Of a stretch of 64,000 bases of DNA, positions 1 to 64,000 are shown piece after piece (the stretch's first letter is position 1; each line of letters starts with the position of its first letter). Location: assembly GCA_029564115.1 (NCBI GenBank), contig JAKQQP010000351.1, positions 1 to 64,000 on the forward strand, read 5' to 3'. The position numbers and the translations under genes were made by a program. The notes below the pieces were generated by a model. It did not search any database, was not told the DNA's origin, and saw only the letters and a list, made by a program, of their open reading frames with translations. The stretch comes from Candidatus Rifleibacteriota bacterium (GTDB lineage: Bacteria > Riflebacteria > Ozemobacteria > Ozemobacterales > Ozemobacteraceae).

Positions 1-1053
1 TGGTGGTTAAGTTATTCAAGCCGGTTCAGGTTTCCGAACTACAATTCAGCAGCAGATAGTTTAAGATCAGATTTTCTCGAACTGCTGATTTACATTTTTG
101 CAAAAACCACCAGAAACCTTCTTGTGAACAGCATATATCAGAACTACCATGAAAACACAAAGGAATTGAGTTTCATTAAAGGGTGTCTTAATATCGGCAA
201 TTACATCAGGTCGAACCTTTCTACTGGCCGTTGGCACAAATTAAACTGTGACTTTGAACTCTTCGATATCGATAACGACTTCAATAGAATCATCAAATAT
301 GTTGCCAGGCTGCTTCTCAATGTAAGCAGCAATCAGCAAAGCAAACGTTTCCTGCGCGAAATAATTTTCCTGTTCGATGAGGTTGCCGATATCAACGTGA
401 CAGCACGCGAATGTGCAGTTGTGAGGCTAAACCCAGTGTTTGCCGATTTTGAAGTAGTTAGAGACTATTGCTATTTGTTTCTGTCAAACAGCGTTTCATT
501 CACTTATAAGGACACACTCAAGGTTTTCGCTTTTCTTTTGCCAATGGAACGGGTGTTTGAAGACTTTATAAGCGGGTTCATACGCAGGGAACTGCCTGAG
601 TTTGGTGTTACAGCTCAATCCAGGTCTCAATATCTCGACACGGAAAATAGGTTTCTTTTGAAGCCAGACCTGGTAATTGAAACCGGTAAGAGAGCATTGC
701 TGGCCGACACCAAATATAAGTTGGTTTATGACGCCGGTAATGATAAGCCAAGTAGTATTGGTCAGAGCGATTTATATCAGATGATAGCCTATTCAATAAG
801 GTTTGGCATTAACAAAGGCCTGCTGTTATACCCTGAAATAATGGGTATGAAAAGCATGCCACCCGAGGAAATTTGTATTAATGATGAGTTGGCTGGTCAG
901 ATGATTAAAATTTCTGCTTATCAGCTTCCAATAATAAACCAGGCTTTGATGCGACAAAGCGACTGTAATATCGCCGACATCGACCAGACTTTCGCCATTA
1001 CCAGAAGCGAGTTGCAGCAAAAGCTAAGAGCAATATTTCTGAAATATGAGTAA
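1..1053 (+). CDS. mcrC: McrC-family restriction subunit, 5'-truncated by window edge
   Basis: The frame is open from base 1, so the gene begins upstream; 350 residues are visible. The GTG at 124 is internal, because the in-frame sequence before it continues the family-like leucine/isoleucine-rich helix. Family knowledge: McrC proteins partner the McrB GTPase in modification-dependent restriction. The visible part ends in a PD-(D/E)xK-type nuclease core: a PDLVI strand with Asp at about residue 223, then DTKYK with Asp about 236 and Lys about 238. McrB would be expected upstream, outside the window. The stretch is visibly more A+T-rich and differs in codon use from the genes after 1241, which fits horizontal acquisition. 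No partner gene is visible, so function rests on the motif and overall resemblance. Confidence 0.8.
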   Translation, partial: WWLSYSSRFRFPNYNSAADSLRSDFLELLIYIFAKTTRNLLVNSIYQNYHENTKELSFIKGCLNIGNYIRSNLSTGRWHKLNCDFELFDIDNDFNRIIKYVARLLLNVSSNQQSKRFLREIIFLFDEVADINVTARECAVVRLNPVFADFEVVRDYCYLFLSNSVSFTYKDTLKVFAFLLPMERVFEDFISGFIRRELPEFGVTAQSRSQYLDTENRFLLKPDLVIETGKRALLADTKYKLVYDAGNDKPSSIGQSDLYQMIAYSIRFGINKGLLLYPEIMGMKSMPPEEICINDELAGQMIKISAYQLPIINQALMRQSDCNIADIDQTFAITRSELQQKLRAIFLKYE

Positions 1054-1100
1054 ACCGCACCTGTTGAAATATGCTGTTTGGTAAGTAAGCGCAAATTTAA

Positions 1101-1183
1101 ACACCTTTTGAAAAATCAGGTGTGAGCAATGCCGGCACTGAATGGTTGAAAAAATTGTGAGTGCTCACGTGGTAGCACCCACA
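1101..1183. other. Intergenic stretch with two small inverted repeats
   Basis: The gap between mcrC and the convergent csaB fusion holds two imperfect hairpins: ACACCT/AGGTGT at 1101-1106 and 1118-1123, and a 10-bp stem with one G-U pair at 1156-1165 and 1174-1183. Neither is followed by a clear T-run on the plus strand. They may help separate two converging transcripts, but this is weak. No coding sequence is seen in the gap. Confidence 0.3.
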
Positions 1184-1240
1184 CATGACCAGACTCGCCT
1201 ATGAGACAGCCCTTTTTTTTACCCGGTTGGCCGAGAATCC

Positions 1241-4200
1241 TCAGCTCTGATCAGACAACACAACTGCCTGCAGCATACGGGCAAAATCAGCCGAAGCAAT
1301 ACGATGGTTCTCGCAGGCTACCCGGTGCAGACGGTCGGCCAGCTCAGCCCGGCGGCCAGCCATGAGATTGAGCTTTTCATCGAGAAGACTTCGAACCGCC
1401 TCTGAAGGCTGGCAGCAGAGCTGCCAGCGGCAGGCCGCGGCAAAAGCCGAAACTTTTGGATCATAAGCGATTCCGAGCCATGGTATCGAAAGACTGGTGG
1501 CAACGATACAGGCATGCAACCGCATTGTAACGACCAGATCGAACTGCGCAAAAACTTCAGCAGGGTTCTCTGCGAGAAGAACTTCGCCCTGCCAGCCGGC
1601 ACGGCGCCAGACAGATTCATCTTCGCCAGGCTGAAACGCAACTGGCACCAGAACAAGGTTTTCGATATCTTCATTCATCCTGATCAGATCGGCTGCAATT
1701 CGATCTGCGTCATGATTTGAAGATCGCAATATTGCACCCAGACGCAAAGAATCTTTCGTTCTGACGTGACCTGTCGCTCCGCCGCCACTGAGAAAAACAA
1801 GATCGGTGGCAACGTTTGCGGCACTCGAACCGGCTGTTTCGGCAAAAACTGCGCCTGATCCTTCATCTCTGAAACTCAGGTAATCTGCAGCTTTCAGTTC
1901 ATATGTCAGCCAGCGTCGCAAAAGAGAAGAAGGCGCCAGAGAGCCGAATGGGCCAAGTCCCTGGGCAGGAAGCAGAACTTTGGCACCGGCAAGGCGGGCA
2001 AATGAAGTCAGCAGCAAATAATAAACCAGGCTCAGTCTGCTGGTTGCCGCCTGATAAATGCCTCCCCCCGGAATGACAAAAAGCTCGCAGCTGCTGATTT
2101 CTTCGATAAGCTGCAGAATATTGCCGCGTTTCACCACCCGGCAAGGCGCTTCAAGAGGTGGCATTGCCGAACCGCCGAGCACCACGACAGCATAATCCCT
2201 GCGTGCTTCCAGGAAGTTTTCGACAAAAGTCTGGCGCAACAACTCGTCGCCGGCATTGCCAAAACCAAAGTAGCCGGCAAGAAATACCTTTTTTTCTTTG
2301 CCGGCGCTCAGCAGAAGGAGGGCATTCAGAGTAGCGACAACCGCGAGAACACCCAGCCCCAGCAATACACCCAGCCACAGACCGTTGAAGATCCTCAGGA
2401 GGCTGAGCGTCAAAGGGGTATGAAAGTGACACAGCGAATTGACGGCAGAAACCTGCCCCATCTGCATAAAAATGGCCAGAAGTGGCAAAATGGTAAAATT
2501 TCGACGCAAAAAGAAGAAGATGAAAAGAAGCCCGGCCGGGTAGCCAACGAGAAATTCTTTATTTCTGGGGCGGGCAACCAGAGTATTTTCGAGAAAGGTT
2601 CTGAAAGCGTCTTCAATTTCTGAGGGTTTCAAAAACGTCACGTTTCCGGAGCGAAGTACATAAAGAGCCACGCTGGCAGCAGTAACTGCGAGCAGAATTC
2701 CGCCAATCGGTGTTACCGGCTTGTGCAAAAGCCCCAGAATACCACGACCGTAACATTTCAAAGCCCAGACACCCGTTATCAGCAAAGGCAAAACGAACGC
2801 CAGCTTGATTCCTCTAAACTGCTCGAATTTGAGCAGATACTCTATCTCTGAATACAGGCCGGCAATGAGCAAACCACCAAAAACCGAAGGCAAAACCATT
2901 CTGGCAAAAAAACCGGGAATTCTGCGAAAAAAACCGGTATCGGTGTCTGCGGTCAGGCGGCGCATCGCCAGAACAACCCCGATGCTCGAGAAAGAAACGG
3001 CACCTGCCAAGCCGGAAATCGCGATGAACCCCTGTCTGGACATAAACACAAAGCTGACGAGACAGGCAGCGATAAAAATCAGGCACCAGTCGGCGCTGAT
3101 GTTTTCCCAGAAGGTCAGGCGCAGAAGAATCAGCAGACCGATGAGTAAAGCCAGACCGATGGCCAGAACTTCGTAACCGGTCATGCGCCCGACGAGATGC
3201 CTCGGTTCATACATTCTTTCGGCTGGTGTGGAGGCGATACGAAAGCCGGCTGAAGCCAGTTCATTAACGGTTCGACTCAGATAATTCAGATTAAAGGTGG
3301 CCAGATTCTCGATAAACTTCTTGTCATCCTGAAAGAAACACCTTATATAAAGCATCTTCAGACTTCGATCCTTAACCGCCCTCACCCAGCGTGCTACTGA
3401 ACGTCTGACGTTGTAGACCTGTTCGAGTTCTTTGCGACTGATGCTGTGAACTCTGACAAAGGGGCGACTGGTGGCCAGACCCTTCAGATAGCTTTCGATA
3501 CCGTCCTGGGTATTGAATTCAACCCAGCCGATTCGATAAGAACGGTCTTTGAACAGTTGCACAATTTTATTGAGTTCGCCACGAGAACCGAGCATCTCTT
3601 CTTCAGCAAACAACAGAGCTGACACGCTGGCCGGTGAAGGAATAGAATTGATGATGCGGGTCGCAGCGTCTGCCGTCAGGCCAGGGTAGTTGAATACCCT
3701 GACGACAAGCCCTAAGCCCGCATCGTCAGCCATTTTAAAATACTCTGACGAAAAACCCAGCCCGACTCTCTCACGAAACCCTTTACTTGACTTGTTTATC
3801 AGCAGAAGGTTGCGGTGAATACGCAAAAGCCGGTCGGTCGGAATTTTCCACGAGAGCGTCTGTTCGATGCGGTCGAGAAGGGCGGTATTATCGCTGTGAA
3901 CCCACAGAGCGCCCACAGTACTCACCCCTGCCGGCGGGTCCATTTCCAGGGTTTCTTCGAGTGAGAGTTTGCGAATTTCTTTGCTGTTGAGAACAGTGAT
4001 CTTACCCTCAGATTCAAGGGAAGCCAGTGTGTCTTCAGAGACAGCCACAGAGCTGGCGCCATTTTTACGGAGCGCGGCAAAAAGTTCCTGGAGCGACCAG
4101 CCTTCTTCACGTGCCAGTTGCCTGATTTCTTCAAAATCAACCACTGTCTCGACGAAAACATTGCGCTGCTCGGCAATGTGCCTGAAAACCAGGCGCCATG

Positions 4201-4276
4201 AAGCAACCAGCAACCCTGGTACTACCAGCGGCAGAACGATGAGCCAGAAAACCGGCAGACGTTTGAGAAAATTCAT
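1241..4276 (-). CDS. csaB: DUF5693 membrane domain fused to CsaB-type polysaccharide pyruvyl transferase
   Basis: 1011 residues. The first roughly 655 residues have an N-terminal membrane helix (about 8-30), a long soluble region and then a cluster of membrane segments (about 375-655), resembling the DUF5693 family. From about residue 662 to the end it is a polysaccharide pyruvyl transferase of the CsaB type: GYFGFGNAGDE near the domain start, PGGGIYQ, and near the end MRLHACIVA followed by YDPKV. CsaB adds a pyruvyl ketal to a cell-wall-linked polysaccharide, which in Gram-positives anchors S-layer SLH domains. In Firmicutes I know DUF5693 and csaB as separate neighbours; here they are one polypeptide. 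The start ATG lies 4 bases after the stop of the upstream secreted-protein gene, so they are cotranscribed. Confidence 0.85.
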   Translation of the reverse strand: MNFLKRLPVFWLIVLPLVVPGLLVASWRLVFRHIAEQRNVFVETVVDFEEIRQLAREEGWSLQELFAALRKNGASSVAVSEDTLASLESEGKITVLNSKEIRKLSLEETLEMDPPAGVSTVGALWVHSDNTALLDRIEQTLSWKIPTDRLLRIHRNLLLINKSSKGFRERVGLGFSSEYFKMADDAGLGLVVRVFNYPGLTADAATRIINSIPSPASVSALLFAEEEMLGSRGELNKIVQLFKDRSYRIGWVEFNTQDGIESYLKGLATSRPFVRVHSISRKELEQVYNVRRSVARWVRAVKDRSLKMLYIRCFFQDDKKFIENLATFNLNYLSRTVNELASAGFRIASTPAERMYEPRHLVGRMTGYEVLAIGLALLIGLLILLRLTFWENISADWCLIFIAACLVSFVFMSRQGFIAISGLAGAVSFSSIGVVLAMRRLTADTDTGFFRRIPGFFARMVLPSVFGGLLIAGLYSEIEYLLKFEQFRGIKLAFVLPLLITGVWALKCYGRGILGLLHKPVTPIGGILLAVTAASVALYVLRSGNVTFLKPSEIEDAFRTFLENTLVARPRNKEFLVGYPAGLLFIFFFLRRNFTILPLLAIFMQMGQVSAVNSLCHFHTPLTLSLLRIFNGLWLGVLLGLGVLAVVATLNALLLLSAGKEKKVFLAGYFGFGNAGDELLRQTFVENFLEARRDYAVVVLGGSAMPPLEAPCRVVKRGNILQLIEEISSCELFVIPGGGIYQAATSRLSLVYYLLLTSFARLAGAKVLLPAQGLGPFGSLAPSSLLRRWLTYELKAADYLSFRDEGSGAVFAETAGSSAANVATDLVFLSGGGATGHVRTKDSLRLGAILRSSNHDADRIAADLIRMNEDIENLVLVPVAFQPGEDESVWRRAGWQGEVLLAENPAEVFAQFDLVVTMRLHACIVATSLSIPWLGIAYDPKVSAFAAACRWQLCCQPSEAVRSLLDEKLNLMAGRRAELADRLHRVACENHRIASADFARMLQAVVLSDQS

Positions 4277-4280
4277 GGCT

Positions 4281-4694
4281 TCAGGGCTTCTGCTCTTCGT
4301 TCAAAAACGATGCTAACAACATGGTCAGCTTGCGTGTTCTGAAAACGATTCCGGCCGATTCAGGAACAATTATCAGATGGTTATGCGGCAGATCGATATT
4401 ACCCGAAAGCTCGCGGCCGGCAGTCAGGTCGATTACGCTTTTCCCCGACGAGGCTTCGAGACGAAGCTGCCCTGATCTTACGACGATCATCGTGCCGACA
4501 TCAGGCTGCAGAACAGTGTTTGCCGGCAAAGCAACCGACCTGAAGCGCAGAAAATGATCGACGTAACTTTTAGAAACGAGCGGGTCGGCAGCGGTGCCGG
4601 GGTTTTGTGCCATGAGCCCGGTAACAGCAACGCCAGCCATGCTTAATATAAAAATAAAAGACACGATGGTCTTCTTCTTCAGTGCAGTTCCCAT
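4281..4694 (-). CDS. Secreted hypothetical protein upstream of the csaB fusion
   Basis: 137 residues from the ATG at 4694, which has a strong GGAGGGAG ribosome site; an upstream in-frame ATG at 4724 lacks one. The N-terminus (MGTALKKK, then a hydrophobic run ending near GLMAQ) is a signal peptide or membrane anchor. The mature part is a small beta-rich domain rich in Val, Leu and Ile with no motif I recognise. It is directly ahead of the DUF5693-CsaB gene and probably acts at the envelope in the same process. Function is unknown. Confidence 0.7.
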   Translation of the reverse strand: MGTALKKKTIVSFIFILSMAGVAVTGLMAQNPGTAADPLVSKSYVDHFLRFRSVALPANTVLQPDVGTMIVVRSGQLRLEASSGKSVIDLTAGRELSGNIDLPHNHLIIVPESAGIVFRTRKLTMLLASFLNEEQKP

Positions 4695-4724
4695 AGAATC
4701 TCCCTCCGGGCAAACAATTGCCAA

Positions 4725-4753
4725 ATCGTACCACAGCGGGCTGTAAATGTAAA
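4725..4753 (-). promoter_or_regulatory. Putative promoter of the secreted protein/csaB operon
   Basis: On the minus strand TTTACA (4748-4753) is 17 bases from TACGAT (4725-4730), about 25 bases before the expected RNA start region of the gene at 4694. The -35 is good, the -10 is weak. Confidence 0.45.
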
Positions 4754-4765
4754 ACCACAGAATTC

Positions 4766-4794
4766 TTGTATGTTTTTCGCGGTTTTATTACAAT
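4766..4794 (+). promoter_or_regulatory. Putative sigma70-type promoter for the gene at 4824
   Basis: TTGTAT (4766-4771), 17-base spacer, TACAAT (4789-4794). It is well placed for a short leader before the ribosome site GGAGGG and the ATG at 4824. It is divergent from the promoter at 4725-4753. Confidence 0.6.
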
Positions 4795-4823
4795 ACAGCC
4801 CTAACGCACAGCGGAGGGAAAGA

Positions 4824-5552
4824 ATGCTCATTAACGAAATCGAAATTGCCGGTTCATCAATATCACTTAAGTGCTGGGCCATGAAAATCGATGATGTCGA
4901 CGCCACCTTCGACAACATCATGAAAAAGGGCGACATGTTCAGCATTGACAGCGAACTTCCCGGGTTTCACGACTGCGACTGTGAAAGCTCGGTAATTCGC
5001 GGATTTTACTCGGTGATAATACCTTTTGAAATTGAACATCTGGTCGAAGGTATCACGACGAAAACTCTGTTCAAGCGCATTGAAAGCTGTGAGTTCATCA
5101 TTACCGGCAAAATGATTCTGACTTTTGGCAAATCAGGGCCGATGAAACTGTTCGGAACTTCTCTGGCCGCCATAACCGGGGAACATGTCGATCTCATCGA
5201 ATTCGAATTTCAGCAGCTGAACCAGCTTCAGGAACGCATGACCAATATAAAGTCGATAGTCGTGACCAACCCCAAAGAAAAAGAGATCAGACGTGCCAGA
5301 CTGGCCGGGCACATGGAAAACTACACGGAATACAACATTATCGACCCCAGAAATCACGGTATAGAAAGCATATCAGGGCTGATAGATACGCCGCTTGGGC
5401 CAATGACCGTCACTGTAGGCAAAAAAGGCAGCATCAGGCTTACGGTCAAAAAAGGTCTGATCATGACTACAGAATGCCTAGAATGGATTCTGGAGCTAAT
5501 CGTCAGCGAAAATGCCCCGCAACCTTCAAAGGCTCCGCAATCGGTTTTTTAA
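4824..5552 (+). CDS. Conserved-looking hypothetical cytoplasmic protein
   Basis: 242 residues starting MLINEIEIAG. This ATG has a GGAGGG site 7 bases upstream; the upstream in-frame ATG at 4770 falls inside the promoter and is rejected. No signal peptide or membrane helix. The sequence alternates acidic and hydrophobic stretches, contains a Cys-containing HDCDC segment near residue 52, and looks like two beta-rich halves joined by a charged helix. I do not recognise the family. It stands alone, convergent with the membrane/FHA-like gene that ends at 5575. Confidence 0.65.
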   Translation: MLINEIEIAGSSISLKCWAMKIDDVDATFDNIMKKGDMFSIDSELPGFHDCDCESSVIRGFYSVIIPFEIEHLVEGITTKTLFKRIESCEFIITGKMILTFGKSGPMKLFGTSLAAITGEHVDLIEFEFQQLNQLQERMTNIKSIVVTNPKEKEIRRARLAGHMENYTEYNIIDPRNHGIESISGLIDTPLGPMTVTVGKKGSIRLTVKKGLIMTTECLEWILELIVSENAPQPSKAPQSVF

Positions 5553-5574
5553 CGGGTCGACGGTCTGGCAACCT

Positions 5575-6453
5575 TCAGGCGGCAGCCTCGGGCATGATAT
5601 CACGGGAACGCGCCAGCTTTGAATGATAGATAAAAACCCGCTCGCCGACAACGATGCTGTCGCCATCAACCAGAACACGATAGCGAAATCGCGCATGGTT
5701 CACTCTGAGGCTCAGGTCTTCGTCCTGGGCCTCTATTGTATGCAGCCCGTCTTTTTCGGTGATGATAAAGAGCGTTTCGGGGCCTTCAGGCAGGCTTAGA
5801 TCGCAGTCATCGGTGCTGCCGGCGATAAATTCGGAGGCATCGATATAATACCGGAAAAAGACAAAATGGCCGGGATATTCATCGAGCCAGCTCTCTTTTA
5901 GCAGCTCCCAGGCAATCGCGAAGCCCGAACCGGTCACCCCGCCAAGCAATAAAAACGACATGACGGCATGACCGTCACTGAGAAATATTCTGTCAACAAA
6001 AGCGCCGGCAATCATCAAGGCCGGAGTCAGACCCATCATGCTGCGACACATTATTTTAAGGCTGTTGTGCAGAATGCCGAAGCACCCGGAAAGGCACACT
6101 GAAAGAAACAGCCACCAGAAAAACCGCAAAACGCCTGTCGGAACCAGAGAATTTGAGAGAATAAAGTTTGCAGTCATGACGAAAATTACCCCGCCCAGCA
6201 TGGTTACCGAAAGGCCGACCGAGGTCGATGATATCCAGCAGGTCAGAGCTTTTGTCAGTCGTCGCTCTGCAATCAAAACCGGCAATGAAGAGGCGAGGCC
6301 GGCAAAAAGACCGCAAAAAACGCCAACGTTCAGCAGCCCACCCTGAAAATTTTCAATCAGGTTCCAGGGATTACCGGCTGGAGAAATCAGCCAGGTAAAA
6401 AAGCCGGCCAAAACGCCGGAAAACAACATTTCAAGGTAAAAAAGCCAGTTCAA
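5575..6453 (-). CDS. Polytopic membrane protein with C-terminal FHA-like domain
   Basis: 292 residues. Roughly residues 1-195 hold about six hydrophobic membrane segments; residues about 200-290 form a soluble all-beta domain with an FHA-like pattern (an ASEFIAGS strand, then NHARF and a final GERVFIYHSK strand). FHA domains bind phosphothreonine peptides, but the usual GRS...SxxH signature is only partly visible, so this is tentative. The start is uncertain: TTG at 6453 has a weak GAG-containing site, and an ATG at 6429 is an alternative. It follows the AAA+ gene on the same strand but an intrinsic terminator lies between them. Confidence 0.6.
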   Translation of the reverse strand: MNWLFYLEMLFSGVLAGFFTWLISPAGNPWNLIENFQGGLLNVGVFCGLFAGLASSLPVLIAERRLTKALTCWISSTSVGLSVTMLGGVIFVMTANFILSNSLVPTGVLRFFWWLFLSVCLSGCFGILHNSLKIMCRSMMGLTPALMIAGAFVDRIFLSDGHAVMSFLLLGGVTGSGFAIAWELLKESWLDEYPGHFVFFRYYIDASEFIAGSTDDCDLSLPEGPETLFIITEKDGLHTIEAQDEDLSLRVNHARFRYRVLVDGDSIVVGERVFIYHSKLARSRDIMPEAAA

Positions 6454-6473
6454 ATCTATCGCTCAACTGTGAA

Positions 6474-6522
6474 AGCAAAATAAAACAGCGGCAGGACAAG
6501 ATAAACTCGACCCGCCGCCGTT
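6474..6522 (-). terminator. Intrinsic terminator after the AAA+ ATPase gene
   Basis: Minus-strand stem of 12 pairs (arms 6511-6522 and 6484-6495, including two G-U pairs) with a 15-base loop, followed by a T-rich tract read from 6483 down to 6474. It lies 11 bases past the stop at 6533. Confidence 0.7.
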
Positions 6523-6532
6523 ATTGTAGCAG

Positions 6533-7819
6533 TTATTCTATTGTTTCCACAAGGGTCAGCTGGCTGACAAAATAGATGCCATAACCCTCGATTATTTCAT
6601 CAGGAGTGATGGTCAGATTTTCGTCTTCGAGATAGCGCTTGCGGTCACGAATGATGTTGAGAAGATCGCGCGGGTGAACGGCTCTTAACCCGCGTTTGTC
6701 ACGCTTATAAAGCTCAAGGACCTGATCGATATTGGCCTGATCGAACTTCAGCCCAAGCTTTTCAGACACTGATTTCCAGATTTCGGTGAATTCGGCAACG
6801 TTCGGGTTGCGAACGTTGATTTTATAAGGCAGACGGCGCAGAAAAGCGTCGTCGACAATTTTCATCGGGTCGAGGTTCGTACTGAACAGAACGATTTCGT
6901 CAGTCGGGACCTCCATGCGCTGACCGCCAAGAACAAGGTAATCGACCTTGTTTTCGAGCGGAATGATGAAGCGGTTGAAGATCTCTTCGACCTCGCAGCG
7001 CTGACGACCAAGGTCGTCTATCAACAATACCCCGCCAGTAGCTTTTACCTGCGGTGGAGCGTCGAAACAGCCAAATTTATTGTTGTATTTAACCTCAAGA
7101 TCTTCGAGCGTCAGTTCGCCGCCGGCGGTGATAAGAGGCGGGGCGACCACTACCCAGCGCTCGTCGAGGCCTTCCATGTCGAAGTTTTCTATGGGCTGAT
7201 GGCAACTCGGGTCAAAAACTCGAACCAGCTGATTGCTGACTTCTACAGCATATGGCACCAGCATCGGAGGCAGAAGTTTAACGACTGAGCTGCACAGAAA
7301 AGTCTTACCGTTTCCGGGGAACCCGTATACGAAGGCGGGTTTTCTTGCGCAGACGGCCTGCCCGATCTGAAACAGCACATCCTTGTAGCCAAGGTGGTGT
7401 GAGAACTTCTCTTCCATGAGCTTTCTGTTGATCGAGAAGCTTTTTTTGCCTTCTTCGAGAACTTTGCGGGTGACGCGAATGTATTCGTCGAAGCTCACCG
7501 GCACCGGCCCGAGGTATTTATCGCGGTCAAGAATATTTTTAGCCCGTTCAGTGCCTTTGGGGTAGAGACCATATTGATAATCGGAGCCCATACCAGTGCC
7601 GCCAACCATGCCGACAATTTCGTTCTTTTTCAGATCGTTGATGATCTGCTGAACGATCTCTGTGTCGATTTTGAGTATTTTAGCAAGCTTGCGTGGCACT
7701 TCTTTGCCATGAACATACAATTCTTTGATTATCTGACTGGTAATGATCTCAGGGTCGACCTTGAGATCAAAAAGCGTCTTGGCCTGAGCCGGAATAATTG
7801 TTCGAAGATCCAGAGCCAT
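6533..7819 (-). CDS. Winged-helix AAA+ ATPase
   Basis: 428 residues. Residues about 20-120 look like a winged-helix DNA- or protein-binding domain (helical, ending in a GLYPKGTERA wing). Residues about 130-400 are an AAA+ domain with Walker A GFPGNGKT (about 166), Walker B LLIDDLG (about 262), sensor-1 FSTNLDP and a following FLRRLPYKI segment. The insert between Walker A and B carries a DMEGLDERW stretch. Such ATPases load or remodel partners; the substrate is unknown here. Clear ribosome site GGAGG before ATG 7819. It has its own terminator, so it is probably monocistronic. It is divergent from the nucleotidyltransferase at 7976. Confidence 0.75.
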   Translation of the reverse strand: MALDLRTIIPAQAKTLFDLKVDPEIITSQIIKELYVHGKEVPRKLAKILKIDTEIVQQIINDLKKNEIVGMVGGTGMGSDYQYGLYPKGTERAKNILDRDKYLGPVPVSFDEYIRVTRKVLEEGKKSFSINRKLMEEKFSHHLGYKDVLFQIGQAVCARKPAFVYGFPGNGKTFLCSSVVKLLPPMLVPYAVEVSNQLVRVFDPSCHQPIENFDMEGLDERWVVVAPPLITAGGELTLEDLEVKYNNKFGCFDAPPQVKATGGVLLIDDLGRQRCEVEEIFNRFIIPLENKVDYLVLGGQRMEVPTDEIVLFSTNLDPMKIVDDAFLRRLPYKINVRNPNVAEFTEIWKSVSEKLGLKFDQANIDQVLELYKRDKRGLRAVHPRDLLNIIRDRKRYLEDENLTITPDEIIEGYGIYFVSQLTLVETIE

Positions 7820-7923
7820 GATTTTCCTCCGTTTTATCTTTGTCTGAAAGAGCGAATGGCGACCGGCATAAAAAAATAAAATTCGCTCCCTCGGAATGGT
7901 ATAACAGTTTTAGCCATCACATT

Positions 7924-7943
7924 CAACCCCGCGTGCGGGGTTG
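7924..7943. promoter_or_regulatory. Perfect inverted repeat overlapping the -35 of the gene at 7976
   Basis: CAACCCCGC and its exact complement GCGGGGTTG are separated by 2 bases. There is no T-run on either side, so it is not a terminator. It overlaps the -35 hexamer at 7941-7946 between two divergent genes and may be a repressor operator. Confidence 0.5.
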
Positions 7944-7968
7944 TAAAGTTTCTGATTCTGATTATAAT
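7941..7968 (+). promoter_or_regulatory. Promoter giving a probably leaderless mRNA
   Basis: TTGTAA (7941-7946), 16-base spacer, TATAAT (7963-7968). The ATG of the next gene is at 7976, only 7 bases after the -10, so the predicted RNA start falls on or next to the start codon. No ribosome site is present. Confidence 0.6.
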
Positions 7969-7975
7969 ACAACCG

Positions 7976-8611
7976 ATGAAAAACTTTACTCTGAGCTCTA
8001 TCGTCCTTCTTGCCGGCAACTCAAGACGAATGGGGCGGCCAAAACAGCACAGCATGCTTGCCGGGCAAACGTTTCTGCAGCATATTATTGGCAAATTGCA
8101 GAGTCAGGCGAAGTTTTTAGAACAGATGGTATTTGTCGGGCAGGCTAGTGATCTTAGCGGTCAGGAGGCCGCCAGGCAATGCGGCGGCCTATGGGTAAAC
8201 AACCCGCAACCGGAAGACGGGCCTCTTAGCTCAATACGATTGGCGCTAAAGAAGATTCCAGCTAGCTCGGCAGTGCTTCTGTGGCCCATAGACCACCCGA
8301 TGGTCATGAGAAGCACTCTCATCTCGTTGATACAAAACTGGCAGATGCAGCCTGAGCTCATCACAATTCCTTCAGACGGGCAAAAGCGGGGGCACCCGGC
8401 GATTTTTCCGGGCTGGTGCCAGCCTCTTTTTTTTGAAATAGACCTGCAGCAGGGTGCCAGAAAGATTCTGCAGCTGCACCCAGAACGTATAAATCACGTA
8501 ATCACTGATGACACCTGGATAACCAGAAATCTGAACACGCCAGAACTGCTTTTTGAAGCCGAGCGGTGGCTACAAAAAAACCTTACTGAGACTCGACAAT
8601 CATCAGAGTGA
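7976..8611 (+). CDS. MocA/MobA-like nucleotidyltransferase
   Basis: 211 residues. The N-terminus VLLAGNSRRMGRPK is the nucleotide-binding signature of the MocA/MobA branch of the GT-A-fold NTP transferases; WPIDHPMV supplies the metal-binding Asp. Known relatives make molybdenum-cofactor cytosine or guanine dinucleotide, or act on other small molecules. No other molybdenum gene is nearby, so the substrate is open. The start is fixed by the conserved N-terminal strand: no upstream in-frame ATG exists, and the promoter lies immediately before the ATG. Its last 29 bases overlap the convergent phosphatase gene. Confidence 0.8.
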   Translation: MKNFTLSSIVLLAGNSRRMGRPKQHSMLAGQTFLQHIIGKLQSQAKFLEQMVFVGQASDLSGQEAARQCGGLWVNNPQPEDGPLSSIRLALKKIPASSAVLLWPIDHPMVMRSTLISLIQNWQMQPELITIPSDGQKRGHPAIFPGWCQPLFFEIDLQQGARKILQLHPERINHVITDDTWITRNLNTPELLFEAERWLQKNLTETRQSSE

Positions 8612-9845
8612 TGTCATCGGGAGGGCGAGTGTCTCCAAGCCATTGCCTGAAGCCCTCCACCACATCATGCACCGCCTGTTCGACCGGTTTTTCTCTTGTT
8701 TGCCGCAGAAGCTCGTACAGGCGGCCTTCGCCAAAAAATTCTTTACTGCCATTTCGCCGGGCCTCGGTTATGCCGTCTGAATAGAATATGAGACGGTCGC
8801 CAGGCTGAAGATGCAATGAAAATTGTTCGTAATTGAACTGCTCAGAAAGCCCCACCGGGAAATTGCCCTCCGAATGTATCACGAGCGAACCGTCGCTCTT
8901 TTGCAGCAACAAAGGAGTGTGCCCGGCACGGCAGAAGGTCAGAATACGCTTTTTCACATCGAAAAGCGCATAAATCATGGTGAAATATTGAAAGTTATTT
9001 TTATGCAGCATAAACTCCGCATTCAATTCATCGGCCACCGCCGAAGGAGCGCGGGGCGAACCGTCTGGCAGACGAAGAATACTGTTGGACCTCTCCCAGG
9101 CTGACAGCATGCGGTGAACCGAAACTGCGAGCATCGCCGACTGAATGCCGTGACCGGAAACATCTAGAATGAACATTGCCGCCAGTTCTTCGCCCAAAGA
9201 AACAATATTGAGAAGGTCGCCACCGATATTTTCGCAGGGTTCATAAAACCATGAAAAGTTCACACCCGGCACATGCACCCGCTTGTCGGGCAACAGGCTG
9301 CGCTGCATGTTCCCTGCCGCTTCAAGATCTTCGTGAAGTCGTTCAAGAATGTGGCTCAACTCGCGGTTTTTATCTTCGAGCTGACTTGCCAGGCGTTCAA
9401 GTTCAACTTCGTGAAATTTGCGGTGATCCGTTTCTGATTTAAGGCGCAACATCGATCTGATACGTGCCAGCAGTTCGAGTTCATTGATCGGCTTGGTCAG
9501 ATAGTCGACGGCGCCAGCTTCAAAGGCTTCGACAAGATCTTCTGTTTCAGAGCGGGCGCTGACGACCAGAATGGGGATATCCTGGTATTCGGAGTGACTG
9601 CGAATCTCACGAATTGCCTCGATGCCGGTAACTTCGGGCATCATGATGTCCATGAGAATAAGATCAATTTCCGAGCGCTTGTTTGAAGGGGTTATACCTA
9701 TGTATTCATAGGCTTCTGCCGCCGAAGATGCCAGATATATCCGACTGAAGCCCTCTGTTTCGAGAATGGCCTCGAGAAGCATCAGGTTATCGGGAGCATC
9801 ATCGACAACCAGAATACTCATTTTTTTTTCGAGATGGTGTGTCAA
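8583..9845 (-). CDS. Response regulator with PP2C (SpoIIE/RsbU-type) phosphatase output
   Basis: 420 residues. Residues 10-130 are a receiver domain (VVDDAPDN, phospho-acceptor Asp near 64 in LMDIMMP, Lys in YLTKPINE). A short coiled coil (about 135-175) leads to a PP2C serine phosphatase domain with metal-binding motifs FILDVSGHG, FYSDGITEA and PPDDITL. Such proteins dephosphorylate anti-anti-sigma (STAS) factors in partner-switching. The start is the TTG at 9845: it has GGGAGG 8 bases upstream, while the ATG at 9821 has no site. The TTG overlaps the kinase gene's TGA (TTGA), so the two are coupled. No STAS protein is in the window; a candidate kinase partner is at 57386. Confidence 0.9.
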   Translation of the reverse strand: MTHHLEKKMSILVVDDAPDNLMLLEAILETEGFSRIYLASSAAEAYEYIGITPSNKRSEIDLILMDIMMPEVTGIEAIREIRSHSEYQDIPILVVSARSETEDLVEAFEAGAVDYLTKPINELELLARIRSMLRLKSETDHRKFHEVELERLASQLEDKNRELSHILERLHEDLEAAGNMQRSLLPDKRVHVPGVNFSWFYEPCENIGGDLLNIVSLGEELAAMFILDVSGHGIQSAMLAVSVHRMLSAWERSNSILRLPDGSPRAPSAVADELNAEFMLHKNNFQYFTMIYALFDVKKRILTFCRAGHTPLLLQKSDGSLVIHSEGNFPVGLSEQFNYEQFSLHLQPGDRLIFYSDGITEARRNGSKEFFGEGRLYELLRQTREKPVEQAVHDVVEGFRQWLGDTRPPDDITLMIVESQ

Positions 9846-11665
9846 GGAGTGCCTCCCGTCGTGGGCGGAAAAATTATGCTGAAGCAGGAACCCGTGCCAG
9901 GCGTACTGATTACCTCAATTTTCAGAGAAAGAAGATCGGCAAAAGACCTGGCGATCGCCAGCCCAAGACCTGCGCCGCCGTATTTTCTGGCGAAGCGGTT
10001 GTCGGCCTGTTGAAATGCTTCAAAGATAAGGTCGAGGTCAGCCGGTTCGATGCCGGGACCGAAGTCTTTGATGTTGATACGACTGGGGCGCAAATCAGCC
10101 CCGGCAAGCAATTCGACGACAACGGGTTTGCCTTCTGAGAATTTAACGGCGTTATCGAGGAGATTTTGTATGATCTGCCGCAGTTTTACCGGGTCGGATT
10201 TTATGGGCAGACAGCCAGGCGCAATACTCAGCTCGACATTCGCCCGCTTTTCTTCGATGAGCACCTGCATTAAATCTATGATTTCAGCAAGAAGCTCGGC
10301 CAGGTTTATCTCTGTAGACTCTATACCGATCTGATGGTTTTCACTTCTGGAGAAATCAAGAATATCGTTGATGAGCTTCAACAGTGTTTCGCCGTTTCTG
10401 GTGATGCGGTCGAGATAAAGCATTTCGCGTTCAGAAAATCTGTTTTCGAGATTTTTCTGCAAATGCCTTGAAAAACCGATAATTGAATTGAGCGGAGTTC
10501 TGAGTTCATGGCTCATCTTGGCAATAAAAAAGCTTTTAGCGCGACTGGAGCGTTCAGCTTCGGCCTTGGCCTGCTGCAATTCTTCAAGAATCTGCTTTTG
10601 TTCGGTTATGTCACGGCTGACGGCGTAGATAGCCTGATTTTCACGATCTACAGAGCTGTTCCAGAGCATCCAGCGCCAGGCTCCGTCTTTCTGGCGCAGA
10701 CGCATCACTCTGCCAAAAACATTTCTACCACCGACTATCTCGGGGAGAATGCTGTGGTTTGCCGCAAGATCATCGGGGTGTATTATTTCGGCAAAAGGCT
10801 TACCATGCAATTCATCGGGAGCATAACCCATGACATCCTGCCATTGGGGGTTCACCCTTTTAAATACTCCGTCAAAGCCCAGAATGCAAAAGAGATCGAG
10901 CGACATTTGAAAAAAGCTGTTGCGTTCGCTGATCAGTTTGCGACTTTCTGACATATCCCTGATGAAGGCGGTGAACAAGTGGCCGGTCTCAAGCTTCACT
11001 TCACCCACAGCGAGCTCGATCGGAAAATTGCGGCCATCTTTTCGCTGTGCCTCGATTTCGTAGCGGGTGCCGAGAATGTGCGGGATTCCGGTGGAGAGAT
11101 AACGCTGAATATAGCCATTGTGCCGCGAACGGTGAGGTTCTGGCATCAGCATGGAAACATTCTGGCCCAGAGCCTCTGAACGGGAGAACCCGAACAGGTT
11201 TTCGGCAGCTCGGTTAAACCCTTGAATTATGCCACGGCCGTTTATTATTACAATGCCGTCGACGGCAAGGTCGACCACGGTCGCCAGCGTTGTTTCGCTG
11301 ATCAAAAGGCTTTTCTGAGTGCTCCGCAACAGATCGGCAACGCATGGTTCTTTGTCGTCGGCCGCGCTGCAGAAATTTTCGCAGACCACCTCTACAAAAC
11401 TCTGACCACCGAGACTGACACAGGAAAAAGTAAACCTGCCCAGAACCTTGCCCCGGGCAGCATGTGACAGCTGCAGAATGCGATCTATTCTGGTAATATT
11501 GCTGCGTCTGAGTTCATCCAGTTCCTTGGCAAACCCTGCAATCTGCAGATCTTCATGAATATCGAAAAGGCAAAAAGAAGAACCGGCTTCAAGAGCAAAG
11601 CAGGCCATGGCTTCTTTGTCTGCATACTGCATTTTAAAGTCTGCAGCAGAAAAAATGAACAGCAC
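9842..11665 (-). CDS. PAS-domain sensor histidine kinase
   Basis: 607 residues without an obvious membrane helix. After an N-terminal region (1-105) there is a FixL-like PAS domain (about 110-235, with MPEPHRSRHNGYI), a second PAS/PAC (about 240-355), HisKA with SHELRTPLN (His near 384) and a HATPase domain with NAVKFSEGK, DFGPGI and YGGAGLGLAIA. It should autophosphorylate on His and pass phosphate to the co-translated receiver-phosphatase. The start is GTG at 11665 with GGAGG 8 bases upstream. FixL-like PAS domains often bind haem or flavin; the cofactor is not determinable here. Confidence 0.88.
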   Translation of the reverse strand: MLFIFSAADFKMQYADKEAMACFALEAGSSFCLFDIHEDLQIAGFAKELDELRRSNITRIDRILQLSHAARGKVLGRFTFSCVSLGGQSFVEVVCENFCSAADDKEPCVADLLRSTQKSLLISETTLATVVDLAVDGIVIINGRGIIQGFNRAAENLFGFSRSEALGQNVSMLMPEPHRSRHNGYIQRYLSTGIPHILGTRYEIEAQRKDGRNFPIELAVGEVKLETGHLFTAFIRDMSESRKLISERNSFFQMSLDLFCILGFDGVFKRVNPQWQDVMGYAPDELHGKPFAEIIHPDDLAANHSILPEIVGGRNVFGRVMRLRQKDGAWRWMLWNSSVDRENQAIYAVSRDITEQKQILEELQQAKAEAERSSRAKSFFIAKMSHELRTPLNSIIGFSRHLQKNLENRFSEREMLYLDRITRNGETLLKLINDILDFSRSENHQIGIESTEINLAELLAEIIDLMQVLIEEKRANVELSIAPGCLPIKSDPVKLRQIIQNLLDNAVKFSEGKPVVVELLAGADLRPSRINIKDFGPGIEPADLDLIFEAFQQADNRFARKYGGAGLGLAIARSFADLLSLKIEVISTPGTGSCFSIIFPPTTGGTP

Positions 11666-11780
11666 CTTATCGCCTCCGTGAGCCGGTGGTTAAGATTACA
11701 GAATACTATACCACGAGCTGTGGTTGTGATATCATAACAAAAATTACCCTATTACAATATTTCTATCTGGAGAACGCAAA

Positions 11781-12044
11781 ATGAATATGTTGTCCCCCAA
11801 TCCCGGTCTCGCCCCATCGGGTATCAAACCCACAACTCCGACATCTCCAGGTTCCGCCCGTCAGGAAGTTACTCCCCCCAAATGCTTTGGCACAGACTAT
11901 TTCGGCAAATGGAACGCTTCAGGCATGACGTTTGACTCGATGAAGATCGATCACCTGGACTACCAGCAGAAATGCGCAAACTGCTACCTTTTCGAACAAT
12001 GTTACCGGGTCAATCATATCCGGTTGTTGCGCATCAAAAAATAA
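11781..12044 (+). CDS. Small Cys-cluster protein heading the deoA operon
   Basis: 87 residues, ATG with TGGAGAA upstream. The first 35 residues are rich in Pro, Ser and Thr and look disordered. The C-terminal half has KCFGTDYFGKW and a CxxC-x5-C cluster (KCANCYLFEQCYRVNH), which could bind zinc or an iron-sulfur cluster. I do not recognise the family. It ends 28 bases before pdp and probably shares its transcript. Confidence 0.6.
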   Translation: MNMLSPNPGLAPSGIKPTTPTSPGSARQEVTPPKCFGTDYFGKWNASGMTFDSMKIDHLDYQQKCANCYLFEQCYRVNHIRLLRIKK

Positions 12045-12072
12045 TCACTGAAGGCCAAGGAAGGAATAAACA

Positions 12073-13374
12073 ATGAGAGCTTACGATATCATCAAGAAAA
12101 AAAGAGACGGAAACAAACTGACTCAGTCAGAAATAAGCTCGATCATCAGCGGTTTTGTCGACAACACCGTTCCTGATTATCAGATGGCGGCATTTCTCAT
12201 GGCCGTTTACTTCAAAGGAATGGACGAAGAAGAAACCTACTGGCTCACAGATTGTATGCGAACCAGCGGCGACGTTATAGACCTCGAAGGTATCGAAGGC
12301 TTTACCGTAGATAAACATTCAACCGGCGGCGTAGGCGACAAGACCAGCCTCGTCCTGGGCCCGGTTCTTGCCGCTCTCGGCCTCAAAGTTGCCAAGATGT
12401 CAGGCAGAGGGCTTGGTCATACAGGCGGCACCATCGACAAGCTCGAAGCAATCAAGGGCTTTTCCTGCGAATTATCGACTCCTGATTTTATCAAGGCCGT
12501 AAACACCACCGGCGTGGTAATTGTTGGCCAGACCGGCAATCTCGTCCCGGCTGACAAAAAAATCTATGCCCTGCGTGATGTTACCGCCACAGTTGACTCT
12601 ATACCTCTCATCGCAGCTTCGATCATGTCTAAAAAGCTTGCAGTAGCCAACAAGGGGCTGGTACTTGACGTCAAAGTCGGCAGCGGCGCCTTCATGAAAA
12701 ATCTCGACGATGCCCGTGAGCTGGCCAGACTTATGGTAAAAATAGGCAAACAGGCTGGGCGCAAAGTTACGGCTGTGCTTTCCAACATGGACGAACCTCT
12801 CGGAGAAATGATCGGCAATTCAGTCGAAGTCATCGAGGCCATCGACACATTGCGCAACAAAGGCCCTGAAAGCTTCACAACTCTCATCAAGGCTCTGGCA
12901 GCGCAAGCTCTTGCTCTGGCCTCCAACCTCAGTCATGAAGCAGCCGAAGCAAAAGTAGTCGAAGTTTTGCAAAATGGCAGCGCCTACAAAAAATTCCTTG
13001 AAATGGTAAAAATTCAGGGCGGCGACGTCTCGATGATCGAAGACTACAGCAAGCTCCCGGCCGCAGAAAAAACCGTCGAACTGAAGGCCGACAAAGCAGG
13101 CTTCATCAGCCAGATTCATTGTGAAGAAATCGGGCTGGCGGCCATGATGCTCGGCGCCGGGCGTGAAACCAAAGATTCAGTTATCGACATGGGTGTGGGC
13201 CTGAAGCTCGTCAGACACGTAGGTGACGCAATCAAAGTCGGAGACGTTATTGCCGAACTCTATGTAAACCCTGGCCGCGACAACAACAAAGCCATAGAAC
13301 GTCTGCGTGCCGCAATAAGCATTGCACCAGACAAGATAACTCCCCAGAAACTTATTCTCGACATAATTTCGTGA
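12073..13374 (+). CDS. pdp: Pyrimidine-nucleoside (thymidine) phosphorylase
   Basis: 433 residues, the length of the Bacillus-type Pdp. It cleaves pyrimidine nucleosides with phosphate to base plus (deoxy)ribose 1-phosphate. Features seen: VDKHSTGGVGDKTS phosphate-binding motif (residues about 79-92), KMSGRGLGHTGGTIDK (about 107), SIMSKKLA and KVGSGAFMK. Ribosome site AAGGAAGG. Nine bases separate it from the dGTPase gene, so both act in nucleotide salvage or turnover from one operon. Confidence 0.95.
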   Translation: MRAYDIIKKKRDGNKLTQSEISSIISGFVDNTVPDYQMAAFLMAVYFKGMDEEETYWLTDCMRTSGDVIDLEGIEGFTVDKHSTGGVGDKTSLVLGPVLAALGLKVAKMSGRGLGHTGGTIDKLEAIKGFSCELSTPDFIKAVNTTGVVIVGQTGNLVPADKKIYALRDVTATVDSIPLIAASIMSKKLAVANKGLVLDVKVGSGAFMKNLDDARELARLMVKIGKQAGRKVTAVLSNMDEPLGEMIGNSVEVIEAIDTLRNKGPESFTTLIKALAAQALALASNLSHEAAEAKVVEVLQNGSAYKKFLEMVKIQGGDVSMIEDYSKLPAAEKTVELKADKAGFISQIHCEEIGLAAMMLGAGRETKDSVIDMGVGLKLVRHVGDAIKVGDVIAELYVNPGRDNNKAIERLRAAISIAPDKITPQKLILDIIS

Positions 13375-13383
13375 GTATCATCG

Positions 13384-14478
13384 ATGCAAGGTTACACCAG
13401 TAACGCCGCGTTGCGGCTCGCTTTCGAAGAAAGCGAGGCCGCAACGCTATCAAAGCACGCCTGCCTGGCAAAAGAAAGCCGTGGCAGAGAGTTTCCCGAA
13501 CAGGACTGCTTTATTCGCACCTGTTTTCAGCGTGATGTTGACCGCATAATTCACAGTGAATCTTTTCGCCGACTGAAGCATAAAACCCAGGTATTTCTGT
13601 CGCCGACCAACGACCATTTTCGCACCAGGCTCACCCATACTCTCGAAGTGGTCTGCACTGCACGCTGCATATCGAGATGTCTGGGTCTGAATGAAGATCT
13701 CACAGAAGCAATCGCTCTCGGGCACGACCTAGGGCATACTCCATTCGGGCACAGCGGGGAAGAAATACTCAACGAAATCAGCGAGACGGGCTTTCATCAC
13801 GCTTCTCACAGCGTCAGAGTCGTAACCAGGCTCGAAAAGGGCGGCGAAGGCCTGAACCTGACCAAAGAGGTCATTGACGGCATTTTGAAACACAGCAAAG
13901 GCAAACACGGTTCGGCCACTATTTCAGAGCAATCGAGCCTGCCCCTCACGGTAGAAGCTCAGGTAGTCAGAATTGCCGATCTTGTTGCCTATATCAACCA
14001 CGACATAGATGACGCGGTAAGAGCCGGGATCATCACCACAGGCGATCTGCCACAAAAGGCCCATAAACTGCTTGGGGAGCGGCACTCGGTCAGAATACAC
14101 ACAATGGTCAGAGACATCATCGACAACAGCATGGGCAGTGATCTGATAAAAATGAGCCCTGAAATAGAAGAAGCTACCGCTGCAATGAAGCGCTTCCTTT
14201 ATAATGACGTTTATACCAGACCCGAGATAGACGTTGCGGTGCAAAGATCCAAAAATCTGCTGCGGCAGATTGCTGAATGGTATACCGGTCACCCCGACGA
14301 ACTCATGAAGCATATAAAATACCCGATACCAGAAGGCCAGAGCCTCAACCGAACCCTGGTCGATTATCTGGCAAGCATGACCGATGACTTTGCCCTGCGA
14401 CGATTTCAGGAAATTTTTGTTCCTCACTACGCATTTCCCGATAGTAAACCGAGGAAAACGGAGACGAAGAACCAGTAA
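13384..14478 (+). CDS. dgt: dGTP triphosphohydrolase-like HD protein
   Basis: 364 residues, the size of the type 2 dGTPase family. It hydrolyses dNTPs to nucleoside and triphosphate. The HD metal motifs are seen as RLTHTLEV (His), [11 protein letters not shown] (His-Asp) and a later [14 protein letters not shown]sp. The [21 protein letters not shown] segment near the N-terminus is typical of the family. The stop TAA shares its last base with the ATG of the chemoreceptor gene. Confidence 0.92.
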
Positions 14479-16199
14479 TGCTTTCGATCAGCAAAAAGAT
14501 TTTTTCAGGTTTTGGCTTCGTATTGATTGTCTGCATCGGAGTTTCGGCTCTGGCAGGCTACAATCTGCTCAAACTGCGAGATATCATCGACTATATGAAG
14601 GGCAATTACACGACTGCCATGCTCAACGCCCAGGAGCTCATGGCAAACGTTCACCTCAGCGCCACTTCAATAACAGAACTGGTCAGGTCACTTCGCAACC
14701 GCGACGAGTCAATCGCCCTTTATAACTCTGCCAAAGACAGTGCTTTTACAAGACTTGACGCCATTGACGTCAATCTGAGAGACCCATTTCTAAAAAATGC
14801 TCCAAATGTCATTGCCTTCAAGCAGACAACCGAATCAAATCTGATTGAACTCTTCGATCTGGGCGACAACTATCTGAACCTGCCCACAGATACAGAATTG
14901 AGTAACGCCAGCGTAACCGAGCTTCTCACCGCAGTACGCGACAAAGAAATCGAGCTTACCTCAAAATGTCGCAGCCTGTGTGAAGCTTTATCAAGCTATT
15001 CAAGACTGATGACACAACGCGGCGTCGATTCAATGTTTGAAATAATGGGTTATATAGTTAAGTTTCTGCCGATTATTCTCCTCGTGTTCGGCATTGGCTT
15101 CACCATGTTCATTTCAAACGGCATCTCACGCCCTCTCGAAAGAATCGTCAGCTCGATGTCGGAAGCCGAAAAAGGCCATCTCAATACCCGTCTGACCTTC
15201 GAATCACACGACGAATTTCAGAGAGTCGCAGAAAGCTTCAACCGCATGCTCGAGGGCATCTGCCAGATGATCTCCAAAGTTCTGGAAACCAGCGACGATC
15301 TGGCAACCAGCTCTCAGCAGCTCAGCTCAGCTTCGGTTGAATCGGCTGCCACCCTGCTCGATATCTCCAAAAACGTCAACGGCATCAATCAATCGTCTCT
15401 TGAAGTCTCCAACAACCTCGAAAAAACGACCTCTTCGGTCGAGAGCTTCTCAGAGTCTGCGCAGAAGGTGGCCGACCTGGCGGCGACGGCTGTTCAAGCC
15501 GTCAGCGTAACTACTCAGGCGGCAGACAAAGGTGGCAAAACGGTAAAAAAATCGGTCGAAATGATAGGCAAAATCAAAGAATCCGTTGACATAGCCACTC
15601 AGGTCATTCTCGACCTCAACTCTGCCTCTCTGCAGATCAGTGAAATCGTCAACACCATCACCGCAATCGCCAGTCAGACAAATCTGTTGGCCTTGAATGC
15701 CGCCATTGAAGCAGCCAGAGCCGGCGAACAGGGAAAGGGCTTCACGGTGGTCGCCGGCGAAGTCAGAAAACTGGCCGAAGAATCTGCCGAAGCAGCTGAA
15801 GCTATCGGAACCCGTATCGAAAACATTCTTACCAAGACCCAGAACGCCGTCGACTCGATGACACTCGGCCGCGGGCGCGTCGATGATGGCATACGAATTA
15901 TTCGTGAGGTTTCGACCAGTCTCGACAACATCATCGACAACGTCAACGACGTCAACAGAAAAATCACCGAAATCAGCTCTATTTCGAGCGAGCAATCAGC
16001 CAACTCGCTGACCATGACCCGCACCATCGAAGATATCACCAGCCTGACCAAGATCACTTCCGAGCGGCTGGGTATCGTGGCCACATCGGTTGAACAGCAG
16101 ACAACCACTGTTTCTCAGGTTTCAAGCTCGACAGAAGATCTGGCTACGCTTGCCGATGAATTGCACCTTCTGGTTTCAAGGTTCACTATCAAAAAATAG
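14478..16199 (+). CDS. Methyl-accepting chemotaxis protein
   Basis: 573 residues. Membrane helices near 10-30 and 190-212 flank a helical periplasmic sensor of the four-helix-bundle type; HAMP follows (about 213-265, with ISRPLERI); then a long cytoplasmic signalling hairpin whose tip (about 394-430, [20 protein letters not shown]) is the CheA/CheW-contact signature. No chemotaxis genes are adjacent. Given the pilus genes in the window it may control twitching, but that is inference. Its presence in a nucleotide-turnover operon is odd. Confidence 0.93.
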
Positions 16200-16220
16200 T
16201 CTGAAACTCTCGAATGGTTG

Positions 16221-16568
16221 TTACCTGTAGCCTGCCAGACGCATGATTACCGGCATGAATACAGCCCAGAACACAGCACTGCCCACGGCAATCAGCAGAC
16301 GCTTCTGGACGCTGGGCGAGCGCGACGAGCAGATGGCAAAATAGTATACAGCCAGAGCCAGCAACAGGCTGAATAAAAAAGCGGCTCCGTCAAAGCCCCG
16401 ACCGTAAGCCAGCCACAGAAAAAGGCAGTTGACGGCCGAAGAGAACAATAAAACATCACAAAGCATAATTACCCAGCCAGACAACCATCGGCCCCATTCA
16501 CCGGCAGGCGCAACAGTCGCCGCTGCAACTATCTTTTCACAGGTTTGCATAGAATTGTTTTCAGTCAT
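16221..16568 (-). CDS. Small three-helix membrane protein
   Basis: 115 residues (ATG 16568) or 109 (ATG 16550); neither start has a clear ribosome site. Three hydrophobic segments at about 28-48, 55-75 and 88-110 predict an inner-membrane protein. No recognised motif. Convergent with the chemoreceptor gene, divergent from the TPR gene. Confidence 0.5.
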   Translation of the reverse strand: MTENNSMQTCEKIVAAATVAPAGEWGRWLSGWVIMLCDVLLFSSAVNCLFLWLAYGRGFDGAAFLFSLLLALAVYYFAICSSRSPSVQKRLLIAVGSAVFWAVFMPVIMRLAGYR

Positions 16569-16626
16569 GATGGGCCATTGTAGCGCAACCTTTGTGGCAA
16601 TTCAACAGTAAAAATATCGCCGGCAT

Positions 16627-16655
16627 TTGAAATATAAAAGGGCTTGCGCTATAAT
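16627..16655 (+). promoter_or_regulatory. Sigma70-type promoter for the TPR gene
   Basis: TTGAAA (16627-16632), 17-base spacer, TATAAT (16650-16655); predicted RNA start about 24 bases before the ATG at 16686. Confidence 0.7.
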
Positions 16656-16685
16656 TCGTGAAACTATATACCCCAGGCTAACAAC

Positions 16686-17693
16686 ATGACCAATCTGAAC
16701 AACGTTTATGCCCAGCGACACTACGAATCAGCACTTGATTATTTCGAACAAGGGCAGTTCGACAAGGCTCTGCAACAAATCGACAAGGCCATTCAACAAT
16801 CCCCTGAAAACCCGGATCTTTACGCAACCAGGGGCATTTTTCTGCACCGCATGAACAACGTGGTGCATGCCGTAGAGGCCTATCAGGCAGCCCTGAGAGT
16901 CGCCCCTGACCATTCTTTTTCCCATTATAATCTTGGTCTGATTTACATGAAGCAAAACAAGGCACTGCAGGCTATCCAGGAATGGGAAGCTGTAATCAGG
17001 GCCAAGCCACGTGATACCGATGCCATTTTCAATATTGCTGTCGCCCTGGCCCATCTCGGCAAAAGCAAAGAATCCATCCCCTTTTATCTGAAAGTAATAG
17101 AAATAGACCCCGGTCATGTGCAGGCTCACCAGAACCTGGGGGTCATTTACCGCGATGAAGGCGAATTCGCCAAAGCAAAAAAGTTTTTCGTCCGTCTGAA
17201 AGAGCTCGACAGCACATTCTCTGAAATCGTTGAAACCGAGATAATGAAATGTGATGAACAGGAATTTTTGAAAAATCTTTCTACCGAAACCCAGAAACTC
17301 TCAGATACGGTTGCTGATGAAACCTCGAACGGGCTTACCCGCGCCCTGCTGGCAGTTATAGATGAAAACTTCGAACTGGCCCTGGAACTGGCAGAAACAG
17401 CCCTGAAAGAACACCCTGAAGACACTCAGGCATTGCTGATTCAAGGTCAGGCATTAAACGGCCTTTCGAGAACTTCCGATGCAATAGCTGTTTTTATGAG
17501 AGTCATCGCAGACTCGCCAGATTCGGTCGATGCCATGTTTCATCTGGGCAATATCTTCCTGAACCTTGGAGAACTCGAAAAGGCTCTCGATTATTTCCGC
17601 AGACTGAAAAAGTTCGATGCGAACTACCCGCTTGTCGAAGAAAACATCAGAAGCATTCTTGCCAAACTTCCCTCCAGCGCAGATGAAGTATAA
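16686..17693 (+). CDS. TPR-repeat protein
   Basis: 335 residues with no signal peptide. Repeated 34-residue TPR units are visible (for example AIQQSPENPDLYATRGIFL and VIEIDPGHVQAHQNLGVIY) in two blocks, about 5-180 and 230-330, separated by a less regular helical segment. TPR arrays bind protein partners. It overlaps the diguanylate cyclase gene by 11 bases, which argues for a joint role, perhaps scaffolding in a c-di-GMP pathway. Confidence 0.82.
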   Translation: MTNLNNVYAQRHYESALDYFEQGQFDKALQQIDKAIQQSPENPDLYATRGIFLHRMNNVVHAVEAYQAALRVAPDHSFSHYNLGLIYMKQNKALQAIQEWEAVIRAKPRDTDAIFNIAVALAHLGKSKESIPFYLKVIEIDPGHVQAHQNLGVIYRDEGEFAKAKKFFVRLKELDSTFSEIVETEIMKCDEQEFLKNLSTETQKLSDTVADETSNGLTRALLAVIDENFELALELAETALKEHPEDTQALLIQGQALNGLSRTSDAIAVFMRVIADSPDSVDAMFHLGNIFLNLGELEKALDYFRRLKKFDANYPLVEENIRSILAKLPSSADEV

Positions 17694-19761
17694 CAGCGTC
17701 CTAAAACCAGGAATCAGAGCCAGGCTTACCTTCAGCATTCTTCTGATCGCTCTGATTCCGCTCACTTTTCTGGGGCACCAGGCATACTATAATCAGAAAA
17801 AATTTATCACAGAGGAAGTTACCGCAAGCCACCTCGAACTTTCCAATACCCTGGCGCATGGAATCTATGAAAACCTCGAATTTACCAGACGACTCCTCAA
17901 CGCCATTGGCGAACTCGATGCGGTCAGATCACTCAACCCAGCCATAAGCGAAGACTTTTTCAATGCCCTCATGCGGCATTTCGCATTTTTCAAGCTGATG
18001 TATCTCATCGACAGCGAAAAAAATATAGTGGCGACAACAGACGTTTCGACAAAGCTTCCAGCAGATTGGCTTTATTCAAAAGCGATCAAGCGAAGTTATC
18101 AGGGTTCCCTTTCTGAAGTCGTGAACTCGCCTGAAGGGGTTCCATTCATGACCCTCGAATCGGTTATCAAATCGCCCGAAAGGCTCGGCATAACCGGCGT
18201 GCTCATTTCTGAGGTAAATCTTTCGAGTATTCGCGACCTGGTGCGTAATGCCCTGAAAAATTCAAAATCACAGGGTCTGGTCCTGGATGAAGCAGGGTCG
18301 GTAATAGCGCGTTCGTCAAACGAGACAAGAACCCTGAGCATACCCTTCTCTGAAACAATAGACAGTGATGTTACCAGACTTCGCGACATAGACGGTGAGC
18401 CCTACCTGATCACTGCCGTCTCACTCAAAAAATTCGACTTTTATCAGGCCCCCAACTGGACAATAGTCCTCCAGATTCCTGAACGCATAGCTTTCGATGC
18501 CGTCTATAAATTCAGAGAAAAAATAATCAGCGCTCTTTCGTTTACCGCCATCGTCTCGATACTTCTAGCCTTCCTTCTTGCCAGAGGCTTCACCGCTCCC
18601 CTCTCCAACCTTATCGAAGGCGCCAGACACATCAGCGCCGGTGATTTTGAACACCGCATACTGCCAATGTCTTCAGACGAGATCGGCAACCTTACAACAA
18701 CGTTCGACGAAATGAGGGTAAATCTGCGCACAACCAAGGCGGATCTGGATTACCGCATCATGCAGTTGTCAACCCTCTATGAAGTCGGCAAGGTCATCAG
18801 TTCCGAGCTGGATTTCCGCAAACTGCAGAATATGATACTTGAGATTGTGGTCAAGGTGATCAAAGCCGAAAAAGGATCTCTGATGCTGATCGACGACGCC
18901 GAAAAAGCGCTGACTATAGGCGTAGCCATAGGCCTCTGCGAAGAAATCGCCCGCGACACAAAACTGGAAATAGGCGAATCGGTTGCCGGCTGGGTCGTTA
19001 AAAACAAGCGCCCGCTTTTTGTCACTGATGTCGAGCTCGACCCAGAATTTCAGACAATCAAAAAGAAAAATATCAAAACCGGAACTCTGATGTGTGTGCC
19101 GCTCGTCGCCAAAGACAAGATTCTCGGCACCCTCAACGTTTCAAGATCTGAACCTGAGAGCTTTTCTGAAAAAGATTTCGAGCTGTTCTGTAATCTCGCC
19201 AACCAGGCGGCGATCGCCATAGACAACGCCCGACTCTACCGCTATGCCGTAACCGATGAAATGACCCGTCTGTATAACCACAGATACTTTCAGCAGCGCC
19301 TCGACGAAGAAATCCAGCGTGCCGACCGCTATGAAAATCACGTTTCCCTGATCATTCTCGACGTCGATCACTTCAAGAGCTTCAACGACACCTTCGGCCA
19401 TCCTGAAGGAGACAGGGTTTTAAAAACAGTCGCAGCGCTCATAGAAAAAAATGTTCGCGAAATCGATATTCCCGCCAGATATGGCGGCGAAGAATTTGTT
19501 GTAATATGCCCCGAAAAAAATGGCGAAGGGGCTCTTACCCCCGCCGAACGCATTAGAACTGCCATAGAAAATTACGATTTCCGTATCAGCGGCGAAAAAG
19601 TGCCCATAACCGTTTCACTCGGAGTCAGCTGCTACCCTGATGCGGCCAAATCAAAGGCTGACCTGATTCAGAAAGCAGACTTCGCCCTTTATTATTCAAA
19701 ACAGAACGGACGCAACCGTGCCACACTGTTCAACCCGATAATGGACCGCCAGAAAGCCTGA
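17683..19761 (+). CDS. Membrane diguanylate cyclase with HAMP and GAF domains
   Basis: 692 residues from ATG 17683 (MKYNSVLKPG). Membrane helix about 15-35, periplasmic Cache-like sensor about 40-275, second helix about 285-305, HAMP about 306-360, GAF about 375-525 and GGDEF about 530-685. The active-site GGEEF (601-605) is intact and is preceded by RxxD (REID, 592-595) exactly five residues before it, the product-inhibition I-site. It should make c-di-GMP from two GTP. The start overlaps the TPR gene by 11 bases; an upstream in-frame ATG at 17617 would overlap far more and delay the membrane helix. Confidence 0.9.
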   Translation: MKYNSVLKPGIRARLTFSILLIALIPLTFLGHQAYYNQKKFITEEVTASHLELSNTLAHGIYENLEFTRRLLNAIGELDAVRSLNPAISEDFFNALMRHFAFFKLMYLIDSEKNIVATTDVSTKLPADWLYSKAIKRSYQGSLSEVVNSPEGVPFMTLESVIKSPERLGITGVLISEVNLSSIRDLVRNALKNSKSQGLVLDEAGSVIARSSNETRTLSIPFSETIDSDVTRLRDIDGEPYLITAVSLKKFDFYQAPNWTIVLQIPERIAFDAVYKFREKIISALSFTAIVSILLAFLLARGFTAPLSNLIEGARHISAGDFEHRILPMSSDEIGNLTTTFDEMRVNLRTTKADLDYRIMQLSTLYEVGKVISSELDFRKLQNMILEIVVKVIKAEKGSLMLIDDAEKALTIGVAIGLCEEIARDTKLEIGESVAGWVVKNKRPLFVTDVELDPEFQTIKKKNIKTGTLMCVPLVAKDKILGTLNVSRSEPESFSEKDFELFCNLANQAAIAIDNARLYRYAVTDEMTRLYNHRYFQQRLDEEIQRADRYENHVSLIILDVDHFKSFNDTFGHPEGDRVLKTVAALIEKNVREIDIPARYGGEEFVVICPEKNGEGALTPAERIRTAIENYDFRISGEKVPITVSLGVSCYPDAAKSKADLIQKADFALYYSKQNGRNRATLFNPIMDRQKA

Positions 19762-19763
19762 GT

Positions 19764-20507
19764 TCAGCGTCGCCCGCAGAGATACTCGGCGTATTCCCAG
19801 TCGGATCTGGTGTCGATATCTACCGAATCTTCAGCCGACATTTGCAGACAGCCATGATTCGCGTAGTCATACAAGGTTCGCTGCTCAAAAAACCACTCAC
19901 CCTTCACCAGATACAAAGCTCCGTTTTCGATAAACCTGCGGGGAATATCGCAACCGGGCAGTTCTATACCGGTACGGTTTTCGGGAACTGCACGACCGCC
20001 GACCTCATCGACCCGGTACATCCATTCAGGGTATTGGTGAACGATAGTCATGGAAGAAAGGCTGTTAAAATTGCCGGCAAAAAATTTCGCCACAGCCGTT
20101 TTAATATGATGAGCACACAGCATCGGCGATGTCACCTGCAGAAGACACAGCGCGTCGGGAAGCCGGCCCTCGGTTTCGAGCAGATAAGAAAAGGAGTGCC
20201 AGAGAACATCGACCGATGCAGCCTTGTCATCGGCCAGAGAAGCCGGGCGCATGAACGGAACCATGCCGCCGGCACGCCTTGCCTCATCAGCAATGCGTGG
20301 CTCGTCGGTAGAAACCAGAACCCTGGCAAAACAGCCCGAGTTGATGGCTGTATCGACAGTTCTGAATGTCAGCGAATCTGCGCCGCAGAACGGCAGCAGA
20401 TTTTTTTGCGGCAGGCGTTTTGATCCGCCTCTGGCTGGGATTATCGCCCAGATAAGCGGTGGCGAAGACTCAGTATTTGAGCACCGAGAAGATTTTACTG
20501 TTGTCAA
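19764..20507 (-). CDS. CMP-sugar synthetase (acylneuraminate cytidylyltransferase family)
   Basis: 247 residues. IIPARGGSKRLPQKN is the CTP-binding signature of the NeuA/PseF/LegF family, and DALCLLQVTSP and a late VDIDTRSDWEYAE agree. It activates a nonulosonic acid (sialic, pseudaminic or legionaminic type) with CMP for surface glycans; the sugar cannot be told. The only start before the signature is a TTG at 20507, which overlaps the end of apt by 38 bases and has a weak ribosome site, so the exact N-terminus is uncertain. No sugar-biosynthesis genes are adjacent. Confidence 0.82.
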   Translation of the reverse strand: MTTVKSSRCSNTESSPPLIWAIIPARGGSKRLPQKNLLPFCGADSLTFRTVDTAINSGCFARVLVSTDEPRIADEARRAGGMVPFMRPASLADDKAASVDVLWHSFSYLLETEGRLPDALCLLQVTSPMLCAHHIKTAVAKFFAGNFNSLSSMTIVHQYPEWMYRVDEVGGRAVPENRTGIELPGCDIPRRFIENGALYLVKGEWFFEQRTLYDYANHGCLQMSAEDSVDIDTRSDWEYAEYLCGRR

Positions 20508-20982
20508 ACTTTTCGCGGCCTTTCAGAAACTCGAGCTCGATGGCAAAGGCAATCCCGATTACTTCGGCACCGATGTCGGCGAGTAGTTCCAACGCGGCCA
20601 GGGCAGTACCGCCGGTGGCAATCAAATCATCGATCAGCAAAACTTTTTCGCCGGGCCTGACCGCATCAGCATGAATCTCTATGGCATCTGTGCCGTATTC
20701 AAGAGAATATTCACGTCTCACCTTTTTACAGGGGAGCTTGCCAGCTTTTCTGATGGGGACGAAACCCACACCAAGGCGAAGCGCCAGCGCCGCACCGATG
20801 ATAAAGCCCCTGGACTCTATGCCGCAGACATGGCTCACGCCTGCGTTTTTATAACGGTCGACAAACACGTCTATCAATGCCGAAAAAGCTTTGGCATCGT
20901 TCAACAAAGGAGTAATATCCTTAAAAATGATCCCCGGCTTCGGAAAATCAGGAACATCTCTGATAAAACTGTTCAGGTCCAT
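20470..20982 (-). CDS. apt: Adenine phosphoribosyltransferase
   Basis: 170 residues from ATG 20982 (MDLNSFIRDVPDFPKPG), which has GTGAGG 5 bases upstream and matches the usual family start; it lies 7 bases after the HEAT gene stop. An upstream in-frame start at 21018 would sit inside that gene. Catalyses adenine + PRPP to AMP + PPi. The PRPP-binding loop LLIDDLIATGGTA and the family segment GIIFKDITPLL are present. Confidence 0.93.
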   Translation of the reverse strand: MDLNSFIRDVPDFPKPGIIFKDITPLLNDAKAFSALIDVFVDRYKNAGVSHVCGIESRGFIIGAALALRLGVGFVPIRKAGKLPCKKVRREYSLEYGTDAIEIHADAVRPGEKVLLIDDLIATGGTALAALELLADIGAEVIGIAFAIELEFLKGREKFDNSKIFSVLKY

Positions 20983-20989
20983 TTGTGCC

Positions 20990-22507
20990 TCACTGTTCGT
21001 CGAGCTTTTTTTGCTCACCGGCCAGTTTTTTGGCCAGTTTGCCGTAGGTGTTCATATGAACTTCAAGTAATTTATGCTGATATTCCTCTTTGGCGTATTT
21101 CTTCACGGTCAGCTGCCCAAGCTTCACCAGAAGCTCATCACGTCGTTTCGTGAATTTTTCAGCCTGGGAAGCGGATTTTTTTTGTTCGGGCGGTTTTGAG
21201 AAAAGGTTTTTCAGCTGGCCAAAGAACCCTTCGGGCTTGTTTTCTGCCTGCTTTTCTTCCTGTTCGTTATATTTCTGGATAAAAAAATTCATACGCAAAA
21301 TTTCGTGACCGATACTGAGCATATCGGCCAGTTCAAGTTCACCGCCCTGATAGATATCGAAAACAATACGGCCAATATCTTTGTAAAGATCGTCGAGTTC
21401 TTTCTTGATATCGTTAACAGCATAATTAAGAGCAGCGCGGTTCGAAAGTCCGACCGCTTCTTCCCTGCCTTTTCTGAAAAACCTGGTAACAGTCGCGGCG
21501 AGGTCTTCACCGCCACCTTCTCCTGCTTGAGATTCAGGTTTTTTATCATCGGATGCAGCAGAGTCACCGGGTTGCGCAAGAACTGTCGTAACCGGAGGCT
21601 CCATACCAAACTTTTCTTCTATGAGTTTGATGGCTCTCTGAGCCGTCTCTTTGAAAAGACCGTCGCCCGAAGTGGCAAGAGCCCGTAGAAACCCGTATAC
21701 GCTGGCATCATAATAATTGGCAAGGGCTATAATGGCTTTAATTCTGGTTTCAGAATGAGTTGCAAGCCTGGCAGTTTCGAGAAGCAGCTCGATGGCTTCT
21801 GCTGCCTGAATGTGAAAAAAGGCATAAATGGCGCTCCCTTTCATCCATTCTTCGGGAGATTCGAGCATTTTTTTGAGCTCAGCAAAAACCTTTTCTTCGC
21901 CAAAAGCCTGCAAAGCCTTTGCCGCCACAGCTCTTATCCGGTTATCAGGGTCTGATAACGCCGTAAAAAGCGCGGGAATAGAACCCTCAGCCTTCAATAT
22001 TTCGAGGGCTTCGATGGTGTTGGATCTGACACGATTGTCTGGATCAGCAAGAAATCTGCTGAGAACTTCGGCTTCGTCTTTCTGGAGAAACCCTGCCAGA
22101 CAGCTGATCAGCGAGGCCCGCACAAAAGCGTGCTCTTCACTCTGCAGCATGTTCAGCAGTCGATCTTTATACTCGGTGCGCCCCTCAGTTTTTATGGTCA
22201 TCACTGCAGTCAGGCGCTCCTGATAATCACCAGAAACAAGAACCTCATCGAGTTCTGCGGGTGCCACATCGCCAGCAGAAGCTTTCAACAGCTTTTCCGC
22301 CTTCCGGATCTTGTCTATGGCCTTGCGGGCAAAGAATCTGACTGCGACATTATCGTCCTGGGTTGCCTGAATCAGATTCGATAAGACTTCTTCGCGAACC
22401 ACCCTGTCAGGAAAATCAAGTTTCAGCAAAGTCATCGCCGAAAGGGCACGCAGGTCATCATCAGTGTTGGTAAGATCTTTCAGAAGTTTCTTTATTTTAA
22501 TATCCAT
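20990..22507 (-). CDS. HEAT-repeat protein with helical C-terminal domain
   Basis: 505 residues, no signal peptide. Residues 1-300 are PBS-lyase-type HEAT repeats (DNRVRSNTIEALEILK, DNRIRAVAAKALQAF). A Ser/Glu-rich linker (about 305-345) leads to a C-terminal helical/coiled-coil domain rich in Lys and Glu. HEAT solenoids bind proteins; the partner is unknown. It shares its repeat style with the HEAT proteins at 24160 and 39818. It comes after the proS terminator and may start its own transcript with apt and the CMP-sugar synthetase. Confidence 0.8.
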   Translation of the reverse strand: MDIKIKKLLKDLTNTDDDLRALSAMTLLKLDFPDRVVREEVLSNLIQATQDDNVAVRFFARKAIDKIRKAEKLLKASAGDVAPAELDEVLVSGDYQERLTAVMTIKTEGRTEYKDRLLNMLQSEEHAFVRASLISCLAGFLQKDEAEVLSRFLADPDNRVRSNTIEALEILKAEGSIPALFTALSDPDNRIRAVAAKALQAFGEEKVFAELKKMLESPEEWMKGSAIYAFFHIQAAEAIELLLETARLATHSETRIKAIIALANYYDASVYGFLRALATSGDGLFKETAQRAIKLIEEKFGMEPPVTTVLAQPGDSAASDDKKPESQAGEGGGEDLAATVTRFFRKGREEAVGLSNRAALNYAVNDIKKELDDLYKDIGRIVFDIYQGGELELADMLSIGHEILRMNFFIQKYNEQEEKQAENKPEGFFGQLKNLFSKPPEQKKSASQAEKFTKRRDELLVKLGQLTVKKYAKEEYQHKLLEVHMNTYGKLAKKLAGEQKKLDEQ

Positions 22508-22558
22508 GTCTCATCGTCCGGTTGTGATTGTTTGCCAGAGTCTAACACAATAACGGTC

Positions 22559-22602
22559 AAAAAAAAAAGCACCGAAACCACATAAGGTTTCGGTGCTTTT
22601 TT
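22559..22602 (-). terminator. Strong intrinsic terminator after proS
   Basis: Perfect 11-bp stem (22569-22579 with 22586-22596), 6-base loop, ten T on the minus strand (22568-22559) and six T on the plus strand. It begins 5 bases after the proS stop codon and could act in both directions. Confidence 0.93.
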
Positions 22603-22606
22603 ACGC

Positions 22607-24067
22607 TCAATAGGCTCGAGCTACATAGACTCTGCTCTGACCGCCCTTACCACATACGACGCAGGGGCCGTCGACTTCGTGAGCATTAAAACATCTGATG
22701 GTAGCACCAGCTTCAGCCTTGAAGCGGGCTTCGCATTCGGCGCCGCCACACCAGACCAGGTCTGCCATGCCATGCTTTTCTTTGATCACTTCAACAAATT
22801 CTGCGAATGAATTTGCCTTGAAAGTCTTGTTTTTAAGGATTTCAGTTGCCTGAGCGAACAGATTTTGCTGAATTTCCTGCAACAGACGTTCAACGGTGGT
22901 TTCCAGCTCAGCATCAGGAATAAACATCTTCTCGAGAGTATCACGTCTGACAAGGCAAACCTGGTTCTTTTCGAGATCTTTCTGGCCGATTTCAACGCGC
23001 AGCGGCACACCCATCATTTCATATTCAGAGTATTTCCAGCCGGGCTTGAAGCCTTCGCGATCGTCGAGATGAATTCTCAGACCCTTTGCTGCGAGGCGTT
23101 TGTTGATTTCGCGGGCCTTGACGATGACATCCTGTGAGTCTTTGTAGACGATAGGTATCACAACTGCCTGAATCGGCGCAACTCTCGGGGGAAGCCTCAA
23201 ACCGCGATCATCGCCATGAACCATGATCGCTGCACCGATTATACGGGTCGACATACCCCAGGAGGTTGTCCAGGCAAACTTTCTCTGGCCGTCAGAATCA
23301 AGAAAATTGATATTGAAGGCTTTGGAAAAATTCTGCCCCAGGTCATGTGAGGTGCCCGACTGCAAAGCCTGGCCGTCTGGCATGAGCGCTTCAATGGTAT
23401 ATGTATTCAGAGCGCCGGCAAACTTTTCTTTCTGGCTTTTTTCGCCAGTTACAAGAGGAATAGCCAGGTCGTTTTCGACGAAATCACGATAAACTTGCAG
23501 CATTTTCATAACCTCTTCCCTGGCTTCTTCATGAGTTCGATGGGCTGTGTGCCCTTCCTGCCAGAGAAATTCGGTGGTGCGCAAAAAAGGTCTGGTCACT
23601 TTTTCCCATCTGACCACGTTGGCCCACTGGTTGATCAAAACAGGCAGATCACGATAGCTCTCGATCCACTTCGCATACATGTGGCCGATAATGGCCTCAG
23701 AAGTGGGTCTGATCGCCAGTTTTTCTTCAAGTTCTTCTGAGCCGCCGTGAGTTACCCAGGCAACTTCGGGAGCGAAGCCTTCGACATGCTCAGCTTCTTT
23801 GGTCAGAAAACTCTCAGGGATAAAAACGGGAAAGTAAGCGTTCTGATGACCGGTTTTTTTGAATTCAGCATCGAGGAGTCGCTGAATATTTTCCCAGATT
23901 GCATAACCGTATGGCCTGATGATCATACAGCCCTTAACCGGGGAATAGTCAGCCATTCTGGCCTTCAAAACGACATCCGTATACCATCTTGAAATGTCTT
24001 CAGACTTGGGGGTTATGGCATCCATGACCTTTTTGCCGGTATTGTTCTGTGCATCTGGTTTGTTCAT
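22607..24067 (-). CDS. proS: Prolyl-tRNA synthetase, archaeal/eukaryotic-type
   Basis: 486 residues, lacking the editing insertion of the long bacterial form. Class II motifs are visible: YPVFIPES region, RPTSEAIIGHMY, VVRWE, RTTEFLWQEGHTAH. The C-terminus has a Cys-containing zinc-type segment (CGGAEC...CVVCGKGG) and ends in Tyr, as in the archaeal/eukaryotic ProRS type. Charges tRNA-Pro with proline. It has its own near-consensus promoter and a strong terminator, so it is a single-gene unit set in a run of pilus and HEAT genes. Confidence 0.95.
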   Translation of the reverse strand: MNKPDAQNNTGKKVMDAITPKSEDISRWYTDVVLKARMADYSPVKGCMIIRPYGYAIWENIQRLLDAEFKKTGHQNAYFPVFIPESFLTKEAEHVEGFAPEVAWVTHGGSEELEEKLAIRPTSEAIIGHMYAKWIESYRDLPVLINQWANVVRWEKVTRPFLRTTEFLWQEGHTAHRTHEEAREEVMKMLQVYRDFVENDLAIPLVTGEKSQKEKFAGALNTYTIEALMPDGQALQSGTSHDLGQNFSKAFNINFLDSDGQRKFAWTTSWGMSTRIIGAAIMVHGDDRGLRLPPRVAPIQAVVIPIVYKDSQDVIVKAREINKRLAAKGLRIHLDDREGFKPGWKYSEYEMMGVPLRVEIGQKDLEKNQVCLVRRDTLEKMFIPDAELETTVERLLQEIQQNLFAQATEILKNKTFKANSFAEFVEVIKEKHGMADLVWCGGAECEARFKAEAGATIRCFNAHEVDGPCVVCGKGGQSRVYVARAY

Positions 24068-24093
24068 CAGTTGTGCCTTTCGTGTTTAAATGC

Positions 24094-24135
24094 AAAAAAA
24101 AGCTTCGCGGGCACACATTATATGGACCCGCGAAG
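24094..24135 (-). terminator. Intrinsic terminator of the PilT/HEAT-TPR operon
   Basis: Minus-strand CTTCGCGGG (24127-24135) pairs with CCCGCGAAG (24103-24111) across a 15-base loop, then one base and eight T (24101-24094). It lies 25 bases after the stop at 24160. The stem and loop overlap the proS promoter. Confidence 0.8.
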
Positions 24136-24145
24136 GCGCTGTCAA
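24117..24145 (-). promoter_or_regulatory. proS: Consensus sigma70 promoter of proS, embedded in a terminator
   Basis: Minus strand TTGACA (24140-24145), exactly 17 bases, TATAAT (24117-24122). The left stem arm of the preceding terminator is in the spacer and the -10 is in its loop. RNA started near 24110 contains only the right arm, so the proS mRNA would not form the hairpin. Confidence 0.88.
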
Positions 24146-24159
24146 GAATCAGAAGAATA

Positions 24160-26466
24160 TCACTCCTGGTCGTTAATGATCTTTTGAGCCAGAGCTTCGA
24201 TCAGCCTGCCAATACGTTTGCCGGTCGGCCCCGCTTTCGTTGCACGCTCAAGAATTGCTGAGGCTTCAGCGGTTTTTTTCAGGTGGTATTTGGCCAGAGC
24301 GAGATAATACAGAGCTTCTGCATTACCCGGATCAAAGCTCAAAAGCTTTTCAAGTCGTTTAACCCCGTTTTCATACTGACCGACCAGTATTTCTGCCACA
24401 CCAAGATCGTTGAGTACGCGTCTCTGCATTTTTGCCGTGGCCTTAACCTCGCCCTCGGCAAACCTTGAATAAAGTCTTATGAGACCAGCCCAGTTTTTAA
24501 GTTGTTTATAAACCCGGCCAAGCAGGTAAATCGCCTTGGGATTGTCTGGAGCTTTTTCAATGAATGTCTGCAGATAACCACGGGCCTGCTCGTATTTTTC
24601 CTGGTCGGCAAACATGATGCCCATATAGAGAAAGACGTTGTCAGGCGGCTGCTCTTCAGTTTCAAGCACCTTATTGAACTCACTGACGGCCTTTTTATAT
24701 TTGCCGATGTTGTAGGCTTTCAAACCAAGTCGATAATGTTTCGAAACCTTCTGCGTTCCGCCGTCTTCTCCCTCGGCTTCAGCCTCATCGTCCAGCGTAT
24801 CTTCGCTGCCCGGAATCGGCAGATCGAGCAAGCCGGAAGCAATATCTATACCGCTCTCGGAAGTATCAGAAGCAGAAGTCTGATCATCTGCAACGGCAGT
24901 ATCAGAAGACTGCTGCCCTGCTTCAGATTTCTTTTCAGCCGGCGCATGAACTTTTTCTTCAACCTCGAGATTCTCAAGGCTTTTCAAAAGCTGTTCAGGC
25001 ATGTCATCCCCCTGTTCCAGCACTTTAACGCTGCTTATCAGGGAGGGAATAAGAACTGATACCTGGTGTTCATGCCGAACCTGTGCAAATTTTTCGACCA
25101 GATCGTCAAGAATCCTGCTGTCGCCGGCTCTGAAGAGAACTTCACTCAAAGCCTGAATTACACCGGGATCTTTCTGTTCAAGGCGCGGAGCCACCGATTT
25201 AATCCCTTCGATGCCACCGATAGCGGCGATTGCGTTCAACAAGGCCTTAACCACAGGCAATCTTCTATCTTTAACATGCAGTTTGATAGCCGGCATGGCT
25301 TCTACCAGGGGATGAGAAGCAAAAAAGTTCATACAGGCCTCGAGGTTTGGTGCAGCCCGTTCAGTTTTCAGCAAACCAAGAATCTTTTTGTGCGGAAAAT
25401 CAGAAATTCTGGCAGCCATATCTATAGCGTGCTTCCTGATCCATTTATTATGATCCGAGAGTGCTCTTTCCAGCTGATTGCACACAAAATCAGACGGGAA
25501 ATTACGCAAAGACTGAATCATGCGCTTGCGAACCGCTTCATTGCTGTCTGTGACGAGAATTGCCGCGAGATCCTGGTAGTCGTTCGGGGGAATCATGCCA
25601 AGAATAAAGGCTGCGCTTCTTCTCAGCTGAACATCATCAGATTTAACCATTTCGACGATTTCCGGCTTGATTTTTTCTGGTTCAAGGCGGGCAAGAGCGA
25701 GAATAGAGTTGGCTCTGATGCGATTATTGGGGTCGTGCAGAGAAGGCTCGATTCTGCCCTTGATTTCATTTTCGGGCAAATTCAGATTACCAACCGCTTC
25801 GATGGAATTAGCACGCAATCGTGCATCGCGTGCCTGAAGCCCCTGATCAAAAATACCAAGCAGGGTTACGCTGCGAAATCTGGCAAGAAACGAGATCATT
25901 AGAGCTTTGCGGCGCAAATCGTCATCCTGATGATATTTTTCAATGAGAATCGGGATCGAATCAAGCTCACGCATGATGCAGAGCAGCCGCAGAATTGTCA
26001 TCGAGATCCATTCGTCAGGGTCTGAGATGAATTCACACATTGCCAGTGCAGCATCTTTGCCGCCAATATTAAAAAGACTGTTCGCCGTCTGAAAACGAAC
26101 CTGACGGTCAGCGTCAGCCAGATACTGCTTCAGCTCACCAACCAACAGGGGCTTTTTGCGATTGCCGAGAGTTTCAACAATCAGCTCACGATGGGGCGAC
26201 AACGGATTTTTGAGCTGTTCCAGAAGAAAGCTCTGAATTTTTTCGTCGTCATATCTGCTCGCCGCCAGAATTGCTTCTTCTTGCTCGGGGTGAGACTGAA
26301 GATATGAATAGATGGTATCCATGAGCTGTGGCTGACCAATTTCAGAAAGCAGCAGAACCAGCTTCGATCTGGTGGCTTCACTGAATTTAGCGCTGAGATG
26401 GCTTTCAACCGCTGCCGTAATTTTTTCCTGAATATCGCGAATGCGTTTTTGGGCTAGTTCTTTCAT
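24160..26466 (-). CDS. HEAT- and TPR-repeat protein in the pilT operon
   Basis: 768 residues, apparently cytoplasmic. Residues about 1-480 are HEAT repeats (DARLRANSIEAVGNL, NNRIRANSILALARL); about 500-580 is a disordered acidic linker rich in Ser, Asp and Glu; about 580-750 are TPR repeats (for example KAPDNPKAIYLLGRVY and LSFDPGNAEALYYLALAKY). Its ATG overlaps the stop of the second PilT-like gene (ATGA), so the three genes are translationally coupled. That suggests it assists or regulates the pilus retraction machine. Confidence 0.8.
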   Translation of the reverse strand: MKELAQKRIRDIQEKITAAVESHLSAKFSEATRSKLVLLLSEIGQPQLMDTIYSYLQSHPEQEEAILAASRYDDEKIQSFLLEQLKNPLSPHRELIVETLGNRKKPLLVGELKQYLADADRQVRFQTANSLFNIGGKDAALAMCEFISDPDEWISMTILRLLCIMRELDSIPILIEKYHQDDDLRRKALMISFLARFRSVTLLGIFDQGLQARDARLRANSIEAVGNLNLPENEIKGRIEPSLHDPNNRIRANSILALARLEPEKIKPEIVEMVKSDDVQLRRSAAFILGMIPPNDYQDLAAILVTDSNEAVRKRMIQSLRNFPSDFVCNQLERALSDHNKWIRKHAIDMAARISDFPHKKILGLLKTERAAPNLEACMNFFASHPLVEAMPAIKLHVKDRRLPVVKALLNAIAAIGGIEGIKSVAPRLEQKDPGVIQALSEVLFRAGDSRILDDLVEKFAQVRHEHQVSVLIPSLISSVKVLEQGDDMPEQLLKSLENLEVEEKVHAPAEKKSEAGQQSSDTAVADDQTSASDTSESGIDIASGLLDLPIPGSEDTLDDEAEAEGEDGGTQKVSKHYRLGLKAYNIGKYKKAVSEFNKVLETEEQPPDNVFLYMGIMFADQEKYEQARGYLQTFIEKAPDNPKAIYLLGRVYKQLKNWAGLIRLYSRFAEGEVKATAKMQRRVLNDLGVAEILVGQYENGVKRLEKLLSFDPGNAEALYYLALAKYHLKKTAEASAILERATKAGPTGKRIGRLIEALAQKIINDQE

Positions 26467-27509
26467 TCTTCCATCTCCTGCAGCAGACTTCTGACTATTG
26501 CCTGATCGATACTGTCGTCACGCAACAGCCGTTCCAGGCAATCCTTGAACACCACGCAGCCTTCGCGGCGCCCCATAATCATTGCAGTATTCAGCTGGTT
26601 GTATTTTTTATCACGGATAAGATTTTTTATACCCGATGTAACAAGCATCAACTCATACGCCACCCGCGGTGGCTGCATCGGATCGACACAGGGAATAAGC
26701 ATCTGCGAAAAGATACCGATAAGACTCAGACTCAGCTGTGACCTGGCTTCTTCCTGTTTACCGGGCGGGTACATGCTGACAATATGCTCGAGCGTCTGCG
26801 CCGCACCCATTGTCGGCAGAGAAGAAATAACCAGATGCCCGGTCTCTGCGGCCATAAGAGCCTGCTCTACAATACTGCGGTCTTTGAGTTCGCCGATTAT
26901 CATTACATCCGGGTCTTCGCGCAGGGCATTGATCAGCGCCTCAGAATAACTCGGAATGACTTTGCCGACCTCGACCTGGGTAAATACAGCCTGGTTGGGC
27001 GAGTATATAACTTCAACCGGATTTTCCATCGTGATGATGTGGCGGGCGAACCTTTTATTGATCGCATCTGCCATCGCTGCAACCGTCATGCTTTTGCCTG
27101 AGCAGGAGGGCCCGGTAACCAGAAAAAGTCCCCGAGGTCTTGCAGCTATGCCGATAAGGCTTTCAGGAAGACACAACTCTTCGATGGTAGGAACTTTTGA
27201 AGGAATGAAGCGAAATGAGCCGGCAAGGCCATCGCGCTGCTGATAGATATAAAAACGAATGCGGGCACGATTATACTTATATTGAAAAATTGAATTCGCG
27301 TAATATCTGGTGCGCAGCTCTTCCTGTTGTTCGGCGTTGATTATCGGAAGGAACAGATCATACATCTGCTGAGCCGCCAGATCTTCATCTTCAGAAATGA
27401 TCAGATGACGATTAACCCTGAACGAAGGAGGTGAGCCGGGTTTCAGAATCAAATCGCTGGCACCCATTTCCAGCGCTCTGTCAAAATACTCAAAGACTTC
27501 AGGTCTCAT
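26463..27509 (-). CDS. PilT/PilU-family ATPase with altered motifs
   Basis: 348 residues, the PilT length. Walker A GPSCSGKSMT (about 130), Walker B region EDPDVMIIGELKD and the C-terminal GIKNLIRDKK motif are present. The acidic box reads MENPVE rather than the usual EDPxE, and the His box reads SLPTMG where active PilT proteins have TLHT. Loss of that His suggests a weakened or regulatory ATPase, akin to the accessory role of PilU. ATGA overlaps on both sides couple it to pilT and to the HEAT/TPR gene. Confidence 0.85.
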   Translation of the reverse strand: MRPEVFEYFDRALEMGASDLILKPGSPPSFRVNRHLIISEDEDLAAQQMYDLFLPIINAEQQEELRTRYYANSIFQYKYNRARIRFYIYQQRDGLAGSFRFIPSKVPTIEELCLPESLIGIAARPRGLFLVTGPSCSGKSMTVAAMADAINKRFARHIITMENPVEVIYSPNQAVFTQVEVGKVIPSYSEALINALREDPDVMIIGELKDRSIVEQALMAAETGHLVISSLPTMGAAQTLEHIVSMYPPGKQEEARSQLSLSLIGIFSQMLIPCVDPMQPPRVAYELMLVTSGIKNLIRDKKYNQLNTAMIMGRREGCVVFKDCLERLLRDDSIDQAIVRSLLQEMEE

Positions 27510-28582
27510 GCGACACCTCCCGGCCCTTCTGGTTCTTCAATTTTGCGTTTAACATAAGCCTTGTTGTTGGCGCGTAGCAATGCTTCATTCTTTTCGACCT
27601 TGCCATTGGCAACAAGGTCTACCAGAGAATTATCGAGCGAAACCATACCGGTACTCGATCCTGATTCGAGATAAGAGTGAATCAGGTGCACGCGATTCTC
27701 GTTGATCAAGCCCTTAACCGCCGGAATATTCACGAGAACCTCGAAAGCAGCAAGACGACCACGGCTGAGCCTCCTCGGAACAAGCGTCTGAGTGACTATA
27801 CCCTGCAAATGTGAAGCCATCCGACCCAGAACCTGAGAATGGAGATTCTGCGGGAAAAGGTTGACGAACCTGTCGATGGCCTGAATAGCCGTATTGCTGT
27901 GCAGAGTTGCGAAAACCAGCTTTCCGGACTCTGCGGCCAGCAGAGACATCTCAACAGCATCGGCGTTACGCAGTTCTCCGACCATAAGAACGTCGCAGTC
28001 CATTTTCAGGGCTCCACGAATGCCGTCCTCAAAACTGAGACAGTCGACCCCGACCTGACGCTGGCTGATCAGGCTCATTTCGTCTTCAAACAGGTATTCG
28101 ATCGGGTCTTCGATCGTCACGATGGTTTTATTGTAATTTGAGTTGATGTGAGTTATGAATGCTGAGAGAGTCGTAGATTTACCCGCCCCTGTGGCACCGG
28201 TAACCAGAATTATGCCCCGCTGCCGCTCTGCGAGTTTTCTGCCCGACGCCGGCAGCTCGATGTCGTTGAATGTCAGATGTTTGAATGGAATTACCCTGAA
28301 AACGGCGTTTCCACCCTGCAGGTCATGGAAAAGATTGACTCTGAAGCGGGCATTCATAAAACTGTAGCCCAAATCAAGCTTGTGATGTTTAAGAAAGTTG
28401 ACCAGCTGCAGATCATCGAGGATAGCCTCGAGCATCGCCTCGTAATCGACGGCGCTAATGACCGGCATATCTTTAATCAGGCGCATAGCGCCATCAATTC
28501 GCAAAATAGGCGGGTAACCAACTTTAAAATGCAGATCAGACGCGCCTTTTTCAACACAGAGTTTCATCAGCTCAAAAATCAT
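27506..28582 (-). CDS. pilT: Twitching motility ATPase PilT
   Basis: 358 residues. Hexameric ATPase that retracts type IV pili. N-terminal PAS-like domain with ASDLHFKVGYPPILRIDG; Walker A GATGAGKSTT (about 130); acidic box IVTIEDPIEY; Walker B VLMVGELRN; His box FATLHSN; AVKGLINE near the usual AIRNLIRE position. Ribosome site GGAGGA before ATG 28582. First gene of a minus-strand operon divergent from ftsE. Confidence 0.92.
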   Translation of the reverse strand: MIFELMKLCVEKGASDLHFKVGYPPILRIDGAMRLIKDMPVISAVDYEAMLEAILDDLQLVNFLKHHKLDLGYSFMNARFRVNLFHDLQGGNAVFRVIPFKHLTFNDIELPASGRKLAERQRGIILVTGATGAGKSTTLSAFITHINSNYNKTIVTIEDPIEYLFEDEMSLISQRQVGVDCLSFEDGIRGALKMDCDVLMVGELRNADAVEMSLLAAESGKLVFATLHSNTAIQAIDRFVNLFPQNLHSQVLGRMASHLQGIVTQTLVPRRLSRGRLAAFEVLVNIPAVKGLINENRVHLIHSYLESGSSTGMVSLDNSLVDLVANGKVEKNEALLRANNKAYVKRKIEEPEGPGGVA

Positions 28583-28774
28583 GATTCCTCCAGCCTCTGG
28601 TCATTCGTTACTTCGCTTCATACTACGGCAGCTAATGTGAATTTTGAAATACTAGCAGAAAAAAAATATTTTTTCTCATAAAATTCATTTTTGCCATTAT
28701 GATACTCACCTGATATAATTCGGTTTTATAAATTTCTTCATGCAGAGAAATCTTTCACAATTTCCGGATAACAC
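28583..28774. other. Divergent intergenic region between pilT and ftsE
   Basis: 192 bases, the largest gap in the window. It holds the ftsE promoter and a run of A and T (about 28650-28690) that may act as an upstream element. I cannot point to a convincing promoter for pilT. No small gene seen. Confidence 0.5.
28691..28719 (+). promoter_or_regulatory. ftsE: Sigma70-type promoter of ftsE
   Basis: TTGCCA (28691-28696), 17-base spacer, TATAAT (28714-28719), preceded by an A/T-rich stretch. Predicted leader about 50 bases. Confidence 0.75.
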
Positions 28775-29458
28775 ATGATCGAGCTCCAGAGCGTTTCCAA
28801 AATTTTTCCGAACAGCGTCAGGGCGCTGAATAACATCAACCTGACGATTCATCCAGGCGATTTCGTTTTCCTGGTCGGTCCGTCCGGAGCAGGTAAAAGT
28901 ACTTTTCTGCGAATGCTGTTTCGCGAAGACACCCCGACTGAAGGCAAGATCATGGTAGATGGCAAAGACATAACTACCATGCCCGAAAGCAGGGTGCCAT
29001 ACCTTCGTCGCAATCTGGGCATCGTCCTTCAGGATTTTCAGTTACTCAAACGCCGAACCGTGGCAGAAAACGTCGCATTTGGCCTGAGGGTCATCGGCGC
29101 TTCGGCGTCTGTAATAAACAACCGTGTCCAGGAAGCCCTGGAGCAGGTCGGCCTCTCACACAAAAGGCGCATGTTCCCGACAGAACTTTCCGGAGGGGAA
29201 CAGCAAAGGGTCTGTATCGCCCGGGCAATCGTCAACAACCCTCTAATCCTGATTACCGACGAACCTACCGGCAATCTCGACCCCATGATTTCTCAAGAAA
29301 TCATGCAGCTGTTTCTCGAAATAAACTCACGTGGCACCACAGTAGTGATGGCCACCCACAACCACAACCTCGTCAACCGCATGAGAAAAAGAGTTCTGGC
29401 ACTCGTCGAAGGCCGGATCGTAAAAGATGAAGTCGGCGGCACCTACGCCTACGAGTAA
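28775..29458 (+). CDS. ftsE: Cell-division ABC ATPase FtsE
   Basis: 227 residues, family length. Walker A GPSGAGKST (about 36), signature LSGGEQQR (about 136), Walker B LILITDEPTGNLDP. With FtsX it forms the FtsEX complex, which transmits ATP hydrolysis across the membrane to control peptidoglycan hydrolases at the septum. It heads an ftsE-ftsX-envC-ctp operon. Confidence 0.95.
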   Translation: MIELQSVSKIFPNSVRALNNINLTIHPGDFVFLVGPSGAGKSTFLRMLFREDTPTEGKIMVDGKDITTMPESRVPYLRRNLGIVLQDFQLLKRRTVAENVAFGLRVIGASASVINNRVQEALEQVGLSHKRRMFPTELSGGEQQRVCIARAIVNNPLILITDEPTGNLDPMISQEIMQLFLEINSRGTTVVMATHNHNLVNRMRKRVLALVEGRIVKDEVGGTYAYE

Positions 29459-29479
29459 TTCACTCTGGAGCAAACATCG

Positions 29480-30394
29480 ATGTCCCTCGCCAATCTGAAT
29501 TTTTTTCTGAGTGAAGCCGCAACAAACCTGCGACGCTCGGGCATGATGTCATTTATAACCATTTCAACGATCGGCATCGCCCTGGTAATGATGGGAGCTT
29601 TTCTGCTCGCTACCATGAACATGGAATCATTTCTCCAGCAGATGCAGTCTGAAGCTCTGGTCACCGCCTACCTCAAACCCGGAATATCGATTACCGACGC
29701 CAAAACCTTGAGCCTGAAGCTCACCAGCCTCGACGAAATTGAAAACATTCAGGTCATCAGCCCCGAACAGGCCGCCAAAGAACTTTTCAGCAGCCCTGAC
29801 GACCAGCAACTTCTTCAACTGGGCATCAGCAGAGAAGAAAATCCATTACCGACGACCCTGCGCATTAAAATCAAATCAAGCACTCAGTTACCCCGGCTTC
29901 TTGATAAAATCAAAATGGAACCCATGATCGACACTTTCAGCTACGGCGAAGAGCTGTTTCAGCAGTTTCAGGGTTTGTCGCAGCTCCTCTGGACCGTCAG
30001 CCTCGCCATAGTCATTCTTCTTGGCATGGCCTCACTTTTCATCGTATACAACACGGTCAGACTCACTCTGTTCATGCGCCGAGAAGAAATAATAATCATG
30101 AAGCTCGTCGGAGCAACCAACTGGTTCGTCAGAGGGCCCTTTATAGTTGAAGGCTTCATTCAGGGTATGACCGGGTCATTTCTGGCGATAATCATTCTCT
30201 TTACCACCTACCGATTCGCACTCGGCAAACTTGCCCAGCTTATACCATTCTTCGTTGCCGATCTGGGCTTCGAACAGCTGTTCAAACTGTCAGCCAAACT
30301 TTTCATGATGGGTCTCATCCTTGGTATTTCCGGGAGCCTGCTTTCATTGCGCGACATCAGCAGATTCAGCAAGTCTACGCCAGAAGGGGTCTGA
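29480..30394 (+). CDS. ftsX: Cell-division permease-like protein FtsX
   Basis: 304 residues. Membrane helix near 22-45, an extracytoplasmic domain (about 50-165, the predicted hydrolase-activator contact) and three more helices in the second half, the FtsX plan. The segment MRREEIIIMKLVGATNWFVR between helices is a family hallmark. It starts 21 bases after ftsE. Confidence 0.93.
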   Translation: MSLANLNFFLSEAATNLRRSGMMSFITISTIGIALVMMGAFLLATMNMESFLQQMQSEALVTAYLKPGISITDAKTLSLKLTSLDEIENIQVISPEQAAKELFSSPDDQQLLQLGISREENPLPTTLRIKIKSSTQLPRLLDKIKMEPMIDTFSYGEELFQQFQGLSQLLWTVSLAIVILLGMASLFIVYNTVRLTLFMRREEIIIMKLVGATNWFVRGPFIVEGFIQGMTGSFLAIIILFTTYRFALGKLAQLIPFFVADLGFEQLFKLSAKLFMMGLILGISGSLLSLRDISRFSKSTPEGV

Positions 30395-30395
30395 A

Positions 30396-31616
30396 ATGCC
30401 CCGGATTCAGAATAAGACCATCATTCTGCTTGCAATTTTCTGTTGCGCCGCATCTCTGCCTGCAGCCACACGCGACCTCAACAAAAACCATGCTTCTCTA
30501 CAGAATGATATAGATGCTATCAATCTGCAGCTCGACTATCTGAAACTGAAAGTCAGCGACAGCCAGAAAAAGACCCGTAATCTCGAAGCCCGAATCAAAG
30601 AAAAAAAAACAGAAGTGGCTCAGCTGCAATCGCAGATAGAACAACTGGCTCTCAGTCAGAACGAAACAACCGCCCAGATAAAAAGACTTGAAGAAGAATC
30701 AGAACTTGGCAAAGCCCAGATGCAGATATTGCTTACCCGCTTCAAATCAAGGCTGGTTCAGCTGCATAAAATCAGACAGGGAACTTTGTTAGGATCTGTT
30801 TTTTCAGCCAAAAGCCTGAACTCTTTTTTGAATCGCTACCACATGGTCAAATATCTTCTCGAAAGCGATAAAAACTTCATAGAAGAATTGAAACAGAGAG
30901 ACAGGCAACAAAGAGAACTGACTGCCGAACTACAAAAAAAGCACCAGCATCTTGAAGACGTCAAACTCGAGCTTGACCAGAAACAGAAAAAACTCGACCG
31001 CGAAAACTCTGCCCTGAATGCCATGCTCTCTACAGTTTTGCTCGAGAAAAAGCTCTTTCTCGACCGCGAAAAATCACTGGCAGCTGCCCGAAAACAGCTC
31101 GAAAAAGAATTCAGCAGAGCCGAAGCTGCTCTCAAGTCACCAGAACTCGAAAACGAACTGCAACGACCGGCAGCAATCAGCGCCAGCAAAACGACGGTGC
31201 CCGGCAAACTCGCCGACAATGCCCCGGAAGCTGCCAGAATAATGCAATTCGGTTGGCCGGTGAACGGCAAAAACCGCCTTGAAGTGCAACCCATTGGCGA
31301 AGAATCTTCACCGGCACTGCAAATAAAAGTCAACGCCGACACCGAAATTCAGGCCGTCGCCAGGGGGAAAATTTTATATAAAGGCACCATCAGCGGACTT
31401 GGCGATGTCATAATTGTAGGTCATCAAAGAGGTTTCTCAACTGTCTATGCCAGACTCGACGACATCTGGGTCGGCCTGAATGAAGTGATAGACAGAGGCG
31501 ATACAATCGGTCGCATATCAGGTGGTCGCAATCAGGCGCTTCACTTCGAAATCCGATTCGGTGGGAAAAAACAACCACCTCTTTCTTACCTGCCCATAGA
31601 ACAGAAAGCAAATTGA
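30396..31616 (+). CDS. envC: EnvC-like activator: coiled coil plus degenerate LytM domain
   Basis: 406 residues from ATG 30396 (AAGGGG 7 bases upstream; one base after the ftsX stop). Signal peptide about 1-22, long coiled coil about 25-265, C-terminal LytM/M23 fold about 285-400. The zinc-site positions of active M23 peptidases are changed: the usual YAHL is YARL, the HLHFE motif is ALHFE, and no N-terminal HxxxD ligand is seen. So it is probably not a peptidase but an amidase activator driven by FtsEX, as EnvC is in E. coli. Confidence 0.88.
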   Translation: MPRIQNKTIILLAIFCCAASLPAATRDLNKNHASLQNDIDAINLQLDYLKLKVSDSQKKTRNLEARIKEKKTEVAQLQSQIEQLALSQNETTAQIKRLEEESELGKAQMQILLTRFKSRLVQLHKIRQGTLLGSVFSAKSLNSFLNRYHMVKYLLESDKNFIEELKQRDRQQRELTAELQKKHQHLEDVKLELDQKQKKLDRENSALNAMLSTVLLEKKLFLDREKSLAAARKQLEKEFSRAEAALKSPELENELQRPAAISASKTTVPGKLADNAPEAARIMQFGWPVNGKNRLEVQPIGEESSPALQIKVNADTEIQAVARGKILYKGTISGLGDVIIVGHQRGFSTVYARLDDIWVGLNEVIDRGDTIGRISGGRNQALHFEIRFGGKKQPPLSYLPIEQKAN

Positions 31617-31702
31617 ACGAACTGTTGTTTTTTGTATTATATTTTTGCTTATGCTAGTATAATTACCAAAAACTTTCGTCGTCGTCTGAAGGAGCTTTTT
31701 AA

Positions 31703-33136
31703 ATGGTCAAAAAAATTTTCCGCAGCATAATATTGTTAGGCGTCTTTGTTGGGCTCCTGTCAGTGATTTCGAGTAGAAGTGCCATAGCCTCATCTACCAA
31801 CCTGACCTACTTCAAATCGCTCGATCTGATTCGCAAGGTGCTTGAGCTGATCAAATCTGACTATGTCGAAGAAAACATCGACGAACAGAAGCTGATATAC
31901 GGCGCCATCGAAGGCATGCTCAAAAAACTCGACGACCCCTACACTCGCTTCATGGAGCCAAAGAGCTTCAAAGAAATGCAGGTTGAAACTCAGGGCGAAT
32001 TCGGGGGGCTTGGCATCGTAATTTCTATCAAAGATCGTATGCTTACAGTTATTTCTCCCATAGACGACACTCCAGCTGCAAGAGCCGGGATCATGGCCGG
32101 CGACATGATCATCAAAATCGACGGCAAAGACGTTATCGACATCGCTTTGCACGACGCGGTCAAGCTGTTGCGCGGCCCGGTGGGCAGCAAGGTCATCATT
32201 TCAGTGCTGCGCGAAGGCGAAAAGGAATCTCGTGATTACGAACTTGAGCGTCAGATTATCAAGCTTCCCAGCGTAAAATACTGGGTTCTTTCGCCTGATA
32301 TCGGCTACATAAGGCTGACCCAGTTTATCCAGACTTCTTCAGAAGACCTTGAAAAGGCAATGATCGACCTCGAAAAAAATGGTGTCAAATCTATCATTCT
32401 CGATCTGCGCAACAACCCGGGCGGGCTTCTCACCTCTGCTGTCGAAGTCGGCCGCAAGTTCATTCCCAAGGGTGATATCGTCTCGATAAAGGGTCGCGAT
32501 GGTGAAGAAAACACGTACAGCTCTTTCTTCAAATACCATCCGCTGCTGCCCCTGATCGTTCTGATCAACGAAGGCTCGGCCTCAGCCTCAGAAATCGTTG
32601 CCGGCGCTATCAAAGACAACAAACGCGGGCTGCTGCTCGGCAAAAAATCGTTTGGCAAGGGCTCTGTCCAGACTGTCATCTCGCTTAATGACGGCTCGGC
32701 CATGGCTCTGACAACCGCCCTTTACTACACCCCCTCCGGAGTGAATATCCACAAGTCAGGCATCACTCCCGACATAGAGGTAGATCTGCCCAAAATGGAT
32801 GACAGCAAACAGGAAGAAATACGCAAAGCCATCGAACTTGACCAGAAATACCTGCAGAAGTTGAGCAATGCTCATAATAACGATGGCAAAATCGCCGATG
32901 AGACCGGTTCTCAAACGGTATCGGTCGAGCTGAGTTCTGGCACCATAACTCTGACCTCCGCAACCGGTTCAGAAACCTATAAATTGAGTGGTTTCGTCGA
33001 ACCACCCGACAGTTTTACCAACGGCCGGCTCGAGCAGTTTGTCATTAATCCTTTTGATACCCAGCTGCAGAGAGCCATGGATATCCTGAAATCGACCGGC
33101 GTATTCATGCCCCTCATGGAAAGCCGGGAACAGTAA
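31703..33136 (+). CDS. ctpA: Carboxy-terminal processing protease (S41, PDZ)
   Basis: 477 residues. Signal peptide or anchor about 1-29, helical N-domain with DDPYTRFM, PDZ about 95-180, then S41 protease with LDLRNNPGGLL. Catalytic Ser about 294 (NEGSASASE) and Lys 319 (FGKGS) are 25 residues apart, as in Prc. It cuts C-terminal tails of periplasmic proteins; in this context it may trim or degrade the EnvC/hydrolase system. Ribosome site AAGGAG. It has its own 86-base gap after envC. Confidence 0.93.
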   Translation: MVKKIFRSIILLGVFVGLLSVISSRSAIASSTNLTYFKSLDLIRKVLELIKSDYVEENIDEQKLIYGAIEGMLKKLDDPYTRFMEPKSFKEMQVETQGEFGGLGIVISIKDRMLTVISPIDDTPAARAGIMAGDMIIKIDGKDVIDIALHDAVKLLRGPVGSKVIISVLREGEKESRDYELERQIIKLPSVKYWVLSPDIGYIRLTQFIQTSSEDLEKAMIDLEKNGVKSIILDLRNNPGGLLTSAVEVGRKFIPKGDIVSIKGRDGEENTYSSFFKYHPLLPLIVLINEGSASASEIVAGAIKDNKRGLLLGKKSFGKGSVQTVISLNDGSAMALTTALYYTPSGVNIHKSGITPDIEVDLPKMDDSKQEEIRKAIELDQKYLQKLSNAHNNDGKIADETGSQTVSVELSSGTITLTSATGSETYKLSGFVEPPDSFTNGRLEQFVINPFDTQLQRAMDILKSTGVFMPLMESREQ

Positions 33137-33145
33137 GAAGTCTCA

Positions 33146-33832
33146 ATGGAATACCGATCCATACTGAGTTGTTGTAGAACCGGAAGGTCAGGAGTAACCC
33201 TGATCGAAGTTCTCATCGTCAGTGTTGTGATCGGTATCATGGCCACTCTTGCGTTCCCCGCTTTCAAAGTCATTCAACAACGCGAAAAAGAAAAACGCCT
33301 CAAAAAAATTCTGACCGAGGTTCGCACAGCTATTGCCGGCGGCAAGTCACAACAGGCAGACCATCTGTTCGTAGACGGCTACCGCAATTATGTCCGGGCC
33401 ATCGGCGTTGAACAGATTATGGCAAAATACGGAAACGACGCTCTTCTCGCAGCGCCTGAAATAGCATCTTTTTCTTTTCATCTTGCAGACACGGGTCTGG
33501 GCTATCCGAAAACTCCGGCAGCACTCACCGAGAGCAGTTTCGATCTGACAATACCTACCCTTGCCGCACAAAGTGTTCAGATCAAGTTCGCCAGGCGTTT
33601 TTTGCGACGACTCCCGCCCCACCCCTTCGCTGGCTGGTATCCAAACGCCCACTGGGAATTCAAACCAGCCAGAGCGAATCAGGCTTTGCCCGAGGGTGTA
33701 ACGACCTTTAAAGCCGATGCCGCCGCCTGGTCTGAAACTGACCCGGCAGAGCTCATCATCACGGGAGTCCTCGATATAAAATCAGTTGGAGCCGGGCTGG
33801 CACTTGACGGGAGCAATACCGATGACTGGTAA
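33146..33832 (+). CDS. Type IV pilin-like/pseudopilin protein 1
   Basis: 228 residues. Class III leader: 17 residues ending in Gly, then VTLIEVLIVSVVIGIMATL, with Glu at +5 of the processed form, the site read by prepilin peptidase. The rest is an extracytoplasmic domain of no family I recognise. It is 9 bases after ctp and overlaps the second pseudopilin gene by 11 bases. Confidence 0.85.
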   Translation: MEYRSILSCCRTGRSGVTLIEVLIVSVVIGIMATLAFPAFKVIQQREKEKRLKKILTEVRTAIAGGKSQQADHLFVDGYRNYVRAIGVEQIMAKYGNDALLAAPEIASFSFHLADTGLGYPKTPAALTESSFDLTIPTLAAQSVQIKFARRFLRRLPPHPFAGWYPNAHWEFKPARANQALPEGVTTFKADAAAWSETDPAELIITGVLDIKSVGAGLALDGSNTDDW

Positions 33833-34397
33833 ATCACGACAAGGCTTTTCTCTCTTCGAAATGCTTTTTACCGTCGCCCTTATTGGCATAGTGGTCGGAG
33901 CCACCATGCCTGTTGCCGAGGTCATGTTCATCAAAGGCAAAGAAACAGAACTCGAAGAAAACCTTAATCGTGTCAGACAGTCGATCTCACTCTGGAAACG
34001 GGACTGCTATAATGCTGTCATCAAGCAACACGGTTACATCGATATGCACAAGATTCCCGATGCCAATCTTTACCCACCTTCACTTTTTGCCCTGGTAAAG
34101 CCTGAATCGGTTCTGACCGACGGCAAATTTCCGGTCTACGATGCAGACAATATAAAAATCGCTGACTTTTATCCGCGGGCATATCTGCACGAAATCCCCG
34201 TAGATCCCTTTGTGGGTGCGGCGGCATGGGTATTGCACTATGCTTCTGGCACCAACACCGTAACCTTTACGGGCGGCACCGTCACCGCTCCCGAAAATCA
34301 TGTCGGCATTTTTGATATTTCCTGTGTCGACAATACCGACGATCGACGCCGGGGTTTCATTCAGGCAATCGATGGCACAAATTACGTAGACTGGTGA
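33822..34397 (+). CDS. Type IV pilin-like/pseudopilin protein 2
   Basis: 191 residues from ATG 33822 (MTGKSRQGFSLFEML). The short basic leader ends in G before FSLFE, with Glu at +5. A further upstream in-frame ATG (33786) would give an over-long leader. The C-terminal half is soluble, with no motif recognised. Its start overlaps the previous gene's stop by 11 bases. Confidence 0.85.
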   Translation: MTGKSRQGFSLFEMLFTVALIGIVVGATMPVAEVMFIKGKETELEENLNRVRQSISLWKRDCYNAVIKQHGYIDMHKIPDANLYPPSLFALVKPESVLTDGKFPVYDADNIKIADFYPRAYLHEIPVDPFVGAAAWVLHYASGTNTVTFTGGTVTAPENHVGIFDISCVDNTDDRRRGFIQAIDGTNYVDW

Positions 34398-34408
34398 GGA
34401 CTCAACTT

Positions 34409-35071
34409 ATGCGCAAACAAGGTTTTTCGATTATCGAGCTTTTGATCGTAATAGCCATCATAAGCATTCTTCTCGGCGTAGCTGTACCTTATTACAATGA
34501 TTACATCTACGATGCCCGTCTTAACGTCTTGAAGCAGAATGTCGCTACTTTTCGCAACTCGGTCAACCAGTTTCGCGGCGACAATGTCAGAGGGCCTTTT
34601 GCCGTTGAAGTGCGCAAAGGCGGCAGCGTTATTCATTCTGACCCTTTAAGCAATGCCGCCGATGGTTCAGAACTTGTTTCGGGTCCGATTCAGATGATAG
34701 GCAACCCGAGTGTGCCGACGCGCCGCGCAAATATCGTCTATCTTCAGACTGCGCCGGTGTTCATCGACCCACAAAGTGGCATCAGTGTGCCGACGGCAAA
34801 CATTACAGTGGCCAGCCCCAGCGCCTATTTTTATGATAACGATGCCAACGACGCCTTTGACTTCGACCCAGACGGGAACGACGATTACAGCGACTCTGAG
34901 TTCGCCTTCATAGACGGTAACAACAATGAAACCTACGAAAGCGAATTTGACACCATCCTGTTTTTCGATACTCAAAGTATCTACACCCCGTTTCCGCCGG
35001 ATGCAGCAACGAGTAAAGCTCTTGATTTCACCAGTTTCAGCGTCAGAGATTCTGCTGGTTTGACTTATTAA
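34409..35071 (+). CDS. Pseudopilin 3 with Asp-rich EF-hand-like loop
   Basis: 220 residues from ATG 34409 (MRKQGFSIIELLIV), a five-residue leader ending in G, Glu at +5. The C-terminal part is very acidic and contains DFDPDGNDDYSD (151-162), which matches a 12-residue EF-hand loop with ligands at 1, 3, 5, 9 and 12; a similar Asp/Asn run precedes it. Major pseudopilins of the GspG class bind calcium in their C-terminus, so calcium may stabilise this one. An upstream GTG at 34394 overlapping the previous stop is less likely. Confidence 0.85.
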   Translation: MRKQGFSIIELLIVIAIISILLGVAVPYYNDYIYDARLNVLKQNVATFRNSVNQFRGDNVRGPFAVEVRKGGSVIHSDPLSNAADGSELVSGPIQMIGNPSVPTRRANIVYLQTAPVFIDPQSGISVPTANITVASPSAYFYDNDANDAFDFDPDGNDDYSDSEFAFIDGNNNETYESEFDTILFFDTQSIYTPFPPDAATSKALDFTSFSVRDSAGLTY

Positions 35072-35147
35072 TTTTCATTTCAGGTATTTACACTAAAAAT
35101 TTTACGACGACTGCCGATAGCTTTGAGGAAGGACTGTTTTAATCTAT

Positions 35148-36920
35148 ATGACCAACGATTTTCTTAAACGAAAAAGAATCGGCGAGATTCTCATGGAAAT
35201 GGGCGCTATCACTGCTCAGCAGCTCGAAACCGCTCTGAAGCGCCAGCCATCTTCTCGAAAGATGCTTGGTGAGATTCTTATCGAAGATAAAGCCATTACT
35301 GAAGAAACTTTGTTCACCGGGCTTTCGACGCAGCACGGCATCGAGTTCGTCAATCTTGGCGAGATAGACCTCAATACCGAACTGATTCGCCAGATTCCGG
35401 AAAGCCTGATTAAAACTTATAAGTTCATTCCGATTCGCAAAGAACCCAAGTCTCTGACCATAGCCGTTTTCGACCCGAGCAACATCAAGATGTTCGACAG
35501 TATCAAAATGGCCACTGGCTACATGTTCATCAAGTGGGTTCTGGCCATGAAAACTCAGATTCTGCATATCATCAACGATGTTCTTTATCGCCCCCAGAAT
35601 GTTCTCGACAATGTTCCCATCGATGAACTTCTCAAAGACGTAAAACTTGAATTCAGTAAAGAAGAAAACCAGTTCACCGAAGTGTATTCGGGGCAAACTG
35701 CTACCGAACTCAACCTTGAAGAACTGAAACGTGAATCTGACCAGACATCTATAGTCACCCTGGTTCACAAAATCATTCTTGATGCAGTTAAAATGCGTGC
35801 ATCAGATATTCACATCGAATCGTTCGAAAAGATTATTCAGGTCAGATACCGCATTGACGGCATTCTTTACGATATCATGCCGATCGAACGCGCGGCGCAG
35901 CAGGCAATTATTTCGCGCATCAAAATCATGTCGAATCTCGACATTACCGAACGCTTCATGCCCCAGGACGGCAACTTCAAGCTCAAGGTCAAGGGGCAAC
36001 ACATCGAGTTCCGCGTGGCGATCCTGCCCTCTATCTATGGTCAGAACTGTACCATCCGCGTTCTCGACGCCGGGCGCGTCAACCTCGATCTCGCCGGGCT
36101 GGGCTTTCACGCAGATGACCTGCAGCTGTTCGAATACAACATCGGCCGCCCATGGGGTTTGTGTCTGCTCGCCGGTCCGACGGGTTCAGGTAAAACCACT
36201 ACCCTCTACTCAGCGCTTTCGCTGATCAACAGCCGACAGAAAAAAATCATCACCGTCGAAGACCCCGTCGAATTCAAAATTCCTGGTGTGCATCAGATGC
36301 AGGTTCAGGAAAATAAAAATAACCCGGCCAGGTCTCTCACTTTCGCTCGAGGTCTGCGCTCGATTCTGCGTCTCGACCCTGACATCATTCTCGTCGGCGA
36401 AATTCGCGATTACGAAACTGCAGAAATTACAATCAAGGCGGCCCTGACGGGTCATATGGTTTTCTCGACCATTCACGCCAACACGGCCATAGAAACCATC
36501 AGCCGTCTTGAAAACCTTGGTATCGACCCCTATCTGTATGCTTCGGCACTATGTCTGCTCGTTGGCCAGCGTCTCGTCAGAAAAATCTGCCCGGCGTGCA
36601 AAACTCAGATTGAAACCACGCCATATATCACCGCTTCACTCGGGCTCAACGCAGCTGAAATGGAGGGGCTGACTCTCTACCGTGGCGTAGGCTGTAAAGA
36701 ATGTAACAACAGTGGTTTCAAAGACAGAACAGGCCTTTACGAAGTCGTTGAAATTACACCCGAACTCAAAGATCTTATCAGCCAGCGAAGAACGACGAGC
36801 GATCTCATGCAGTATCTGCGTAAGCATAAAGTGAAAACTCTGGCTGATTGCTGTCTGGCAAAAGTTCTTGCTGGCGAAGTGCCTATCGAAGAGTTTATAA
36901 TGATCAACATGGGAAGTTAA
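35148..36920 (+). CDS. pilB: PilB/GspE-type assembly ATPase
   Basis: 590 residues. N-terminal MshEN-type domains (about 5-160, KRIGEILMEMGAIT), then the hexameric ATPase with ASDIHIE, Walker A GPTGSGKTTT (about 343), acidic box ITVEDPVEF, Walker B IILVGEIRD, His box STIHANTA and a four-Cys zinc knuckle (CPAC about 482, CKEC about 517). It powers pilus or pseudopilus extension. MshEN domains of relatives bind c-di-GMP. Followed 3 bases later by pilM. Confidence 0.93.
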   Translation: MTNDFLKRKRIGEILMEMGAITAQQLETALKRQPSSRKMLGEILIEDKAITEETLFTGLSTQHGIEFVNLGEIDLNTELIRQIPESLIKTYKFIPIRKEPKSLTIAVFDPSNIKMFDSIKMATGYMFIKWVLAMKTQILHIINDVLYRPQNVLDNVPIDELLKDVKLEFSKEENQFTEVYSGQTATELNLEELKRESDQTSIVTLVHKIILDAVKMRASDIHIESFEKIIQVRYRIDGILYDIMPIERAAQQAIISRIKIMSNLDITERFMPQDGNFKLKVKGQHIEFRVAILPSIYGQNCTIRVLDAGRVNLDLAGLGFHADDLQLFEYNIGRPWGLCLLAGPTGSGKTTTLYSALSLINSRQKKIITVEDPVEFKIPGVHQMQVQENKNNPARSLTFARGLRSILRLDPDIILVGEIRDYETAEITIKAALTGHMVFSTIHANTAIETISRLENLGIDPYLYASALCLLVGQRLVRKICPACKTQIETTPYITASLGLNAAEMEGLTLYRGVGCKECNNSGFKDRTGLYEVVEITPELKDLISQRRTTSDLMQYLRKHKVKTLADCCLAKVLAGEVPIEEFIMINMGS

Positions 36921-36923
36921 GCA

Positions 36924-37997
36924 ATGGCAAGGCAAGGATTAAAAATGAAAACGGTTCTCGACATGGGAACTTACGAAGTAAGACTGCTTACCCTCGAGTC
37001 GGCGGCGGCGGGTGAAGTTCGCCTGCAAAGGTGTTTATCGACCAATACCCCCAAGGATTTCGTTGCTTCCACTTTCATTGAATACCCTATCATCGACCCG
37101 TTGCCGCTGCGTCAAGCCGTAACTTCGCTTGTCAAAGAATCAAAACTGCCATATGAAAACACTTTGATGCTTCTGCCCGACCATTCAACGCTCATCAATC
37201 TGATGGTCACGCCGCCAAGATATTCAACAAAAGAAATGGATGAAGCCATAAAAGAGGACTTCGTTCCGATAATGCCCCTGCCCTATGAAAACTGGCATGT
37301 CGTTCAACACAGTATTGGCACCTGGGAAGAAGACGAAATAGTTCTGGCAATTGCAATTATAAAAAACAACCTGCTGGAAGCCGGTGGCATAGTGCAGCAA
37401 TCAGGTTTGAACCCCACCATCACCGACATTAACTTTCTCAACGTGGCCAACCTGATCGAGCACCACCTCACCAGCGCTGAAAGCAAAGGCAAAAATATCT
37501 GCCTGATTCATCTCGGTCATGAATCAACCTCTGTAGGGGTATTTAAAGACGGGCAACTGCGGGTTCTGCAAAATCGCCCCATAGGCGCCTACGATTTCAC
37601 CAAACAGATCAGCAGGCACTTTCATGTCTCTGAAGCTGATGCAGACCAGTTTAAACGCAACGAGATATGCTTTTTACCTGAACCCTCGCCCGAACAAGAT
37701 ATTCAGTATAATTTCACTGTCATCAAAAACGTCTTTGCGCTCCTCTGCCGCGAAATATTCGGCTCAATCGAAAGTTACCTGACTAAATTCAGAGAATTTT
37801 CGATACATGAAGTCATAATATCTGGCGGTGGCGCCAATTTCGAGAACATCAACGTCGCTCTTACCACTCAACTCAGCTTAACAACAAGGGTAAGACGCGT
37901 TTGTGAATTTTATGATCTCTTTGTCGATGGCAAAGCTGTCGATGATTCTGAGAAGAACTCTCTGGCCGCTGCATGCGGCTCATACCTGAGGGAATAG
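36924..37997 (+). CDS. pilM: Pilus assembly protein PilM
   Basis: 357 residues (ATG 36924) or 350 (ATG 36945, with a better-spaced AAGGA site); I keep the longer form. Actin-like ATPase fold: phosphate-1 segment DMGTYEVRLL near the start, ICLIHLGHESTSVGVF phosphate-2 and VIISGGGANFENI adenosine motif. PilM sits on the cytoplasmic face and binds the N-terminus of PilN. Confidence 0.88.
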   Translation: MARQGLKMKTVLDMGTYEVRLLTLESAAAGEVRLQRCLSTNTPKDFVASTFIEYPIIDPLPLRQAVTSLVKESKLPYENTLMLLPDHSTLINLMVTPPRYSTKEMDEAIKEDFVPIMPLPYENWHVVQHSIGTWEEDEIVLAIAIIKNNLLEAGGIVQQSGLNPTITDINFLNVANLIEHHLTSAESKGKNICLIHLGHESTSVGVFKDGQLRVLQNRPIGAYDFTKQISRHFHVSEADADQFKRNEICFLPEPSPEQDIQYNFTVIKNVFALLCREIFGSIESYLTKFREFSIHEVIISGGGANFENINVALTTQLSLTTRVRRVCEFYDLFVDGKAVDDSEKNSLAAACGSYLRE

Positions 37998-37999
37998 CC

Positions 38000-38566
38000 A
38001 TGAAGTTTCAGTTTGACCTGTTGCCTGTCGAGTATAAAAGTAGACCGCGCGACAATATCGGTATGGTTCTGGCACTGCTGATAGTTGTAATGACTATTTC
38101 GGCGGTCAGCAGCATGACCTACAAAAGCAGGAATGAAATTGCCAGCGCCGAAGCCGTTCTTACGCAAAAAGATGCTGAGCTTCGTGAAATAATTGATAAA
38201 ACCAGCAAACTTCAGCCCCCCGTAAACGAAATAAACGCCTTGCGGAGCAGTATCGAGTTTATCAATGCCAATCTCGATACCCCGGCCAGCAACATGGTAG
38301 ACTTTTTTGCCGCCCTCGAGGCCGCAGTTCCAGAAAGAGTGCTGATACACGATCTGAGTCCTAAAAACTTCAGCAATTTGAGTGTTCCATTCTCGATAAC
38401 TGGTGAAGGGGCTACCATTCAGGATGTTCTCGAATTTGTGAACCGCCTCAATCAGAGTGGCAAATTTCAGGCGCAGCTAAAAAGCAATACAAGCGTAGCC
38501 CAGGATCTCGGGCAATCACAGAGCTTCTCTCTGGGGCTCACTTATAGACCTGCCCCAAATAAATAA
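38000..38566 (+). CDS. pilN: Pilus assembly protein PilN
   Basis: 188 residues from ATG 38000 (MKFQFDLLPVEYKSR) with GAGG 7 bases before. The short cytoplasmic tail (FDLLPVEYKSR is the PilM-binding-type motif), one membrane helix about 20-38, a coiled coil and a small ferredoxin-like periplasmic domain are as in PilN. It starts 2 bases after the pilM stop. Confidence 0.88.
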   Translation: MKFQFDLLPVEYKSRPRDNIGMVLALLIVVMTISAVSSMTYKSRNEIASAEAVLTQKDAELREIIDKTSKLQPPVNEINALRSSIEFINANLDTPASNMVDFFAALEAAVPERVLIHDLSPKNFSNLSVPFSITGEGATIQDVLEFVNRLNQSGKFQAQLKSNTSVAQDLGQSQSFSLGLTYRPAPNK

Positions 38567-38580
38567 AACAGGAAAAAGCC

Positions 38581-39162
38581 GTGAAGACAAGATTAAGATC
38601 TAATATCGAACGTGTTTTAACCTATGGCCTGATGGCAGGCGCTATAGTTTTTCTTGTCTACTTTCTAGGCTCGGTCAACAGGTCTCAGCGACAGCTTATC
38701 GCCAGCAAAAAGACTGAAATTGCCGATCTGTCGAAGCGGATAGAAGAGTCAAAAAAAGATCTTACGCAACGACAGCAGCAGATCAACGAGATAACTACGC
38801 AACTGCGTGATAAACGCCAGGAAATAAAAGAAAAATTTGAAAAACTTCTTGAAAGCGCAGCAAACTACACTGTTTTTATCGAACAGGTTCAAAGAAAAGC
38901 CAAAGCCCTCGGAATTCATATCCAGGATTCGAATTACAAAACCCCCGCACCGGTCAAAGGTGGTGCCGGCAACTATGTCGAGTTCAAATTCGATATGCGC
39001 ATTCGTGGTTCATACAATAAACTCAAACAATTCCTCTGGGAGTCAGAAAACGCTCTTGGCCGACTGGTAAAGATTTCGCAACTCGAAATCATACCACCGC
39101 TAAGCGACCAGCAGGGAAACATGTCGATGAAGCTCACCCTCTCAACGTTTTTCCTGCCTTGA
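38581..39162 (+). CDS. pilO: Pilus assembly protein PilO
   Basis: 193 residues starting with GTG at 38581 (AGGAAA upstream). One membrane helix about 14-32, a coiled coil (about 35-95) and a C-terminal ferredoxin-like domain. It forms the inner-membrane alignment complex with PilN. Position after pilN supports the call. Confidence 0.85.
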   Translation: MKTRLRSNIERVLTYGLMAGAIVFLVYFLGSVNRSQRQLIASKKTEIADLSKRIEESKKDLTQRQQQINEITTQLRDKRQEIKEKFEKLLESAANYTVFIEQVQRKAKALGIHIQDSNYKTPAPVKGGAGNYVEFKFDMRIRGSYNKLKQFLWESENALGRLVKISQLEIIPPLSDQQGNMSMKLTLSTFFLP

Positions 39163-39179
39163 AGCGAAAGAGAAGTTAA

Positions 39180-39815
39180 ATGAATCAACAGGCCATAAAA
39201 CTTTATCTGCAGAATAACAGAACCGTAGCATTCGGGGTTCCGTTTATCGCTCTCATTCTGATGCTCGACCTTCTGGTATTAAGACCTGGTCGAGAAGCCA
39301 AACAGAAAGAAGCAGCCGGTCAAATTGCCCAGCAGCAACAACAGCATTCCGGCAGGCCAGTTGCCCCTGCGGCGACCCCGGCTACGGCAGCAGCAAAAGC
39401 GCCAGCAGAAAGAGGCAAGATTGCTCCGCCCGCACCTCTGGTTAAACCGACTTACCCACAGCTCTCAGAAAAAATTGAGAGCCGTTTTGCAGCAAATCGC
39501 GTTTACCCTTACGAAAGCAGCAGAAATATTTTTCTCTGGCCTGACAACGTCAGCCGCTACGCAGAACTCGAAAACCAGGACAACGTTGTCGAAAGACCCG
39601 ACATTACCTATCATGGCTTCTTTACCCTCGGCAATGACAGAGTGGCTATTCTGCGCCTCGCCAATGAACTGCTGCTGACCCGTCTTGGCTCGACTTTAAA
39701 AAGAACATCGTTCAGCCTTGCTGCAGTAATGCCCGACAAAATAATCATTTCAGACACATCAGAAGCGTTGAGAGACTTTGAGGTAACGCTTTCAGAACAA
39801 CCCAAGGACAAATAA
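39180..39815 (+). CDS. PilP/GspC-like bitopic protein
   Basis: 211 residues. Cytoplasmic tail, membrane helix about 17-36, a Gln/Ala/Pro-rich linker (about 45-95) and a C-terminal beta domain (about 120-205, with ITYHGFFTLGNDRVAIL) like the HR domain of GspC or PilP, which joins the inner-membrane complex to the secretin. There is no lipoprotein Cys as in classical PilP, so the layout is closer to GspC. Confidence 0.65.
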   Translation: MNQQAIKLYLQNNRTVAFGVPFIALILMLDLLVLRPGREAKQKEAAGQIAQQQQQHSGRPVAPAATPATAAAKAPAERGKIAPPAPLVKPTYPQLSEKIESRFAANRVYPYESSRNIFLWPDNVSRYAELENQDNVVERPDITYHGFFTLGNDRVAILRLANELLLTRLGSTLKRTSFSLAAVMPDKIIISDTSEALRDFEVTLSEQPKDK

Positions 39816-39817
39816 CC

Positions 39818-41134
39818 ATGGATTACCCGACAATCAAAAGACTCTTTCAGGATCGCGATAAAAGTGTAAGATTGTTTTGCCTGAAAAGTCTTCTTCACCA
39901 TAACCTGGACAATGTCGATGAATTCATCCTCGAGGGGCTGCGTGACGGCAGACCCGAGGTGGTTATTGCGGCAATGAAAGCTTCTCGAAAAACCAGCAGC
40001 ACCGAAATTTCGGGGATGATTCTAACCTATCTGGAGTCTCCCAACAGTATCCTAAGGAATGAAGCACTGCACGCTCTTCTCGGCAAGAACCACCCAGATA
40101 TACGCACTGCTGTCTGCGACTTTCTCAAACATGAAGAGGATGCCGCCCTTGTCGCGACCGGCGTAAAGGTTATCGGTGGCTTCAAATCGCACGAATTCAT
40201 ACCCCTCTTCAAGGCTTTTTTGAATTATGCCGATGAGCGGGTACGGGCCAACGCTACCGAATCACTGGGAGAAATCAATTCACCCGAGGTTATCGAAATT
40301 TTGAAAGTACTGGTTGCAGACCGCAACAATCGGGTGCGGGCCAACGCCATCAAAGCCCTCTGGGAAAAAGGCATAAGATTCGGGCTCAACACCCTGTCAG
40401 AAGAGCTGCGCTCACCCAACACCAGAAAACGCGCGTCTGTAGCTTACATCCTCGGAGAAATCCAGGAAGACAAATCTTTAGAACTGCTGGTTGGCCTGCT
40501 GAGTGATATCTCGCCAACAGTGAGAAACAGGGCCGTGTTGAGTCTCGGCAAAATTGGTTCTTCGCGAATGATTTCTCATCTGGTCAACGCTTTTTTCAAC
40601 GAAGACGAGTTGAATATCCGCGAAACGATAGTTCTTACCATTCTCAAAATTAACCAGGAACTGGCAATGAATCAGCTCCTCGAAAAATACGACAGCGAAG
40701 AAAATTCCAGATCCAGATCGATTCTTGTCAAATGCCTTGGCAAAGCAAACAATCAAAGCACTCTGCCGCTTTTGGCAAAAGCGCTTAAAGACGGTGATGC
40801 CAGAGTCAGAGCCAATGCAGTCGAAGCCGTAGGGCAACTAAAAGACCCGGCTCTTTCAGATCTGCTCATACCCCTGCTGAACGATGGCAACAACCGTGTC
40901 AGAAGCAATGCCGCCACCGCCCTCTGGAAACTTGGTGGAACAGGTGCAATAGTCACCCTGAAACAGATGATACGTTCTTCTCACAAACAGATGCGCTCTT
41001 CGGCAGCCTGGGCCCTCGGAGAAATAGGCGCACTGCAGTTCGGCGACATCCTTCAGGATTTAACAGGCGACACTGACCCTGATGTGAGAAGATGTGCGTT
41101 AAAAGCACTGGCAAAACTTTCTAAAATAACTTAA
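39818..41134 (+). CDS. HEAT-repeat protein in the pilus operon
   Basis: 438 residues, almost entirely PBS-lyase-type HEAT units of about 31 residues (DERVRANATESLGEI, NNRVRANAIKALWEKG, DARVRANAVEAVGQL, NNRVRSNAATALWKLGG). No signal peptide, so cytoplasmic. It starts 2 bases after the PilP/GspC-like gene stop, tying it to the pilus machine. Partner unknown; PilM or the ATPases are candidates. Confidence 0.85.
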   Translation: MDYPTIKRLFQDRDKSVRLFCLKSLLHHNLDNVDEFILEGLRDGRPEVVIAAMKASRKTSSTEISGMILTYLESPNSILRNEALHALLGKNHPDIRTAVCDFLKHEEDAALVATGVKVIGGFKSHEFIPLFKAFLNYADERVRANATESLGEINSPEVIEILKVLVADRNNRVRANAIKALWEKGIRFGLNTLSEELRSPNTRKRASVAYILGEIQEDKSLELLVGLLSDISPTVRNRAVLSLGKIGSSRMISHLVNAFFNEDELNIRETIVLTILKINQELAMNQLLEKYDSEENSRSRSILVKCLGKANNQSTLPLLAKALKDGDARVRANAVEAVGQLKDPALSDLLIPLLNDGNNRVRSNAATALWKLGGTGAIVTLKQMIRSSHKQMRSSAAWALGEIGALQFGDILQDLTGDTDPDVRRCALKALAKLSKIT

Positions 41135-41173
41135 ACTGTCAAGCGGTCATACTCAGAGAATAACGAGGAAGTC

Positions 41174-43738
41174 ATGAACCGCTTTAAATTTTTACCTGTA
41201 ATATGCCTTATTGCGGCCTTTTCGCTCGCTTTTCAAGCCGGCGTATATGCCCAGTCAGAGGCAGCGAGAGAATTGAATCGAAAAGGCCAGCTTGCTATCG
41301 ACAGCGGCCACCACCAGGACGCGATCCGCTTTCTTAAAGAGGCGATGAAGCTCGAGCCACGCTGGGGCGAGCCATATTTCAATGCGGCGAAACTTCTGCG
41401 ACTACGCAACAGACGCGAAGAAATGGTCAAGATGCTCAAAGAAGCCCTGAGCCGCGACCCCCAGAACAAAGCCTATGCAGAGGCTTACGCAAAGGTTCTC
41501 AAAGAAGATCTTGTCAATGCCGAAAAAACGCAAAAAACGTCTGACATCGTTCGACTACGTCAGGAAATCGTTCAGATCAATCCGGGCGAGATAGACATCG
41601 GCCTGCAGATAGTGCAGCAACATATCGATGCCGGGCAAAACGACAAAGCCCTGACACTTGCCGAGAACCTGCTGGAAAACAACCCTTCCCTGCGCACGCG
41701 GTATGATTCAGAGCCGATGGGCAAGCTCTACATGGTTCTGGCAGCGCTTGAATTAAAACGCGGCAACCTGGCAACCGCCAGAAATCATTCTGACAACGCC
41801 TCAAAATTCACCCTTGCTGACCCAGATGGTTTTAAAACTCTTGCCTCTGAAATAAGAGACAAACAGACTCAGGCCGTTGAAAAATTGCTCAAACAGGCCG
41901 AAGCGTCAAAAGAAGCTCAAAAACCTGAAGAGGCAATGCAGCTTCTAAAAACAGCCGAAGAGATTCTACCGAACAATGAATCTGTCAAAGCCGCCATAGA
42001 TGCGATAAATCAGTCGCGTGATGCCAAATCTGCTTATGCCAGTGCCAGAGAAGCAATTCAAAAAGGCAGCTGGCTTGAAGCCAGAGATCTTCTCGAATAC
42101 GTGGTTTCTGTCGATTCTTCCAATTCTGAGGCTCGCAAACTGCTGCAACAGGCTGCCAACAAAGAAGAATCACTCATGAAACTTCTCGGACGGCCGGATC
42201 GCCTGCCGCGCAGCTCAAGTGACCGCGCAGCCCTGACCGAAGGCTTTTTGCGCCGCGGCGTTCAGTTCATCGAAGCCGGTAACAAAAAAGACGGCGCTGT
42301 ATCTCTGAACCGCGGCCTTGCCATAATCGAGCTCGACGCCAGCCTGCAAAGATTCAAAGCTGCTTTTACCGAAGAACTTGAAAAAATTCAGACGGCTGAC
42401 AACCGCAAAGAAACATGGCAGAAGGCACTCGAAGCCAGAAATGTCTACGAATATGAAGAAAGTCTGAAACTGCTTAGCCAGCTGCCAAAAAACTATGACA
42501 TTCAGCTGCCAAGCTATCTTGCCGAAGCCTACTGGAAAACCGGCAACGAAGAACAGGCCATGACCGAAGCCCGCTATCAGCTCGCTAACCAGCCAGACAA
42601 CAACCGCGCCAAATTTGTCCTCGGCTCGATTTTTCTGGAACGCGGCGATAAGGATATGGCCTATAAATATTTCAAAGAAATTTACGATATCGACCCCGAT
42701 TACCCTGAAATAAATGACAGACTGCTGGCTTCCAGCACTTCCAAATGGAAAACTTTCTTCCCGGTCATTGTCATCGTTCTCCTGCTCTGGATAGCATGGT
42801 CTCTCTACAAATATCTGCCGGAATACAACAAAAACTCGGCTATCAGAAAGGCTCAAGCATTTCTGCGCAAAGAAATGCACGATGAATGTATCGAAGAACT
42901 GACGCGCATCCGCCGACTTCCCAATCTCACTGAATTTGACGGCGCTCTTATTTCAAGAATTCTTGCTCAGGCATACCTTAAACGTGGCGTCTATGACCGG
43001 GCTATCGGTGAATGCAAACATCTGATCTCGATCAATGCAAAAGATGAAGATGCCCATACATGGCTGGGCTATGCCTATCTTGGCCGGCGCATTATGTCTC
43101 CGGAAAGCCTGCCGGAATTACTGAACCTCTACCAGAAAGACCAGCGCAACATCGCTCTGGTATCATTGCTCGGTTCACATTACACCCAGCAGAAAAACCT
43201 CTCGGAAGAAGGCGTGAAAATTCTTGAGCAGTGGCTGAACCTCGACCCGAACAACCCCGATGTTTTGAAACCTCTCGGGCGTTATTACCTCAAAAAGAAT
43301 CGCAGCGACGACAGAGCCATGAAGGTCTTCCAGAAAATGATGGAAATGGGTTCCCCAGAAGCCGAGTTCCTTCTTGGCGTCGCCAGAATCCACCTCAAAC
43401 TTCGCCAGTTCGACAGCTGCCTGCAGCTTTGTGAGCAGGTTATCAACAGTGACATCAATAACGAACTAGTCCACTCTGTCTTGCGCGAAGCTTATCACAA
43501 GCAGAACCGAATCGCCGACCTGCTCGACATATACGGCAATTTCCTCAAGAACAACCCATATAATGTCGCTTTTCAAAACGGTCTCAAAGAAGCTCAGAAG
43601 CTTGCCGCGAATGCCAGCGGTCGCAGCGAAGAACCGGCGCCTCAACTGGCTTCCGACCAAGTCGCCTGCCCCCATTGTCAGCAGATAAATTCAAGCAAAG
43701 AGTACTGCTGCCAGCATTGTGGCCAGAATTTGTTATAA
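41174..43738 (+). CDS. Large membrane TPR protein with C-terminal zinc ribbon
   Basis: 854 residues. Signal peptide or anchor about 1-26 (ending VYAQSEA), TPR repeats about 30-500, a membrane helix about 525-547, TPR repeats again about 560-815 and a C-terminal zinc ribbon with CPHC (832-835) and CQHC (846-849). If the N-terminal segment is cleaved, TPR arrays would lie on both sides of the inner membrane and the zinc ribbon in the cytoplasm. GAGGAAG precedes the ATG. It follows the pilus genes and probably scaffolds their assembly; I know no named family. Confidence 0.75.
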   Translation: MNRFKFLPVICLIAAFSLAFQAGVYAQSEAARELNRKGQLAIDSGHHQDAIRFLKEAMKLEPRWGEPYFNAAKLLRLRNRREEMVKMLKEALSRDPQNKAYAEAYAKVLKEDLVNAEKTQKTSDIVRLRQEIVQINPGEIDIGLQIVQQHIDAGQNDKALTLAENLLENNPSLRTRYDSEPMGKLYMVLAALELKRGNLATARNHSDNASKFTLADPDGFKTLASEIRDKQTQAVEKLLKQAEASKEAQKPEEAMQLLKTAEEILPNNESVKAAIDAINQSRDAKSAYASAREAIQKGSWLEARDLLEYVVSVDSSNSEARKLLQQAANKEESLMKLLGRPDRLPRSSSDRAALTEGFLRRGVQFIEAGNKKDGAVSLNRGLAIIELDASLQRFKAAFTEELEKIQTADNRKETWQKALEARNVYEYEESLKLLSQLPKNYDIQLPSYLAEAYWKTGNEEQAMTEARYQLANQPDNNRAKFVLGSIFLERGDKDMAYKYFKEIYDIDPDYPEINDRLLASSTSKWKTFFPVIVIVLLLWIAWSLYKYLPEYNKNSAIRKAQAFLRKEMHDECIEELTRIRRLPNLTEFDGALISRILAQAYLKRGVYDRAIGECKHLISINAKDEDAHTWLGYAYLGRRIMSPESLPELLNLYQKDQRNIALVSLLGSHYTQQKNLSEEGVKILEQWLNLDPNNPDVLKPLGRYYLKKNRSDDRAMKVFQKMMEMGSPEAEFLLGVARIHLKLRQFDSCLQLCEQVINSDINNELVHSVLREAYHKQNRIADLLDIYGNFLKNNPYNVAFQNGLKEAQKLAANASGRSEEPAPQLASDQVACPHCQQINSSKEYCCQHCGQNLL

Positions 43739-43749
43739 GAGGTAACACA

Positions 43750-46700
43750 CTGTCCAATACCACACATAAATTTGTAACTACTGGCCCCTCGCAGTATCTG
43801 CGCCAGTTGATTCTGCTGCTGATCTGCACGCTGTGTGCAATAAATCTGTATGCTCAAGACGAGCAGTATGTGACACTGCGCAAATTTCTTACTGCCAGAA
43901 TGTATGGCGAGGCCTACAATGAATTGCTGCGGCTCGAACTCAGCCGCGACGAAATAGACCCGAAACTCGAGAAACTGCGAATCGATCTTCTCGAGCGCAC
44001 CAAAGAAAGGCTCCTGCGACAGGCGCGTGTCAGCCCCGATGACCCGGCTATTTTCACGATCCTGGCCGATATCGACTTCCATCAGGGCAATCTTGAAGAA
44101 GCCTCCAAAAATATCTCGAAGGCGCTGACAAACAAATCCGGGCCTGTGGCCAACTATGTTTTCGCCAAGATACTTTTCCGCAAGGGCAGTCTGGTGCAGG
44201 CTTTTGACCAGATGGGGAGCGTGCTGGAAGCCATGCCCGACTCACCTGTGGTTTTCGAAGACTTTCAGTTTCTGTATGCGTGCAAAAGCTACGGAATCGC
44301 GACCGCCCGCAAGATTTCTCGCAATACCAACTTCATCAAACGCGCGACACCTGTTGCCGCTGGCGACAACGTGCCAGAAATACCAGAGAGTCCTTTTGAA
44401 AATGACCCGACTCAGGTAGCTGCACTGCCTGCTGCCACACCCGAGCCGGTAGAAACGACACCTGCGCCAATCAACGCTGCCTCAGTTACAGAAGAAGATG
44501 ACGACCTACCGTTTCCAGATGATTCTGGTGACACTGACGAAGCCGACATTTTGCCCGACGAATCAACGGGTCTGCCGGATGAAAGCGATGAACCGGAAGA
44601 TGAAGATTTTGTCGAAGACGAACCAGCTCAGACTTCTCCGGCAAAGGATCCACAGCTGCTACCACCTCGTCCTACTCCGGTGGCCATGACGCCCGAACCG
44701 CCACAACCCGAAACCGACCCTGAAAAGGAAAACATCAAAAAAGCTGAATACTGGCTGCAACAGGCTGTCAGACAATTCGAAAACCGTAATTACGACGACG
44801 CTCAGAACAACTGGAAGTCTGCCGTGGAACTTCACGCTGACCTCCCCGGCAAAGACGAACTTAAAACCCGACTGGATGCCAAATTTGACCTTTTCAAGCG
44901 CTATAGAGAAGCCAAAGACCTGTTTGAGCTTGAAAAATACGACAAAGCTCTGCCAACGCTTGAAGAAGCATACAATGAAGAACCTGACAGGTTCAAAGAA
45001 GCCCCCTTCATGATCGGGAAAATTTATCTGCTGCAGGCTGAGCCAGATTACGACAAAGCCCTGCATTATCTCGATCTGGTGCTGAGCCAGGACAACCTCG
45101 ATCCCTTGTTCAAACGTGATATCGAATGGACAAAAATGGAAATTTTTTATGGGATGCACAGATTCGACGAGGCGAACGCCATATTTCAACGTTTCATGGC
45201 GAACGAAGAGGCTTTTGCCCGCAATCAGACAAACTTCAATCACCTGCGGATAGGGCTGTGGTACAACCTCAACAAGACCCTGGTTCACATCGGGTTTGGC
45301 GTTTTCATAGCCATGTTTCTGCTGGTTTTCGTGCTCAGACTTCTGCCGGCTATTACCATGTTGTCTGATCCCCTCAAAAGTGCGAAACGCATGTTCGAAA
45401 GCAATAAGTTTCAGAAGGCTATTGGCATCGCGGAAAAGGCCCTGCGCAGCAAACAGCCTATTCAGGTCGAGAGAGAGTTTCTCGAGATTCTCGTTAAATG
45501 CCATTTTGAGCTCAAAAATTTTGTGAGATGCCAGGAAAACGCCCGGCTTATTCTCGAAAAATTCCCTGGAAACAACATCGCCTGGAGTTATCTGGCCAAA
45601 GCCTCGATGGCCAGCCACGACACTTCGAACGAAGCCATTAGCATGTATGAAACCCTCTACAGAGAGAACCCCACCAGAAAAGAGTATCTGCCGATTCTTG
45701 CCAGACACCATGCTCAGACCGGTAACAACACGGTCGAGGCCATGAATATACTTGTCACTTACTACCAGTCGGGCGGCAAAGAACCGCCAATAGTAAAAGC
45801 CCTGGCGAACGGTTATGTGCAGAACCGTTCGATGGGTCCAGAAGTAATAGATATTCTTGAAGAAGCTCTCAAGACCGACGATAAATTAGATTACCGCGAG
45901 CTGCTGGCGCGAAATTTTTCAAAATGCGGCCGTTATGATGATGCAGCGCGTGAATGTCTGAAGGTACTCAACGAGAATATAAACAACATGGGCATACATG
46001 TCGTCTATACCTCTTCGATGAAAAAGTTAAAAAAGCTCGATACCGCAATAGACCAGTATAAAACTTTCCTGCAAAGATACCCCGGCAATCCTCAGTTAAA
46101 CGAAATATTGAACGGCCTCAAAAAAGATCTTTCAATTTTCAGCCCATCAGAAAGCGATCTTATGCAATTTCCGGAGGATCTTCCGATGCCCGATCTGCCT
46201 GAACCGGGCTTTTCCGATCATCATGAAGACATCGATCTTGAAAATTATGTAGAACCTCCCCCAGAAGGTTTTGTTATGGAAGACAGTCAGGAGACACCAC
46301 TACCAGAGTTTCTGCAAGGCGGCGAATATTCTGACGAACCGCTGCCAGACCCGCTTGGTTTCGGTGACTCAGGGCCCGGAAGACTAACGCCACAACCAAT
46401 TACCCCCGGAGGCAGACAAACCGAATTGCCACAGATCGAACTGCCGACTCTCGACCCGTTCGAAGATAATTCCGCGCTGTTCAATGAATTTGCCTCAGAG
46501 CTGCCCGAAGAGCTGGGCGGGCCGGCTGAACCACCTCTCCCGCTGCCCCCCGATTCGTTCAACCCTTACAAACAGTTACCGGTCGAAGAGCCGTCGTCAG
46601 ACGCTTTGCCGGGCAAACGCGGTTCAGACAGCATAAAATCAGCGACTGGTCAGGGGCTGACCATGAAAATAGCTGAAGCTCACGAGAAAGTCAGAGCAAG

Positions 46701-47025
46701 CAAATGGGACGACATAATCGCTCTGTTAAGCCCTGATTTTGCTTCAGAACGCAACAAAGAGGCAGGGATTCTGCTTGCAAATGCCTGGCTTGGTAAAAAT
46801 AAACCGCAGATGGCTCTTGAAATAATCGAAACTCTCGACTTCGACCCGGAATTGTTGAATGAACCCATAAAAGAAGTGCTCTACCGCACAGGGCTCGCGC
46901 TCGAAAGTGAAAAAAAACTCGATGAAGCGCTGCGGATGTATGACCTGATCTGCAGTGTAGATATTAACTTCAAAGACGCTTTTGACCGTTCCGACAAGAT
47001 CTACACCCGAAAAAAATCAGGCTGA
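43750..47025 (+). CDS. Very large membrane TPR protein, probable CTG start
   Basis: 1091 residues if started at CTG 43750, which has AGAGGT with a 7-base gap and yields a normal signal peptide ending NLYAQDEQ. The in-frame ATG at 43675 would overlap the previous gene by 64 bases and add 25 residues ahead of the signal sequence. Parts: TPR-like about 30-190, acidic/Pro-rich linker about 210-325, TPR about 330-500, membrane helix about 511-533, TPR about 545-800, a second acidic/Pro-rich linker about 800-940 and a final TPR-like segment. Same plan as its upstream neighbour (TPR, helix, TPR), so the two are likely paralogues or partners. Confidence 0.72.
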   Translation: MSNTTHKFVTTGPSQYLRQLILLLICTLCAINLYAQDEQYVTLRKFLTARMYGEAYNELLRLELSRDEIDPKLEKLRIDLLERTKERLLRQARVSPDDPAIFTILADIDFHQGNLEEASKNISKALTNKSGPVANYVFAKILFRKGSLVQAFDQMGSVLEAMPDSPVVFEDFQFLYACKSYGIATARKISRNTNFIKRATPVAAGDNVPEIPESPFENDPTQVAALPAATPEPVETTPAPINAASVTEEDDDLPFPDDSGDTDEADILPDESTGLPDESDEPEDEDFVEDEPAQTSPAKDPQLLPPRPTPVAMTPEPPQPETDPEKENIKKAEYWLQQAVRQFENRNYDDAQNNWKSAVELHADLPGKDELKTRLDAKFDLFKRYREAKDLFELEKYDKALPTLEEAYNEEPDRFKEAPFMIGKIYLLQAEPDYDKALHYLDLVLSQDNLDPLFKRDIEWTKMEIFYGMHRFDEANAIFQRFMANEEAFARNQTNFNHLRIGLWYNLNKTLVHIGFGVFIAMFLLVFVLRLLPAITMLSDPLKSAKRMFESNKFQKAIGIAEKALRSKQPIQVEREFLEILVKCHFELKNFVRCQENARLILEKFPGNNIAWSYLAKASMASHDTSNEAISMYETLYRENPTRKEYLPILARHHAQTGNNTVEAMNILVTYYQSGGKEPPIVKALANGYVQNRSMGPEVIDILEEALKTDDKLDYRELLARNFSKCGRYDDAARECLKVLNENINNMGIHVVYTSSMKKLKKLDTAIDQYKTFLQRYPGNPQLNEILNGLKKDLSIFSPSESDLMQFPEDLPMPDLPEPGFSDHHEDIDLENYVEPPPEGFVMEDSQETPLPEFLQGGEYSDEPLPDPLGFGDSGPGRLTPQPITPGGRQTELPQIELPTLDPFEDNSALFNEFASELPEELGGPAEPPLPLPPDSFNPYKQLPVEEPSSDALPGKRGSDSIKSATGQGLTMKIAEAHEKVRASKWDDIIALLSPDFASERNKEAGILLANAWLGKNKPQMALEIIETLDFDPELLNEPIKEVLYRTGLALESEKKLDEALRMYDLICSVDINFKDAFDRSDKIYTRKKSG

Positions 47026-47076
47026 GAATATCAATCGACTGGTGCTTTGACAAGAAAACCTGTATCGCTTCAGAGT

Positions 47077-47658
47077 TCAGAATTTGCCCATCAGCAGTTC
47101 GGCGTTGAGCGCCAGCCCCTCTACCCTGACGCCGGTAGCGCCGGCAAAAGTGTAACCGGCGCCGAATTCAAGTACGATGTGCCTGCTCATAGGAAGAACA
47201 CCAATAATCATCGGCTCGAAAAAGCTGAACGACCCCTTGTTGAATTCATACCCGGAAGCCCGACTGCGCAAACGATAATCGCCGACGCCAAACGATACCC
47301 GCCATTTAACGCGGGAATCTTCCCTGAATGAGTCTTCGAGGGTCAGACCAGCCATGTCGAGGTTAAATTTCTGACTTTCACCATTCAAAGTACCAGAATA
47401 AAAAACAAAGCCGATCTCAGGGTCATAAAGCCGGCCGGCAAAGGCTCTTATGCCCCATACGGTCATGTCTCCACCAAAGTTCTGCGGAGCGGCCACCCGT
47501 TTATATTTCATTATCGGCCCGACACCGTATACGTATTCGCTGCTTTTTGGCTGCGAATCCATCAGCAGCGTTGGGCCTGTCAGAGAGAAGCCGGCAGTCG
47601 CATACAGAATAAAAAGGGTTATAATCAGTAGAAATCGCTTGATTTTCATAGCGTTCAT
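47077..47658 (-). CDS. Outer-membrane beta-barrel-like protein
   Basis: 193 residues from ATG 47658, or 190 from ATG 47649; the frame extends upstream to a TTG at 47694 but no ribosome site is convincing. A signal peptide (KIKRFLLIITLFILYATAG) is followed by alternating, aromatic- and glycine-rich strands typical of small outer-membrane barrels, ending in Phe (LLMGKF), as outer-membrane proteins often do. Family not recognised. It is convergent with the TPR gene and divergent from the OmpA-fusion operon. Confidence 0.6.
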   Translation of the reverse strand: MNAMKIKRFLLIITLFILYATAGFSLTGPTLLMDSQPKSSEYVYGVGPIMKYKRVAAPQNFGGDMTVWGIRAFAGRLYDPEIGFVFYSGTLNGESQKFNLDMAGLTLEDSFREDSRVKWRVSFGVGDYRLRSRASGYEFNKGSFSFFEPMIIGVLPMSRHIVLEFGAGYTFAGATGVRVEGLALNAELLMGKF

Positions 47659-47739
47659 ATCGACAGACAATGGCTTTTTTTTCAGCAAATTCAACGCATT
47701 GGCCAGATGTCGTATAACTTCTGTAACAGTTTAAAAAGG

Positions 47740-47769
47740 TTGCTTTGATTCTGCAAAAGTCGTTATATT
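47740..47769 (+). promoter_or_regulatory. Putative promoter of the SBP-OmpA/PspA/ABC/AAA operon
   Basis: TTGCTT (47740-47745), 18-base spacer, TATATT (47764-47769). Just downstream is a small inverted repeat, CTTAT-5-ATAAG (about 47772-47786), near the predicted RNA start. Moderate match only. Confidence 0.45.
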
Positions 47770-47833
47770 GTCTTATTGAATATAAGGCATAGCTGCACTT
47801 CATCAATCAGTTAATCAGCCACAGGAGGATAGA

Positions 47834-49582
47834 GTGAGTAACGATGTAGGCCCAACTCCACTGGGCAAATTTGTGATGTTCATGTTCGTCATCGGCTGCA
47901 TTTTTGCAGCGGCGGTTTCCTTTTCCCCTGATCTCAAAGCAAAACTGTTTCCCTCTAATGATCAGCATAGTGGCGATTCTACTTCTTCCGGGCAGGCGAC
48001 AGCGGTAACTAAAGCGGTAAAGGTTGAAGCCCCCGATACCGCCGGGGTAACTACAGTCCAGGAATACACCTACGTGCCCAATGAATCTTTGCCGCCGGTC
48101 AGCGGAGTATCTGCCTACAAATGGGATGAAAACGACAAGACTGTCGTTTTCCCGATCAATGTCTGGTTCGGCTGGTTGCCGATTATCGCCGCCAACAATG
48201 GCTTTGCCCCTAATGAAGAAAGCGTTTTTTTCAAAAAATATGGTTTCAAAGTCAACCTGAAACTCATCGACGACCCGATCGTAGCCCGTGACGCTTTTGC
48301 TTCGGGCGAATCTCACATTCTCTGGGGTACGCTCGACATGATCGCCCTGTTCGCACCCGGCTTGATGAAAGACAGCCGCACCGCGCCACGCGTTTTCCAG
48401 CAGGTAGACTGGTCGAGCGGTGGCGACGGCATTGTCGTTCGCGGCAACATTCGATCAGTAAAAGATCTCGAAGGCAAAACCATCGTTTATGCCCAGAACA
48501 GTCCTTCACAGTATTTCATCACCAATCTGCTGCTCAACGCCGGAATACCGCTGAAAAATGTTAACCACAAGTTCACGACTACAGCTTTCGAAGCAGCAGC
48601 TGCCTTTGTCGCCGATAAAAGTATCCATGCCTGCGTAAGCTGGGCGCCCGATATTTACACGATCCCCGAAAAAATTGCCGGAACCCATATTCTTACCACA
48701 ACTGCCGATGCCAATCGCCTCATCACTGACGTTTGGGCTGCCCGCGCCGACTTTGCCAAAGATCACCCTGATATTATCGAAGGCCTGGTCGCCGGCATCT
48801 TCGAAGGCATGGGAATGCTCAAAAACGATACGATTAAAACCAAAGCTTTTGCCCATATGGCAGAAGGCTATGGCATGAAAATCGAAGATATCAAGTCGAT
48901 GGAACAGGACGCCTACATTACTAATTTTGCCGAGAACCAGAATTTCTTTCTGAACAAAAACAGCCCGACAAACTTCGAAAGAACCTGGAAAAACATCATT
49001 TTCGTCTATCGAGAGCTTGGCCAGATTGGTACTCCGGTTCGTTTTGACGAAGTCGTAGACTTTTCTGTCGTCAAAAAATTCGCCGATAAAAACATGTTTG
49101 CCGACCAAAAAGATGTTCAGGTCAGCCGTTTCGTCTCTACCAGCTACAAAAAGGTTTCAGCAGAAGCACCGGTTCTGACGCAGACTGTCAGAATCAACTT
49201 TTACCCCAACTCTGACAACATCTACGAACCTGAACACGATGAATTCGGTCAGGCAATACCCAACACCCTTTATGACCCCACCGTCGATGCGACTCTCGAG
49301 AAAATCGCCCGCATGGTTGGGCAGTATGACCGTGCTCAGGTTGCCATAGTCGGTCACACAGACAGTTCCATGAAGGGCAAAGTCCCGGAAAAGGCTGTCA
49401 AAGACCTTTCCAGCGATCGCGCCAACTCGGTTCGCAGCGCCCTGGTGCGCAAATACAAGTTCGCCAGAGAAAAGTTCATAGTTGAAGGCAAAGGCTGGTC
49501 GGAGCCGGCAGACTCTGCCGACCCAATGAATCAGGCCCTCAATCGCCGCGTCGAAATCCAGGTTTTTACCCCAGAAAAATAA
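47834..49582 (+). CDS. Substrate-binding domain fused to OmpA domain (copy 1)
   Basis: 582 residues, GTG start with a strong AGGAGG site. N-terminal hydrophobic segment about 12-32, probably an uncleaved anchor (a VIGC lipobox-like match is possible but hydrophobic residues follow). Residues about 90-400 are an NMT1/SsuA-type periplasmic binding domain (FPINVWFGWLPIIAANNGFA, SGGDGIVVRG, LEGKTIVYAQNSPSQYF), the kind that feeds nitrate/taurine-class ABC importers. Residues about 455-580 are an OmpA C-terminal peptidoglycan-binding domain (VGHTDSS, LSSDRANSV, LNRRVEIQVF). Such a fusion would tether the binding protein to the cell wall. A paralogue lies at 50392. Confidence 0.9.
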   Translation: MSNDVGPTPLGKFVMFMFVIGCIFAAAVSFSPDLKAKLFPSNDQHSGDSTSSGQATAVTKAVKVEAPDTAGVTTVQEYTYVPNESLPPVSGVSAYKWDENDKTVVFPINVWFGWLPIIAANNGFAPNEESVFFKKYGFKVNLKLIDDPIVARDAFASGESHILWGTLDMIALFAPGLMKDSRTAPRVFQQVDWSSGGDGIVVRGNIRSVKDLEGKTIVYAQNSPSQYFITNLLLNAGIPLKNVNHKFTTTAFEAAAAFVADKSIHACVSWAPDIYTIPEKIAGTHILTTTADANRLITDVWAARADFAKDHPDIIEGLVAGIFEGMGMLKNDTIKTKAFAHMAEGYGMKIEDIKSMEQDAYITNFAENQNFFLNKNSPTNFERTWKNIIFVYRELGQIGTPVRFDEVVDFSVVKKFADKNMFADQKDVQVSRFVSTSYKKVSAEAPVLTQTVRINFYPNSDNIYEPEHDEFGQAIPNTLYDPTVDATLEKIARMVGQYDRAQVAIVGHTDSSMKGKVPEKAVKDLSSDRANSVRSALVRKYKFAREKFIVEGKGWSEPADSADPMNQALNRRVEIQVFTPEK

Positions 49583-49603
49583 TATTTCCAAAGGAGCTGG
49601 AAA

Positions 49604-50362
49604 ATGTTCAAACGCTTGATGAATCTAATACGTGGTTTCTTCAGTCTGTTTATCAGGGGGCTCGAATCAAGCAATCCTGAAGCCCTGATCGAAGCTGAAA
49701 GAGAAAATCTGAAGCACCAGATCAGCCGCTATAACGAAAATCTGGCCAATCAGGCCGCATTTATCGAACGCCTGATGCGTCAGGTAAAAACATTGGCCGC
49801 CAAAGAAAAAGAATTGACCGCAAAGATTACCGCCAACCTCAAGGCGGGCAACAACAGAGTTGCCGGCCAGCTGGCTCTGCAGCTGCAGACTGTCAAGCAG
49901 CAGCTCGACGAAAATCAGTCTCAGCTTGAAATTGCCGACAAAACCTACAAAGATCTCGAGAAGTCTCGCGACGTAGCCGTTCGCGAAGCTCAGATGAAGA
50001 TCGAAAAACTGCAGAATCTTCTCAGCGAAGCTCAAATGCACGAAGCCCAGGCCGAGCTCCAGGAAATGGCAAAAGGCATGATCACCAGCATCGGCTCGAG
50101 CGGCGACACCATCAACAGAGTCACCGAACTTCTCGAAGAACGCCGCGACAAAGCCGCTGGCCGTTCTAGAGTTGCCGCCGGCTCTTATGACAGTTCTCAG
50201 GTCACCATGAAAGAAGCCGAAATGGAAGCTCTCGGTGACGCAGCCCTCGCTGAATTTGCCGCCATGAACGGCATTGCAATGCCAGGAGCCGGTCAACCCC
50301 TTGCCGAAGGTGAATCTGATGATGTTCCGCAGCGCGGCATGGGCCCGATGCAGAAAAATTGA
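49604..50362 (+). CDS. PspA/IM30-like coiled-coil protein
   Basis: 252 residues. Amphipathic N-terminal helix (MFKRLMNLIRGFFSLFIRGLE), long coiled coil about 25-160, helical tail and a Gly/Pro-rich end; this is the PspA/IM30 (ESCRT-III superfamily) layout. PspA relatives polymerise on stressed membranes and remodel them. Ribosome site AAAGGAG. It sits between the two SBP-OmpA genes, 21 bases after the first and 29 before the second. There is no PspB, PspC or PspF nearby. Sequence similarity looks moderate, so the family call is by architecture. Confidence 0.72.
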   Translation: MFKRLMNLIRGFFSLFIRGLESSNPEALIEAERENLKHQISRYNENLANQAAFIERLMRQVKTLAAKEKELTAKITANLKAGNNRVAGQLALQLQTVKQQLDENQSQLEIADKTYKDLEKSRDVAVREAQMKIEKLQNLLSEAQMHEAQAELQEMAKGMITSIGSSGDTINRVTELLEERRDKAAGRSRVAAGSYDSSQVTMKEAEMEALGDAALAEFAAMNGIAMPGAGQPLAEGESDDVPQRGMGPMQKN

Positions 50363-50391
50363 ACGAAAACATATTTTTTAAGGAGCAAGAG

Positions 50392-52041
50392 ATGTATTTA
50401 AGAGGAAAACTGTTTCTGGTTATCATGGCTTTACTGGCATTCTGTTGCGGCGCTCTTCAGGCACAGGAAGCAGCTGTGGTCGAAGCCCCCGACACTGAAT
50501 CCGTAACCACGGTCAAGGAATATAAATTTGTACCTCGTGAAACCCTGCCTCCAGTGCAGGGCACTTCTGCCTACAAATGGGATGAAAAGGAAAAAATCGT
50601 AGTTTTCCCCATCAACGTCTGGGCCGGGTGGTTGCCGATTATCGCAGCCAACAATGGCTTTGCTCCGAATGAAGACAGCATTTTCTTCAAAAAATATGGT
50701 TTCAAAGTCAATCTGAAACTCATCGACGACCCGGTGGTCGCCAGAGACTCTTTTGCCAGCGGCGAAAGTCATGTTCTGTGGGGCACTCTCGACATGATGG
50801 TTCTGTTTGCCTCTGAACTGATGAAAGACAGCCGTACTGCACCGAGAATCTTCCAACAGGTAGACTGGTCAAGCGGCGGCGACGGCATTGTTGCCCGCAG
50901 CAAAATTCGTTCAGTTGCCGACCTCAAGGGCAAGACCATTGTCTACGCACAAAACAGCCCATCACAGTATTTTATCAGCAACCTCCTGATCAATGCAGGC
51001 ATCGGCCTTGATGAAGTAACTCACAAATATACTTCGACGGCTTTTGAAGCTGCCGCAGCCTTTGTCTCTGATGCAAGCATAGATGCGTGCGTCAGCTGGG
51101 CTCCCGACATTTATACTATTCCTGAAAAAATCGCCGGCACCCGCATACTTACCACCACCGCCGAAGCCAACAAGCTGATCGCCGACGTGTGGGCGGCTCG
51201 TGCCGACTTCGCCCGCGACAAACCCGAAATCATCAAAGGCCTTGTTGCAGGTATCTTCGAAGGCATGGATATGCTCGAAAACCCGACCACCAAGGCACAA
51301 GCTTTCCAATGGATGGCTGATGGCTACGGCATGAAGGTTGAAGATGTGAAGGCAATGGAAGCAGACTCTCACTCAACCAACTTTGCCGAAAACCGCGAAT
51401 TCTTCATGAATGCCAACAATCCAACCAACTTTGAACGCACCTGGAAAAGTATCGCCTACGTTTACAACCAGGCCGGGCTGGTCAAAGAAGCCGTTCCTTT
51501 CAACCAGATCATGGACTTCACGATCATGGAGGAACTTGAAAAAGATGGTCAGTTCAAACACCACAAAGACAACTATGTAAGCAAATTCGTACCCACTACC
51601 TATTCAAAAGTCAACGCCGAAGCCCCGATCATCACTCAGACTGTCAGAATCAACTTCTACCCGAATTCTGCCAACATCTACGAACCGGCGCATGATCTCA
51701 CCGGCAATGCCATTGCCAACACGCTCTATGACCCGAATATCGAAGCCACCCTCGAAAAGGTCGCCCGTCTCGTCGGTGCTTATGACCGCGCCGTTGTCGC
51801 CATTACCGGGCACACTGACAGTTCTATGAAGGGCAAAATACCTGAAAAGATCGTCAAAGACCTCAGTATGAACCGTGCCGAAGCCGTCAAAAAAGCTCTG
51901 GTCGACAAATACAAATTCGACGCCAAAAAATTCGTGGTTGAAGGCGAAGGCTGGAATAAGCCCGCTGACCTCGATAACCCCATGAATCAGGCCCTGAACC
52001 GCCGGGTAGAAATCTCCGTATTTCCGCCAGAAAGCAACTGA
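50392..52041 (+). CDS. Substrate-binding domain fused to OmpA domain (copy 2)
   Basis: 549 residues from ATG 50392 (AAGGAG upstream). Unlike copy 1 it has a typical cleavable signal peptide ending near LQAQEA. The rest is collinear and highly similar to copy 1: binding domain with FPINVWAGWLPIIAANNGFA, LIDDPVVARD and TIVYAQNSPSQYF, then an OmpA domain with TGHTDSS, LSMNRAEAV and LNRRVEISVF. It is soluble periplasmic but wall-bound, by prediction. Tandem duplication with the pspA-like gene caught between the copies. Confidence 0.9.
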   Translation: MYLRGKLFLVIMALLAFCCGALQAQEAAVVEAPDTESVTTVKEYKFVPRETLPPVQGTSAYKWDEKEKIVVFPINVWAGWLPIIAANNGFAPNEDSIFFKKYGFKVNLKLIDDPVVARDSFASGESHVLWGTLDMMVLFASELMKDSRTAPRIFQQVDWSSGGDGIVARSKIRSVADLKGKTIVYAQNSPSQYFISNLLINAGIGLDEVTHKYTSTAFEAAAAFVSDASIDACVSWAPDIYTIPEKIAGTRILTTTAEANKLIADVWAARADFARDKPEIIKGLVAGIFEGMDMLENPTTKAQAFQWMADGYGMKVEDVKAMEADSHSTNFAENREFFMNANNPTNFERTWKSIAYVYNQAGLVKEAVPFNQIMDFTIMEELEKDGQFKHHKDNYVSKFVPTTYSKVNAEAPIITQTVRINFYPNSANIYEPAHDLTGNAIANTLYDPNIEATLEKVARLVGAYDRAVVAITGHTDSSMKGKIPEKIVKDLSMNRAEAVKKALVDKYKFDAKKFVVEGEGWNKPADLDNPMNQALNRRVEISVFPPESN

Positions 52042-52094
52042 CACAAATCTGCCGGGTGGGCAAAAAGCCCACCCGGTCGCCCTGGAGATGAAAC

Positions 52095-53411
52095 ATGAAA
52101 CTCACTTTGCACGAGAACTTTTTTGGCATAAGAACCGGTGTTAAGCTGGTCGACCAAATCATTCTTGGCGTAATCCCGATCTTTCTGATTTTTCTTCTCT
52201 GGGTATTCGTCACCTCCGGCAAGACAGTTACCATAATATTGCCAGAAGGCACTTTTGAAGGTTTCGAAAAGAACCCGCCCCCCGAAGGCACCCTGTTCAG
52301 AGAAAAAGTGCGCCTCACCATCGACAACAGCACTCACGAACTGAAAGATTCAGCTAATGATAGTCTGCTGTCTTACCTGCTCAAAGACGGCGAAAAATTC
52401 GAACTTGGCCATATTCCGGCTCGCCCTTTTGGTAAAAGCGTCAGGTTAACCATGCCCCCTGGCAGGTATATCGGCAGAGAAAAACTGCCACCGGCAAAAC
52501 CTGATAAAGCACCGGCAAAGCCTGATTCTGAACTTTTAAAGACCACTCCTGTAAGCGAAAATGTTTCAGAGAGCACTCCAGACCTAGAAACCACTCCGCC
52601 TGACGACGACCATCGGGCTGAAGCTGCTTCTCCGTCAACAGAAGCCGCTGCCGCGTCTACGGCGCCAGCTGCGTCACCGATTTTTCCGCTGCTGAAATTC
52701 AAATATCGCTATGAAATCGTTGAAACACGCCTGATAAGCCCATCGATGCTGCCAAGCCCCGGAGAAGTCTACCGATCTTTGCCTTCTTTGTGGTCTGACA
52801 GATCTCTACCCAAAAATATTCTTTACAGTTTTCTTCGAGTTGGGGCTGGTTTTATCGTCGCCTTCCTCATAGTTTTTCCCATGGCTCTTTTAATGGGCAC
52901 CTTCAGCAAATTCAAGGCTCTGATAGCACCATTGATGCTTTTCGGCGGCTACTTGCCAATCCCGGCGCTGGTACCGCTGTTCATGATTCTTTTTGGCACA
53001 AACGAGCTGCAGAAAGTCATGTTTCTGGCCTTCGGCTTCGCAATTTATCTGCTTCCCCTCTTCGTAAAATATCTCGATGAAGTAGATAACGTCTATCTGC
53101 AGACTGGTTATACCCTCGGTGCCAATAAATTTCAGATACTCAACAACATCCTTCTGCCAATAGCGCTGCCGAATATGTTTGATGCCATGCGGCTCGGCTT
53201 CGGCATTGGCTGGGGCTACATCATTCTTGCTGAAATGGTCGACATGGGCAGTTTCGGAGTAGGTACACTCATTTTGACGAGTCAGCGTCGCGGACCGCGC
53301 GAAGATATCTACCTGGTGCTCATTGCAATCGTCATTATGGCCTTCATCACTGACAAAATCTGGGATAAAGTCGGGCAGCAGTTATTCCCCTACAGGAGCC
53401 AGAAACGATGA
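52095..53411 (+). CDS. ABC importer permease with long insertion
   Basis: 438 residues. First membrane helix about 22-42; then about 150 residues of extra sequence: a small folded part (about 50-130) and a Pro/Ala/Ser/Glu-rich linker (about 135-200); then a permease core of the SsuC/TauC/NrtB class with five or six helices and the EAA-type loop (TLGANKFQILNNILLPIALP). The extension is not seen in ordinary members of this class. Ribosome site GGAGATG. The ATPase gene overlaps its stop by ATGA. Confidence 0.87.
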   Translation: MKLTLHENFFGIRTGVKLVDQIILGVIPIFLIFLLWVFVTSGKTVTIILPEGTFEGFEKNPPPEGTLFREKVRLTIDNSTHELKDSANDSLLSYLLKDGEKFELGHIPARPFGKSVRLTMPPGRYIGREKLPPAKPDKAPAKPDSELLKTTPVSENVSESTPDLETTPPDDDHRAEAASPSTEAAAASTAPAASPIFPLLKFKYRYEIVETRLISPSMLPSPGEVYRSLPSLWSDRSLPKNILYSFLRVGAGFIVAFLIVFPMALLMGTFSKFKALIAPLMLFGGYLPIPALVPLFMILFGTNELQKVMFLAFGFAIYLLPLFVKYLDEVDNVYLQTGYTLGANKFQILNNILLPIALPNMFDAMRLGFGIGWGYIILAEMVDMGSFGVGTLILTSQRRGPREDIYLVLIAIVIMAFITDKIWDKVGQQLFPYRSQKR

Positions 53412-54676
53412 GCGAGCAGTCACCCCAAAAAGTTTCAATATTTCGCAAAATCGCCGGTTATTTTTACAGGTTTGACGACCATAACCCCGCTCTCCAGATC
53501 AAAGACCGGACAAAATCACAAAAAATGGTGCCGGCAAAAGTCGCCGAAAAATCTTCCAGGCACACTGATGCGAGCACCGGCAACAATCCTCCCGCCAGGT
53601 CGGTGGCAGCAGACAAAGACACTGTTGTCGACCGCTCTCCGGTTGAAAAGAATTGTGTAAATACCGAAAAAAGCCATGCTCAGGAAGGTTTTCCGTTTCC
53701 TGAAGAGCCAAAGAATGCTGTTTCAGAGACGCACAAACAAACCCATGTCGCTGGCACAAGCCCCAAAGCTGCCGCAGACAAAGCACCGGCTATCGTTTCA
53801 TCAGGTGCAAACGAACTCGATGCTATGGAGCCGGCTGTCACCAAACCAAAATACCCACCGATCGTCACCTTCAGAAATGTCAGCAAAATTTTTAACCCGG
53901 GCACTCCGAATGAGTTTATGGCCCTCAAAAACGTTTCTTTCGAAATCGAAGATCTGCCAGATATTGGCGAATTCATTGCCCTTGTCGGGCCTTCAGGCTG
54001 TGGCAAGTCAACTGTATTGAACCTGATCCAGGGTTTTCAGGAAGTCGGGCCGCCGAGCTACGGCGAAGTTCTGGTGCGCAACAAACCAGTCACCGGGCCA
54101 GGTCGCGACCGCGGCATGATCTTTCAAAAATACAGCTCGTTCCCGCACCTGACCGTATTACAGAACGTCATGTTCGGCCTGCATCTGAATCGCGAATCAC
54201 TCGGCTACCCTGAACACGTCATGGAAAAGCTTGCCCGGGAAATGATCGCCAAGGTTGGCATGAAAGGACACGAAGACAAGTATCCTTATCAGCTTTCCGG
54301 TGGTCAGCAGCAACGCGTTGCCATTGCCCGCACTCTCGTTCTCAAACCCAGAATAATTCTGATGGACGAGCCCTTTTCGGCACTCGATGAACCGACCAGA
54401 ATCGAAATGCAGGAATTGATTACAGCCCTGTGGCATGAGGTCGAAGCGACCGTTTTCATAGTGACGCATTCACTTGCCGAGGCCGTATATCTGAGTGACC
54501 GCATTTTCATGTTCAAGGCCAACCCCGGTCAGTTGATGAAGCAGATCAGCATCACCCATGACGATATCGGCAAATATGAGGGCATGACGCCTCTTGAAGT
54601 TCAGGAAAGCCCCAAATTCAACAATTTTCTTAAAAATATCACCGACGAATTCTTGAGAATAGGTGGCTCAGAATAA
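53408..54676 (+). CDS. ABC importer ATPase with N-terminal extension
   Basis: 422 residues; about 150 more than SsuB/TauB relatives. The extension (1-150) is Lys/Pro/Ala/Ser-rich and probably disordered. The nucleotide-binding domain has Walker A GPSGCGKST (about 194), Q-loop MIFQKYSSFP, signature LSGGQQQR (about 297) and Walker B IILMDEPFSALDE. It should pair with the permease whose stop codon it overlaps and with the SBP-OmpA proteins. The unusual extension mirrors the insertion in the permease and may contact it or the PspA/AAA partners. Confidence 0.9.
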   Translation: MSEQSPQKVSIFRKIAGYFYRFDDHNPALQIKDRTKSQKMVPAKVAEKSSRHTDASTGNNPPARSVAADKDTVVDRSPVEKNCVNTEKSHAQEGFPFPEEPKNAVSETHKQTHVAGTSPKAAADKAPAIVSSGANELDAMEPAVTKPKYPPIVTFRNVSKIFNPGTPNEFMALKNVSFEIEDLPDIGEFIALVGPSGCGKSTVLNLIQGFQEVGPPSYGEVLVRNKPVTGPGRDRGMIFQKYSSFPHLTVLQNVMFGLHLNRESLGYPEHVMEKLAREMIAKVGMKGHEDKYPYQLSGGQQQRVAIARTLVLKPRIILMDEPFSALDEPTRIEMQELITALWHEVEATVFIVTHSLAEAVYLSDRIFMFKANPGQLMKQISITHDDIGKYEGMTPLEVQESPKFNNFLKNITDEFLRIGGSE

Positions 54677-55561
54677 ATGAAACTACGCCGCAAGCCTGGT
54701 TACTCAGATTATCTGACCGAGGCATTCAACGCCGGCCTTGTCATCAAGGGCATGGGCGAAATCCCTGTAAACAAACTTTTCATTCTCGGCTCTTTTATCT
54801 TGGGCTTCAGCAACCCAGGCTTCTGGATGCTTGGACTGGCATTTGAAGTGATTTATCTCTGGTTTCTCACGTCTAATGAACGGTTTCAGAAGTATGTCCA
54901 GGGCAAACAGCTGTCTCAAATTCAGCAGTCAAGATCAGAAAAGATGAACGAGCTGATAGCCAGTCTGACCCCTGAAAATCATTCTCGCCTCAAGCGTCTG
55001 AATGCGAATCTGGCCGAAATAAACAAGCTCATGAACTGGAACATAGATGAAGGCGCCGGTTTCATGAACCAGAGCCGACAGCAGACCCTCAATCAGCTGC
55101 CGTCGATATTTCTCAAACTGCTCAAAACAAAACAGCTGATCGAAGAAAGCCTGCATCGCACCAAGCCTTCAGAAATCAGCAATGAAATCAAAAAACTTGA
55201 ACAGCAGATGAGTAGCGGCATGAGCCCTGCGCTGGCCAAATCACTGCAGGGCAACATAGAGATTCATAAAAAACGCCTTGATAATCTCGGTGTTGCCAAA
55301 GAAAATGAAATGCTGGTCGAAATGGAACTGCAGCGCATCGAAAGCCAGCTGCACCTGGTCAGAGAAGAAATTGCCCTCGACAGCAGCCCTGAAGGGCTCA
55401 GCAACAATATCGACAAAATAAACAACACACTCGGAGAAACCCAGGACTGGATCAACAGCCATTCTGACTTTCTTCGTAAGCTCAGTGGCCCACCCATCGA
55501 TACCCCTGAATTTGAAATGGACGTGGAGCCGGTATTACCACCAAACCGCGAAATCGAATAA
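54677..55561 (+). CDS. Membrane-anchored coiled-coil protein
   Basis: 294 residues; the ATG follows the ATPase stop without a gap. Residues about 30-68 form two close hydrophobic segments (a hairpin or re-entrant anchor), after which about 85-280 is almost all helical with strong heptads. No family recognised. Its position between the ABC genes and the AAA ATPase suggests it is a membrane adaptor within the same complex. Confidence 0.72.
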   Translation: MKLRRKPGYSDYLTEAFNAGLVIKGMGEIPVNKLFILGSFILGFSNPGFWMLGLAFEVIYLWFLTSNERFQKYVQGKQLSQIQQSRSEKMNELIASLTPENHSRLKRLNANLAEINKLMNWNIDEGAGFMNQSRQQTLNQLPSIFLKLLKTKQLIEESLHRTKPSEISNEIKKLEQQMSSGMSPALAKSLQGNIEIHKKRLDNLGVAKENEMLVEMELQRIESQLHLVREEIALDSSPEGLSNNIDKINNTLGETQDWINSHSDFLRKLSGPPIDTPEFEMDVEPVLPPNREIE

Positions 55562-55576
55562 AAAGGAAGCTGCACT

Positions 55577-57373
55577 ATGGCAAATTACCCTGAATGGGCC
55601 AGAGAAATGGCCGAAATTTTTAAAAGCGGTTCAATCAGCCAGTTCGTTCTTTACGGCAACATCGATGACTGGGTTACCTATGCCTCCGAAGACTCACAAC
55701 AGCTGCAATGCCTTTCTCTGAAAGATTTTCTGACCCGCGTGATGTTCGCCCCTTTCGAGGTGGTATTGACTTATGACCGTGGTCACGGCATAAGAGCTGC
55801 CAAGGGCGGCGAACTGTTTTTTAATTTTCTCAAGGCCTACGACAGTTTTCATCGAACCTCTTTCGCCACTTCGCCAGACGGCGACATCACTGCCGACAGC
55901 GCCAACTCGCTTCCCAAAGACCCAAAACGCGCTCTAGCGCTGATAGACAGATTTATCAGACACGGACTGGTTCGCACCACTGCCGACAAAAGCGGCAAAC
56001 CGGTCGCCAACCCGATGCGAACCGCGATCATAGTCGAATATGCTCAGTATCTTCTGCCACGGGCCGAGATCGCCTACACCAGTTCCGAGTCGGTAGAAAC
56101 TCTGATCAGAGTTTTAGATTGGGCCTCCGACCCCAATATCAACAACGCCTATGTCAGTACCTGTCTGATTGCCGAAAACCTCAACGACGTCAACCGTCAG
56201 CTGGTCGAGAACCCACGCTCGGCCAAAATTCAGATAAGTCTTCCGGATGCTGAAACCGTATTGAACTTCGTACAGACCGTCACCTCTGCAATCCCGGATT
56301 TTTCTTCGATCTGCGATGTCGACAGGGCTTCTCTGGCGCAAAAACTTGAAGGTTTGTCGTGCATTGACGTGCAGAATCTTATCGAGCGGGCAATAAAAAA
56401 CCAGCGGCGCATTTCAATGGAATATCTGCGCGAAGTCAAAAAGGAAATGATCGAAAAATCGGCAGGTGGCCGAATTGTTTTTGTTGAATCCACACGCAAC
56501 CTCGATGATGTCGCCGGCCACTCAGAAGCCAAAGCCTGGCTGCGTCAGGATGCCTCGTTGATGAAACGCGGCAAGATAAAAGCTTTACCAATGGGTTATC
56601 TTATTACCGGCCGTATTGGAACCGGCAAAACCTATCTGGTCGAGTGCTTCGCCGGCGAAGCAGGCGTTCCCTGTGTTGAACTCAAGAATTTTCGCGACAA
56701 GTGGGTAGGTGCCACCGAAGGCAATCTTGAAGCCATTTTTAAAATTCTGCATGCTATGGGTCAGGTTATCGTTTTTATCGACGAAGCCGATCAGGTAGCG
56801 GGAAAACGTGACAGCAACTCTGGCGATTCCGGAGTATCGGGGCGCATATACGCGATGTTGGCCAGGGAGATGGCTGACACACGCAATCGCGGGCGCATAT
56901 TCTGGATCTTTGCAACCTCTCGACCAGACTTGCTCGAAGTAGATCTGAAACGCGTAGGGCGCCTCGATGTGCATATTCCGCTATTTGCCCCTCAGACAGA
57001 AGAAGACAAAAAAGACCTGTTCAAGGCTCTTGCCCGCAAAAACAAGGTCAAACTCGAAGATTCCGATCTGCCTGTGTTCCCTGACAGTCTTGATATCGGC
57101 GGCAATGAAATGGAAGGCATTCTGATCATGGCCTCGCGCATGTTCGAACTGCAGGAAGAAAACGACCCGGAGCGCAAACCGGTAGGGCACTTCATTGCCG
57201 AAGCGGTAAAAAACTACCGACCAATGGCCCACTCATCGCGACTTGAATTCATGGATCTCGCAGCGGTCGTGGAGTGCACAGACCAAAGATTTCTGCCCGA
57301 AAAATTTGCAAAACTCGATATGGAAGACGCCAAAAGGCGCATGGACGACCTGAAGCTCGAAATCAGCGATTGA
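55577..57373 (+). CDS. Two-domain AAA ATPase, first domain degenerate
   Basis: 598 residues. The N-terminal half (about 15-300) has AAA-like strands (TAIIVEYAQYLL in the Walker B place, STCLIAENLNDV in the sensor place) but no P-loop. The second half (about 305-560) is active-looking: Walker A GRIGTGKT (about 346), pore loop KWVGATEGN, Walker B VIVFIDEAD (about 397), sensor-1 ATSRPD, arginine finger RVGRLD. The KWVG pore loop resembles Vps4/katanin enzymes; the two-half plan resembles Ycf46-type proteins. Ribosome site AAGGAAG. Last gene of the SBP-OmpA/PspA/ABC operon; likely remodels one of its members. Confidence 0.87.
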   Translation: MANYPEWAREMAEIFKSGSISQFVLYGNIDDWVTYASEDSQQLQCLSLKDFLTRVMFAPFEVVLTYDRGHGIRAAKGGELFFNFLKAYDSFHRTSFATSPDGDITADSANSLPKDPKRALALIDRFIRHGLVRTTADKSGKPVANPMRTAIIVEYAQYLLPRAEIAYTSSESVETLIRVLDWASDPNINNAYVSTCLIAENLNDVNRQLVENPRSAKIQISLPDAETVLNFVQTVTSAIPDFSSICDVDRASLAQKLEGLSCIDVQNLIERAIKNQRRISMEYLREVKKEMIEKSAGGRIVFVESTRNLDDVAGHSEAKAWLRQDASLMKRGKIKALPMGYLITGRIGTGKTYLVECFAGEAGVPCVELKNFRDKWVGATEGNLEAIFKILHAMGQVIVFIDEADQVAGKRDSNSGDSGVSGRIYAMLAREMADTRNRGRIFWIFATSRPDLLEVDLKRVGRLDVHIPLFAPQTEEDKKDLFKALARKNKVKLEDSDLPVFPDSLDIGGNEMEGILIMASRMFELQEENDPERKPVGHFIAEAVKNYRPMAHSSRLEFMDLAAVVECTDQRFLPEKFAKLDMEDAKRRMDDLKLEISD

Positions 57374-57385
57374 GCAGCGGGCAGC

Positions 57386-57856
57386 TCAGGCTACGAATTC
57401 TTGTTCAAGGCAGAGGAATTTGGTGAAACGGAGCGTCGTGCCTGCACCGGGCGAAGAAATCAGTTCGTATCTGTCTGATAGAAGGCTTATCAGGCCCAGA
57501 CCGCGGCCACGAGTCGAGTTAAGACTGCGCAGGTTTTTTGGGATCTGAACTCCGGACAGGTCAAAGCCACAGCCTGTGTCTTTGACACAGACCTCGAGCC
57601 TGTCTTTGAAAATCAGAAACTCTACCTCGAGTTGTGATTCGCAGCTGGTCCTGGCACCGTGCTCTATTGCGTTGGCATAAGCCTCATCGACGATCATGGC
57701 CAGTTCGAAAACCTGGTCTTCGTCAAAACCCATCCGCCTTGCGATTACTTCGGTATTGTCTCTGATCACTCTCAAATAACAAGGCTTTTCAAATTTAAAA
57801 AGCACCTGTTCTGGAAATTTTCTTTGTCCCATCTTTTTTTGCCCCAATATAAGCAT
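57386..57856 (-). CDS. Anti-sigma-factor-type serine kinase (RsbW/SpoIIAB-like HATPase)
   Basis: 156 residues (ATG 57856) or 148 (ATG 57832). GHKL ATPase fold: MIVDEAYANAIEHG (N-box), VKDTGCGFD (G1) and TRGRGLGLISLLSD (G2), as in HATPase_c_2 proteins that phosphorylate anti-anti-sigma factors. No sigma factor or STAS gene is adjacent. It could oppose the PP2C phosphatase at 8583, or be tied to the neighbouring convergent operon. The role is inferred. Confidence 0.85.
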   Translation of the reverse strand: MLILGQKKMGQRKFPEQVLFKFEKPCYLRVIRDNTEVIARRMGFDEDQVFELAMIVDEAYANAIEHGARTSCESQLEVEFLIFKDRLEVCVKDTGCGFDLSGVQIPKNLRSLNSTRGRGLGLISLLSDRYELISSPGAGTTLRFTKFLCLEQEFVA

Positions 57857-57929
57857 AATCTTTTCCGGTTATTTCGCAAGCATGGGCAGAACCTCTGCCG
57901 CCTGGCCCTGAATCACGAGCAGCCAGATG

Positions 57930-57958
57930 ATTATAAGCTGTCATTCGGGGCTTTGCAA
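57930..57958 (-). promoter_or_regulatory. Promoter of the anti-sigma kinase gene
   Basis: Minus strand TTGCAA (57953-57958), 17-base spacer, TATAAT (57930-57935), giving a leader of about 65-90 bases. TTGCAA is self-complementary and also serves a possible plus-strand promoter (see the next entry). Confidence 0.65.
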
Positions 57959-57981
57959 ACAATGTAAGCTTATGGTACAAA
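57953..57981 (+). promoter_or_regulatory. Possible promoter of the 57988 gene sharing the -35
   Basis: The same TTGCAA (57953-57958), 17-base spacer, TACAAA (57976-57981). The ATG at 57988 is 6 bases after the -10, so the mRNA would be leaderless; no ribosome site is seen. The -10 is weak. Confidence 0.4.
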
Positions 57982-57987
57982 TCAGAC

Positions 57988-58767
57988 ATGATTAAACGAA
58001 TTTTATTCATGGCTGTTTTACTGTTGCCAGGCACCCCCGGGCTATCGCAACAGAAGTTTCCCACCTGGATGGACGAAGTACAATTTGAGCGAAAAACTCC
58101 TGGAAGTGGCTTCAGCGAGCCAACTGCCCCGCTAGATCCGGCAACCGGGCAATTATCCGAGGGCAATTCCGGTGGCGGGCGCGGTTTTAAACCCAAACTG
58201 CCCGACTTCAGCAAAATGCGCGAAAAGGCCCTGAAAGCCGAGTTTGAAAAGCGTGCCGCCGCCGAGGGAGAACTGGAAGATTCTTATTCAGCTTCAATCA
58301 AAAACCTTGAAACCCTCAAAGAAAAGAAAAGCAGGCTCGAAACTCTTCTGTCGGCAAACCCCGGCGAAAATGAACGGCATCAGCTTCTTAGCGCTATCGC
58401 CGAGTTATCACAAAAACTGGCTCTCAGTGAAGAGTTCGTAAACCTTCTCAATAACCGCAACCCCGGAGTCTCTGAAGAGAAAACGCAAAGCGAAAGCCTC
58501 ACACCAGCGCAGTTCAATCGGGTTATCGAGCTGCAGCAGCTGCTCTTTCCCGGATACAAAAAGAAAAACGCCAGCAATCAACCTGCCTCGAAGCCGAAAC
58601 CAGAGAATACGGGCGAGCCGAAGCCTCAGACAGAAATTGATTTTGACCGCGAACCCACCGACGAAGAACTGGCAAAAGCCCGAGAATACCGGCCCGGCCA
58701 GATCAAATCTTTTTATCATGAATTAAAAAAAGCCAACCGGGAAAACCAGGAGAACATCAGCGAATGA
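57988..58767 (+). CDS. Secreted coiled-coil protein
   Basis: 259 residues. Signal peptide about 1-22 (MIKRILFMAVLLLPG, cleaved near LSQ), Gly/Pro-rich segment about 35-75, coiled coil about 78-160, charged linker and a C-terminal segment containing TDEELAKAREYRPGQI. Family not recognised. Its TGA overlaps the asd ATG (ATGA). Confidence 0.65.
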   Translation: MIKRILFMAVLLLPGTPGLSQQKFPTWMDEVQFERKTPGSGFSEPTAPLDPATGQLSEGNSGGGRGFKPKLPDFSKMREKALKAEFEKRAAAEGELEDSYSASIKNLETLKEKKSRLETLLSANPGENERHQLLSAIAELSQKLALSEEFVNLLNNRNPGVSEEKTQSESLTPAQFNRVIELQQLLFPGYKKKNASNQPASKPKPENTGEPKPQTEIDFDREPTDEELAKAREYRPGQIKSFYHELKKANRENQENISE

Positions 58768-59774
58768 AAAGTCACAATATAGGCATAGTAGGGGCAACTG
58801 GAGCTGTTGGGCTCAAAATTCTGCAGGTTCTCGACGAACGCGTGAAGAACCCGGCGTCGATTCGTCTGTTCGCCTCTGAGCGCAGTGCCGGGCAGCAGAT
58901 AGAGTTTCGCGGTTCGATGCTGACAGTCGAGAACCTGGCCACCGCCAACTTTTCCGGTCTCGATGTCGTTTTCTTTTCGGCCGGCACCGAAGTGAGCCTC
59001 AAATATTGCCCGGCCGCCGTAGAAGCCGGCGCCCTGGTCATCGACAACACCAACGCCCACCGCATGCACCCGGATGTGCCGCTGATAGTTCCCGAGGCAA
59101 ATTTGCATGCTGTCAAAGGCCATCACGGCCTCATAGCCAACCCGAACTGCTCTACCATTCAGATGATCGTCGCGCTGGCGCCGATTCATAAAGTGACCCC
59201 AATCAGAAGAATCGTGGTCTCGACCTATCAGTCGGTATCGGGCACCGGGCTTGAAGCTATCGACATTCTCAAAAAACAGAGCGAAGCCATGCTGACCGGG
59301 AAAAATCCTCCTGAAGGCGTTTACCCGCACCCGATCGGCTTCAACCTCATCCCTCAGATAGACGTTCTAGTTGATGGCGGGCTGTATCGCGAAGAAGAGA
59401 AGATGGTAAAAGAAACCTGCAAAATTCTTGAAGCAGATATCAAAGTCTGCCCGACCACAATCAGGGTGCCGGTAATGTATTGTCACAGCGAAGTGGTCAA
59501 CATTGAACTGACCGATCAAATGCAACTTGCAGCACTTCGCAACATACTGGCGAATGCCGAAGATGTCGTGCTGGTAGACGACCCCGGCAACTCTGTCTAC
59601 CCAACCCCCCTTTCATGCCAGGATAAAGACGAAGTTTTCGTAGGCAGACTTCGCCAGGACCCGACTATTGCGAATGGTTTCAATATGTGGATTGTCGCCG
59701 ACAATCTCAGGCGTGGAGCCGCAACCAATGCCGTAAAAATTTATACCGAGATGGTGAGGCATGATCTTTTTTAG
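58764..59774 (+). CDS. asd: Aspartate-semialdehyde dehydrogenase
   Basis: 336 residues, family length. NADPH site IVGATGAVG at residue 8; catalytic Cys in NPNCSTIQM (about 132); substrate motif RVPVMYCHSE with His. Reduces aspartyl phosphate to aspartate semialdehyde for lysine/DAP, threonine and methionine synthesis. GGAG site 12 bases before the ATG. It lies between two secreted-protein genes, with overlapping ends on both sides. Confidence 0.95.
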   Translation: MKSHNIGIVGATGAVGLKILQVLDERVKNPASIRLFASERSAGQQIEFRGSMLTVENLATANFSGLDVVFFSAGTEVSLKYCPAAVEAGALVIDNTNAHRMHPDVPLIVPEANLHAVKGHHGLIANPNCSTIQMIVALAPIHKVTPIRRIVVSTYQSVSGTGLEAIDILKKQSEAMLTGKNPPEGVYPHPIGFNLIPQIDVLVDGGLYREEEKMVKETCKILEADIKVCPTTIRVPVMYCHSEVVNIELTDQMQLAALRNILANAEDVVLVDDPGNSVYPTPLSCQDKDEVFVGRLRQDPTIANGFNMWIVADNLRRGAATNAVKIYTEMVRHDLF

Positions 59775-60759
59775 AATTAAACTGCTGCTGTTATTTACTT
59801 TTCTGTTGGTTATGCTGCTGACAAATACACCTTCACACGGGCAATATTCAGTTTTGCAGAGTGAAGAACCCAGACTGCGGGCGATTCTTTACCACCCCAA
59901 CAACCCCAGAGCACTTGTTTATTACAATTCGCAGCGTTTTCATGCCGTTGCGCACACCCGCATCGACGCAGAGTGGTATATTGAAGAAATCAGGAGAGAA
60001 AGCGTTCTTTTCAAGAGAACCTCAACGCGAAGCTTCGCCGAAATTTTCTTGAATGCACCGCAAAAGGCAAGATTTCACAAAGACAGCTCTTTTTATGGGC
60101 ACCCTGTTGCACTCTGGGAAGCCATAGAACTTCTAGCACAGGGTTTCGGCTATCAGGCCGTGATGCACTTTCAGGCAGGCGGAGCAGTACTGCCGGCCCA
60201 CCACGGCAACACAATCGGCAAACTGCTAAAAAAAATACTGCCACCGCACCATCGTTTCGATTTCGACGGCCCTGTTCTGATGGTTTTACCTGTGAAGCCC
60301 TCGGGCGAAGAATGGACCGAAGTGCTCCAAAGAATGCGACTTTGCGTCCCTGATCGTCTTGCAATGCGTTATCCCGGTTTAAACAAGCAGGGGGTAATTT
60401 TATCACGCGGCGATGACATTCAATTCGTATTGCGAAAAATTTCTCTCGGCGGCAAGGTTCCCATTCAGTTTCCTCGCGACCTGCATTTTCCAGTTTACGC
60501 CACTTTCCGCAATATTCCCTTCTCACAGATGCTGGCCAAGATACTCTACCTCAACCAGTGCATACTGATCGAACGCGAAGAAGGCCTCGAAGTAACCCCA
60601 TGGCCAAGACAGATCCTTCAAAGACGTCCATACGCAGACTTTCCGCACTTAAAATCGCTGCCAATCGAGCCACAAAAGGGTTCGGGGCCAATGCCACCGC
60701 CCCTGATCACAGAACACCTGCTCGATCACCCATTTGTTCAACAGAATCAGGAGTTCTGA
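59761..60759 (+). CDS. Periplasmic hypothetical protein with STN/PilP-like segments
   Basis: 332 residues; ATG overlaps the asd stop by 14 bases. Signal peptide about 1-27. Residues about 40-100 (LVYYNSQRFHAVAHTRIDAEWYIEEI) resemble the small beta domain of PilP/GspC proteins, and about 240-290 (PFSQMLAKILYLNQCILIE) an STN-type domain found before secretins. No secretin barrel is present. Both resemblances are weak. Function unknown; possibly an envelope-assembly accessory. Confidence 0.6.
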   Translation: MIFFRIKLLLLFTFLLVMLLTNTPSHGQYSVLQSEEPRLRAILYHPNNPRALVYYNSQRFHAVAHTRIDAEWYIEEIRRESVLFKRTSTRSFAEIFLNAPQKARFHKDSSFYGHPVALWEAIELLAQGFGYQAVMHFQAGGAVLPAHHGNTIGKLLKKILPPHHRFDFDGPVLMVLPVKPSGEEWTEVLQRMRLCVPDRLAMRYPGLNKQGVILSRGDDIQFVLRKISLGGKVPIQFPRDLHFPVYATFRNIPFSQMLAKILYLNQCILIEREEGLEVTPWPRQILQRRPYADFPHLKSLPIEPQKGSGPMPPPLITEHLLDHPFVQQNQEF

Positions 60760-60760
60760 C

Positions 60761-61939
60761 ATGCCAGATTTCAAACTTGCCTTGCAAAAATGCGATTCAT
60801 ATACGCCAGAACAGGTTGAAAAGGCAGTCGGTCAGCTGTTAAAAGGCCTTGGCGGCATAGAACGCTTCGTCAGCCCCGGGCAGAGAGTATTGATAAAGCC
60901 CAACATGCTTACCTGCAAAGATCCTTCAAAAGCGGCGACAACCCACCCGCTTCTCATCGAAGAAATAGCCCGGCTGTGCGTCAGACGCGGTGCCAGCGTT
61001 GTCATCGGCGACAGCCCACCGGCAATTTTTGGCCGAACTGAATCTTTCTGGGAAACAACCGGCTTTGCTGCTGCAGCCCGCAACAGTGGCGCAGAGCTTC
61101 GCTGTTTTGAGACAGACGAAAAGGTCACGCTGAAATTCTTTTCGAACGGCAGAGAAATAACCACCCACGTCGTTAAAACATTGTTTAGAGCGGATGTAGT
61201 TATCAATCTGGCCAAAATGAAAACCCACAATCTGACACGCATCACTGGTGCAGTCAAAAATCTGTTCGGTTTGATTCCGGGGTTTGCTAAAGCGCAATGG
61301 CACAAAGCCTTTCCCCGCCCTGAAGAATTCGCCGATTTTATCAGCGATTTCGCCCACCAGATTCCGGTCACTCTCAACATCATGGATGGCATAGAAAGCA
61401 TGGACGGTCAGGGACCGGCGGGCGGGCGCGTAGTAAAAAGCGGTGTATTGCTTGCATCGACCTGCCCTGTAACTGTTGACATGGGCTTTTGTAGACTGAT
61501 AAATCTCGACCCGACGACTGTTCCAACTTTGCGAAGATGCCGACAGCTGAACTGGGGACCAAAGAGCTTTGCAGAAATTACCTTTATAGGTCAGCAGCCC
61601 GATGAAGTGGCGATAAGCAATTTTTCGGTTCCGAAAACTCCGCCCTTGTCGCTGATTCCAGACTTTATTCTTAAGGGCATAAAAAAATTTCTCTGGACCG
61701 GACCGGCGCTGCTGCCGAAAAAATGCATCAAATGCGGTCGATGTCGCGAAATATGCCCGGTTTTGGCGATAAATATAGGTGCAGAAGGCGCTGAATTCGA
61801 TCGAAAGCTCTGTATTTCGTGCTTCTGCTGTATGGAAGTCTGCCCGGTCGAAGCAATCGAAATGAAATCGAGCCCACTGCTCTCTATCGGCATGCGACTT
61901 CGCGGGCTGAAAAGAAGTCTGAGAAAGCAACGCAAATGA
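60761..61939 (+). CDS. DUF362 domain protein with two 4Fe-4S clusters
   Basis: 392 residues from ATG 60761 (AGGAG upstream). Residues about 1-300 match the DUF362 family (RVLIKPNMLT, VVIGDSPP, NLAKMKTHNLTRITGAVKN, DGIESMDGQGP). The C-terminus has a two-cluster ferredoxin domain: CIKCGRCREICP and CISCFCCMEVCP, with all eight Cys. It is a likely redox or metal-handling protein of unknown substrate. The stop overlaps the acyltransferase ATG (ATGA). Confidence 0.88.
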   Translation: MPDFKLALQKCDSYTPEQVEKAVGQLLKGLGGIERFVSPGQRVLIKPNMLTCKDPSKAATTHPLLIEEIARLCVRRGASVVIGDSPPAIFGRTESFWETTGFAAAARNSGAELRCFETDEKVTLKFFSNGREITTHVVKTLFRADVVINLAKMKTHNLTRITGAVKNLFGLIPGFAKAQWHKAFPRPEEFADFISDFAHQIPVTLNIMDGIESMDGQGPAGGRVVKSGVLLASTCPVTVDMGFCRLINLDPTTVPTLRRCRQLNWGPKSFAEITFIGQQPDEVAISNFSVPKTPPLSLIPDFILKGIKKFLWTGPALLPKKCIKCGRCREICPVLAINIGAEGAEFDRKLCISCFCCMEVCPVEAIEMKSSPLLSIGMRLRGLKRSLRKQRK

Positions 61940-62892
61940 ATGCTCTAAAATCTTTCAGCAACAGGCTGCAGGTGTTTATGCTCGACAAACTGGCGCGTGC
62001 ATGTGCCAGAATGAGCTTCAACAAAAAACGCCGCCTCGCCGGACTGATAGCTACCCTGGCCCGCCCACTTCCCTGGCTTCGCTTCAAACAGGTATCTGCC
62101 AGTCTGGCAGAGCATCTCGACCTTGTTCCTGAGGCGGCTGCAGCAATGGCAGAGAAGGTATTTCACCATTTTCTCATCAACTCATTCGAAATGGCCGGCC
62201 TCAAATTTTACAGTCGTGACGAAATAATTCAAAAAATCAGGTGCGAGGGGCTTGAAAACCTGCAAAACGCTCTGGCGCCGGGTAAAGGCGTCATAATTGT
62301 CTCAGGCCATTTCGGTCTATGGGAATTCATCCCTCTATGGCTTGCTACACAGGGTTTTGCCATCACCACCGTTGTGAGGCGGCAAAACAACCCTCTAGTC
62401 GACACCTGGTTCGAAGAAATGCGGCAGCAACACGGTGCCAGAACCACAGATTCAGGCTACGGCATACGCGAAATACTCAAATCTTTGCGGCGCGGTCACA
62501 TCCTCGCCCTGATGGTCGACCAGGATAACGGCAAACAGGGCATTTTCGTAAAATTCTTCCGCCGCTGGGCTTCGGCCCCAACCGGGCCGGCACAAATCTC
62601 TCTCAAAACCGGTTCTCCAATCGTTCCGCTCGCTCTTTTCCCGAATTACAGAGGCAAACATCTGTTAAAAATATGGCCAGCCATTTTCCCAGACCGTTAT
62701 TCTGATGATATTTCCGGACAACAGGCGCTAACAGCGGAGTTCACCACCATCATCGAATCCATCATAACCATACAGCCAGAAAACTGGTTCTGGCTGCATC
62801 GCCGCTGGAAAACCGGCCCACAGGATGCCCCGGATAACCCGTGGGCAAAACTTGTTTTGACATCTACCCATGATGCAGGCGATAATAACTGA
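61936..62892 (+). CDS. LpxL/HtrB-family lysophospholipid (lipid A) acyltransferase
   Basis: 318 residues from ATG 61936. The catalytic HX4E box is seen as GHFGLWEF (about 126), and a later MVDQDNGKQGIFVKFF segment is as in LpxL-type enzymes that add secondary acyl chains to Kdo-lipid IV(A). A basic, moderately hydrophobic N-terminus suggests membrane association. Directly upstream of the Kdo transferase gene, supporting a lipid A/Kdo role. Specificity (LpxL or LpxM) is open, so no symbol is given. Confidence 0.87.
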   Translation: MNALKSFSNRLQVFMLDKLARACARMSFNKKRRLAGLIATLARPLPWLRFKQVSASLAEHLDLVPEAAAAMAEKVFHHFLINSFEMAGLKFYSRDEIIQKIRCEGLENLQNALAPGKGVIIVSGHFGLWEFIPLWLATQGFAITTVVRRQNNPLVDTWFEEMRQQHGARTTDSGYGIREILKSLRRGHILALMVDQDNGKQGIFVKFFRRWASAPTGPAQISLKTGSPIVPLALFPNYRGKHLLKIWPAIFPDRYSDDISGQQALTAEFTTIIESIITIQPENWFWLHRRWKTGPQDAPDNPWAKLVLTSTHDAGDNN

Positions 62893-62899
62893 AGAAAAT

Positions 62900-64000
62900 A
62901 TGGGAAAACTATACCTGAAAACATATCAGTGGGTTCTCAGAGCAGTCGTCGAACTGCTCGATCTTGTTCCACCCAGACGCATCGATAAAGATGAATTTGC
63001 GTTGCGCAAAGGGGTATTACCCGATGATTTTCGAGCCCCTGACAACGGTACAATCTGGGTGCATGGCGCTTCGCTGGGCGAAGTTATCACTTTGCGGCCA
63101 TTCTTACGGGAACTGGCCGACCTTTATGGTCGAAACCGCCTGGTCTGCACTGCTACCACCGTCGACGGCCTGCGCCAGCTGCAAAAAGACGAAATATGCG
63201 GCTTTGCAACACTGCTGCCCATAGAATTGCCTGCATTCACCCTACCATTCATAGACAGAATCAAGCCGCACGTGCTTCTCATCTCAGAAACAGAAATCTG
63301 GCCGCTGCTGCTCGACACCCTCGCCCGAAAAAAAGTTCCATACGGCATCATCAACGGTCGCCTGAACGAAAAAAGCGTTCGACTCATGCGTATAGCCTGG
63401 CCGATTTTCGAGTCTGCCATCAAAAACATGGCCTTCGTCTTCCCCCAGGAAAAACAGTATCAAAGACGCTTCAGAATTCTGGGGGTTTCGATTGACCGGC
63501 AAAAGCAGCTTGGCTGCTTCAAATACGACATTACCGAGCAACGCCTCGATCTCGACTCGATCAGGCAACGCTTCGGCATTCCCGCACAGCGGCAGGTAAT
63601 CTGCTTTGGCAGCACCCACCCCGGCGAAGAAGAGATCATTCTCGATGCTCTCGAGCCATTGTGGCCAAAACTGGATGCCACGGTCATCATCGCCCCCAGA
63701 CACATAAAAAGAGCTGAAGAAGTAGAAAAACTGCTGAAGTCAAGAAACCTCGATTATGAAAAAATTTCAGAGGCGACCGCAGCAGCGCGGCGCGTCATTC
63801 TCGTCGACACAATGGGTGAATTGAGAAACCTCTACGCCATTTCCTCGCTGGCATTTGTCGGCGGCAGCTTGATCAAGCGCGGGGGTCACAATCTGATGGA
63901 ACCGGCGGCTTTTGCCAGACCGGTATTTACCGGGCCGAACACTACAAATTTTCGTTACGAAATGATGGCCCTGAACCGCAACAATGCGGTAAAAGTTGTC
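62900..64000 (+). CDS. waaA: Kdo transferase WaaA (KdtA), 3'-truncated by window edge
   Basis: 367 codons visible, open to the last base, so the end is outside the window. Adds Kdo to lipid IV(A) from CMP-Kdo. HGASLGEV (acceptor-side Glu, about 60), ISETEIWP, GSTHPGEE, IAPRH and FVGGSLIKRGGHNLMEPAA are the GT30 motifs. The start is taken as ATG 62900, 7 bases after the acyltransferase stop; in-frame ATGs at 62870 and 62873 would overlap that gene and have no better ribosome site. Confidence 0.92.
   Translation, partial: MGKLYLKTYQWVLRAVVELLDLVPPRRIDKDEFALRKGVLPDDFRAPDNGTIWVHGASLGEVITLRPFLRELADLYGRNRLVCTATTVDGLRQLQKDEICGFATLLPIELPAFTLPFIDRIKPHVLLISETEIWPLLLDTLARKKVPYGIINGRLNEKSVRLMRIAWPIFESAIKNMAFVFPQEKQYQRRFRILGVSIDRQKQLGCFKYDITEQRLDLDSIRQRFGIPAQRQVICFGSTHPGEEEIILDALEPLWPKLDATVIIAPRHIKRAEEVEKLLKSRNLDYEKISEATAAARRVILVDTMGELRNLYAISSLAFVGGSLIKRGGHNLMEPAAFARPVFTGPNTTNFRYEMMALNRNNAVKVV

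Follow-up and report, generated by a model that had tools for sequence, protein, structure and literature searches.

The window, a stretch of 64,000 nucleotides from a Candidatus Rifleibacteriota bacterium, carries seven adjacent plus-strand genes at 47834-57373 which join a wall-tethered ABC importer module to a module of PspA and a tandem AAA protein. The best explanation, to which we assign a probability of about one half, is an ATP-driven membrane-maintenance machine consisting of PspA and the AAA protein with the wall-tethered importer attached. The evidence comes from the conservation of the gene set, from loci and genomes in which PspA and the AAA gene occur without the importer, and from a short conserved peptide at the C-terminus of PspA.

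Results

Seven genes in one operon

The genes are arranged in the order S1-P-S2-M-C-T-A, i.e. two SBP-OmpA fusions (S1, S2), PspA (P), a permease (M), an ABC ATPase (C), a membrane coiled coil (T) and an AAA ATPase (A; Table 1). Exactly these seven same-strand genes had been listed in the first-pass annotation, and all were recovered as open reading frames at their coordinates. Above their cut-offs were NMT1 and OmpA (twice each), PspA_IM30, BPD_transp_1, ABC_tran and AAA; T had no Pfam match above cut-off. With the S2 start at ATG 50392 the junctions measure 21, 29, 53, -4, 0 and 15 bases. This bears out the spacing of 0-53 bases that had been noted, yet of the ATGA overlaps claimed with it only that between permease and ATPase is left. 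The mechanical S2 start, TTG 50359, overlaps pspA and was rejected in favor of ATG 50392, which has AAGGAG at 50380-50385 upstream. S1 starts with GTG, and AGGAGG is located five bases ahead of it. The named close relatives were mostly Candidatus Riflebacteria, Rifleibacterium and Ozemobacteraceae; in the AAA tree the window was paired with a Riflebacteria MAG (L004).

Table 1. Genes and features of the operon. Positions are those of the window.
Feature	Coordinates	Strand	Evidence
S1: SBP (NMT1/NitT-TauT type) fused to OmpA, 582 aa, N-terminal hydrophobic anchor	47834..49582	+	PF09084, PF00691 above cut-off
S1 hydrophobic stretch	residues 13-31		hydropathy
P: PspA/IM30 family, 252 aa	49604..50362	+	PF04012 43.2 bits, cut-off 33.9
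M-G-P of conserved PspA C-terminal tag, residues 246-248	50339..50347	+	alignment of PspA
S2: second SBP-OmpA, signal-peptide-like N-terminus	50392..52041	+	PF09084, PF00691
M: ABC permease, 438 aa, lineage-specific N-terminal extension	52095..53411	+	PF00528 50.7 bits
C: ABC ATPase, 422 aa, about 150 aa N-terminal extension	53408..54676	+	PF00005 103.9 bits, residues 173-323
T: hydrophobic hairpin and long coiled coil, 294 aa, no known family	54677..55561	+	model
A: tandem AAA protein, 598 aa	55577..57373	+	PF00004 91.5 bits; fold matches residues 3-582
Walker A of C-terminal AAA domain, GRIGTGKT, residues 345-352	56609..56632	+	

The gene set is conserved across phylum labels

A scan with an AAA alignment confirmed 383 relatives, of which the best 80 loci were kept; gene order was counted in the 48 of these 80 whose sequence reaches 7 kb or more upstream of the AAA gene. 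All six families formed one same-strand run in 32/48 loci. The predominant order was P-S-M-C-T-A; 8 Riflebacteria-type loci had S-P-S-M-C-T-A, and listed orders such as PSCMTA or MPSCTA coincided with over-long mechanical ORFs. The remaining 16 loci comprised A alone (6, among them L054 with P-S-M-C-T 1.7 kb upstream), P-A (4), M-C-T-A (2; in L083, P-S is found a few genes further downstream), P-T-A (1) and T-A-P types (3, with M and C absent from the run). According to submitters' labels the full sets originate from Riflebacteria, Acidobacteriota (several classes), Aminicenantes, Eisenbacteria, Krumholzibacteriota, Edwardsbacteria, Fischerbacteria, Deltaproteobacteria, Fibrobacter and Planctomycetota. 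A divergent Acidobacteriota copy (L212) has the same order, P-S-M-C-T-A. The initial proposal that the genes are one conserved set joining a wall-tethered SBP/ABC module to a PspA/AAA module is supported; gene order recurs under many phylum labels and the set is not confined to this genome.

Whole genomes were searched with thresholds of E 1e-60 for SBP-OmpA and E 1e-100 for the AAA protein, below both of which divergent copies score. Among 199 Acidobacteriota genomes 8 contained SBP-OmpA, 9 the AAA and 6 both (hypergeometric p 2.9e-8, or 4.8e-7 with the centre genome removed; these p values treat related genomes as more independent than they are). In the phylum of the window (39 genomes) the AAA was present in 23, SBP-OmpA in 18 and both in 16, and in that of G028 (planctomycete by title) 17 of 199 genomes had SBP-OmpA. 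In G247 and G248 SBP-OmpA was present and no AAA was found at the threshold used; the Eremiobacterota-type loci L079 and L082 have an AAA without PspA or T nearby. The system is patchy in its distribution, yet its components co-occur. Mean pairwise identities over 43 loci and the window were 0.65 for SBP-OmpA, by this measure the most conserved component, 0.58 for the ABC ATPase, 0.55 for the AAA protein, 0.53 for PspA, 0.51 for the permease and 0.36 for T.

PspA and the AAA protein occur without the importer

Four loci from ruminant-gut MAGs (by title; L012, L013, L019, L020) consist of P-A only; the gene upstream of the pair resembles a metabolic enzyme, as judged by eye. The ruminant-gut Riflebacteria genomes G006, G009, G241 and G242 have kept the AAA gene with PspA adjoining (L111-L114). 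A genome-wide search of these four MAGs, which covered SBP-OmpA, T and M, gave no match; all genome-level absences reported here come from MAGs, which may be incomplete. In an AAA tree from a quick search, with SH-aLRT as its only support measure, the four gut rows formed one clade (100) within a 14-row clade (100), in which the six other loci that extend 7 kb or more upstream (L005, L006, L007, L008, L010 and L011) carry the whole operon, as does the window. Because the P-A gut rows nest among full-operon relatives, the importer and T were probably lost in the ruminant-gut lineage and PspA-AAA was retained. Further sub-sets standing alone were P-A in L063, L065 and L080, P-T-A in L062 as well as L208, and, with no AAA, P-T in L209-L211. 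The first-pass annotation suggested that the importer may signal to the membrane-remodelling half or be repaired by it. The P-A-only genomes indicate that the AAA half can do without the transporter. PspA-AAA looks like the core and the importer like an add-on.

Could the operon be centred on the importer? In that case PspA, T and the AAA protein would serve its assembly or quality control: the AAA would extract or refold the permease complex, and PspA would seal the surrounding membrane. C, T and A are tightly packed, with junctions of 0 and 15 bases, and S is highly conserved (0.65), as one would expect of an importer-centred device. However, PspA-AAA is retained in genomes in which S, M and T were not found, and P-A or P-T-A stands alone in L062, L063, L065, L080 and L208. 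We consider this explanation unlikely.

A conserved peptide at the C-terminus of PspA

An alignment of PspA proteins from the system showed a variable linker at the C-terminus followed by a conserved motif, mostly of the form [KR]x[MLI]GP. [MLIV]GP was located within the last 25 residues of 54/58 distinct system PspAs, a set which excludes proteins cut by the end of the locus or with X near the C-terminus and counts near-identical C-termini once. The four exceptions are two proteins that terminate in GMGN, one in which the motif is located more internally, and the second copy in L072. In a looser count including cut rows, K/R was two places ahead of the hydrophobic residue in 53/59. Where P-A or P-T-A stands alone, [MLIV]GP was kept in 8/8 loci checked, in 7/8 together with K/R. 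A second PF04012 protein of the system genomes G007, G017, G019 and G026 lacked the tag in 4/4 cases, in a comparison with one row (L200) of 24 masked. A single PF04012 match above cut-off was present in 13/18 genomes checked; the only match in G004 was just below.

Does the tag go along with the AAA protein at the level of genomes? This was addressed in 16 of 20 eligible Acidobacteriota genomes with a non-system PspA (G050, G055, G089 and G094 were left out). The AAA was present in 4/4 genomes with a tagged PspA (G080, G092, G039, G091) versus 2/12 with an untagged one (G058, G071), Fisher p 0.008 for genomes which are not independent. For G039, G058, G071 and G091 the presence of the AAA was known beforehand; the blind part of the test was 2/2 versus 0/10 (p 0.015). 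In G080 and G092 the AAA was not within the fetched 14-kb stretches (L206, L207); as predicted, it was found elsewhere in both genomes. G058 and G071 possess the AAA in a full-type set, yet their PspA is untagged.

Vps4 remodels the ESCRT-III polymer. By analogy with the MIM of ESCRT-III, the PspA tag is a candidate docking signal for the AAA protein. That the AAA docks at this site is a proposal for which the odds are somewhat below even. Compared with ESCRT-III the signal is a short GP peptide, and A has a degenerate second AAA domain where Vps4 has an MIT domain.

The tandem AAA protein and T

A consists of an N-terminal AAA-like domain without Walker A and an active-looking C-terminal AAA domain. 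In fold matches to tandem AAA proteins its N-terminus aligned with their first AAA domain. A Walker A was absent from the first 290 residues in 45/45 family members, and Walker A (G..G.GK[TS]), DEAD and GRLD were present in the C-terminal domain of 45/45. W376 and G378 are invariant; the pore-loop pattern KW[VIL]G was matched in just 24/45 because K is variable. Pfam at E 0.1 detected no MIT domain in A.

The model of T (pLDDT 87.1) has a hydrophobic hairpin (helices 31-43 and 48-66) and long antiparallel helices; the best 19-residue hydropathy was 1.5. The model had no fold match. Aligned with the PspA profile by hhalign, T reached 0.8%. For 49 T members Snf7 was not one of the 25 Pfam families listed. 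A search of 8 genomes placed no PF03357 match at the T locus, though no control genome passed the cut-off in the same search. These comparisons established no relation of T to Snf7 or PspA, by sequence or by fold.

The importer and its probable attachment to the cell wall

The OmpA domains of S1 and S2 scored 42.2 and 44.3 bits (PF00691, cut-off 27.2). D510 and R529, which we take to be the Asp and Arg that contact diaminopimelate, were invariant in 28/28 proteins. In 26/28 SBP-OmpA proteins a short N-terminal tail with a T..GK-type pattern precedes a hydrophobic stretch, which was judged by eye, with hydropathy computed in the window alone. The two exceptions are S2 of the window, which is signal-peptide-like, and the lipoprotein-like protein of L059. 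Judged by these features, the SBP-OmpA protein probably joins the inner membrane and the peptidoglycan.

According to the first-pass annotation all three ABC components carry unusual extra parts. This held for the binding protein, the OmpA fusion of which is conserved among the loci. The extension of the permease is lineage-specific. Among the loci listed with a permease, the 10 of Riflebacteria type, with the window counted, have proteins of 402-453 aa and the others of 265-349 aa (set aside were L031, an over-long ORF of 1160, and the cut L038 with 204 and L073 with 177). That of the ATPase is less clear, since many mechanical ORFs are over-long, and it is not general; in L011, from the same clade as the window, the ATPase is 290 aa long, and outside the Riflebacteria many loci fall within 248-304 aa. 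Judged by eye, C has intact Walker A, signature and Walker B stretches. As in the NitT/TauT-type importers TauABC, SsuABC and NrtABC, binding protein, permease and ATPase match their families above the Pfam cut-offs; unlike there, the binding protein is fused to OmpA and usually has an N-terminal anchor. Scores were far under the ligand-specific NCBIfam equivalog cut-offs (binding protein 68.6 of 333.9, TIGR03427; permease 96.8 of 295; ATPase 193.5 of 357) and therefore no ligand can be named.

A binding protein fixed to the wall, and probably to the membrane, in most lineages is unusual for a component that shuttles. This would fit a non-transporting S-M-C, an envelope sensor of a ligand or of the wall-to-membrane distance which drives PspA/AAA through C and T. 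Yet the permease and ATPase domains are above the Pfam cut-offs and the ATPase motifs of C look intact, and we regard a pure sensor as improbable.

Discussion

The preferred explanation is an ATP-driven PspA-AAA machine with an importer attached. PspA would polymerise on stressed cytoplasmic membrane, at its inner face. A, with a dead N-terminal and an active C-terminal ring, would grip PspA by its C-terminal tag and either pull subunits out or remodel and recycle the polymer, as Vps4 does with ESCRT-III. That A acts on PspA appears probable to us. T, membrane hairpin and coiled coil, may hold the machine at the membrane and perhaps help to draw A there. S, anchored to the peptidoglycan by OmpA and, in the case of S1, to the inner membrane by the hydrophobic anchor, would feed the NitT/TauT-type permease and the ABC ATPase. 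Transport, or contact between wall and membrane, could thereby be coupled to the PspA machine; S-M-C would either import a ligand tied to envelope upkeep or report on the state of wall and membrane. For some functional coupling of PspA/AAA and importer, in either direction, we see about even chances. It is very unlikely that importer and PspA/AAA are neighbours merely co-regulated under the same envelope stress and not in contact, because, although sub-sets occur alone (P-A, P-T in L209-L211, A by itself), the composition and mostly the order are the same across distantly labelled genomes and the divergent L212, S and A co-occur, and S, M and T are absent jointly.

A bolder version, which we consider rather doubtful, views PspA as a bacterial ESCRT-III and A as its dedicated Vps4-equivalent. 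The inactive N-terminal ring of A would read the portable tag [KR]x[MLI]GP and thread PspA into the active ring; the importer parts would have been built on and shed again in the ruminant-gut Riflebacteria.

The first-pass annotation was not aware of the full set being described as one system; its association is in print. Ravi et al. (2024; mSystems, PMC11237479) report PspA, a transmembrane 'Snf7 homolog', an AAA protein, an ABC ATPase, a permease and PBPB-OmpA in one operon, describe the AAA as a two-domain protein whose N-terminal copy is inactive, and already suggest that an ATP-dependent remodelling of membranes is linked to solute transport. The locus in the window shares PspA, the AAA protein and its inactive N-terminal copy, the ABC ATPase, the permease and the SBP-OmpA fusion. 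It differs by its two SBP-OmpA genes, and T, which may correspond to their 'Snf7 homolog', showed no detectable relation to Snf7 or PspA in the comparisons above. The tag, the split into core and add-on and the membrane anchor of S do not appear in the sections consulted. A full-text search of open-licence PMC retrieved no experimental study of the operon. Comparison with the anti-phage defence systems of PADLOC gave single-protein ATPase/coiled-coil matches (IetA, mad3/mad8, AriA, JetC and the like) and no partner set.

Whether an ATPase plays the part of Vps4 for PspA or Vipp1 is called unclear by Liu et al. (2021; PMC8281802). With a conserved AAA partner, a minimal version of two genes kept in lineages that lack the importer, and a tag on PspA that accompanies the partner, this question could be addressed with two proteins. 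The design of the importer is unusual, with a binding protein apparently fixed to both the inner membrane and the peptidoglycan.

Genes flanking the operon

Neither Pfam nor NCBIfam searches gave a match for the 205-aa protein encoded divergently to the operon. ORFs of 188-232 aa, matched by position only, occupy the same place on the minus strand in five related loci (L005-L008 and L010). Several Riflebacteria-type loci carry similarly sized minus-strand ORFs where the RsbW-like gene sits in the window.

Genes on either side of the operon in the window
Feature	Position	Strand	Remarks
TPR protein, 1116 aa	43675-47025	+	upstream of operon
Small protein, 205 aa	47077-47694	-	divergent to operon; signal-peptide-like N-terminus
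RsbW-like protein, HATPase_c_2	57386-57856	-	convergent with AAA gene, 12 bases past its end
DUF362/4Fe-4S protein	60734-61939	+	downstream of operon

AAA ATPase and PspA C-termini in related loci

In the AAA tree, L005 and L010 (record titles Erysipelotrichia and Methylomirabilis) were placed within the Riflebacteria clade; these records are probably mislabelled or mixed bins. The Eremiobacterota-type loci L079 and L082 possess the AAA ATPase flanked by similar-sized ORFs without family assignment; PspA and the membrane coiled-coil protein were not found nearby. In L209, L210 and L211 a protein resembling the latter adjoins PspA and the AAA ATPase is absent at the locus; searches of the whole genomes of this set (G067, G103, G054) did not find it. 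The PspAs of these three loci lack the C-terminal GP tag, as do those of L212 and L215, divergent full-type systems. The L212 and L215 PspAs share the C-terminal end QKTM, which is perhaps an alternative tag.
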